A DNA stretch of 33,683 nt, taken from IMG/VR virus record IMGVR_UViG_3300042522_001973, positions 1 to 33,683 of that record, one strand, 5' to 3'. A program made the translations under genes and the position numbers. Shown here piece by piece: positions 1-33,683 of this stretch (its first letter is position 1; every line of letters starts with the position of its first letter). The notes under the pieces are model-generated. The model was given only the letters and a program-made list of their open reading frames with translations. It made no database searches and was not told where the DNA came from. This DNA comes from a virus.

Positions 1-178
1 CCATGACCATTTTTTGTTGCCAAATCTGTAATTTTTGGAAATGTTCTACAGGAATATTTTCTCGATGTAATAATAAATTATCTAATTGATATGGAATGGA
101 TTTGTGAACATCGCTAGGGCACAATCCGACTACGTCGATTGCTTTTTTATCTCTTCGTCCAAAATAAACTAATTGCAT
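1..178 (-). CDS. Hypothetical protein, C-terminus beyond left edge
   Basis: Leftward open frame that starts with ATG at 176-178 and is still open at base 1, giving about 59 visible residues. It begins M-Q-L-V-Y-F-G-R-R-D and contains no motif I can assign. Its start overlaps the last 10 bases of the upstream leftward gene (ATGCAATTAG), the usual sign of translational coupling, which supports both frames. The function is unknown, and the missing C-terminal part may hold the diagnostic region. Confidence 0.5.
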   Translation of the reverse strand, partial: MQLVYFGRRDKKAIDVVGLCPSDVHKSIPYQLDNLLLHRENIPVEHFQKLQIWQQKMVM

Positions 179-318
179 TTTTCACCGCAAATTTTCTTAA
201 AAAACTCTTCTAAAACTATCATAATGTTATCATCTTGATCTTGAAAATTTGATACAAAGGCAGCCAAGGCATCCATGGCATTTTGACTTTCATCATTGGA
301 ACTATCAATGTTTTTCAT
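169..318 (-). CDS. Small hypothetical acidic protein (49 aa)
   Basis: A 49-residue frame starting ATG-AAA-AAC at 318 and ending TAG at 169-171. It is acidic in the first half (I-D-S-S-N-D-E-S) and ends K-K-I-C-G-E-K-C-N, with two Cys close to the C-terminus. It overlaps the next leftward start by 10 bases, consistent with a coupled pair. Its 5' end overlaps the start of the rightward gene at 308 by about 11 bases, so one of the two starts may be misplaced. No family is recognised. Confidence 0.45.
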   Translation of the reverse strand: MKNIDSSNDESQNAMDALAAFVSNFQDQDDNIMIVLEEFFKKICGEKCN

Positions 319-895
319 TTCCGACCTACACAAATTAAAGAACTATCTGCCTATTATTTACACTGGGCACCATGATTTGACTGTCTCTAAATTAGTCTTA
401 ATTTGCGCTAAATTAAGAAAAAATTATAACTTGCAATTTTTTCTAGTGATAAAAGACAGCAAACTTTTAAATTTTAGTTACGATTTTGTTTTGAGCCAAA
501 GCCATTTTTCAGAATACAAAACATCTTTCAAAAAAATGTGTGCATGTAAAGAAAAAGAAGGCGAAGATGCAATTATGTCTTTTGCTGATGAAAATCAATT
601 AGATATAAAAATAGATACTGCTCCGTCTGAATCTAACTTTAGATGTGGAGTATTTGGGCAAAATATAGCTAAAAAACATGAAATTGTATTAAGAAATTTG
701 GGCAGGTCACTGTTTATTTCTGATTGCATGAAAGATTTGTGCGAAAACTGTGGTGTGATATATGGAGAGGAATGTCCTGAAATAGTCGCAGCAGCAGCCT
801 TGGGCAAACAGATTTATTTGCTGGATGAACATAAAAAAATTAATTCCTTCCAAATGATGTTTCCAAGTGCAGTAATTATGAATGTAAAAAAATAA
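308..895 (+). CDS. Hypothetical protein, possible glycosyltransferase-like fold
   Basis: 195 residues from ATG 308; an in-frame TTG at 296 is an alternative start. Neither start has a convincing Shine-Dalgarno site. The N-terminal stretch (L-P-I-I-Y-T-G-H-H-D-L-T-V-S-K) looks like a beta strand and loop, and the C-terminal part (C-G-V-I-Y-G-E-E-C-P-E-I-V-A-A-A-A-L-G-K) resembles the nucleotide-sugar binding end of GT-B enzymes such as the GT9 protein two genes downstream. That resemblance is weak and is only an inference; the safe label is unknown. Seven Cys are scattered through the protein. A clean gene start with its own RBS follows at 942. Confidence 0.5.
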   Translation: MFFISDLHKLKNYLPIIYTGHHDLTVSKLVLICAKLRKNYNLQFFLVIKDSKLLNFSYDFVLSQSHFSEYKTSFKKMCACKEKEGEDAIMSFADENQLDIKIDTAPSESNFRCGVFGQNIAKKHEIVLRNLGRSLFISDCMKDLCENCGVIYGEECPEIVAAAALGKQIYLLDEHKKINSFQMMFPSAVIMNVKK

Positions 896-941
896 ATAAA
901 TTAAGGTATACCCACTAAATACCTCTAACAAAGGAGATACC

Positions 942-1535
942 ATGAGTGTTTTTCAAGTAAATCTCAACAACCAATATCAGGGTTATCTCGATATTGATCC
1001 AAAAACAGGCATCGAATTTGAGGTGGACTATAATAACCCTTCAATTCAGCGTAAAATGTTTGTATCTGGACCCAATGGCGAGTACTTGGAATTTAGTGAT
1101 GGTCAGATTTTTACAGATTGTAATTATTGGAAAAGATATGCTTACCCACAAGTTCCACTAACTCAAGCTTTTATCACTGTTCTGTCTGATGACGGTAGTA
1201 TTTGGAGTAATAATCCTGCAGAAAACAACTATCCTGTTGTTTATAGCCAAACTTTGGCAGCTGCTGGAACTTATTCAATTGACTTCACCAATAACGGTGG
1301 ATTTGCCAGTTTCTGCCAGATTTCAAACACTGGTGGTGGCGACCTATCCGTAGAGTTAAATGGTTTGCCAAGCGCAACTATTGCTTTATCTGGTGGTCAG
1401 ACTCAGATTTTCAATTATGGCGATTTGTCATTGACTGCACTTAATCTTAGTAGCGTGGCTGGCACCACATTCACAGTCGTTGCCGGTGTACAAGTTACTT
1501 GCAATGTAAGTGTTTCATCTATAGTTGGAAATTAA
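942..1535 (+). CDS. Probable virion structural protein
   Basis: 197 residues with a strong RBS (AAAGGAGATACC-ATG). The sequence is rich in Gly, Ser, Thr, Asn and aromatic residues and poor in Lys and Arg. Its second half reads as alternating short beta strands (T-Y-S-I-D-F-T-N-N-G-G, L-S-V-E-L-N-G-L), which is typical of phage tail, baseplate or head-decoration beta-sandwich proteins. No catalytic motif is visible. A perfect hairpin follows 20 bases after the stop, so the gene probably ends its own transcript, as expected for an abundant structural protein. The exact place in the virion cannot be read from sequence. Confidence 0.55.
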   Translation: MSVFQVNLNNQYQGYLDIDPKTGIEFEVDYNNPSIQRKMFVSGPNGEYLEFSDGQIFTDCNYWKRYAYPQVPLTQAFITVLSDDGSIWSNNPAENNYPVVYSQTLAAAGTYSIDFTNNGGFASFCQISNTGGGDLSVELNGLPSATIALSGGQTQIFNYGDLSLTALNLSSVAGTTFTVVAGVQVTCNVSVSSIVGN

Positions 1536-1554
1536 AAAATTTAGCAAAACTATT

Positions 1555-1590
1555 ATAAAGGCAAAGGGGAACCTTTGCCTTTATGCTTTT
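1555..1590 (+). terminator. Intrinsic terminator overlapping the next start
   Basis: A perfect 13-bp stem (ATAAAGGCAAAGG at 1555-1567, complement at 1572-1584) closes a GGAA tetraloop and is followed by GCTTTT. It lies 20 bases after the stop of the virion-type gene. The stem also contains the start codon (1583) of the following glycosyltransferase, so the structure could hide that start in transcripts reading through. Confidence 0.7.
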
Positions 1591-2521
1591 AATAAACCGC
1601 AGTAATGAAATAACAATACCTCAATTTTTAAATTGTAGAGAAAAAGTATGTGTCTATAGGGCAGTTGGTGGCCTAGGGGACATACTTGCTATGAGAATGA
1701 TTTTTGAGGACATGAAGGAGCAATTTCCTAATTTCCACATCACTTGGGCAGTTCCTTATCGGTTTTTTGCTGCTGCTTTGAGACACCCATTCGTAGATGA
1801 AGTAATACATATTGATCACTACAAAAAAATAAATTTTCTCGAAACTTTTGATATTACAACCCCTTGTGGGAGATATGAATCTATACATAAAAATCAAAAC
1901 CCTAAAAATAGAAGCGATATATGGGCAAATCATTTTGGTTTACAACTAAGCAAACATAATATGCATATGCCTAGCTATAAAGAATTGTTTCCGCAAGTTG
2001 AATTAAGATTGAAAAAAATAGGCTGGGATGGTCGTAAAAAACTAGTTGCTTTTGCACCTCGTTCTGCCATGAGTATAAAAAATATGACCCATGAACAATG
2101 CAAAATAATAAAAAACATGACCAAAGACTTCTTTCTTTTTATTTTGCACACTGCACCAATTCTTGAAATAGACGATCTTAAAATACCCGGTCTATACAAT
2201 TTAGCAATGAATGAGGCTTTAGCGGCGGTAGAATTATCGGATTACACGATTGCCACCGATACAGGACTTTTGCACGCAGCAGCAGGATACAACAAGCCAG
2301 CTTTGGGCACTTTTGGTTTTGTTGACGGATATGTTTATTGCAAATACTATCCCACAGTAAAAGTTTTGCAAATTCATAAAAATCAAGTTGATAATTGGTG
2401 TGGTCCATGCTGGGATTACCCGAAATGCCCATATGATAAAAATCATTTAGTAAAACCATGCCAAAGCCAAATAGGCGCAAAAATGTTAGAAGAAAATTGG
2501 CATAGCCTTTTAAATACATAA
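1583..2521 (+). CDS. Glycosyltransferase family 9-like (heptosyltransferase-type)
   Basis: 312 residues. The N-terminal half has the GT9 opening V-Y-R-A-V-G-G-L-G-D-I-L-A-M (about 24-37), then A-V-P-Y-R-F-F. The C-terminal half has the ADP-sugar binding signature D-T-G-L-L-H-A-A-A-G-Y-N-K-P-A-L-G-T-F-G. This is the GT-B layout of ADP-heptose:LPS heptosyltransferases. In a phage it probably glycosylates a virion protein, DNA or a host surface glycan; the acceptor cannot be told. A Cys cluster near the C-terminus (C-G-P-C-W-D-Y-P-K-C) may bind metal. The ATG at 1583 lies inside the preceding terminator stem and has no RBS, so translation may depend on unfolding of that hairpin. Confidence 0.8.
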   Translation: MLLINRSNEITIPQFLNCREKVCVYRAVGGLGDILAMRMIFEDMKEQFPNFHITWAVPYRFFAAALRHPFVDEVIHIDHYKKINFLETFDITTPCGRYESIHKNQNPKNRSDIWANHFGLQLSKHNMHMPSYKELFPQVELRLKKIGWDGRKKLVAFAPRSAMSIKNMTHEQCKIIKNMTKDFFLFILHTAPILEIDDLKIPGLYNLAMNEALAAVELSDYTIATDTGLLHAAAGYNKPALGTFGFVDGYVYCKYYPTVKVLQIHKNQVDNWCGPCWDYPKCPYDKNHLVKPCQSQIGAKMLEENWHSLLNT

Positions 2522-2545
2522 GAGGAGTTTACTTATATATAAAGT

Positions 2546-2782
2546 ATGGCAATTTTAGTTAATCCGAATAATGTCAAGGTTATTTCTCAAAATGGGGAAG
2601 TTACTTTAGCCTTGCAAATAGATTTAAATATAAATTTAAATTGTGGAGGCGTTGTCAATCAAGGTACAGTCGGAATGTCTAATTCTGGACCTGCACCTAT
2701 TAAGAAAACTGACGCTGAGGATGAAGCGGCTTGGTTAGTGCCCGATTTTAACTCTAAGGAAAAGATTAAGTTTGGCAAATGA
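2546..2782 (+). CDS. Small hypothetical protein (78 aa)
   Basis: 78 residues starting M-A-I-L-V-N-P-N-N-V-K-V. A hydrophobic, beta-like N-terminal half (V-T-L-A-L-Q-I-D-L-N-I-N-L-N) is followed by an acidic C-terminus. An AGAGGAG motif lies about 17 bases upstream, further than usual, with an AT-rich TATATATAAAG stretch between it and the ATG that could instead be a promoter element. The gene precedes the actin-like ATPase, and the two stop/start regions nearly meet. It might be a partner of the ATPase, but nothing in the sequence proves this. Confidence 0.55.
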   Translation: MAILVNPNNVKVISQNGEVTLALQIDLNINLNCGGVVNQGTVGMSNSGPAPIKKTDAEDEAAWLVPDFNSKEKIKFGK

Positions 2783-2829
2783 GAGGCTCATACGTAAACA
2801 ATGTTAATAGTAAACAAAGAGGTAAAAAA

Positions 2830-3843
2830 ATGGCCATCGGAGTAGATGTAGGAACTTATACACTAGTTTCTTGCAAAAGGAACGAATCTAATGACTTAGT
2901 TTTCAAGAAAGAAATTAATGCTTTCTTGGAGCTTCCTCTAGAAAATCGCTTTGTTTTTAACATGATGCGACAGGCAGGCGTACCTCTGATTGAAAGAGAA
3001 AAGCTTGCCTATGCTTTAGGCGAAGCAGCTGTAAATATGGCCTATACCCTTCCTACATTAGAATTAAAGCGTCCCATGAAGGATGGTTGTGTAAATCCAA
3101 AAGAAAGAGATGCTTTCCAAATAATGTCCATTATGCTTCATTCTTTGGTTGAGCCAGTAAGCAGAGACGGAGAAACGCTATATTACTGCGTTCCAGCTAA
3201 TGCAATTAATCAGGAAACAGACGCAGACTACCATCAAAAAGTTGTAGAAAGCATCTTCAAGAGCTATGAATCAGAAACTGGTTACAAAGTTACTCCCAAG
3301 CCAATCAATGAAGCCTTGGCAATTGTTTATGCAGAGCTTGGCGCAAAAGCCTTTACAGGCGTGGGTATCTCTTGTGGCGGTGGTATGGTAAACGTTTGCT
3401 ATGCTATGTATGGCAATCCTATTTTCCAATTCGCTATTGTCAATAGTGGTGACTGGATTGATAGACAGGCTGCAAAAGCTACTGGTGAATCACCAACCTT
3501 TATCAATAAAGAAAAAATGAAGGTAGACTTGAGAAAAGATCCTGAAACTTTAATAGAGAGAGCAATCATCACCCAATATCGCTTGATGATTGAAAAGACT
3601 ATTCAAGGTATCAAGGAAGGGCTGGCTTCTGCTAAGCAAGCTGTTAAATCGGAACATCCTGTAGATTTCGTGGTTGCTGGCGGCACATCGATGGCCACCG
3701 GATTCGTTGATATTTTTGCCGAAACATTAAAACAAGCCAATTTGACAATCAAAGTTGGAGATGTAATTCGTCCCCAAGAGCCACTGTACAGCGTTGCCAA
3801 GGGGTGTTTGATAGCGGCTGAAGCGGCGGATGTATCACAATAG
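2830..3843 (+). CDS. Actin/MreB/ParM-superfamily ATPase
   Basis: 337 residues from ATG 2830. I chose this start over an in-frame upstream ATG (2779) because AGAGG lies just before it and the fold begins at once with the phosphate-1 loop I-G-V-D-V-G-T-Y (3-10). A connect-1-like helix, N-E-A-L-A-I-V-Y-A, is at about 160-168. The phosphate-2 position reads G-V-G-I-S-C-G-G-G-M-V-N (177-188), and the adenosine motif V-V-A-G-G-T-S-M-A-T-G is at 281-291. Actin-like proteins polymerise with ATP to segregate or position DNA or organise cells; phage-coded ones are known. The usual Asp of the phosphate-2 loop (D-x-G-G-G-T) is not evident here and Ser/Cys stand in its place, so hydrolysis may be altered. 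Confidence 0.82.
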   Translation: MAIGVDVGTYTLVSCKRNESNDLVFKKEINAFLELPLENRFVFNMMRQAGVPLIEREKLAYALGEAAVNMAYTLPTLELKRPMKDGCVNPKERDAFQIMSIMLHSLVEPVSRDGETLYYCVPANAINQETDADYHQKVVESIFKSYESETGYKVTPKPINEALAIVYAELGAKAFTGVGISCGGGMVNVCYAMYGNPIFQFAIVNSGDWIDRQAAKATGESPTFINKEKMKVDLRKDPETLIERAIITQYRLMIEKTIQGIKEGLASAKQAVKSEHPVDFVVAGGTSMATGFVDIFAETLKQANLTIKVGDVIRPQEPLYSVAKGCLIAAEAADVSQ

Positions 3844-3857
3844 AAAGCGAGAAAGTA

Positions 3858-4313
3858 ATGCAAAATTCAAATATTCAAAGACCAGTCCATGATCTGGGCG
3901 TGGCAGCGTTTATCCTCATGCAGGGATTTCCCTTGGCAGGGAGAAAAGAACGCAGTTTCATTTTCAATATACCAAAAGAAAAACTCAAAGAGTTTGAAGA
4001 CCAAAAAACAGCATATCTTTTTAGTGAATTTCACTATTTCGATCACTGCCTAATGGGTCTGAAAAAACTTGAAGAATATCCTTTTAGCATCAATAGCAAC
4101 AAATTTGTAACCGATTTAGGCGCAGCAGCATTCTTGTTGATGCATAAATTCAAACTCATGGGAAAAAAGGGAAGAGCATTTTATTTTGAGTGCAATACAA
4201 AGGAAGATGAAAATCAATTTGACGAACTCAATTTGCAATATACTTCTTCCGTATTTCATGATTTTGACAGTAAATTAATGAGCCTTAAAAAAATCGGAGA
4301 ATTTAGCCGGTAA
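3858..4313 (+). CDS. Tandem DUF5659-like two-repeat protein
   Basis: 151 residues made of two copies of one ~65-residue module. Copy 1 starts near 10 (V-H-D-L-G-V-A-A-F-I-L-M-Q-G-F) and copy 2 near 83 (V-T-D-L-G-A-A-A-F-L-L-M-H-K-F). Each has a basic turn (G-R-K-E-R-S-F-I-F; G-K-K-G-R-A-F-Y-F), a Y-x(2)-S-x-F-H-x-F-D stretch and an L-M-x-L-K-K-x-E end. The pattern matches my memory of the small phage/bacterial family DUF5659, normally a single domain. Function is unknown; a nucleic-acid or protein-binding adaptor is possible. It lies 14 bases after the actin-like gene, so the two are probably co-transcribed. Confidence 0.65.
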   Translation: MQNSNIQRPVHDLGVAAFILMQGFPLAGRKERSFIFNIPKEKLKEFEDQKTAYLFSEFHYFDHCLMGLKKLEEYPFSINSNKFVTDLGAAAFLLMHKFKLMGKKGRAFYFECNTKEDENQFDELNLQYTSSVFHDFDSKLMSLKKIGEFSR

Positions 4314-4346
4314 ATCTAGATACAATAGAACCCCACAAGGTGACAT

Positions 4347-5408
4347 ATGGACACTATTGATTTATCAACTTTAAAATCTCAAGTTTGCTTTTCTCCAGCC
4401 AGATTGCAAAAAATGCAAGCTGATTTGGAGAAGATGCTTAACCGTGCTGTCGAAGATTTAAAAATGCAACTTCGCAGGGCACAGGGCTCTGGAAACAGAA
4501 GAGGTGTTTTTGACACCTTGAAAAACTGGTGGTCTAATATTCGACATGGTTATAAAAATCCACAGAACCCATATTTTCATCAAAATACTTTGGGACACTT
4601 GGGAAGACCTGTAAAAGAAATGTCATTACACGAATACAAATATCTTGTAGAAAAATCGAACAGATTAGAAAATACTATGAGCCTTACAGAAGGCAAGTTG
4701 CAATTAGATTTGGAATTAGATAACTGGTTGAGTGATATAAAGAATGATATTTCAAATTATTTTTCTGCACAAATTCAAAGAGCAGCAACTAAGACAGCAG
4801 CCAAAAATGCTCCCAAAAAAGTAGCACCTCCTGAAAAATTTCCTTTAGTAGGTGGTGATATTAAAAAAAGTTTTTTTGGTTCTAAAAGTCAGCAACCCGA
4901 TGACTTGCTAGGACTGCCTCCGGAAGATACTTTATTTGATAAAGAAACAACAACTGTTGATGATAAAGATAAGGACGTAACAACCACGGACACATCTGTT
5001 GTTGTTGAACCTGCAGCTACAGGAAATACAAATGTAAGCGTTTCTCCTTCAACGCCAGTATCGCCAGAAGCGCTTCAGGCAACCCAAGATAGGATAATCA
5101 ATTTTACAGGCCCAAAAAAAAGAAAAGCTGGAGGCAAAGGTAAAGGTAAAAACAACCTTCAACAGAAGATTGATACACCTGTAATTAACCCATTAGAACC
5201 TGAAAAAGCAGAACCAATTATTCCTGCACAACAACAAAAAGTAGAACCAGTTATTCCTGCACAACAACAAAAAATAAAAAAGCGTAGAGGAGGCAGGCCC
5301 GGCGTTGGAGGCAACTTCTTTGAATCAAATCAAAATTTAAAACTAAAAGGATTAACCCTTTACGAAAAGACTTTGGTATGTCTTGACAAATTGAGACTCA
5401 ATTCTTAA
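4347..5408 (+). CDS. Hypothetical protein with disordered Lys/Pro/Gln-rich region
   Basis: 353 residues with RBS AAGGTGA. Residues about 1-150 look folded and largely helical (M-Q-A-D-L-E-K-M-L-N-R-A-V-E-D-L-K-M-Q-L). Residues about 150-320 are low complexity, with acidic Thr/Asp stretches, basic patches (K-K-R-K-A-G-G-K-G-K-G-K) and a tandem repeat of P-x-I-P-A-Q-Q-Q-K. A short hydrophobic helix closes the protein. The mix of helix and basic disordered tail would suit a DNA-binding or core-packaged protein, but no family is recognised. The stop overlaps the convergent gene's stop by 11 bases. Confidence 0.6.
   Translation: MDTIDLSTLKSQVCFSPARLQKMQADLEKMLNRAVEDLKMQLRRAQGSGNRRGVFDTLKNWWSNIRHGYKNPQNPYFHQNTLGHLGRPVKEMSLHEYKYLVEKSNRLENTMSLTEGKLQLDLELDNWLSDIKNDISNYFSAQIQRAATKTAAKNAPKKVAPPEKFPLVGGDIKKSFFGSKSQQPDDLLGLPPEDTLFDKETTTVDDKDKDVTTTDTSVVVEPAATGNTNVSVSPSTPVSPEALQATQDRIINFTGPKKRKAGGKGKGKNNLQQKIDTPVINPLEPEKAEPIIPAQQQKVEPVIPAQQQKIKKRRGGRPGVGGNFFESNQNLKLKGLTLYEKTLVCLDKLRLNS
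5208..5273 (+). repeat. 33-bp in-frame tandem repeat, two copies
   Basis: Two consecutive 33-bp units (5208-5240 and 5241-5273) differ at two bases. They encode the eleven-residue unit [AV]-E-P-[IV]-I-P-A-Q-Q-Q-K twice inside the disordered part of the host gene. Length is a multiple of three, so copy-number changes would keep the frame. Confidence 0.85.
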
Positions 5409-5709
5409 GCATTTGTTTTAACATATCTATGTTTTGAGGCAACTGAACATTGTCTTCCTGCACCTCAGGTTCATCCGGTGTAAACTTTTCTTCAGCTATG
5501 CTTATAATGTTTTCATAAAAAATAAAATTCATGCAATTTGTTTCTAAATGCCTATACCAGATTCCCATTTCATCTATGGCCGTTACACGACCAACAAAAT
5601 ACTGTATTATATCAGTCTCTTCAAATCTTTTACTTGTTGCGGGAACTATGAAAGACACAATCCTATCCACAAAATATTGCAATCTTTCTCTTTGTTTTTC
5701 AGAAATCAT
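5398..5709 (-). CDS. Hypothetical protein downstream of primase
   Basis: 103 residues. The start codon overlaps the primase stop in an ATGA arrangement, so the two genes are translationally coupled. The core (I-I-Q-Y-F-V-G-R-V-T-A-I-D-E-M-G-I-W-Y-R-H-L) looks like a small beta-barrel, for example Sm- or SH3-like. It is followed by an acidic linker (T-P-D-E-P-E-V-Q-E-D) and a short helix at the C-terminus (I-D-M-L-K-Q-M-L-K-N). Coupling to the primase suggests a replication accessory role, but no family is recognised. Confidence 0.6.
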   Translation of the reverse strand: MISEKQRERLQYFVDRIVSFIVPATSKRFEETDIIQYFVGRVTAIDEMGIWYRHLETNCMNFIFYENIISIAEEKFTPDEPEVQEDNVQLPQNIDMLKQMLKN

Positions 5710-6689
5710 ATCGTAAATCTCCTTGTATTACTTGATACGTAACCTTTGATTATTTCTGCGCCATATTGTTTGTAAAATTCGTTCCAATCTTTGACTTGTT
5801 TAGGCGGTTGCACAATATCAGCCGATGCAAATTGATTATATTGTATAATGCGATTATGCATAATACTTAAACTACTTGTGCCAGCCTCATCTGCGTCTAA
5901 AGAAACAATCATTTTAAAGCCTGAAAGTATAACAGCTTGTTTCTCACTTAAAAATTTACCGCCACACGCACACGCTTTATAGCCACACAAAAACAATGCA
6001 TACGCATCAAATTCACCTTCACATAAAAATAATGTATCTCCAGCATTTGGGTATTTTGGAAAATAGACAACATCTTCCTTGCCTACGCCAATTTCTTTTT
6101 CCGGCCCCCTATATCTTAGAGAATTGCCTGTTATTGACCTGCCATTAAAATAAACCAGCCTTCCTGCTGCGTCATAATATGGAATAATTACCCTGCCTTC
6201 ATATTTGCCGCCTGTACATATAAAAAAATCCTTCGTTGGCAGTGATCTTTCTTGCAAATATTCTGAAGCTCTTTCGTGCCAGCAAGTAGGAGCAACATTT
6301 ATAGGATATGTAAAAGGAGGAAGAACCAATTCCTTTTGCTTGAATCCCAAATCTAGTTCTTTTTTTGGAGAATTTATGTCAAAAGAAAAGTCGATGTCAT
6401 CAGGCACTAGTAGCGTTTCTTTTTCACAACCCAAAATATCTAAAGCTCTGTCTCTGCCGCACTTTTCCAGTTGCATAACTAGATTAAGAAGAGTTCCTTT
6501 TTTATCCGTTTTCCAACAATGATAAACACCATATCGGACTTTATTTCTTCCACCAAATGGATTACACCACAATTTTTTTTTCTTATCATCTGTAAAGATG
6601 CTGTTGACACATATTTCATTGCCTCTGACTTCAATAGGGCCAAAATGCTTTTCTGCCCAATCAACAAATTTGTCAAAGGCTACAGGCAT
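5706..6689 (-). CDS. DNA primase, TOPRIM family
   Basis: 327 residues with RBS GGGAGG. Primases make the RNA primers for lagging-strand synthesis. The TOPRIM core is clear: L-F-L-C-E-G-E-F-D-A-Y (220-230, acidic E224 and D228) and S-L-D-A-D-E-A-G (263-270, D265 and D267). It is preceded by the RNA-polymerase-like segment R-V-I-I-P-Y-Y-D-A-A-G-R-L-V-Y-F-N-G-R-S (166-185). The N-terminal zinc-binding region seems reduced: C27, C42 and C58 are visible (Y-H-C-W-K at 56-60) instead of the usual four ligands. No helicase domain is fused. The divergent neighbour is a RecB-like nuclease, so this is a replication/recombination pocket inside a mostly structural region. Confidence 0.87.
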   Translation of the reverse strand: MPVAFDKFVDWAEKHFGPIEVRGNEICVNSIFTDDKKKKLWCNPFGGRNKVRYGVYHCWKTDKKGTLLNLVMQLEKCGRDRALDILGCEKETLLVPDDIDFSFDINSPKKELDLGFKQKELVLPPFTYPINVAPTCWHERASEYLQERSLPTKDFFICTGGKYEGRVIIPYYDAAGRLVYFNGRSITGNSLRYRGPEKEIGVGKEDVVYFPKYPNAGDTLFLCEGEFDAYALFLCGYKACACGGKFLSEKQAVILSGFKMIVSLDADEAGTSSLSIMHNRIIQYNQFASADIVQPPKQVKDWNEFYKQYGAEIIKGYVSSNTRRFTI

Positions 6690-6715
6690 TTTGTTTCCTC
6701 CCTATAATTAAATAT
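6690..6715. promoter_or_regulatory. Divergent promoter/RBS region, primase and nuclease
   Basis: 26 bp between two divergent starts. It contains GGGAGG for the leftward primase and CTATAATTAAATAT just before the rightward ATG, close to a sigma70-like -10 (TATAAT). No clear -35 is visible on either strand. Confidence 0.35.
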
Positions 6716-7486
6716 ATGCACATCGAACATATCAGCGTTAGTAGAAATAGTTGCTTTGAACAGTGTCAGCAACAATACAAATTCAGGTACCACCTGAAGG
6801 TTTTACCAAATAAACCAGAACAAGTCTACTTCACTTATGGCAAACTAGTCCATACAGCAGCCGAAATTTACGTAGAAAGCAAAGGTCAAAGACCTATTCA
6901 TGATATTGTGCTAGATTTAGTTCAGGGAAGAATAGATTTTGATGGCAGCCAGAATTTGTGCAATCTTGACCAAACGTATTTTAAAAAACTTTATGCTCAT
7001 ACTGCATTTATAGAGAAATTTACAAAGAAAGTTGGATTTGAAGGTCACATTGAATATGAAATTAAGTATGATCTAGACCCTCCCAACAACAAGTTTTTTC
7101 TGGGTTATATTGACAGACTAATCATTAAAAATGATACCGCCATTATTATTGATTACAAAACTAGCAAGAATAATAAGTGGCGTAAGAACAAAAAAAGTAT
7201 AAAAAAAGACTTGCAATTAAATGCCTATGCACTTCATGTTCATGAACATTTCAATATAGAACCGGAAAAAATTCAGGCAGCTTTAGTTTACCTTGAAGAC
7301 CCAGAGGTTGTTAGCACTAATTTTTCAAAACAGGGTCTTATTTCAACAAAAGAATTTTTAAAAACCTCATATTATGCTATTGAAAACAGCCCCGAAGACA
7401 GAGTAAAAGGCTCTATAGGATTTCACTGCCAACGCTGTGATTACAGCGATCAATGCCTTTTTTACAACCCAAACCACGGTTTATAA
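6716..7486 (+). CDS. PD-(D/E)XK nuclease, RecB/Cas4-like with Fe-S cysteines
   Basis: 256 residues. The RecB-type nuclease motifs are in order: H46 in G-K-L-V-H-T-A-A-E, D133 in F-L-G-Y-I-D-R-L, and D146-Y-K148 in I-I-I-D-Y-K-T-S. A Cys pair near the N-terminus (C13, C17) and three near the C-terminus (C238, C241, C247 in C-Q-R-C-D-Y-S-D-Q-C) match the 4Fe-4S 'staple' of AddB and Cas4 nucleases, in which one N-terminal and three C-terminal cysteines bind the cluster. It probably degrades or processes DNA ends during replication or recombination, or destroys host DNA. No CRISPR array or cas1 is present, so it should not be called Cas4. Confidence 0.85.
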   Translation: MHIEHISVSRNSCFEQCQQQYKFRYHLKVLPNKPEQVYFTYGKLVHTAAEIYVESKGQRPIHDIVLDLVQGRIDFDGSQNLCNLDQTYFKKLYAHTAFIEKFTKKVGFEGHIEYEIKYDLDPPNNKFFLGYIDRLIIKNDTAIIIDYKTSKNNKWRKNKKSIKKDLQLNAYALHVHEHFNIEPEKIQAALVYLEDPEVVSTNFSKQGLISTKEFLKTSYYAIENSPEDRVKGSIGFHCQRCDYSDQCLFYNPNHGL

Positions 7487-7488
7487 AC

Positions 7489-7962
7489 ATGAAGACAACA
7501 GTTTTTGTTTACAACCATTTGATTTATCTAAATGAAAATCAACGTTACGATTTGTTTGCATGTGTACCCGTGGAAACAACAGGCATTCTTATAAAAGCAA
7601 AAATAAACAGCAAAGATTTAGAACCTCAATCTATACAAGAAATTTTTTGTCGTTATTTAATTGATTGTGATAGTCATGACCAAGGAATAGAAATTAAAAG
7701 TGGAATTATTAATATCCATCTTCCTCCTCAAGAAGAAAATTACGAATTTCCTATGCCATTTCAACCAGATGGACTTGATAAATACGATCTTTACGACTTG
7801 CTGAATCGTACCGAAGGCGGCAGAGAAGAATTGTTTTATACCACTATGTCTGAAGATTTTGAGAAGAATGTTAAATCATTTCACAAAATCGAAATCAAAG
7901 ACGAAAAGGTTTTTGACAATTCTTTGGAATTTATAGATTTTAGCAATCCCCAAGTTGCATAG
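7489..7962 (+). CDS. Hypothetical protein following the nuclease
   Basis: 157 residues from ATG 7489, three bases after the nuclease stop; an in-frame ATG at 7453 would overlap the nuclease by 34 bases. The protein is acidic with beta-like segments (T-T-V-F-V-Y-N-H-L-I-Y-L, T-G-I-L-I-K-A-K-I). I recognise no family. Tight spacing suggests co-expression with the nuclease. The 3' end overlaps the convergent virion-type gene by 23 bases. Confidence 0.6.
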   Translation: MKTTVFVYNHLIYLNENQRYDLFACVPVETTGILIKAKINSKDLEPQSIQEIFCRYLIDCDSHDQGIEIKSGIINIHLPPQEENYEFPMPFQPDGLDKYDLYDLLNRTEGGREELFYTTMSEDFEKNVKSFHKIEIKDEKVFDNSLEFIDFSNPQVA

Positions 7963-8452
7963 CAAATTTCATGCTTACTTGATTTGAAGGAGAAACAGTC
8001 ACAGTTGTGCCAAACGCAACTGTGCTAATCAAATATCCTGTTGAACCAGAAGAACTCGTACACAAAAACATGTCAGTAGCTGTATAGCTTGAACCAGTTG
8101 CTGTAAAGGTAACTGTCGTACTAGTGGCCTTTACGCTTGTAGTAGAAGTGCCCACTGTTGTAACAGCAAAGTTTGTGCCCCTAGCCAAAGGCTGTCTAAC
8201 ATACCCACCAGTAGTAGGCTCTCCCTGTAGGCTAGTCATGTTTTGATTCACAGTAATGGAAGTTCTACTGTCTAGGCCGACATAATATTCGGATGGCGGT
8301 GTACTATTGCCAAACATACACGAAAGAATAAGTTCTTGTCCTTGATAATGCAAAACATTATTGATGTCTTTTTTTTCAAAAACAACATTACCGTCTAAAT
8401 CGGTAACTTTTAATTCCAATAATTTTACTAATCCGGACCAAGGCTTACTCAT
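7940..8452 (-). CDS. Probable virion structural protein (Thr/Ser-rich)
   Basis: 170 residues from ATG 8452, chosen because TTGAGGGG lies just upstream; an in-frame ATG further upstream would run into the divergent gene. The N-terminal part (L-E-L-K-V-T-D-L-D-G-N-V-V-F-E-K-K-D) and the Gly/Thr/Ser-rich C-terminal part (T-T-S-V-K-A-T-S-T-T-V-T-F-T-A-T-G) read as beta strands with few charges, as in tail fibre, baseplate or head-decoration proteins. The first segment resembles proteins with a short adaptor followed by a beta-sandwich. It is assigned to the virion by composition only. Confidence 0.5.
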   Translation of the reverse strand: MSKPWSGLVKLLELKVTDLDGNVVFEKKDINNVLHYQGQELILSCMFGNSTPPSEYYVGLDSRTSITVNQNMTSLQGEPTTGGYVRQPLARGTNFAVTTVGTSTTSVKATSTTVTFTATGSSYTATDMFLCTSSSGSTGYLISTVAFGTTVTVSPSNQVSMKFAMQLGDC

Positions 8453-8501
8453 AAATCCCCTCAATATATTAGTATTTACTATAAAAGTAATATATATTTT
8501 T
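8453..8501. promoter_or_regulatory. Divergent AT-rich promoter region
   Basis: 49 bp separating divergent starts. Leftward it carries TATATTGAGGGG before the ATG. Rightward it holds ACTATAAAAGTAATATATAT directly before ATG 8502, with no evident Shine-Dalgarno. It probably contains start sites for both directions. Confidence 0.4.
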
Positions 8502-8915
8502 ATGAACTTTAAGGAATGGCTTGCAAAAAATGAAACAGCGGGAGATAGCTGGGGTGTTCCCACAGCACAACCCGTTGCACGCCTTTACGCTAGATATGGC
8601 GGAAGTGCCATCAGTGGTATTATGTTGCCCGACTCTTTGCCAGTAGATCATATGAGACAGGCAGCAGCAAGAGCGGACTTAGAGAGAAAACTTAAAAAAA
8701 TACAAACCAAATACAAGAGCAGCGATAATCTTGAAAACATTTATCCAGCCATGGAAAAACAATATCAAAAACTAAAATCAAAATTACCAAGGCCTCAAGA
8801 GTTCAAGGATGCACCCGACCAATATACAACAGCCGGGTGGGATTCAGTTGGCTCTAACGTAGACCAAGATCAAGCAAGTCCAGCTGTATTCAAGGCGCTG
8901 CCCATGTACCGTTAA
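8502..8915 (+). CDS. Predicted encapsidated protein with N-terminal targeting motif
   Basis: 137 residues. It starts M-N-F-K-E-W-L-A-K-N-E-T-A, matching the pattern M-x(1,2)-F-x-E-W-L seen at four other genes here and the T4 capsid targeting sequence M-K-T-Y-Q-E-F-I-A-E. Removal of the first 11 residues at N-E/T would be compatible with a gp21-type protease. The middle (A-A-A-R-A-D-L-E-R-K-L-K-K-I-Q-T-K) is a basic amphipathic helix, and the C-terminus is Gly/Asp-rich and probably disordered. Start choice: ATG 8502 is just downstream of an AT-rich promoter-like stretch and places the motif exactly at the N-terminus. Function beyond packaging is unknown. Confidence 0.6.
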   Translation: MNFKEWLAKNETAGDSWGVPTAQPVARLYARYGGSAISGIMLPDSLPVDHMRQAAARADLERKLKKIQTKYKSSDNLENIYPAMEKQYQKLKSKLPRPQEFKDAPDQYTTAGWDSVGSNVDQDQASPAVFKALPMYR

Positions 8916-9224
8916 TCAGTTATCAAACTCATCATCATCGCCGTCATCATCGTCATTATCAGAATCCAAATCATCTTCCCAATCGTCTTCATCACTCATG
9001 TCATCATAGTCGGCGTCATCGTCCTCATCATCGTCATCTTCTTCCCATTCTTCACCGTCATCATCATCTTCTTGGTCTTCGCCTTCATAACCATATTCTT
9101 CGGGATCGTCTGTCCATTCATCTTCCCAAGAATCATCTTCTTCGGGGTCTTCGTCATCATAGACGGCCCCACCTACCATGACAACTTCTTCATATCGTTC
9201 ATCAATCATGTCGAAATAATTCAT
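8916..9224 (-). CDS. Hyperacidic Asp/Glu-rich protein
   Basis: 102 residues, of which 61 are Asp or Glu by my count. Only the first ~22 residues (M-N-Y-F-D-M-I-D-E-R-Y-E-E-V-V-M-V-G-G-A-V-Y) look able to fold. RBS GAGGG is present. Such proteins may mimic DNA, buffer cations, chaperone basic proteins or act as acidic head-core components (T4 gp67 is acidic). It lies 33 bases downstream of the metallopeptidase on the same strand and is probably co-transcribed with it. The stop abuts the stop of the rightward gene at 8915 with no spacer. Confidence 0.7.
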   Translation of the reverse strand: MNYFDMIDERYEEVVMVGGAVYDDEDPEEDDSWEDEWTDDPEEYGYEGEDQEDDDDGEEWEEDDDDEDDDADYDDMSDEDDWEDDLDSDNDDDDGDDDEFDN

Positions 9225-9257
9225 GTTTTTCCCTCAATACAAAATATTATATCATGT

Positions 9258-10955
9258 TTAAGTGTAAGGAACAGGATTTGCACTTGCAGACCCGCAGCCA
9301 TATGGCTGGCTGTAATATCTAGAGCCACCACAACCTGTATTATATTTATTTGTAGAGCAAGTGCTGTATCTAGTGCGACATGGTAAAACTACCTGTTTTT
9401 TAGGCAATTCTTCACATGAACAATTGCCATGACTGCAGCATCCTGTATTATTCTTGCACTTCCAGCATTTACCGAATTCAGGATTGCCGGGAATTAAGCA
9501 ATTGTTAACAAATCCATTGTCGCCACAGCAGGTAATATGTTTTCTGATTAGGTTGTTATCTTCATCTTTGTACCATGGCTGAATTTCATTGTCGCCATAT
9601 AGATCATTGTCTAAGATATAATCTAAAAAGTCTTTTGCGCATTCACATGCAACATTTGGACCAACAGACATCTGGCACACGACACCGTCTTCCATACATA
9701 CCATATCATCTAATGGTATGGTCATATTCAATTCCATAAGTTCGGCCATTTTCTCTGATTGAGCTAAAACATCAGATTCAAATAGAGAAGACACTTTTAT
9801 CTTTCCATGATTTACGACAACATTTACATTATCAAATTTATTTTCTCCCAAGTTGACTTTGTCAAATGGAAATACTGCGTCAGAAACTACACTTTGTGCA
9901 ACAACGACACCGTAGATTTGTCTGTTTTTGAAAATTACTTTCATCAAGTTGGCAATTTGAGGGTCTATTGGCTGAGTAATAGCAATCCATGTAGCCGCAA
10001 AACTTTGAAAGAAATTAGCAGCACTTGGAGCTTTTCTGTTAGCTTCAATATAAGTCTTTAAAAGAAATTCTCTTGCTTTAGCCAAGGCATCTTTATTGCT
10101 ACCGTAATGGTTATAGACAGCCACTAGAATATCATAAAAGGCACCTGTCATTACACGGCTAAAACTATGCACTTCTGAGGACAACTGATTATCAGGAGCA
10201 TTTTTAGGCAACTTTGCAGGGTTGACATAAACAAAACTATTAACTGCTTTTCTCAAAGCACCCGGAATGCCTAGCTCTGCACCAAACTGTTCAGCTAAAC
10301 CTTCTACCAAATTACTCTTCTTTAGGTCGCCTCCGGTTTGTTTCAAAATATAATCCACCAAAATTGGTTGTGCCAAACTGCTAAAGATGCTAATGCAGTC
10401 GCCAAAAGATTCATGAAATGCCCATATTTCAGTATTGGCCATATTGAAATATTCTGGCCTCATGGCATCCAACAAAGCATGGCCCAATTCATGACTGACT
10501 ATGTCGGCGGAAAGACAAGTAAATACTTTCTTACCGCTTTTACCATTGAAATAAAAGAATTTTAAACCTTGACGGTCGTAATAAGCATTTGGCATATCTC
10601 CAGCCAAAGGGTCAACATTTAAGTTTTTAACCAAAGCCCATTTGTCTATATTAGCTGTTCTGTTAATTGCGTTAATGCTATGACACATGACTGCATAGAT
10701 ATTGGCAGCTTGTCCTTGCGGTCTATCAAAAGGACCACCCGCATTCATGTAGTGTTTAACACTGAATGGCAGTTTGTAAGTTACCGGATTAACAGCCAAC
10801 CCCATCAAATCTGGAGTAGATGGATCGTTCAAATAATACTTGATTTCCACTTTTTTGCTAGCGTCTAAACTTACATCAGACAAAGCCTCAAATTGTGACT
10901 TGTCAAAAAATTTAGAAAATAAACTTTTTACGCTGTTATAAACTTTAGTGAACAT
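9258..10955 (-). CDS. Zinc metallopeptidase (gluzincin, M4-like) with Cys-rich tail
   Basis: 565 residues from ATG 10955, chosen because GGGGGAC lies just upstream. The zinc site is H155-E-L-G-H159, followed 23 residues later by E182 in A-F-H-E-S-F-G-D, the HExxH...E arrangement of thermolysin-like gluzincins. Nearby V-H-S-F-S-R-V-M-T-G-A-F-Y-D also resembles the second half of that fold. No signal peptide is evident. The last ~130 residues are crowded with cysteines (C-W-K-C, G-C-C-S-H-G-N-C-S-C, T-G-C-G-G) and lie outside the normal peptidase domain, perhaps binding metal or forming disulfides. It could cleave virion or host proteins. The hyperacidic protein follows in the same unit. Confidence 0.8.
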   Translation of the reverse strand: MFTKVYNSVKSLFSKFFDKSQFEALSDVSLDASKKVEIKYYLNDPSTPDLMGLAVNPVTYKLPFSVKHYMNAGGPFDRPQGQAANIYAVMCHSINAINRTANIDKWALVKNLNVDPLAGDMPNAYYDRQGLKFFYFNGKSGKKVFTCLSADIVSHELGHALLDAMRPEYFNMANTEIWAFHESFGDCISIFSSLAQPILVDYILKQTGGDLKKSNLVEGLAEQFGAELGIPGALRKAVNSFVYVNPAKLPKNAPDNQLSSEVHSFSRVMTGAFYDILVAVYNHYGSNKDALAKAREFLLKTYIEANRKAPSAANFFQSFAATWIAITQPIDPQIANLMKVIFKNRQIYGVVVAQSVVSDAVFPFDKVNLGENKFDNVNVVVNHGKIKVSSLFESDVLAQSEKMAELMELNMTIPLDDMVCMEDGVVCQMSVGPNVACECAKDFLDYILDNDLYGDNEIQPWYKDEDNNLIRKHITCCGDNGFVNNCLIPGNPEFGKCWKCKNNTGCCSHGNCSCEELPKKQVVLPCRTRYSTCSTNKYNTGCGGSRYYSQPYGCGSASANPVPYT

Positions 10956-11009
10956 AAAAGTCCCCCTTTTATAATATTTATTCTCGTGAGCAAAATAAAA
11001 AGGCAATTC
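10956..11009. promoter_or_regulatory. Divergent promoter region
   Basis: 54 bp between divergent starts. The leftward strand reads AATAAATATTATAAAAGGGGG before the peptidase, combining AATAAATA (one base from the T4 late box TATAAATA) with TATAA and a strong Shine-Dalgarno. The rightward strand has TATAATATTTATTC and AAAAAGG before ATG 11010. Confidence 0.4.
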
Positions 11010-11525
11010 ATGAACGTAGAAGAAAAAATTAGAGAACAGAGAACAAACGAAGCCATTCAAAAAAATTTCATGGGCCAACAAGGCAAGATTTATTTGATAG
11101 CTAAATTTCTAGGCAGTCCGATTACCAAACAAACAGATTCAGAAAGCATGTTACCTTGGGATTATCTACCTGAAGAAAACAATGAAATACTCGTTCTTGG
11201 CGAAGATTCAACTTCTTACGATATAGGTTACTTTTTTGATGGCCTTCAAAGAGGCTTAAATATGGAAATATTTTGTAACGATTATGAAGGAACTATAAAG
11301 CTTAAATGGGAAGGCTATACTTACTACGAAGAGGAAAGCAATGCACTTTTAAGATATTATCCATATCCGCCTTTGGAAAAAATTGTTGACAGTTTGTATG
11401 GTGTGGTTGAACAGAAAATACAACATCAATACCAAGAATTACGCAAGAAGGAAATAAAACAAGCTCCAGAACTTGAAAAGTCGGAGCTTGAAAGATTGAG
11501 AGATAAGTGGGGAAATATTATTTAA
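11010..11525 (+). CDS. Hypothetical protein
   Basis: 172 residues from ATG 11010 (RBS AAAAAGG); an in-frame GTG at 10986 is less well placed. The body is acidic with many aromatics (Y-Y-E-E-E-S-N-A-L-L-R-Y-Y-P-Y-P-P-L). A charged helical C-terminus follows (L-E-K-S-E-L-E-R-L-R-D-K-W). No catalytic motif or family is recognised. It stands alone between two leftward units, and its TAA is followed directly by the convergent gene's stop (TAATTA). Confidence 0.6.
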   Translation: MNVEEKIREQRTNEAIQKNFMGQQGKIYLIAKFLGSPITKQTDSESMLPWDYLPEENNEILVLGEDSTSYDIGYFFDGLQRGLNMEIFCNDYEGTIKLKWEGYTYYEEESNALLRYYPYPPLEKIVDSLYGVVEQKIQHQYQELRKKEIKQAPELEKSELERLRDKWGNII

Positions 11526-12368
11526 TTAAGGAGGGCTTATTAAATCGCCACTTTGTAGCGTATAGGGAGTTTCAAGTTTTGCACACAATGTTGTGCCACT
11601 ATACAGATAATATGTTTTCTTTGCTAAATCGCCAACAGAGGCACCGGCATAATACTTTGTTTCTTGTGTAATTTGTCCAGAAGTATTATAAACAGTGTTG
11701 AAGAAGAAATATGCATCATTAGAACCACGAAGTAGCTGCCAATCAGCCAGAGGGGCATTTGGGTCCATGCCCTGCCATTGAATTAATTGAGCTTCATAAG
11801 CGTTTGTTCCGGGGTCCAAAAGAATAAGACGATCAGGCCCCAAAGTAGGATATTGGAACCTTTCCTGCATATCCCATCTTTCATAATAGGTGGGCAACTG
11901 CCTAATAGGACTATTTCTGTTATACTGCAATACTGTTTCAGCACCAGTATTGGTAATATAAGCCCTAATATGACCACCACCAGCATTCTTGGTGTATTTA
12001 ATCAATACCTTCTGAGGAGCAAAAGGAAAGTTTCTAGCACTAAAAAGACTAGCTTGAAACATGCCTGAGAAAATTGAATTTGTATTTAAACTGTTTACAA
12101 CTTCCAAGGCAGTAACTGCCGTCATGTCTGCGCCAGTAATAGCTATATTTAAAGGACTATAACCCAAAAGACTTGGGTCATAGGCATACATCAAAGTCAG
12201 CACATTATTCCCGGGAGCAGATAAATCATAAGGGCCAACCTGATGATTTATCATGTATTCAGGACTGTTTACATTCGCAGGAACGTTCCAAGTCGTTTGA
12301 TACTGCCTGTCAGAGCCGAAAATAGTAGGACGAAATTCGAAATTAAATACATTCTGGAAAAATGGCAT
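11526..12368 (-). CDS. Probable virion structural protein (280 aa)
   Basis: 280 residues with RBS AGAGG. It is rich in Asn, Tyr, Thr, Pro and Gly and very low in Lys, with beta-type segments (V-L-I-K-Y-T-K-N-A-G-G-G-H-I-R-A-Y-I-T) and a C-terminal Y-Y-L-Y-S-G-T-T-L-C-A-K-L-E-T strand. No enzyme motif is seen. Composition and its place next to the head module point to a tail, neck or head-surface component. It follows the ferritin-like gene by 12 bases and would share its transcript. The identity of the particle part is unknown. Confidence 0.55.
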   Translation of the reverse strand: MPFFQNVFNFEFRPTIFGSDRQYQTTWNVPANVNSPEYMINHQVGPYDLSAPGNNVLTLMYAYDPSLLGYSPLNIAITGADMTAVTALEVVNSLNTNSIFSGMFQASLFSARNFPFAPQKVLIKYTKNAGGGHIRAYITNTGAETVLQYNRNSPIRQLPTYYERWDMQERFQYPTLGPDRLILLDPGTNAYEAQLIQWQGMDPNAPLADWQLLRGSNDAYFFFNTVYNTSGQITQETKYYAGASVGDLAKKTYYLYSGTTLCAKLETPYTLQSGDLISPP

Positions 12369-12380
12369 GACAACCTCTAA

Positions 12381-12842
12381 TTATTTGAAATTTTTAAGTA
12401 TCATTCTATAGTTATCCACATCCTCTCGGCTTTTTTTGATTTGCTCTTCATAAAAGATTTCCATCCATCTTCTTTCTGGCTCCTCAAGTAAACCAAGGTT
12501 GTCCGAAATCCTCTTGGCGTAGTTTAATACAACATCTTGTTCCATTTTCAAGGCAAACTCTAACAATTCCTTCAAATCATAACTAACAATATACGGATAA
12601 TTAGTTACAGTTTCTTCAGCTTGTGTTAAATCCACACCAATTCCCAGCAAAGCATTTTGAAATTCTAAAACATGCTGCATTTCTCCAAGAGCTTCTTTTT
12701 CAAACAACTCTTTATATTCTTCTCGATGAGGACCACTTACCGTAGAAGCTGCCGTCAAATAGAAAAGGAGATGTTTTCTTTCATTTTTCAAATCACCAAG
12801 CATCATGTTTGCAAACAACGCATAATCAGAATTTTTTAACAT
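12381..12842 (-). CDS. Ferritin-like four-helix (bacterioferritin/Dps-type) protein
   Basis: 153 residues, RBS GGGGGA. Four helices carry the spaced acid/His pattern of ferritin-like di-iron proteins: E21 (K-N-E-R-K-H-L-L-F-Y), E54-M-Q-H57 (G-E-M-Q-H-V-L-E-F), E101 (K-M-E-Q-D-V-V-L-N-Y) and E133 (F-Y-E-E-Q-I-K-K-S). The fourth helix lacks the His of the second E-x-x-H; Lys136 stands there, so the metal site may be changed or lost. Ferritins store iron, and Dps-type forms protect DNA from oxidation. Spacing and length fit the family. It is divergent from the terminase and heads a unit with a virion-type gene, so a role in the particle or in the infected cell is equally possible. Confidence 0.72.
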   Translation of the reverse strand: MLKNSDYALFANMMLGDLKNERKHLLFYLTAASTVSGPHREEYKELFEKEALGEMQHVLEFQNALLGIGVDLTQAEETVTNYPYIVSYDLKELLEFALKMEQDVVLNYAKRISDNLGLLEEPERRWMEIFYEEQIKKSREDVDNYRMILKNFK

Positions 12843-12895
12843 TTTTCAGTCCCCCTTATATCTATTATAGTAGAAGTTCCAACAAGAATTGAACC
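12843..12895. promoter_or_regulatory. Divergent promoter region, ferritin-like and terminase
   Basis: 53 bp between divergent starts. CTATAATA is present on the leftward strand (12863-12870), 20 bases upstream of that ATG, with GGGGGA as RBS. The box sits inside CTATTATAG, so the other strand also reads TATTATA. The rightward terminase start has only a weak AAGAA site. Confidence 0.45.
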
Positions 12896-14677
12896 ATGAG
12901 CGTCTGGAAAAATAAGTATAAAACCATCAGAGAATATTATTATAAAACTTACGATCAGGAGTTTTATCACTTCGATGATTTGCAACTTGCTATTAATCCA
13001 GATGAAACAATTGAAGATATAGAACAATATTCCGTAGAAAAACAAACCGTTGAAGTTGAAAAATGCGTCAATAGTTTTTCATACTTTTGCCAAAAATATG
13101 TAAGAATTTTACATCCGACAAAAGGACTTGTTCCTTTTATTATGTACAAATATCAGGCTAGAAGTATTGAGTATTACAGAAAACACAGATTTAATATCAT
13201 ATCTAAATTCCGACAGGGAGGACTAACAACTGTTACGCTTCTTTATGGTCTCTGGAAGTGTATGTTTGAACTAGACCAGCAAATCATGGCACTTTCCAAG
13301 ACTGATAGAGAAGCAGTAGGCATTGGTATGATTATCGACAGAGCAGTCGAACATATGCCAACATGGATAAAGCCAAAAAAAGATGGCAAATGGAATGACC
13401 ATCTTAAGCAATTTCCTGATACTGGCGGCGCTTTACAGTTTTATTCCCCAGAGGCCGCCCGTGGTAAGTCGGTTACATTTCTTATTATTGACGAAGCAGC
13501 GTTCATTCCAGATATGGATAATCACTGGAAAGCTATGTGGCCGGTGCTGAGCACAGGTGGAAGCTGCGTTCTGGTCTCAACGGTTAATGGCTTGGGCAAC
13601 TGGTATGAAGAAACATATACTCACGCCAAAGAAGGCAAAAATATGTTCCACGTAATCGACCTTGATTACTGGGAACATCCTGATTATTGCCCCAAAACTA
13701 ACCCTAATTGGGAAAAAGAACAAAGAAGCCAATTGGGAGAAAAAGGTTTTCTGCAGGAAGTTTTAAGAAGCTTTCTGGGCTCTGGTGAAACCTATATTCC
13801 ATCTGATAAACTGACAATCCTAGATCAGCAAACTCGAAAAACATCGCCAATCAAAAGGCTTTTTCCGCATTTTATAAACAAAGACGCACAAGATGAAGAA
13901 GGTTCTTTTGAAAAAGGAGCCCTCTGGGTCTGGCAAGAGCCTAAAGACGGTGCAGAATACATACTAGGAGTAGATTGCGCCGAAGGAATTGGAGCAAATG
14001 GCGACAACAGTTGCGTCCAAGTTATAAACTCAAACACATTAGAACAAGCAGCCGAATTTTATAGCAATCAAATATCACCACATGATTTTTCCCATATTGT
14101 CCATGAATTAGCATCGGCATATAACACCGGACTTATAATCGTTGAAGACATGTCATCAGGAGGAATTGTTCTAGACATGTTAGTACATGAATTTAGTTAC
14201 GAAAATTTATTTTATAGCGGCAAATCAGGTAAGTCAGCAAAAGCCGGTATCAAAATGAGCATTAACATTCGTCCCATAGTTCTCCAAGGCCTTCAATCTA
14301 GAATACTAAATAGCACCCTCCACATTAAAAGTAAAAGACTAGTTACTGAAATGAAAACTTTTGAGTTTAATGTCACATCCAAAAAAGCTGAAGCCGCCAA
14401 AGGAAAACATGACGATGCAATCATGTCTATAGCACTCGCCTTATACGCTAGAGACCAAAGTGTAAGAGACTTGCCACTTGGCTCCCCAATGATTGAATCA
14501 TCTAATAGAGCACAAACAAATCTAGCAGACATTAGGTCAGAACTCAGAAAAGGACTCAGAGAATCAGTACTAGACAAAATTACAAAAAAAGAAAAAACAC
14601 TCGAAGACCTTGAAAATGAAAATTTATTAAGAACTTATAGAAAACAAAATGCATTAATAAAAGATTTCGGATGGTAA
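12896..14677 (+). CDS. terL: Terminase large subunit (T4 gp17-like)
   Basis: 593 residues. The enzyme powers DNA packaging through the portal and cuts the concatemer. The ATPase half has K-F-R-Q-G-G-L-T-T (104-112) at the Walker A position. The usual G-K-[ST] Lys is absent and a Lys sits at the front, as in lambda gpA-type 'switched' P-loops. Walker B F-L-I-I-D-E is at 195-200 and the coupling motif V-S-T-V-N-G at 227-232. The RNase H-like nuclease half has D360 (L-G-V-D-C-A-E-G), E417/D418 (I-I-V-E-D-M-S-S-G) and D506/D507 (G-K-H-D-D-A-I-M-S). Length matches T4 gp17 (about 610). No small subunit is recognisable nearby. The start lacks a strong RBS. Confidence 0.93.
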   Translation: MSVWKNKYKTIREYYYKTYDQEFYHFDDLQLAINPDETIEDIEQYSVEKQTVEVEKCVNSFSYFCQKYVRILHPTKGLVPFIMYKYQARSIEYYRKHRFNIISKFRQGGLTTVTLLYGLWKCMFELDQQIMALSKTDREAVGIGMIIDRAVEHMPTWIKPKKDGKWNDHLKQFPDTGGALQFYSPEAARGKSVTFLIIDEAAFIPDMDNHWKAMWPVLSTGGSCVLVSTVNGLGNWYEETYTHAKEGKNMFHVIDLDYWEHPDYCPKTNPNWEKEQRSQLGEKGFLQEVLRSFLGSGETYIPSDKLTILDQQTRKTSPIKRLFPHFINKDAQDEEGSFEKGALWVWQEPKDGAEYILGVDCAEGIGANGDNSCVQVINSNTLEQAAEFYSNQISPHDFSHIVHELASAYNTGLIIVEDMSSGGIVLDMLVHEFSYENLFYSGKSGKSAKAGIKMSINIRPIVLQGLQSRILNSTLHIKSKRLVTEMKTFEFNVTSKKAEAAKGKHDDAIMSIALALYARDQSVRDLPLGSPMIESSNRAQTNLADIRSELRKGLRESVLDKITKKEKTLEDLENENLLRTYRKQNALIKDFGW

Positions 14678-14700
14678 TTAATCTATATAATTTAATAGAC

Positions 14701-15498
14701 ATGAGAAAAGCAGAAATTTCTATTGATTTGACTCTTTACAACGATGCCATGCAGCTATGTCTGTATGACCGTGAATGGTATGCTATAGCAAAAGAACAAA
14801 AAGAAAATCTATTTGAAACAATTAAAATAGTTACCGGCGATTTGAGCGAAATAGCTACTAACAAGTATTTGCTCAACAAAGATATTGCCGAATTAATGAA
14901 GTATAAGTGTGCCAATCAATTAGATGAACAAAGTCTGGGTTTTTTCTTTGATACAGAATCAGACGCAAGCGTGAAATATTTAACATCTGTCATCAAAACA
15001 AAGACAGAATTCAATGCGGCAGTAGTAAAGAACCTTCTTCAAGAATATTGTGACAACACAAGAGATATCTTTCACGCAACCATTTCGCCATTTCCCGAAA
15101 CACCACTCGATACCACAAAATCCATGAAAAAATTTAAGGTGGTAATCAACGAAGATAAATACTTTATCTTAGAACTAAGTGGTCAAACTCTAATCTGTAG
15201 ACAACATTTAGAAAATATTTCACAACTAAACGAGTATTTCGAAACCAGAGCAACTTCTAAAAGGATATGCAGAGGATATTTTTCCAAAAATGACCTACCA
15301 GAAGAAATTGTAATAGAAGCACAACAAAAATTAAATTACCTAAAAGAATGCATTCTGCCAATCAATTTTGCCAGAAAAACAGAATCAGACTACAAAATTG
15401 TATACAAAGAATATCAAGTGTGTCATTGTCAAGATAAAGATTTTACAATTGATGGAAAAAGATTGAAGATTTCATATATTGACAGGTTCAAAAAATGA
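14701..15498 (+). CDS. Hypothetical protein after terminase
   Basis: 265 residues from ATG 14701; an in-frame ATG at 14671 overlaps the terminase end. CTATATAATTTAATAG just before 14701 may be a promoter and there is no Shine-Dalgarno, so the start is uncertain. The first half is helical and acidic. The second half (K-K-F-K-V-V-I-N-E-D-K-Y-F-I-L-E-L-S-G) is mixed, with a Cys pair C-H-C near the end. It has no recognised family. Its stop overlaps the next start (ATGA), linking it to the following small coiled-coil protein. Position between terminase and portal suggests a head or neck role, as inference only. Confidence 0.6.
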   Translation: MRKAEISIDLTLYNDAMQLCLYDREWYAIAKEQKENLFETIKIVTGDLSEIATNKYLLNKDIAELMKYKCANQLDEQSLGFFFDTESDASVKYLTSVIKTKTEFNAAVVKNLLQEYCDNTRDIFHATISPFPETPLDTTKSMKKFKVVINEDKYFILELSGQTLICRQHLENISQLNEYFETRATSKRICRGYFSKNDLPEEIVIEAQQKLNYLKECILPINFARKTESDYKIVYKEYQVCHCQDKDFTIDGKRLKISYIDRFKK

Positions 15499-15836
15499 AT
15501 AACAATGAAGTAAAATTGAATGAGATTCAAAAAACTTTGGAATCCTGCCTAAGAGGCCTGCCAGAGCAGTTCGCCTTAGATGAAGTAAAAGGCAATCTAA
15601 AAAGAACTTTGGAATCAATCAAAAAAGTACAAGTCAAAAGAAATAGAAGAAGACTAACAGAACAAGAAAATCAACGCTCTAAAATGGCCTTCACTTCATA
15701 TGAAGATGCCAAAAAAGCTCTGGATATTCTGGAAAAAATGATGCAGGATGAGCAAAAAAATCTAGAAGATTTAACCAAACCAAAACCCCAAAATACAATC
15801 GCCGATTACAATGATGATAGTATGCTACTTGGTTAA
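15495..15836 (+). CDS. Small coiled-coil hypothetical protein
   Basis: 113 residues starting by a 4-base overlap (ATGA) with the upstream gene. It is almost all helix: residues about 5-100 alternate hydrophobic and charged residues (L-E-S-I-K-K-V-Q-V-K-R-N-R-R-R-L-T-E, A-L-D-I-L-E-K-M-M-Q-D-E-Q-K). An acidic, probably flexible end follows. Such proteins often act as small terminase subunits, head-core or adaptor proteins, and its place between terminase and portal would allow any of these, but no signature decides. The stop overlaps the convergent gene by 12 bases. Confidence 0.6.
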   Translation: MNNNEVKLNEIQKTLESCLRGLPEQFALDEVKGNLKRTLESIKKVQVKRNRRRLTEQENQRSKMAFTSYEDAKKALDILEKMMQDEQKNLEDLTKPKPQNTIADYNDDSMLLG

Positions 15837-16301
15837 AGTAAATTGAAAATTCATCGGAACTTGAACAAAATCCGATATCCTTTGCAAGTTTACCTGAAGT
15901 TTTTCTAAATCATCTTGAATTTTTATGTAAGATAAAGTCTGAGGAAGCTGCTGCCTGATAAACTCTTTCCTGTTGTCAAGATAATCTTTAGCACACATTC
16001 TGTGTATTAAACCGCTATCTTTAACTCTTTGAATACAGTCATCAGAATTGTTTTCTATGTAAATTACTTTAGAAAAACTGAGAGCATCTTTAAAACCAGT
16101 CTGCCAATTAAAGACCAAAATGTCAAAGTGTCTAGAAAATTTTGTTTCATACTTTTCATAATCAAAATAAATGTTAGAATTATAATAGGTATTTAGGTCA
16201 TTATATACAAAATGAGAATACAAGAATTTGTTGGTTGTCAACATTTTGTTCCACAACTGGGCGTCAACTCCAAGATGTGTCAATATAAAAAAGTGTCTCA
16301 T
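15825..16301 (-). CDS. Hypothetical protein, weak sulfotransferase-like look
   Basis: 158 residues, from M-R-H-F-F-I-L-T-H-L-G-V-D-A-Q-L-W. The order 'strand, loop, helix, then F-D-I-L-V-F-N-W ... K-V-I-Y-I-E-N-N-S-D-D-C-I' faintly recalls small sulfotransferase or P-loop folds, but the phosphate-binding loop itself is missing, so I treat it as unknown. The ATG directly follows GAATAAAT with no Shine-Dalgarno. It is a lone leftward gene inserted between two rightward head genes and overlaps the upstream one tail to tail. Confidence 0.5.
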   Translation of the reverse strand: MRHFFILTHLGVDAQLWNKMLTTNKFLYSHFVYNDLNTYYNSNIYFDYEKYETKFSRHFDILVFNWQTGFKDALSFSKVIYIENNSDDCIQRVKDSGLIHRMCAKDYLDNRKEFIRQQLPQTLSYIKIQDDLEKLQVNLQRISDFVQVPMNFQFTLTK

Positions 16302-16349
16302 ATTTATTCTATTAGAGATAGATAATTTAAATTAGTAGAGGTTAGTCAG
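16302..16349. promoter_or_regulatory. Divergent promoter region before portal
   Basis: 48 bp between the leftward hypothetical gene and the portal. The leftward strand has TAATAGAATAAAT abutting the ATG. The rightward strand has GATAATTTAAATTAG then AGAGG before the portal ATG. The AT-rich boxes are plausible -10 or late-type elements without a clear -35. Confidence 0.35.
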
Positions 16350-18908
16350 ATGGCCACACCAATTTGGGCAGACTTTTTCAAAACGTTCGACTTCGCTTTC
16401 GCCAGAGATCCTGTCTCTAGGTCAATAGACCCAAAAGACTTGGTCGGCGCAGGCGTAGCACAGCCAGATGCTATTCCCACGCTAAACCCAGATGGAAGCT
16501 TCTGGAGCAATACAGACAGTCGCCTAATTAGACTAAGAGAAACTAACGATTTTATCGACCTGTCTACCGTAAGCAATAGACAATCCCGCTACAAAGAATA
16601 TGAAAGATTAAGGACAGTTCCAGAAATCGAATGCGCTCTAAGCGTCTTTAGCGACGAAGCTTGTTTAGCTGGCCACACCTTGATAAGCACCCCTTTCGGC
16701 ATGTTTCCCATCGAAAAACTCGAAGAAAAATATAAAAATGAAAAGTTTTTAGTTTATTGCTATGATTTTAAGAAAAAAGATTATGCGTTAGGTTGGGCTC
16801 ATAGTCCTAGAAAAACCAAAACCGCTGAAACAGTTCATGTTGTTCTAGACCACGGAAAAGAAATCGAATGCACTCCTGATCACCGAATACTTATGCGTGA
16901 TGGAACTTGGAAGTGCGCTGGCGATATCAAAGAAGGCGACCTAATTATGCCTTTCTATAGAATGCCAGTAAATCAACACCTCACAGATTTACCCACAAAA
17001 CAATTCCCAAGAATATTCACATTCGGAAAAGGCTGGATTCATGAAAGACACTTTGTCGATGATTGGAGATTAGGCAAAAGTGAACCCAAATTAGATAAAA
17101 TTGCATATTACGGTAGAATGCTTGGTCAAGATCTAAATATGAATCAAATAGCTCAACAAGCCGGATGTGACTGGAAAACTGTAAAAAATCGTCTCAAAGC
17201 CGAAGGATTTTCAGTTGATGAACTAAGATGGTTAGGAAAATACCATAAAGATCATAGAAGAGTACTTAATGTACATAAAGGAAAAATAAAAGATGTTTAT
17301 GACTTAACAGTCGAAGAACATCATAATTTTGCCACAGATTGCGGTATTGTTCATAACTGTCAAAAAGATAGTCACGGCAACGTCATTCAAATTAATTGCA
17401 ATAATGAAGATGTAAAAGATGAATTAGAATTCCTTTTTTTACACAGAAGTATGATTAATCTTAATCGCAGAGTATGGAGCGATTTCAAAAGCCTCTTGCT
17501 CTACGGCGATCTTTTCTACGAATTAGTCATAGATTTGGACAACCCAAAAGAAGGCGTCATGAAAATAACACGCCTTCCCCCAGAATCCATGTATAGAATT
17601 GAAACTACCAAAGGTAGAGTCGTAGAATTCCAACAATCCAAGGAAGGTCCAGATTATCAAAGCTTGACAAAAGCTCCAGTAGTTCACGCTACAGATCAAG
17701 AAATCGCCATGGCAACAGCCATACGCTTCAGTCCTGAACAAGTAGTACATGCACGCTTGGGAGACGACAGAAGAACCTTTTATCCATACGGAGTTTCTAT
17801 CGTAGAACCAACAAGAGGTCCTGCCAATCAACTAAGACTCATGGAAGACGCCATGTTGGTCTACCGCCTCTCCAGAAGCCCCGAACGTAGAGTTTTTTAT
17901 ATCGATGTGGGACAACTACCACCATTTAAAGCCGAAGCATTCATCGAAAGACTTAAAGACCAATTCAGAAAGAAAAAGGTCAGCCATAGCCAAGGAAGTT
18001 TCGGATCAGCAACCCCTAATAGCGTAGATGAAAGATATCATGCGCCAGCAGTCGATGAAGATTTCTGGCTGCCTATTAGACCTAATTCCAATACCAAAAT
18101 TGAAACTCTACCGGGTGCACAAAACCTTGGCGAAATTGATGACGCAATCTATTTTAGAAACCGATTGTTTACAGCATTGCAGTTTCCTAAAAACTACATG
18201 AACACAGAAGATCCTAACCAAACAAAAATCACACTTTCAGCACAAGACGTAAGAGTTGCAAGATTAGTAGAACGCTTCCAAGCACCATATGAAGATATTC
18301 TATGGGAAATAGCTGATAGACATCTCAAATTAAGAGGCTTCCCCCTAGACACATATGATGATTTAAGAATCAAAATGACACAACCATCCGAATGGAGGGA
18401 ATTGAGCCGACAAGAAGTTACAGCCGCTCGTATACAAAATGCCACCAGCATTAAAGGCAGCACTCTAATGTCTGATTATGATATTCTCACAGAATGGCTT
18501 GGATATTCTGAAGAAAAATCCAAGATATTCATGGCAAGAATGAAAATGCAGAAAATTGAAGATGCAAAACTACAGGTGCTTGCACAAAATCCTGCCCTCC
18601 TTGGTGTTGGATTGCCTTCTGATGAAAGTAATAATGAACAAAAACTGGGTACTACTCCAGAAGGTCCTAACCAAGAAATCAGCCCAGAAGGACTTAATCC
18701 TCCAGAACAACAGGGCGGTGGCGAAGCAGAAATGCTAGCTGGTGGCGGCGAACAAGCTGCACAACAACCCGCTGCCGGACAAGAAAATAACATCCAAGGC
18801 ACGCCACTTCGCACGCCTACAGAAAAAGACTTGATTAAATACGATATTGAAATCCAAAACTACGCTAGCGAAGAAGACTATGAACCAATAGATTACTCTG
18901 ACGCTTAG
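16350..18908 (+). CDS. Portal protein (T4 gp20-like) interrupted by an intein
   Basis: 852 residues as translated; about 620 after removing a 232-residue intein (residues 105-336), compared with 524 for T4 gp20. Portal rings form the DNA entry/exit pore at one capsid vertex and dock the terminase. Portal-type features include P-E-I-E-C-A-L-S-V-F-S-D-E-A before the intein, the long central segment with Y-P-Y-G-V-S-I-V-E-P-T-R-G-P-A-N-Q-L-R-L-style clamp sequence, and the R-N-R-L-F-T-A-L-Q-F-P-K stretch. The ~100-residue C-terminal tail is Gln/Gly/Pro-rich and probably disordered. RBS AGAGG. The insertion splits a conserved early helix (D-E-A/C-Q), so splicing should be needed for head assembly. 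Confidence 0.88.
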   Translation: MATPIWADFFKTFDFAFARDPVSRSIDPKDLVGAGVAQPDAIPTLNPDGSFWSNTDSRLIRLRETNDFIDLSTVSNRQSRYKEYERLRTVPEIECALSVFSDEACLAGHTLISTPFGMFPIEKLEEKYKNEKFLVYCYDFKKKDYALGWAHSPRKTKTAETVHVVLDHGKEIECTPDHRILMRDGTWKCAGDIKEGDLIMPFYRMPVNQHLTDLPTKQFPRIFTFGKGWIHERHFVDDWRLGKSEPKLDKIAYYGRMLGQDLNMNQIAQQAGCDWKTVKNRLKAEGFSVDELRWLGKYHKDHRRVLNVHKGKIKDVYDLTVEEHHNFATDCGIVHNCQKDSHGNVIQINCNNEDVKDELEFLFLHRSMINLNRRVWSDFKSLLLYGDLFYELVIDLDNPKEGVMKITRLPPESMYRIETTKGRVVEFQQSKEGPDYQSLTKAPVVHATDQEIAMATAIRFSPEQVVHARLGDDRRTFYPYGVSIVEPTRGPANQLRLMEDAMLVYRLSRSPERRVFYIDVGQLPPFKAEAFIERLKDQFRKKKVSHSQGSFGSATPNSVDERYHAPAVDEDFWLPIRPNSNTKIETLPGAQNLGEIDDAIYFRNRLFTALQFPKNYMNTEDPNQTKITLSAQDVRVARLVERFQAPYEDILWEIADRHLKLRGFPLDTYDDLRIKMTQPSEWRELSRQEVTAARIQNATSIKGSTLMSDYDILTEWLGYSEEKSKIFMARMKMQKIEDAKLQVLAQNPALLGVGLPSDESNNEQKLGTTPEGPNQEISPEGLNPPEQQGGGEAEMLAGGGEQAAQQPAAGQENNIQGTPLRTPTEKDLIKYDIEIQNYASEEDYEPIDYSDA
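16662..17357 (+). mobile_element. Intein in the portal gene, homing domain reduced
   Basis: In-frame protein insertion of 232 residues. It begins C105-L-A-G-H-T-L-I-S-T (block A), has T-P-D-H-R-I-L (block B, 175-181) and ends V-Y-D-L-T-V-E-E-H-H-N-F ... G-I-V-H-N336 followed by C337 (blocks F and G). These residues support standard class 1 splicing with Cys1, block-B His, penultimate His, terminal Asn and Cys+1. The middle (about 205-305) lacks a full LAGLIDADG or HNH site. It holds G-W-I-H-E-R-H-F-V-D-D-W-R-L-G-K, like the start of an HNH homing domain, and a helix-turn-helix (M-N-Q-I-A-Q-Q-A-G-C-D-W-K-T-V-K-N-R-L). It therefore looks like a splicing-competent element whose nuclease has decayed. 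Confidence 0.9.
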
Positions 18909-19300
18909 TTGTAGTAACTGTTATTAGTAGAACCATTCTGATTGGGGTTGGGAGCATTAACTACCTGATTCTCCCCATCAATATATACTAAACCTCTGGT
19001 TATAGGATTTCTAAAGAAATTAACCGCACGCTCAATCATAGAATAACCAATTTGCTTGCTATATTGGTCGTTTGCATTACATAAAACAAAACATACAGAT
19101 TCAACAAACCCCTTGTTGTTACCCAACATGTTACCAAATTGCTCCAACAATTGCCTTCTGATTATCTGACGGTCTTGCTCATCCAAATGACCAAACATCT
19201 TTAATATATGGTCTTTTTCTTCCTGTGAAGCATGGTTCCAGTGCTTTTCAAAACCCTCTGTTGTAGACTGTTCAGCCAAGTAATCGGAAAATTTTTTCAT
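18905..19300 (-). CDS. Predicted encapsidated protein with targeting motif
   Basis: 131 residues. It starts M-K-K-F-S-D-Y-L-A-E-Q, matching the T4 capsid targeting sequence (M-K-T-Y-Q-E-F-I-A-E), with a gp21-type cleavage possibility after L-A-E. The rest is helical (K-D-H-I-L-K-M-F-G-H-L-D-E-Q-D-R-Q-I-I-R-R-Q-type heptads) and ends in an Asn-rich disordered tail (N-P-N-Q-N-G-S-T-N-N-S). It lies between portal and the 622-residue head protein, on the opposite strand, and shares four bases with the portal stop (TTAG read both ways). Family unknown; packaging is inferred from the motif and position. Confidence 0.62.
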   Translation of the reverse strand: MKKFSDYLAEQSTTEGFEKHWNHASQEEKDHILKMFGHLDEQDRQIIRRQLLEQFGNMLGNNKGFVESVCFVLCNANDQYSKQIGYSMIERAVNFFRNPITRGLVYIDGENQVVNAPNPNQNGSTNNSYYN

Positions 19301-19441
19301 GGTTCACCAATATTTAACGGTAACTGCATAGATAAAAGGATAATTGGAAGTATACATTCTTTGTAATTAGCAAAGTTTTACCTCCTTAATATATAACAAG
19401 CGGAAAGTTATATTTAAAAAAATCTTTCAAGGAGATTTGGC
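19301..19441. promoter_or_regulatory. 141-bp divergent region before the main head operon
   Basis: A relatively long gap for this genome. No open frame or tRNA is visible. Rightward it contains CCTTAATATATAACAAG and GTTATATTTAAA, then AAGGAGATTTGGC before ATG 19442, and it probably holds the promoter for the 622-residue protein, protease, scaffold and capsid genes. The leftward start lacks a strong Shine-Dalgarno. Confidence 0.45.
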
Positions 19442-21310
19442 ATGAAAAAGAAATTTGTCGATTTCGAGACTTATAAGAACATCGAAAAGAACTCACTTAC
19501 CTCTGTTGAGCGTGAGTTGGATGAAGCCGCTGAGTTTGTCGGCAAGGTTTGTGGAGATACAAACCTAAGGCTTTATTGCATTTCAGAGGACACCGCCACC
19601 TATGTTGCAAGCAACGGTGACCTAGTCCAAGCCCAATACACCGTAGACAATAACAAGATTCTTCTAGAAAATATTGAAGTTTTAGTAGTAGAAGAAGAAA
19701 ACCTTGAAATGTCTCGCAAAAATGTTATCGGCCAGATGGTCGATGCTATTCTTGAAGAAAACCTAGAAGGCGCAAACGTCAAGTTTTCTGAATACTTCGA
19801 AACACCAGTCGTTAAGGCTGGCCTAAGAGAAGGCGTTGTTAGCGAAGGCGCTAAGCACGACAAGAAGAAGAAAAAGAGAGGACTACCCGAAGGTCTTCGC
19901 AAATATCTCGAAAAGCACGGTAGCCCCCTCCATAAGAAGGGCAAGAAGAGCAAAGCCGACGAAAGAGATGATAAAAAAGACGGCCTCGATAAGAAGAGAC
20001 TCAAGAAAGTTGCTCAAAAAGCAGGCGATCATAAACTTAAGGAATGGGGCCTAATCGCCAAAAATATCCTTGAATTCGTTGATTTCCGCAGCAATGGCGA
20101 CCTTTACAAAAATGTTCGCACACAAAAAGATGCCAAAGGTAACGTTACAGGCGTTTCCATTCCACGCTCCAACGTCCGCAACGAAGGCAAAGTCCTCATG
20201 TTGCAGTACAAGGACATGGCAAACATCATTGATGGCCGCTTCAAGACCCTCAGCGAAGCCCTAAACCACCAGTCCAACTGGCTAAAAGCTGTTAATGACA
20301 TGAAGCGTTACAACGCTATGTCTAACGGCGAAGGTCTACAGACTTGCTTCGAAAATGTCGTTTCCGTTTGGCCAAACCTACTCTATCTCCGCAGAGCAGA
20401 ACTTGCCCATAAGATTGACGAAGCTCTTAAGGTTACTGGCGCTAAAAATTATGATGACGAAACCTGCGTTTTCTTGGCAGAAGGCGTTATCAGAACCGCC
20501 CATAAGACCTATAGCGATAGAGTTAGCAAAATCTTCTCCGCTGCTGGAAAACAAGCAGACCTAGACGATTTTAACGCTTTCGCAGCAGTGTCCGAAGCTG
20601 TCTTCGCTAAAGCCGATGAAACCATCCGTGCTGAAAGACAAGTATTCAAGGACCTTTACCGCTCCCTAAGCGAAGTACACCGCCTCAGCCGCCTCATGGG
20701 CGATGATGCCACAAGCCTAGAAGTCGGCTCCCTCATCCATGAATGCGAAAGCGTTCTTAAGAATGAAAGCGCCCCTTCCTTGGTTCTCGCTGAAGACCTA
20801 GCCCTCTATCTAGAAGCCGCTACACAGGCCCTAGATTTCGACGGTTCTGCTTGGACTGTTATGTCACCAGTTATCAGCATCAATGGCGATAACCCATTCA
20901 TTCACAAATACGGCGCTATGAACGGTAGCCCCGGCGATCATAAGGGGCCATATGAACTAAGCCCCACATCCGATGGACATACTGTAAAAACTGACGTTAC
21001 AGGCATGGAATATTACACAAACATGCACAGCAACGACCTCAACCCAAAACTACATAACCCCTACGCTCCCGAAGGCGGCGACTTCCTAATCAAGGGCGCT
21101 ACCCCAATCGTTTCCGATACATTCGAACTCGGAACCTCTGGCGGTAAAGACACTTGGCCAGCCTTGGAAAACCCCTACATCCCCGGACAGGAAATGACCT
21201 TGGGCGACAGCTTCAAGCTAATCGATCCTGAAAACGCATCAAATTGGTACAAAAAGAACCTCGATGTGGTTCCCCAAGATGATGTTCTCGCCAAAACAGC
21301 TAAAGACTAA
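19442..21310 (+). CDS. Large head-module protein, probable prohead core/internal protein
   Basis: 622 residues with a good RBS (AAGGAG). The opening M-K-K-K-F-V-D-F-E-T-Y is followed by a folded part. A strongly basic stretch at about 137-205 (K-H-D-K-K-K-K-K-R-G, K-K-G-K-K-S-K-A-D-E) comes next, then a long helical middle and a Gly/Pro/Asn-rich C-terminus. In T4 the gp20-gp21 interval holds small core proteins gp67 and gp68; here a single large protein sits in that place, 15 bases before the protease. It is not a recognised family. The basic region would suit DNA or scaffold contact. Its DNA is visibly richer in C than the flanks, like the protease and capsid genes, as expected for strong expression. 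Confidence 0.6.
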   Translation: MKKKFVDFETYKNIEKNSLTSVERELDEAAEFVGKVCGDTNLRLYCISEDTATYVASNGDLVQAQYTVDNNKILLENIEVLVVEEENLEMSRKNVIGQMVDAILEENLEGANVKFSEYFETPVVKAGLREGVVSEGAKHDKKKKKRGLPEGLRKYLEKHGSPLHKKGKKSKADERDDKKDGLDKKRLKKVAQKAGDHKLKEWGLIAKNILEFVDFRSNGDLYKNVRTQKDAKGNVTGVSIPRSNVRNEGKVLMLQYKDMANIIDGRFKTLSEALNHQSNWLKAVNDMKRYNAMSNGEGLQTCFENVVSVWPNLLYLRRAELAHKIDEALKVTGAKNYDDETCVFLAEGVIRTAHKTYSDRVSKIFSAAGKQADLDDFNAFAAVSEAVFAKADETIRAERQVFKDLYRSLSEVHRLSRLMGDDATSLEVGSLIHECESVLKNESAPSLVLAEDLALYLEAATQALDFDGSAWTVMSPVISINGDNPFIHKYGAMNGSPGDHKGPYELSPTSDGHTVKTDVTGMEYYTNMHSNDLNPKLHNPYAPEGGDFLIKGATPIVSDTFELGTSGGKDTWPALENPYIPGQEMTLGDSFKLIDPENASNWYKKNLDVVPQDDVLAKTAKD

Positions 21311-21325
21311 GTCTAAGGAGATAAA

Positions 21326-22003
21326 GTGAACTCGAACCAGTATCTACTAATCGACTGCTGTACCTATGGAGGAATTGAGCTTGCCATGAATGAGTCCTCA
21401 GAAAGAGGACTCACCAAATTCAGAGGCAAATTCCAAGAAGCGGAAGCTGTTAATAAAAACAAAAGAATGTACAGCTATGGTGTACTAAATGAGAATGTAA
21501 AGAAATTGCAAGAATGTGTCAAAGCAAGAGGACTTGTGGGTGAATTAGACCACCCAGAAGATAGCATTATTCACTTCGAAAAAGCATCTCACGTTATTAC
21601 GAAGTTGTGGTGGGAAGGAAGCGTCCTAATGGGTGAAGGAGAAATCCTTAATACACCCCACGGAAAAATCCTAAAAGCCCTAATCAACGACGGTGTACGT
21701 GTCGGTGTCTCTTCCCGTGGCGTAGGCAACGGAAAGACGAATGAGAATGGCATCCTTGTAATTGACGAGTCTTACAAACTCATCACCTTCGATGTGGTTG
21801 CTGACCCGTCTACATTCGCCGCTTTCCAAAAGAAAGTAGGCACAACCAAGGAGAGTCAGGAGTACACTCCAGAGGTTTTTGATAATTCCCAGAAAAAAAA
21901 TGACAGCAGCAGCATACATAAGGTAAACAAAGATGCTCTGATAGCGTGTCTGGGCGGAATTGTAAAGGCTCAAACTAACAACATCAAAATGAGGTTAGGA
22001 TAA
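21326..22003 (+). CDS. Prohead protease (T4 gp21-like)
   Basis: 225 residues from GTG 21326 (RBS AAGGAG). The enzyme trims scaffold, capsid and internal proteins during head maturation. Family features: G-E-L-D-H76-P-E, then V-R-V-G-V-S-S-R-G (S129/S130 region, nucleophile) and F-D-V-V-A-D-P-S-T-F (D156 or D160), the His/Ser/Asp arrangement of T4-type prohead endopeptidases. Length fits gp21 (212). The C-terminal ~45 residues are low-complexity and probably self-cleaved or flexible. The stop overlaps the scaffold start by one base (TAATG). T4 gp21 prefers [LI]-x-E before the cut, and such sites occur in the capsid protein and the targeting motifs here. Confidence 0.92.
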   Translation: MNSNQYLLIDCCTYGGIELAMNESSERGLTKFRGKFQEAEAVNKNKRMYSYGVLNENVKKLQECVKARGLVGELDHPEDSIIHFEKASHVITKLWWEGSVLMGEGEILNTPHGKILKALINDGVRVGVSSRGVGNGKTNENGILVIDESYKLITFDVVADPSTFAAFQKKVGTTKESQEYTPEVFDNSQKKNDSSSIHKVNKDALIACLGGIVKAQTNNIKMRLG

Positions 22004-22908
22004 TGGAACATAAAATCGTTGAATCATTGAAAAAGCTTTTACCTGAAGATCAGGTAAATGAAGTCGCTTCAGCCGTGTCTGAAATGCTAGCAGAAGCTCA
22101 AGAAAAGCTCGAACAAGATTACAATAGTAACCTTGAAGAAGCTTACTCACAGCTATCAGCCGAACTTTCTCAGGCTGAGAAAACCGCTTACCAAGGATAC
22201 CAAGAGGCCTATGAGATTATTAACGATCTTAGCAGCCGCCTAGAGGTACAAAAAGCCGAATTCGAGAAGACCCTCGAAGAAGGCTACGAAGAAGCTTACC
22301 AAATGCTTCTTTCCGAAAGAAACAGCAAGGGCAAAGTCGAAGTTGACCTCTACGAGGAATATGACGGCAAACTCGCTGAAATGAAAAACTACATTGTTGA
22401 GAAAGTTGACCAATTCCTCCAACTCAAGGGCGGAGAAATCTACGAGCAAGCTCGCCATGATCTCATCAATGACCCAAGAGTCGTTGAACACAAGGTCGCA
22501 CTCGACAAGATTATCAACATTACCAGCAACTACCTTTCTGACGAAGAGAAAACCTTTGCTACCTCATCCAAATTGGATGAATCAACAAAGAGGAACGAAG
22601 AGCTTAAAGGACAACTCAGAATGCTCGAAGCTCGTAACATCCGTCTCTCCACAGAAAATACTCGCCTAAACGAGTCGGTGCGCAAAACCGCTTCCGTTAT
22701 TACCGAAGCCAGAAAAGCTGTGCCTGCTCAAAACAGCAGAACTAGGCTGCTCGCCGAACAGAAAGAAAGATCAACGAAAGTAAAGACAGCAAGCGGGAGA
22801 GGACATATTGACACCGAGAACATTCAGGTTATTGCGGAATATAACACTGGTTCAGGTGAAACAAACGAGCTACTTATTCTCTCAGGCGTTAAAAAGAATA
22901 AGAACTAA
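22003..22908 (+). CDS. Scaffold / prohead core protein (T4 gp22-like)
   Basis: 301 residues, almost entirely Glu/Lys/Ala/Gln-rich coiled coil from about 15 to 245 (A-Q-E-K-L-E-Q-D-Y-N-S-N-L-E-E-A-Y), with a short basic C-terminal part. The order protease-scaffold-capsid with one-base overlap and 20-bp gap is the T4 21-22-23 arrangement. Scaffolds form the inner core on which the capsid shell is built and are degraded by the protease. Frequent Glu-containing sites such as L-S-A-E and L-L-P-E fit that fate. Sequence identity is not conserved in this family, so the call rests on length, coiled coil and position. Confidence 0.85.
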   Translation: MEHKIVESLKKLLPEDQVNEVASAVSEMLAEAQEKLEQDYNSNLEEAYSQLSAELSQAEKTAYQGYQEAYEIINDLSSRLEVQKAEFEKTLEEGYEEAYQMLLSERNSKGKVEVDLYEEYDGKLAEMKNYIVEKVDQFLQLKGGEIYEQARHDLINDPRVVEHKVALDKIINITSNYLSDEEKTFATSSKLDESTKRNEELKGQLRMLEARNIRLSTENTRLNESVRKTASVITEARKAVPAQNSRTRLLAEQKERSTKVKTASGRGHIDTENIQVIAEYNTGSGETNELLILSGVKKNKN

Positions 22909-22928
22909 ATCTTAATAGGAGTTAATCA

Positions 22929-24368
22929 ATGAATGCTAATGCAAGATTTCTAAATGAAGCTAAAGAGCTTGAGACTCGTTGGAGCAAAACTGGTATTCTA
23001 AAGGGCATCGAAGACCCTTATGTCCGCTCTGCTACTGCAGTTCTACTCGAAAACCAGAGGCTTATCAACGAAGTCGCAACCGATACATCCGACGTTGCAC
23101 AGTTCAAGAGAATTTCTATTCCTCTTGTCCGTCGTATCTATCCACAGCTAATCGCTAATAAGATTGTTAGCGTACAGCCACTACTCGGCCCAACCGGCTT
23201 GGTGTACTATCTCCGCTTCCGCTATAGCTCCAACAAGGGCTATATGCAGGGTGCTTCTAACGACAGCGGCTTCCCCGCTGACGATAACACCTCCCTCCAA
23301 CAGAGGGCGAGCGGTGATGCCAACCTTGACATCTACTACTCCAGCCAGTTCGTACAGAACGAGAAAACCCCAGATACCATTGCTGTTCCTAACTCTGCAG
23401 TGAATATGGGTAACTTCCAACACACCCCCATCTTGGGCGGCACTGTTACTGGTACCATTTATCTAAACGGCACCGTTAGCCAGACATTCACCGTCGCTAG
23501 CTCTGGGGCTTTCACTTTCAATACCGTAAGTGGAACCGACCTCGCTACCAGTGGCTCACTCGACCTAAATACAGGTGGATTCAGCCTAAGTTGGAACGCC
23601 ACTGCATCTGGCCCTGTTTACTGCGTAGTTTCCTACGAGTACAACATGGAGTGCAATCAGGACCTCCCTGAAATCAATCTAGTTATTGAATCAGAAGAGA
23701 TCGCTGCTAAAACCCGTAAGCTCAAGGCTGTTTGGTCCTATGAAGCACAGCAAGATCTCCGCTCTCAGCACAATCTTGATGCTGAAGCCGAGTTGACCGC
23801 TGTTCTCGCTCAGGAAATCAACCTCGAAATCGACCGTGAGTGCGTACAAGACCTCCGTCAGAACGCCGGTACTGTCGCTGCTTGGGATCTCGCTACCGCA
23901 CTTGGTGATACCATCAAGGAAAAATACGAATCCCTCTACGTGAAGATTGTTGAAGTCTCCAACGTTATCCACAGAAAAACCCTCCGTGGTGGCGCTAACT
24001 TCATCGTAACTTCCCCCGAAGTTGCTTCTATATTCGAAACAGCTACCGCCGGTTTCGCACCTGCTCCTTCTGAGACATTTACTAGCTCACTTGGTATTCA
24101 GTACGTCGGTACTGTTGCTAACCGCTACCGTCTCTACAAGGACCCACTATTCCCAACCAACCAGTTGTTGATGGGTTACAAGGGCGACAGCTACATGGAC
24201 AGCGGATACTTCTACTGCCCATATGTTCCGCTAACACAAACACCAGTTGTGCTAGATCCAGAGAGCTTTTGCCCCCGAAAAGGAATTCTCACTAGGTATG
24301 GCAAGAAATTGCTAAGAGAAGGCGCCAAGTTCTATGCAAGGCTATCAATTGCTAACTTTGTTGTCTAG
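22929..24368 (+). CDS. Major capsid protein (T4 gp23-like, HK97 fold)
   Basis: 479 residues with RBS AGGAG. The N-terminal part runs M-N-A-N-A-R-F-L-N-E ... L-L-E-N-Q-R-L-I-N-E48/V49-A-T, then I-P-L-V-R-R-I-Y-P-Q-L-I-A and V-Q-P-L-L-G-P-T-G-L-V-Y-Y-L, matching the T4 gp23 region just after its processing site. L-I-N-E/V fits the gp21 consensus. Residues about 155-235 are Thr/Ser/Gly-rich beta sequence (T-V-T-G-T-I-Y-L-N-G-T-V), an insertion domain at the place of gp23's. The conserved C-terminal E-S-F-C-P-R-K-G-I-L-T-R-Y-G follows. A strong terminator closes the unit. Confidence 0.92.
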   Translation: MNANARFLNEAKELETRWSKTGILKGIEDPYVRSATAVLLENQRLINEVATDTSDVAQFKRISIPLVRRIYPQLIANKIVSVQPLLGPTGLVYYLRFRYSSNKGYMQGASNDSGFPADDNTSLQQRASGDANLDIYYSSQFVQNEKTPDTIAVPNSAVNMGNFQHTPILGGTVTGTIYLNGTVSQTFTVASSGAFTFNTVSGTDLATSGSLDLNTGGFSLSWNATASGPVYCVVSYEYNMECNQDLPEINLVIESEEIAAKTRKLKAVWSYEAQQDLRSQHNLDAEAELTAVLAQEINLEIDRECVQDLRQNAGTVAAWDLATALGDTIKEKYESLYVKIVEVSNVIHRKTLRGGANFIVTSPEVASIFETATAGFAPAPSETFTSSLGIQYVGTVANRYRLYKDPLFPTNQLLMGYKGDSYMDSGYFYCPYVPLTQTPVVLDPESFCPRKGILTRYGKKLLREGAKFYARLSIANFVV

Positions 24369-24401
24369 GCATAGCACTTGATATAAAACTGATATCTTTT
24401 T

Positions 24402-24435
24402 AGGGCCCCGGCTGTAAAGTCGGGGCTCTTTTTTT
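24402..24435 (+). terminator. Strong intrinsic terminator after the capsid gene
   Basis: An 11-bp stem with two G-T pairs (AGGGCCCCGGC at 24402-24412 with GTCGGGGCTCT at 24419-24429), loop TGTAAA, then a run of T. It lies 33 bases after the capsid stop and is unusually GC-rich for this genome. Confidence 0.88.
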
Positions 24436-24500
24436 ATAATTTTGGTTGTTTTTTATTTTTTGATTGCTATAATAATTTTGTCCAAACAAGGAGCTTAATC

Positions 24501-25487
24501 ATGGCAAGCGAAAATACAAATCAACAAATTAATCCGTGGGCGAAGACCCCAGAAACAAAAGCCAAGATGTCGTTATCTGCTGCAAAAAAATGGCTTTCAG
24601 AAACGGGTGTAAAACTAAAAGAAAAACTAAGCAAGCTTACTGCAGAGAAAATGGCGAACGGTAAGTTGCGTAGATCGCATAGTGGTTATTTCTACAGCAA
24701 AAAAATGAATAAAGATATTACTTGGTTTAGCACATATGAACTTAGGGCAATTTATTTATGTGAACATGATCCTTCAGTTATTAATTACCAAACATCTTTT
24801 TATTACACTATTAATGGAAGAAATAGAGTTGCAGATATTTTAATTAATGGCAAGCATTTAAAAGAAATAAAACCCAAACCAATATTGGATAAAAAGTATG
24901 AAAAAGTCGAATTGCAAATTAAAGATGGTCAAGATTTTGCTACTAAAAATGGATACACATACGAAATATGGTCTGAAAAAGAATTGCAAATTGAAAATCA
25001 GTGTGAGTTTTTAAAATGGGCCGATGAATTAAGGAAGTCTTTTGATGGAGTAGATCAAGCTGCCAAAAGAAGAAAAAAAGCCTTAGAAAGACAGCAAAGA
25101 TATTATGAAAAATGGATAAGGCACGATTCAATCGTATTCCACTGCAAGTATTGCTCTTGTAATCACACTATGCTAAGGCTTACATATGATAGGGATGTTC
25201 TAAATAATGATGATTGGGTTTGCATTCATGAAAATGGCAGGCGCACAGGTAGTTTGCCAAAAGATCATTTAAGAGTTAACAATCCTTATGCTGCAGAAGG
25301 TAAGAAACAATGCAGAGGCTGCAATGAGATTAAATTGATTCAAGGAAACTTTACATGGAAATCTAAGCCATCAGAGAAAAATCCTACAGGAACTCTCTCT
25401 GCAGATTGCAATGCTTGCAGAACTATAATAGAAAAGCAAAAGTATCATGCAAAAAAAGCAAAATCTAAATCGGAAACCCCACTATAA
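24501..25487 (+). CDS. Free-standing homing-type endonuclease, PD-(D/E)XK with zinc ribbons
   Basis: 328 residues, RBS AAGGAG. The region Y-F-Y-S-K-K-M-N-K-D-I-T-W-F-S-T-Y-E80-L-R-A ... R-V-A-D112-I-L-I-N-G-K-H-L-K-E122-I-K124-P resembles TnsA/EDxHD-type nucleases used by phage homing endonucleases: an acidic E in the helix, D before a strand, then E-x-K. C-terminally, C-K-Y-C-S-C and C-R-G-C ... C-N-A-C-R give zinc-ribbon-like pairs for DNA binding. The N-terminal ~60 residues (K-A-K-M-S-L-S-A-A-K-K-W) look like a NUMOD-type helix. Position right behind the capsid gene, in front of a tRNA and an HNH gene, suits a mobile nuclease inserted beside a conserved gene. Confidence 0.72.
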   Translation: MASENTNQQINPWAKTPETKAKMSLSAAKKWLSETGVKLKEKLSKLTAEKMANGKLRRSHSGYFYSKKMNKDITWFSTYELRAIYLCEHDPSVINYQTSFYYTINGRNRVADILINGKHLKEIKPKPILDKKYEKVELQIKDGQDFATKNGYTYEIWSEKELQIENQCEFLKWADELRKSFDGVDQAAKRRKKALERQQRYYEKWIRHDSIVFHCKYCSCNHTMLRLTYDRDVLNNDDWVCIHENGRRTGSLPKDHLRVNNPYAAEGKKQCRGCNEIKLIQGNFTWKSKPSEKNPTGTLSADCNACRTIIEKQKYHAKKAKSKSETPL

Positions 25488-25496
25488 TAACATTAT

Positions 25497-25567
25497 GCGG
25501 GTATGATGTAATGATAGCATAATAGGTTTCCATCCTTTTTGTACGAGTTTGAATCTCGTTACCCGCT
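25497..25567 (+). tRNA. tRNA-Gly (anticodon UCC)
   Basis: Cloverleaf found by hand: acceptor GCGGGTA pairs with TACCCGC (7/7); D arm ATGT/GCAT around AATGATA; anticodon stem ATAGG/CCTTT with one T-T mismatch and loop TTTCCAT (TCC = 34-36); T arm ACGAG/CTCGT (5/5) around TTTGAAT. The discriminator is T and CCA is not encoded. The D loop has GA where GG is usual, and the anticodon stem mismatch weakens it, so it may be slightly degenerate. It would read GGA codons. The last eight bases overlap the stop end of the convergent HNH gene. Confidence 0.85.
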
Positions 25568-25969
25568 TTTTCTTTTTAGATCGTAGTGTAATTTTCTATG
25601 GCAGTTGCTACAGATTGGAATACATTTCTTAATTTCTTCTAGTCCTTTTTTTCTACTGCCGTTATTCATCATGTATGAGACATCATCTTCTTTATTTTTT
25701 TCGAAGTGGTGAAATTCGATGCAAGCTGGGTGTGATTCACCGCAGGCGCATTTGAATTGTTTTTTATATTCTTGCCACCATTCTCTGGTTTGTTTCTTTT
25801 TCTCGCTTGCTTTTTTGATGTAGTATTCAGTATTTCTTTTGTAGTGATTATTTACATCAACTCTGTGGCATGTTTTGCATTTGGAACTTCTAGTTCCTTT
25901 TGCTTTTGATTTGAAGCTAAAGTTTTCGATTAGTTTTTCTTGTTGGCATGAATTACAAAGTTTAAACAT
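25559..25969 (-). CDS. HNH endonuclease with N-terminal zinc knuckle
   Basis: 136 residues. The N-terminal C-N-S-C ... C-K-T-C-H pair makes a zinc finger. The C-terminal half has the HNH-type C-A-C-G-E-S-H-P-A-C-I-E-F-H-H-F, then K-K-C-I-P-I-C-S-N-C-H-R-K-L-H, i.e. a His-His metal site with two Cys pairs. A long Lys-rich helix joins them. No Shine-Dalgarno is obvious at ATG 25969 (ATATAATTTTCT precedes it). Its stop codon (TAA) is inside the T-arm/acceptor end of the tRNA-Gly gene on the other strand. It is probably a homing or mobile nuclease alongside the 24501 gene. Confidence 0.82.
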   Translation of the reverse strand: MFKLCNSCQQEKLIENFSFKSKAKGTRSSKCKTCHRVDVNNHYKRNTEYYIKKASEKKKQTREWWQEYKKQFKCACGESHPACIEFHHFEKNKEDDVSYMMNNGSRKKGLEEIKKCIPICSNCHRKLHYDLKRKSG

Positions 25970-26030
25970 AGAAAATTATATGTTTTAAACATTTTAGAGA
26001 CAAATTTGCTATAATATTTAGAGGTGTAAA

Positions 26031-26492
26031 ATGGCGACATTAAAAGACTTAGTATCTGATTTGAAGCAATCTGATTCGGAGTGTAGGATTTCGATTTATA
26101 CTCCTAGTGGATTGGGTGTGCCGTGTCATTTTCATATAACTGAAATTGGCAGGACAACTAAGAGTTTTGTAGATTGTGGTGGTGTGAAGAGGGAGACTGG
26201 TGATACAACTTTTCAGGTTTGGGTTGCGGACGATACCGAACACAGAATGACTGTTGGAAAGCTTTTAAAGATTATTGAATCTGGCAAGGATCTAGTTAAT
26301 GATGAAGAGCAATTAGTTTTTGAGCATGACAATAATTATACTATTGGTTTGTATGGTGTTGCCATGATTCAGCGTCTTGAAAGTTTGTTTAATATATTTT
26401 TGAGTCAGAAGCGTGCTAACTGTTTATCTCCTGACAAGTGTGGAATTCAGCCTAAGACTGTTACATGTTGTGGCAGTAAAGGATGTTGTTAA
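26031..26492 (+). CDS. DUF6428-like protein with Cys-rich tail
   Basis: 153 residues with RBS GAGGTG and a CTATAATA box 22 bases before the ATG. The stretch H-F-H-I-T-E-I-G-R-T-T-K-S-F-V-D-C-G-G and F-Q-V-W-V-A-D-D-T-E-H-R-M match my memory of the bacterial family DUF6428, often found next to arsenic-resistance genes. The last 23 residues carry six cysteines (C131, C137, C146-C147, C152-C153). Such tails can bind soft metals or arsenite. A phage copy without other ars genes nearby is unusual. The exact function of the family is not established. Confidence 0.68.
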   Translation: MATLKDLVSDLKQSDSECRISIYTPSGLGVPCHFHITEIGRTTKSFVDCGGVKRETGDTTFQVWVADDTEHRMTVGKLLKIIESGKDLVNDEEQLVFEHDNNYTIGLYGVAMIQRLESLFNIFLSQKRANCLSPDKCGIQPKTVTCCGSKGCC

Positions 26493-26504
26493 CTATATTA
26501 AATT

Positions 26505-26600
26505 GGCTGGTAGGCATATGGTAGTCGTTTTAGCTCTTTCCTGACTCGGATGCCTTTTAGCAAGATGGTGAAGATTAAGAGCGACAGCCCTTGCACAGCC
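26505..26600 (+). ncRNA. Candidate structured RNA with kissing-loop fold
   Basis: Convergent gap between two genes, higher in GC than its surroundings by eye. Compatible helices read by hand on the + strand: GGCTG 26505-26509/CAGCC 26596-26600 closing the region; AGGCAT 26512-26517/ATGCCT 26550-26555, with AGTC/GACT inside it; and GCAAG 26560-26564/CTTGC 26590-26594. The two hairpin loops also share a 6-bp complement (GCTCTT 26533-26538, AAGAGC 26577-26582), giving a three-way junction with kissing loops. No known RNA family is recognised, and short helices can arise by chance, so this is a candidate only. The strand is assumed. Confidence 0.4.
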
Positions 26601-27427
26601 TATTCATTTTCATTTATAAGTTTATTAGTATTTTCTATGCCTCTGATGAACATAAAAAAGTAAAAAACATTGAATGTAACGCTATAGAGTTTATCGACGT
26701 AGAGTAGTGTTGATGTTATAGCTCCTACTGTTGGTTGGGTGTAGACTAAAATTAGCATGGTAGCTAGGTGCATGATTATGGACAGGGAGTCATTGAAGAA
26801 GAAGTTAGCGGCATCTAGGTTTGATTTTCTGACATAGTTTTGGCTTAGATTTTGAAGGTAATTTTTGTATTCTAGATTTTCCATGAGTGAGTGGTTTATA
26901 TTTTCTTTTTCTGTTTGTATATTTAGGTCAATTTTTTGTGTTTTGTAGCTGTATATTTTATTGACTGTAATCATTCCGATGAATAATATTGTGGCTAGGA
27001 TGCCGATTTTATGATCTGTGAGGTAGAGCATTGTGAGGGCGGTAGTAGCGCCTATAAAGGCTTGTATTATTTGAGGTAGGCTGAATTCGAAGAAGTCTGA
27101 ATAGTAACCTACAAGTTGGTATCGTGCTGCTATTTTGGCTGGTATTATATTTTTATTTCTAAGAATTTGTACAGCTTTTATGGCTTTATCGCAGAATATT
27201 TTCATGAAGACTTTGGTATCATATCTTTTTAGGAAGAAGCCGATTAGAAGGGCTGTTATTTCGGCTGTTAGTAGTATTAACAGATAAAAATTATCTTTAA
27301 TTAGTAGTCCATCAATAGTTTTACCTAGCAGGTATGGTATTAGAGAAAACAAGCCATACTGGATTATCAGCATGGCATATATGAAGATTATTTGGAGTTT
27401 ATTTTCTTTAAGTATTTCCCTGATCAT
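26600..27427 (-). CDS. ABC exporter type I membrane domain, no ATPase domain
   Basis: 275 residues from ATG 27427 (AAAGG at good distance); ATG 27433 is an alternative. About six membrane-spanning segments: I-I-F-I-Y-A-M-L-I-I-Q-Y-G-L-F-S-L-I-P-style first pair, L-L-I-L-L-T-A-E-I-T-A-L-L-I-G-F-F, a central pair near 125-165, and a last pair around A-T-M-L-I-L-V. P-Y-L-L-G-K-T-I-D-G-L near 35-45 is typical of ABC type I exporter domains. No Walker A, LSGGQ or Walker B follows; the protein simply stops. It would need a separate or host ATPase. A tiny membrane protein overlaps its start. The substrate is unknown. Confidence 0.68.
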   Translation of the reverse strand: MIREILKENKLQIIFIYAMLIIQYGLFSLIPYLLGKTIDGLLIKDNFYLLILLTAEITALLIGFFLKRYDTKVFMKIFCDKAIKAVQILRNKNIIPAKIAARYQLVGYYSDFFEFSLPQIIQAFIGATTALTMLYLTDHKIGILATILFIGMITVNKIYSYKTQKIDLNIQTEKENINHSLMENLEYKNYLQNLSQNYVRKSNLDAANFFFNDSLSIIMHLATMLILVYTQPTVGAITSTLLYVDKLYSVTFNVFYFFMFIRGIENTNKLINENE

Positions 27428-27551
27428 CTTCATCCTTTAGGTCTTCATCAGGAAGCAAGTTGGGGTTAGGTGAGTCTTGCATTTCGAATGCTTTAATAAT
27501 TCCATAAAGTAGAATGGATAACAGGCAGAGTAGTGTGATTGTTTCAAGCAT
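27408..27551 (-). CDS. Small single-span membrane protein (47 aa)
   Basis: 47 residues: an N-terminal hydrophobic span (I-T-L-L-C-L-L-S-I-L-L-Y-G-I-I) followed by an acidic tail (P-D-E-D-L-K-D-E-D-D). ATG at 27549-27551 directly follows the stop (27552-27554) of the upstream gene on the same strand, and its 3' end overlaps the start of the ABC membrane gene by about 20 bases, so three genes look coupled. Its shape recalls small phage membrane proteins (holin accessory or transporter subunit). It was found by reading the minus strand between the flanking genes. Confidence 0.55.
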   Translation of the reverse strand: MLETITLLCLLSILLYGIIKAFEMQDSPNPNLLPDEDLKDEDDQGNT

Positions 27552-27839
27552 TTAGTTCCAACCTCCTTCTATTGGTGAGCTTTTTGTGAATTGTCTGATG
27601 ACTTCATTTAGTCTATCGATTTCGTTTAGACATTTAATTATATCGGTTCTGGAATGTGCGATAAATTTTGCGTTATTTTCTTGATTTTGATTTTGTTTTA
27701 TGATTGCTACTGGGTGGTAGTGATCAATTTCACCGCAGTAGACTGACCAGAGTCCTTGGTGTAGGTCTGTAACCCAAGGGGCTTGGGTAGCTAGTTTTAA
27801 TCTTGCTTCTATTTCTTCTTTTTCTTTTTGGTTGAGCAT
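27552..27839 (-). CDS. Ea22-like family protein
   Basis: 95 residues. The pattern I-E-A-R-L-K-L-A-T-Q-A-P-W near the start, N-A-K-F-I-A-H-S-R-T-D-I in the middle and E-I-D-R-L-N-E-V-I-R-Q at the end is that of the ead/Ea22-like phage family, which is widespread and of unknown function. The start is ATG 27839; the stop touches the next start. It belongs to the leftward accessory run. Confidence 0.7.
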   Translation of the reverse strand: MLNQKEKEEIEARLKLATQAPWVTDLHQGLWSVYCGEIDHYHPVAIIKQNQNQENNAKFIAHSRTDIIKCLNEIDRLNEVIRQFTKSSPIEGGWN

Positions 27840-27847
27840 AAGTGTGC

Positions 27848-28168
27848 CTATATGATTTTGAAGTTTTTTTTGATTAGAGCATGAACTTCTAATAGTGCGA
27901 GATTTTTTTGTGTTCCATCACCTATTTGTTTATCTTTTTGTGTGGTTACGTAATGTGCGTGGTTATCGATAATTTGCAAGCAAGTTTCGACGGTTTCTTT
28001 TTGTATTGTTTCTTTGTTGCATTTTTTTAATTGTTCTTGTAGGTATTCATACTCTAGGACGAGTTGTTCTAGTGTAGCGATAGGTATGATGGTAGATGGT
28101 TTGAGGATAACGTTTTCAGCAGATCTGATTTGTTCTTTGATTGCGTTTATTAGTTTTTCCGATAGCAT
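27848..28168 (-). CDS. Hypothetical helical protein
   Basis: 106 residues, mostly helical and charged (A-T-L-E-Q-L-V-L-E-Y-E-Y-L-Q-E-Q-L-K-K). Two Cys (C-N-K, T-C-L) and a C-terminal K-K-N-F-K-I-I follow. It is packed 8 bases from the upstream and downstream genes of the leftward run. No family is recognised. Confidence 0.55.
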   Translation of the reverse strand: MLSEKLINAIKEQIRSAENVILKPSTIIPIATLEQLVLEYEYLQEQLKKCNKETIQKETVETCLQIIDNHAHYVTTQKDKQIGDGTQKNLALLEVHALIKKNFKII

Positions 28169-28176
28169 ATTAATCC

Positions 28177-28398
28177 TTAAGAAAACAATTCATCATAATC
28201 TAGTATTTCCCATAATATTTCATCGGCTTTTTTTCTATCTTCGTTGTAATCATCTGTAATTAGTATTGTTTTTCTATGTTTTTGCAGAGCTCTTTTTAGT
28301 GCTTTTATTTTAGATCTTATTTTTAGCATAATTTCCATAGCATCATCGAGACTATCTTGTAGTATTTCGATGTGTTTCGTCATTTCTTGTTTATTCAT
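28177..28398 (-). CDS. Small coiled-coil protein
   Basis: 73 residues, with a long amphipathic helix (L-Q-D-S-L-D-D-A-M-E-I-M-L-K-I-R-S-K-I) followed by R-K-K-A-D-E-I-L-W-E-I-L-D-Y-D. The start overlaps the stop of the upstream membrane protein gene by 8 bases (ATGAATAA), so they are coupled. No function can be assigned. Confidence 0.55.
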   Translation of the reverse strand: MNKQEMTKHIEILQDSLDDAMEIMLKIRSKIKALKRALQKHRKTILITDDYNEDRKKADEILWEILDYDELFS

Positions 28399-28531
28399 TT
28401 CTATTAATATATTCTTTTAGTTTTTGATTTTCTGTTTTGTAGGTATTTATTTGCACAGTTAGAAATATCACTACTGCTAGCCAAATTACGAACAGACCTG
28501 TTACCATTTTTTCAGAGATTTTGGTATCCAT
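28391..28531 (-). CDS. Small membrane protein with coiled tail (46 aa)
   Basis: 46 residues from ATG 28531 (AAAGGATG before it); the frame extends further upstream, but that part is basic/Pro-rich and overlaps another gene. One span (T-G-L-F-V-I-W-L-A-V-V-I-F-L-T-V) and a short charged helix (Y-K-T-E-N-Q-K-L-K-E-Y) follow. This shape is common among spanin- or holin-accessory proteins, but no lysis gene is nearby. Confidence 0.5.
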   Translation of the reverse strand: MDTKISEKMVTGLFVIWLAVVIFLTVQINTYKTENQKLKEYINRNE

Positions 28532-28533
28532 GA

Positions 28534-28716
28534 TTAAGCATCCTTTAGGTGGTGGCTTAGGGACATGAGGAATGGTGCTAGGCAAGCGAAGAGGATGCCT
28601 TGCAGTTTTCCGTCTTCGTTTCTGATTCCGAAGAAAAAGAGAAAACACAAGATGACACTGAGGAAGCTGCAGATAAGGCAGCTTGTGTAGAGAGCTTTTC
28701 TAATGTTTTCTGGCAT
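28534..28716 (-). CDS. Small two-span membrane protein, overlapping gene
   Basis: 60 residues with AGGAG 8 bases before ATG 28716. Two hydrophobic spans (C-L-I-C-S-F-L-S-V-I-L-C-F-L-F-F-F, L-F-A-C-L-A-P-F-L-M-S-L) surround a short acidic loop. It overlaps the 3' end of the gene at 28578-28925 by 139 bases in another frame. The RBS and clean two-span topology support it, and the next gene starts 2 bases after its stop. Confidence 0.5.
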   Translation of the reverse strand: MPENIRKALYTSCLICSFLSVILCFLFFFGIRNEDGKLQGILFACLAPFLMSLSHHLKDA

Positions 28717-28925
28717 CTTTTGGACTCCTGTAGTTGTTTACGGAGTGATAGTACTTCATCGGCTAGTTTTTTGCAAGCGATTTTGTATCCTCTGCTGGTA
28801 GGGCTGAGGAGTACTACAAGATCATCAAACCAGTAATCTGCATCTTTAATAATTTCTTCAATTGAGTAATTATTTGTTTTTAGCACCTCAATATTTTTTT
28901 CTTTGAGGTTATCTGGTTTTAGCAT
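28578..28925 (-). CDS. Hypothetical protein; C-terminus overlaps a membrane gene
   Basis: 115 residues. The first ~72 (N-Y-S-I-E-E-I-I-K-D-A-D-Y-W-F-D-D-L-V-V, then a coiled L-S-L-R-K-Q-L-Q-E-S-K) look genuine. The last ~40 are Ser/Ala-rich low complexity read out of frame with the membrane protein. The true protein may therefore be a long overlap or have lost its original end by a frameshift. Neighbouring starts nearly touch. No family is recognised. Confidence 0.5.
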   Translation of the reverse strand: MLKPDNLKEKNIEVLKTNNYSIEEIIKDADYWFDDLVVLLSPTSRGYKIACKKLADEVLSLRKQLQESKRCQKTLEKLSTQAALSAASSVSSCVFSFSSESETKTENCKASSSLA

Positions 28926-28926
28926 T

Positions 28927-29175
28927 TTAATCTCTTGGGTAGAGGTCTCTGAGAATTTTCTTTAATTTTTTTACTTGTGTATGGCTGAGGTTGATTTTGG
29001 TTTGGATTCTTTTGCCATTTTTATCTGTTTCGCCTTGTTCGAGTCTGATACCGGCGAAACTAGCTGGATTATGTTTGATGACAATTTCATTGAATTCATA
29101 TTCAACGAAGCCATCTGGTGACTTGTATTGTGTATTATCTTTACCGATGAATGTTTGGCTTGCGGTGCTTTTCAT
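28927..29175 (-). CDS. Hypothetical protein (82 aa)
   Basis: 82 residues, with beta-rich start (F-V-E-Y-E-F-N-E-I-V-I-K-H-N) and a basic C-terminal helix (V-K-K-L-K-K-I-L-R-D-L-Y). RBS TTGAGG and an exact CTATAATA box about 20 bases upstream make this the likely first gene of the leftward accessory unit. Possibly nucleic-acid binding from its basic end; unproven. Confidence 0.6.
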   Translation of the reverse strand: MKSTASQTFIGKDNTQYKSPDGFVEYEFNEIVIKHNPASFAGIRLEQGETDKNGKRIQTKINLSHTQVKKLKKILRDLYPRD

Positions 29176-29194
29176 TTTTTACCTCAACTAATTT

Positions 29195-29202
29195 TATTAT
29201 AG
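29195..29202 (-). promoter_or_regulatory. CTATAATA box, likely -10 of the accessory unit
   Basis: Exact CTATAATA on the minus strand, 19 bases before ATG 29175, followed by TTGAGG. The same octamer stands before several other genes in this window. No convincing TTGACA element lies upstream. Confidence 0.45.
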
Positions 29203-29209
29203 TTGATAG

Positions 29210-29704
29210 TTATGGATTTGCGTCAGTAGTGTTGATTAATTTTCCATTTAGATCGTATGTTAAAATTTTTCCGTATGGAGTATGGACAGTGAAATTTTTA
29301 GTTTCGTTATTCCAATGAGCGCTTGAGCCGGAATGGTCTCTTTCTAGATTTTGTAGTTTTGTTTTTATAGCAGATGGGCTGAATTTTACTTGTTTACCGC
29401 CTTGTTGTACGACCCAATCTCCACCTTGGAATTTATAGTCATTTGGGTTGCTATCAGGTGCATTACGTATATCATGAATGTTAGCTGGTAGATTTTTAGC
29501 AGAGAAGTCCATTGCACCGGCTTTAGGTGCCATCATTCCTCCTGCGACAAAGGGTGCAGCAGCAACAAGTGCAGCTTTGCCATATTTTTTAAATGTATCT
29601 AAGAGACCTTCATCGATTTCTAGATTATTATCTAGGCAATACTTGATGTATTCATTGAGAAGGGATTCGTTTCTGTTTTCGACAAATTCATGAAATGAGC
29701 GCAT
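29210..29704 (-). CDS. Predicted encapsidated protein with targeting motif and hydrophobic patch
   Basis: 164 residues. The N-terminus M-R-S-F-H-E-F-V-E-N-R-N-E-S-L-L-N-E fits the capsid targeting pattern and offers gp21-like sites (F-V-E, L-L-N-E). Next comes a hydrophobic segment (A-A-L-V-A-A-A-P-F-V-A-G-G-M-M-A-P, about 50-66) long enough to insert in a membrane, then a soluble part with a beta hairpin (F-T-V-H-T-P-Y-G-K-I-L-T-Y-D-L-N-G-K). If packaged it could be ejected and act at or through the host membrane; this is speculation. The start has no Shine-Dalgarno and overlaps the upstream deaminase-like gene by 73 bases. Confidence 0.55.
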   Translation of the reverse strand: MRSFHEFVENRNESLLNEYIKYCLDNNLEIDEGLLDTFKKYGKAALVAAAPFVAGGMMAPKAGAMDFSAKNLPANIHDIRNAPDSNPNDYKFQGGDWVVQQGGKQVKFSPSAIKTKLQNLERDHSGSSAHWNNETKNFTVHTPYGKILTYDLNGKLINTTDANP

Positions 29705-30174
29705 GAATTATTTATGGGGTGGGTTTCCGTTTTTATTTTGATTTTGTGTTGTCTTTGGAGAATGAGTTCTTTGCCCCAATATTCTGAATGGTTGCAACTC
29801 CAAGATATTTTTTGTATGCCGATGGAGTCTAATAGTTGTTGGCACCAGACGCATGGTTTAGCCAAGCGGAATTGGCCATGCCTATTGATTCTGATACTGA
29901 GTATTTCTAGGTCTTTAATTTTCACATCATCTGGGAGTTTGGTTACCAGATCGGATTCGGCGTGTGGATATGGGTAGGTTAGCCATTTGGCGATGTTATA
30001 GATTCTGGCAAGTTCATAAATTTTAGTGCTGGGGTATAAGGTTTGATTTTTGCCGATGGCGATGATTTTGTTTTTTTTGATGGCGAAGGCGTAATGGTAT
30101 CTTTCTTGGGATTTGTTGTTATCCCAATCTTTGAAAAGGATTTTGATGCACTGTTGGACGGTGTGTTCTTTCAT
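29632..30174 (-). CDS. Cytidine/dCMP deaminase-fold protein
   Basis: 180 residues. The zinc site of the cytidine deaminase superfamily is visible: H71-A-E73 (P-Y-P-H-A-E-S-D) and P107-C108-V-W-C111 (A-K-P-C-V-W-C-Q-Q-L-L). Phage members usually deaminate dCMP to feed dTMP synthesis; T4 cd is an example. The shared surroundings (S-I-G-I-Q-K-I-S-W-S) fit the following strand. It is near family length. The last ~35 residues overlap the next gene in another frame and may be non-essential extension. No thymidylate synthase is in the window, so the substrate is uncertain; nucleotide, RNA or DNA remain open. Confidence 0.75.
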   Translation of the reverse strand: MKEHTVQQCIKILFKDWDNNKSQERYHYAFAIKKNKIIAIGKNQTLYPSTKIYELARIYNIAKWLTYPYPHAESDLVTKLPDDVKIKDLEILSIRINRHGQFRLAKPCVWCQQLLDSIGIQKISWSCNHSEYWGKELILQRQHKIKIKTETHPINNSCAHFMNLSKTETNPFSMNTSSIA

Positions 30175-30254
30175 GGTTTTGCAAATAAATTATATGTTAG
30201 TTGTAAAAAAATTTCTTAAGTTAATAAATAAAGAAGGGTTTTCAGGAGAACATT

Positions 30255-30518
30255 ATGAAACTATTTTCAGAGTGGTTACAAGAGGCTGCTGGAATAGCTA
30301 CCAGCCGTTCACAATGTGTGCAGGGTGATGAGCCGAATTTTGCTGGTGCTTGTTCGGATTTGCCTCCTTCACCAAAACCCAAGAAGAAGCTTAAGAAATT
30401 AAAGAAAATTGGTTCTAAATTAAAGAAGTTTAGGAAGAAACGCAAGCTAAAAGATGAAGCAATGATGGTCCAAGGAGGAAGCCCGGGACCAGATGCGCAA
30501 TGTGCGGGCGCTTGTTAA
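30255..30518 (+). CDS. Cys/Gly/Lys-rich predicted encapsidated protein A
   Basis: 87 residues with RBS CAGGAG. It begins M-K-L-F-S-E-W-L-Q-E10/A11, almost the T4 capsid targeting sequence plus a gp21-type L-x-E/A cut. After it come C21-V-Q-G-D-E-P-N-F-A-G-A-C33, a dense Lys/Arg block (about 41-67, such as K-K-K-L-K-K-L-K-K) and a C-terminal G-G-S-P-G-P-D-A-Q-C-A-G-A-C. The basic block would bind DNA. It is a tandem paralogue of the next gene: same leader and same C-x(11)-C spacing. The two Cys motifs may bind metal or form a disulfide. No family is recognised. Confidence 0.7.
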   Translation: MKLFSEWLQEAAGIATSRSQCVQGDEPNFAGACSDLPPSPKPKKKLKKLKKIGSKLKKFRKKRKLKDEAMMVQGGSPGPDAQCAGAC

Positions 30519-30534
30519 TTAAAGGAGGACACCT

Positions 30535-30831
30535 ATGAAAACATTTACAGAGTGGTTGCAAGAGGCCACAACAGTAGCGAAAGATAAGAAACAGTGTGTA
30601 CAAGGCGACCGACCCAGTGTTGGTGGTGCTTGCACTGGTGCTATTGCAAATGCAGGGATTGATGGCGTTCCAATGCCTGAAAGAGGACGCAAATTAAAAA
30701 AAGCTAAACTCAAGAAGGAAGCCATTGTTGTTGGACCTCAACCTCCCGGTGTTGGAGTTCAGGGTGGCAAATCTGATTTTGTTATTGCAGGCGCACCCAA
30801 ACGTAGGAAAAAAAGACGAAAAAAAGCATAA
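30535..30831 (+). CDS. Cys/Gly/Lys-rich predicted encapsidated protein B
   Basis: 98 residues, RBS AAAGGAGG. It begins M-K-T-F-T-E-W-L-Q-E/A, then C21-V-Q-G-D-R-P-S-V-G-G-A-C33, matching protein A position for position. A Lys-rich block (K-L-K-K-A-K-L-K-K) and a strongly basic end (K-R-R-K-K-R-R-K-K-A) flank a Gly/Pro segment. It lies 16 bases after protein A and arose by duplication. The chemistry (targeting peptide, basic tails) suits a protein packed with DNA; histone-like or delivered-effector roles are equally possible. Confidence 0.7.
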   Translation: MKTFTEWLQEATTVAKDKKQCVQGDRPSVGGACTGAIANAGIDGVPMPERGRKLKKAKLKKEAIVVGPQPPGVGVQGGKSDFVIAGAPKRRKKRRKKA

Positions 30832-30875
30832 TTGAAAATGGATTTAGCGGTTTTAGGAACTTTTTTGAGGGAGGA

Positions 30876-31289
30876 ATGGGAAACCCGGGTACTTTATACC
30901 CTCCCAATCAACAGCCCCAAGGTGGTGGCGTTCCTAAATCTATAAGTTGTGGGGGAAGTCCCGGGCCATGTCCCCCTCCCCCCAAAGTCACCGATATGAA
31001 ATTAGACAACAGTGGTTGTCTTGGTACTTCTGGTAGATGTGCTCCGATTAATGTTAAATTAGATATGAAAGGATGCGGGGGAGGTCCCGGGCCATGTCCT
31101 CCTACGCCTAGAGGTTGTTCGGGAGGTCCTTGTCCTACTACTCCTGCTGCTGGTACAGCCGTTACGGCTACAAATAGCACCATGGCAAGCCCTGATACTA
31201 CGCCAGCCAAAGAAGCACCCGGATTTTATAAAGCGCCCTTAGATAGCGGACAAAAGGGTGCTACACCGGTACAGAAGCTTAAAGTTTAA
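30876..31289 (+). CDS. Pro/Gly/Cys repeat protein
   Basis: 137 residues. Four Cys pairs form a repeat: C25-x6-C32, C48-x6-C55, C67-x6-C74 and C81-x4-C86, mostly with G-G-[SG]-P-G-P between and P-P after the second Cys, and M-K-L-D or K-L-D-M between units. It has no capsid targeting motif but shares G-G-S-P-G-P with protein A. It is probably extended or disulfide-stapled rather than globular. GAGGGAGG lies almost against the ATG, closer than usual. Its DNA is locally GC-rich, with two near-identical CCCGGGCCATGTCC segments 126 bp apart showing internal duplication. The stop shares bases with the convergent gene's stop (TTAA). Confidence 0.6.
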   Translation: MGNPGTLYPPNQQPQGGGVPKSISCGGSPGPCPPPPKVTDMKLDNSGCLGTSGRCAPINVKLDMKGCGGGPGPCPPTPRGCSGGPCPTTPAAGTAVTATNSTMASPDTTPAKEAPGFYKAPLDSGQKGATPVQKLKV

Positions 31290-31717
31290 ATTTTTATTGT
31301 CAAAAAGTGCAAACAGAAAATTGAATCTTCTGATCTGTAACCGCCTGTAATCATATTGAGTTGTAGGATGTTATTAGTATTAAGATTGCGCAATACAACA
31401 TCTACATAAATCATGCTTTTTTGTACAGATTTTATATTTTCTAGAATAGAATCTACTTCTTCGTCTGTGGTGGTTTTTTTACAGATAGTGATTTTGCAGA
31501 TGCCGGAATCTAGACTCCAGCCTTTTTGTTTGACTTGTGCGTATGAGTTATATGAGAAGTCAATTGTTTGATTATTTTTTTTGATTTCTACGGATTCAAC
31601 GACAAGTCCGTATAGATAGTTGGTTTTGTGCCAAAATTCTATTCTTTTATGGTGGGTTCGCTCATAAATACCTTTGGAATGTGGCCAATCTAGCCTCAAA
31701 GTTGGGTAAGTTTTCAT
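31286..31717 (-). CDS. Hypothetical protein
   Basis: 143 residues, RBS AAGGTGA. Beta-rich (Y-G-L-V-V-E-S-V-E-I-K-K-N-N) with a central helix (V-D-S-I-L-E-N-I-K-S-V) and the ending C-L-H-F-L-T-I-K-I. No catalytic motif or family is recognised. It is divergent from the C39-like peptidase with only 20 bp between the starts, in which the two Shine-Dalgarno sites sit on opposite strands side by side. Confidence 0.55.
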   Translation of the reverse strand: MKTYPTLRLDWPHSKGIYERTHHKRIEFWHKTNYLYGLVVESVEIKKNNQTIDFSYNSYAQVKQKGWSLDSGICKITICKKTTTDEEVDSILENIKSVQKSMIYVDVVLRNLNTNNILQLNMITGGYRSEDSIFCLHFLTIKI

Positions 31718-31737
31718 ATCATCACCTTGGGGGATCA

Positions 31738-32304
31738 GTGCGTAAGATTTATCGAAAACGACACAAGCCCGAATCGATAAAGATACATCTTCCGGAGGTT
31801 CAGCAAAAAACGCATTTTAGTTGTGCAGCAGCGGTAGTGCATTCGATTTGTAGTTATTGGGGATTAGGTTTGCCGTCTCATTATGATTATTTTCCCTATC
31901 TAGAAACTGATGAGAGTTATGGGACATTACCCAGCAAAATAGCGAAGTATTTAACATCTGTTGGTCTCACTGCGTGCATTAAGTATAATATGTCAATTAA
32001 AACTTTGTGTCAAGAGATTAACAAGGGAAGTCCTGTGATTCTTGCGTTGCAGGCTTGGGGTAATTTCAAGCATTACGACAAATTTGGTAGTGGGCATTAT
32101 TTAGTTGCGATTGGGTACGATGAGAAAAACATTTATTTCGAAGATCCTTGGTTGAATTGCAGCAGGGGTTTCATACCGAAAAATGAACTATTGAAGCGTT
32201 GGCATGACATGGATTACTTAGGTGTTACGCATGAGAAGATGGGGATTATAGTTTCCCACAAGAAAATTCCTGTTTATAGCAAGAGTGCTAGAAAGATTTG
32301 TTAA
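31738..32304 (+). CDS. C39-like cysteine peptidase
   Basis: 188 residues from GTG 31738 (GGGGGAT 5 bases before it); a longer frame from GTG 31681 would overlap the divergent gene. Papain-fold features of C39-type peptidases: Q23 and C29 (Q-Q-K-T-H-F-S-C-A-A-A-V-V), H120 (G-S-G-H-Y-L-V-A-I-G-Y) and D136 (I-Y-F-E-D-P-W). C39 enzymes usually cleave leader peptides after double-Gly sites during export by peptidase-containing ABC transporters; this one stands alone. No signal peptide or membrane span. It lies just past the three Cys/Gly proteins, but no canonical G-G leader cut is evident in them. Role unknown: virion protein processing, host target, or peptide maturation. Confidence 0.72.
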   Translation: MRKIYRKRHKPESIKIHLPEVQQKTHFSCAAAVVHSICSYWGLGLPSHYDYFPYLETDESYGTLPSKIAKYLTSVGLTACIKYNMSIKTLCQEINKGSPVILALQAWGNFKHYDKFGSGHYLVAIGYDEKNIYFEDPWLNCSRGFIPKNELLKRWHDMDYLGVTHEKMGIIVSHKKIPVYSKSARKIC

Positions 32305-32899
32305 ATTGTAATTTGTAATAAACTGGCAATCTGTGTGAAAATATTTTCATGAATTTTGCCAAGTTTGGTCCTGCGAATGAGATAATTTTGCTTCCTCCGA
32401 ACTTTTTAATTTCGCCATCTATTCCTAGGATTTGGAAGTAATTTTTAATTGCTTGCACAGAGGATTCAGACAAACGGCTGATTCTAAGTGATGCCGAATT
32501 TTTTTTGAATTCGCCTTTGTCCATAAACCAACAGGCAACGCCGTAATCTTGTAATTGGTCGAGCCATAATTCGGTAATATTTTTAGTATTATCTTTGTAG
32601 CAAAGATCGTAGAATTCATTCCAGCATGAGCAGCTTATGCTATTCCAGCGGAAGGAATCTTTATCTTGAACAAAAGATTTTGGCCTACTGAATCTTTGTA
32701 ATTCATGTGCTTTGCAACGAATCCAGATGCCATTTTTAGAAACGCTTTCTCGCATTTGGAAGTGAGGGTTTTTGGATTTTCTTGGTTTGATGATACTGCT
32801 ATTACCTAATAAGGTCCCTAGAATAACTTGTTTTTCTTTGTTTGCAAAAGTTAGTTGCCGTAAAGTCTCTCCATCAGCTTGCCAGTTATTAAGCATCAT
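32288..32899 (-). CDS. LAGLIDADG-type homing endonuclease, acidic residues lost
   Basis: 203 residues from ATG 32899 (GAGGTA in front). The two LAGLIDADG-type helices are recognisable as V-I-L-G-T-L-L-G-N-S-S and Y-G-V-A-C-W-F-M-D-K-G, with the family's usual trailing segments (H-F-Q-M-R-E-S, K-F-M-K-I-F). In active enzymes these read L-L-G-D-G and W-F-M-D-D-G; here the catalytic-position acids are Asn and Lys, so cleavage is probably lost. The frame is intact, hinting at another role such as DNA binding, or at recent decay. It overlaps the C39-like gene by 17 bases at the 3' ends and has a TATATATAT stretch before the start. Confidence 0.75.
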   Translation of the reverse strand: MMLNNWQADGETLRQLTFANKEKQVILGTLLGNSSIIKPRKSKNPHFQMRESVSKNGIWIRCKAHELQRFSRPKSFVQDKDSFRWNSISCSCWNEFYDLCYKDNTKNITELWLDQLQDYGVACWFMDKGEFKKNSASLRISRLSESSVQAIKNYFQILGIDGEIKKFGGSKIISFAGPNLAKFMKIFSHRLPVYYKLQFNKSF

Positions 32900-32936
32900 T
32901 ACCTCATAAGAAATATATATAAAGTTTAACAAAATT

Positions 32937-32982
32937 AAATACGCACCAAAGGTCTATATTTGCAGACATTTGGTGCGTATTT
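32937..32982 (-). terminator. Hairpin terminator after the papain-like gene
   Basis: A perfect 14-bp stem AAATACGCACCAAA (32937-32950) / complement 32969-32982, with an inner GTCT/AGAC pair around ATATTTGC. T-rich DNA follows on the minus strand. It lies 15 bases past the papain-like stop. The + side also has TTTTT, so it may stop both directions. Confidence 0.8.
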
Positions 32983-32996
32983 TTAAGTTAAAAAAA

Positions 32997-33683
32997 TTAA
33001 ATTTTCCAACGAAGTTTTCTGAGAGGGAATCCTTCTACGGCGCTGTAACAAAAGGAATCATCTTGTTTGAGCATTTTATCTATTACCGACCAGTGAGCAT
33101 AGAAACCGGCTGGGCTTGGTTCGCCGGGTCCAATATTGGAATTTCCCATGTATGTTCCCCAAGAGTTTAGGATAAATCCATGTTCTTCTTTGTTTATAGT
33201 AGCGTAGCCAATAATAGCCATTTGGTGTGCCCAAGAACCAGATGGTTTGCATACTCCATTTGCATCTCTTGAAGTTGTGAAACCTTGGTTGCTAGCAACT
33301 GATATACCATAGCCTTGAACCAATGATTTTTTTGCACTATTCCAATCTGAAATTTGCGTGGTGTATTTTACAGGATGTTCTTTTACTAGTGGTTCTAAAT
33401 CATTAGGAACACCTGCAGCGCCCCATTGGCGGCACAATGATTCAGAGTATTTTTCTAGATTATATTTTCCATTTAGAAAAGTTCCTCTGTTAAGAATTCC
33501 ATATTTTCTAACGAAATCAGCACCCCAAGCGCCGATACTTCCGTCGCCTCGGCCTAATTGTCCTTTGCCTATTTCAACTCTGCTTCCTCCATAAACTATT
33601 TCTTGAACTAGGGGTTTGAATTCTTCTGCTTGTCCTTGAGCGATTTCTGCGCACATTGTATATTCTATGGCTGAACAGCAGCC
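32997..33683 (-). CDS. Papain-like (C1) cysteine peptidase, N-terminus beyond right edge
   Basis: At least 228 residues; the frame is open to the window end. Papain family features near the C-terminus: G-S-W-A-H-Q-M-A-I-I-G-Y (catalytic His) and H-G-F-I-L-N-S-W-G-T (catalytic Asn in N-S-W-G). The first visible residues G-C-C-S-A-I may include the catalytic Cys, but the start lies outside. Any signal or propeptide is also outside. Phage papain-like proteins are uncommon; a role in host lysis, virion maturation or attack on host protein is possible. It is the third peptidase fold in the window besides the prohead protease. Confidence 0.78.
   Translation of the reverse strand, partial: GCCSAIEYTMCAEIAQGQAEEFKPLVQEIVYGGSRVEIGKGQLGRGDGSIGAWGADFVRKYGILNRGTFLNGKYNLEKYSESLCRQWGAAGVPNDLEPLVKEHPVKYTTQISDWNSAKKSLVQGYGISVASNQGFTTSRDANGVCKPSGSWAHQMAIIGYATINKEEHGFILNSWGTYMGNSNIGPGEPSPAGFYAHWSVIDKMLKQDDSFCYSAVEGFPLRKLRWKI

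Follow-up and report, generated by a model that had tools for sequence, protein, structure and literature searches.

Why should a ferritin-like gene stand beside the terminase of a T4-like head module, and what would its product do there? The question is raised by a 33.7-kb virus contig of IMG/VR (record IMGVR_UViG_3300042522_001973; all 33,683 nucleotides were analyzed and are referred to here as the window), which belongs to an uncultivated large bacterial virus. In phages, ferritin-like genes are known from scattered groups, where they are described as accessory. A preliminary description of this DNA, made from its letters only, recognized a four-helix ferritin-like protein and considered that it could protect packaged DNA from oxidation, scavenge iron or represent a structural reuse of the fold.

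The Gene and Its Surroundings

The open reading frame was correctly placed at 12381–12842; its strand, left unstated in the preliminary description, is minus. The frame begins with ATG and encodes 153 residues followed by a stop codon. Several stops interrupt the opposite (plus) strand within this span. The position next to the terminase is likewise borne out: the gene for the T4-like terminase large subunit (593 aa; 12896–14677, plus strand) is divergent from the ferritin gene, and 53 nt (12843–12895) lie between the two start codons. The T4-like head module around the ferritin gene comprises this terminase, a Gp20-type portal and a major head protein of phrog_138; the portal gene (16350–18908, plus strand) contains an intein (PF14890, residues 122–336).

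Directly downstream of the ferritin gene, on the same strand and after a gap of 12 nt, is a gene for a 280-aa protein (11526–12368, minus strand). In its structural model (pLDDT 88.5) residues 36–152 resemble flagellin/FliD, phage tail-sheath and crAss001 vertex domains (Z 5–10), and a BFVD search with this protein returned nothing below E 0.001; the model suggests, weakly, that it is probably a virion protein. The same cluster includes a metallopeptidase-like gene with an HExxH motif (9258–10961, minus strand; the frame is open upstream to 11081 and the start is probably near 10955), whose conserved product has a Cys-rich C-terminus and gave no Pfam match. It is followed by a very acidic, D/E-rich ORF of 102 aa (8916–9224), and genes of both kinds recur in relatives.

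On its ferritin side the intergenic region carries a Shine-Dalgarno-like stretch (GGGGGA) and a TATAAT-like box, the latter also found upstream of the ferritin gene in several relatives. A late-promoter search showed that TATAAATA is absent from the window. The stretch TATAA..GGGGGACT occurs just before both the ferritin and the metallopeptidase starts (12843–12895 and about 10956–10985) and could be a late promoter and ribosome-binding site common to the two genes. Elsewhere this phage contig encodes a C39-like peptidase (31681–32304, plus strand), a papain-like peptidase (32997–33656, minus strand) and an ABC-transporter membrane region (26600–27433, minus strand).

Ferritin Identity and Fold

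Judged by sequence and predicted structure, the product of this gene is a genuine ferritin-superfamily protein, as had been proposed. It matches the Pfam Ferritin family (PF00210) with E 1.7e-9 and 38.2 bits (curated cut-off, 24.5), and the same family is matched by 18/18 homologues tested (best E 2.4e-20); weak matches to PF12902 and Rubrerythrin were also obtained, and a PHROGs search gave no strong match. The AlphaFold (AF2) model (pLDDT 94) is an antiparallel four-helix bundle with helices at residues 5–34, 40–67, 90–118, and 123–150. Comparison of this model with bacterioferritin (Bfr) and Dps, suggested earlier as a check, indicates a ferritin-type bundle. VIA-align gave Z 19.8 for 2qqy (1.7 Å over 139 residues), 19.3 for mini-bacterioferritin (mini-Bfr or mBfr) and about 18–19 for Bfr and Dps; these alignments (Z 18–20) cover 136–145 residues and score well above chance matches of helical bundles, for which Z can be as high as about 13. 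The family profile matches 2qqy with 63 bits (E 2.5e-16) together with many ferritins and bacterioferritins, and every top match of the family, whether by sequence or by fold, is a ferritin, a mini-Bfr, or a Dps.

The chain stops three residues past helix D, and in 50 of 60 members no more than six residues lie beyond position 150. Because the protein ends there, the fifth (E) helix of the 24-mer ferritin and bacterioferritin cages is missing, a trait common to the phage ferritin, mini-Bfr and the Dps 12-mers. With a pI of 4.9, a charge near −9 and a single Lys/Arg among its first 15 residues, the protein is acidic and has no basic N-terminal tail, which makes DNA binding or coating in the manner of Dps unlikely.

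The Proposed Metal Site

Conservation was counted over 60 distinct viral homologues with identity down to about 37%. Invariant in 60/60 are E21, H24, Y28, E54, H57, E101, N107, Y108, R111, Q134, and S138, and D141 is found in 59/60. The ligands named in the preliminary description thus hold for E21, E54, H57, and E101, which are conserved in all homologues, but not for E133 and the terminal Lys. Position 133 is variable (D in 21, K in 15, G in 8, and E in 7 of 60), K136 and K137 vary too, and the structural register differs, which rules out an E133xxK136 motif as the fourth ligand.

Provided that helix D has no gap, S138 and D141 would occupy the positions of the Bfr helix-D ExxH (E127/H130; E124/H127 in mBfr). 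Model residues 151 and 153 are end-points of the structural alignments, where they pair with residue 137 of mBfr and residue 142 of E. coli Bfr, respectively, and alignments by sequence to 2qqy and mBfr agree with this register. A four-residue gap in the C–D turn makes sequence-only alignments ambiguous, and one of them misplaces TmFtn and the cellular relative L113. A TmFtn-based alignment that makes Q134 the equivalent of Bfr Glu127 was rejected, S138 being preferred because the end-points for mini-Bfr, 2qqy and E. coli Bfr give one common offset.

The family therefore has S138xxD141 where Bfr and mini-Bfr have the helix-D ExxH; Ser stands in place of the bridging Glu and Asp in place of the His, a change that might alter or abolish catalysis. 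Helix A has gained H24, at a position that is Ala in 2qqy, mBfr and L113, and Ser in TmFtn. The candidate ligands E21, H24, E54, H57, E101, and D141 may form a rearranged set of four carboxylates and two histidines, in which H24 and D141 would bind metal. The residue after the helix-B Glu is Met (M55) in the window protein and in 50/60 homologues; in the other 10/60, among them the close relative L002, it is Leu. The residue of Bfr at this place is the haem-ligating Met52. Both second-sphere tyrosines, Tyr28 and Tyr108, are kept and match mini-Bfr tyrosines that hydrogen-bond Fe ligands (PMC13168243).

Comparison with Known Ferritins

The closest protein by both profile and structure is 2qqy, a diiron-carboxylate protein of ferritin type from Bacillus anthracis that carries the label "Sigma B operon". 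It resembles the phage ferritin in having four helices and no fifth, the E, ExxH, E pattern and equivalents of Tyr108 and Arg111, but its residue at the H24 position is Ala, its helix D reads ETNH where the phage family has SxxD, and its gene is cellular. E. coli Bfr and FtnA-type proteins have the same fold and the same ligands in helices A, B, and C. The FtnA ligands, presumably E17, E50, H53, E94, and an E130-type residue with Tyr24, are matched by E21, E54, H57, E101, and Y28. D141 also resembles the carboxylate that FtnA has as E130, so that position 130 would be Asp and position 127 Ser instead of Gln in the phage protein. Bfr and FtnA have the fifth helix, form 24-mers and presumably lack H24.

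The ferroxidase ligands of Dps lie at the subunit interface and not inside the bundle, and the intra-bundle E/ExxH/E set of the phage ferritin argues against Dps; a reading of the protein as Dps was rejected as a poor fit with the intra-bundle ExxH and the acidic surface. DpsL proteins presumably carry a conserved cysteine pair near the site, and the window protein has no cysteine.

The mini-bacterioferritin of Ca. Methanoperedens (9qq4/9qq5), a 12-mer with an intra-bundle diiron site, is similar in its short subunit without a fifth helix, the intra-bundle position of its site (a candidate site in the phage protein) and both second-sphere tyrosines; it differs in the canonical E124/H127 of helix D, in binding Fe-coproporphyrin and in being archaeal (PMC13168243). 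Phages are known to encode Dps and related ferritin-superfamily enzymes, for instance Lactobacillus phages (PMC6669764), in which the genes lie near replication genes, and Gratiaviridae (PMC8008677). These and the BFVD proteins are other families, and tblastn searches of the catalogued phage records with members of the present family found no similarity at E 0.01 or 0.001. Among the BFVD entries, three proteins of uncultured phages annotated as "prohead protease" (A0A6J7XDU5, A0A6J7WPK9, and A0A6J7WIS1) contain a fold of Dps/ferritin type, which connects such folds with head genes in a further case.

Distribution and Evolution

Relatives of the ferritin occur in at least 126 viral contigs of IMG/VR, some of them 250–530 kb long. 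A tblastn search of 50,697 phage records (INPHARED) with three divergent family members as queries gave no match, and the open-access papers searched contain no description of this family. Scans of a genome collection, which were pattern-based and reach close relatives only, gave one match, L031, in a Neisseriaceae MAG. Within this reach a cellular origin was rejected, as L031 proved to be a phage contig that shares the gene order. In 299 genomes of the phylum of this MAG the only other match at E ≤ 1e-10 was a canonical cellular ferritin (46 bits).

A survey starting from the terminase fetched 80 loci, of which 46 had at least 9 kb upstream and were evaluable, some contigs being near-duplicates; the ferritin is present in 43 of these 46 same-lineage loci. 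The statement that T4-like head modules do not normally include ferritin-like genes is accordingly true of catalogued phages (0 matches in 50,697 records) but not of this uncultivated T4-like lineage, in which ferritin is a near-core gene. In 51 of the 57 loci with a ferritin gene, no more than 1.35 kb separates this divergent gene from the terminase, and in 41 the 280-aa gene follows on the same strand. A second set of members has an actin-like gene in the vicinity, and in L083 the gene immediately upstream is PhoH; a homologous actin-like protein is encoded in the window at 2779–3843 (plus strand; Pfam Volactin, 5e-67). The 595-kb phage LR756511 (L024; terminase 48% identical) has no ferritin and carries genes of 185 and 105 aa in the interval (L024 6862–7733); genes resembling this pair come after the ferritin in L031 (8448–9289).

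The ferritin co-diverges with the terminase and is under strong purifying selection. Identities of the two proteins are correlated (Mantel r 0.875; 42 dereplicated contigs, 0/2000 permutations), and dN/dS is 0.02–0.05 in the closest pairs, L012/L014 and L021/L023, with dS below 0.2, most other ferritin pairs being saturated at synonymous sites. In the tree the viral ferritins fall on one side of a 100/100 branch from three cellular sequences, a thin outgroup. New here is that a family confined to viruses, with an altered signature of the site, is near-core and keeps its place next to the terminase.

Proposed Function

With moderate confidence, we regard the protein as a small diiron-carboxylate ferritin, a near-core phage gene product with a putative role in iron oxidation (ferroxidase) or sequestration, made together with the virion genes. 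Each four-helix bundle would bind two Fe(II) through E21, E54, H57, E101, D141, and perhaps H24, and oxidize them with O2 or H2O2, and a small cage, probably of 12 subunits, would take up the ferric product. Made along with the virion genes, and so presumably late, the ferritin would keep free iron and peroxide low during replication and packaging of large genomes. Action in the cell rather than in the particle is favored.

The ferritin could instead form part of the particle or be enclosed in it, at the head, neck, or tail, and would there carry iron or shield packaged DNA, but we consider this rather unlikely. Such a location would account for the fixed place between the terminase and virion genes, and fits the near-core presence, the same-strand neighbor with its resemblance to tail-sheath and vertex domains (41/57 loci) and the Dps-like folds of "prohead protease" proteins in other uncultured phages. 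However, gene position does not prove packaging, the protein is acidic without a basic tail, and the second set of members is found near the actin-like gene instead (beside PhoH in L083). It is doubtful that both parts of a stronger proposal apply, namely that in this lineage of large T4-like phages a ferritin whose diiron site is rearranged (ExxH in helix A, SxxD in helix D) has become a regular member of the block of virion genes, and that its iron-loaded cage travels in or on the particle.

A diiron oxygenase or oxidase of rubrerythrin or hydroxylase type, with an organic substrate and using the altered site with H24, is improbable: the rearranged ligand set, the constancy of H24, S138 and (59/60) D141 and the weak PF12902 and Rubrerythrin matches would suit it, but the best sequence and fold matches point to ferritins, mini-Bfr, and Dps throughout, and no substrate-related gene was recognized among the neighbors. 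Metal-free structural reuse of the bundle, for which the loss of the canonical helix-D ExxH might speak, is disfavored by the invariant ligand set and very improbable, as E21, E54, H57, and E101 (60/60) and D141 (59/60) are retained in proteins down to about 37% identity and buried charged residues would not persist without a role.

Significance

Here a ferritin is near-core, co-inherited with the terminase and distinguished by a family-specific metal-site signature. This makes iron handling in phage growth or in the particle directly testable, and the family bears on whether phage particles carry iron. As a virus-only family present in nearly all relatives, it indicates that iron handling is probably a standard part of the growth of these viruses.
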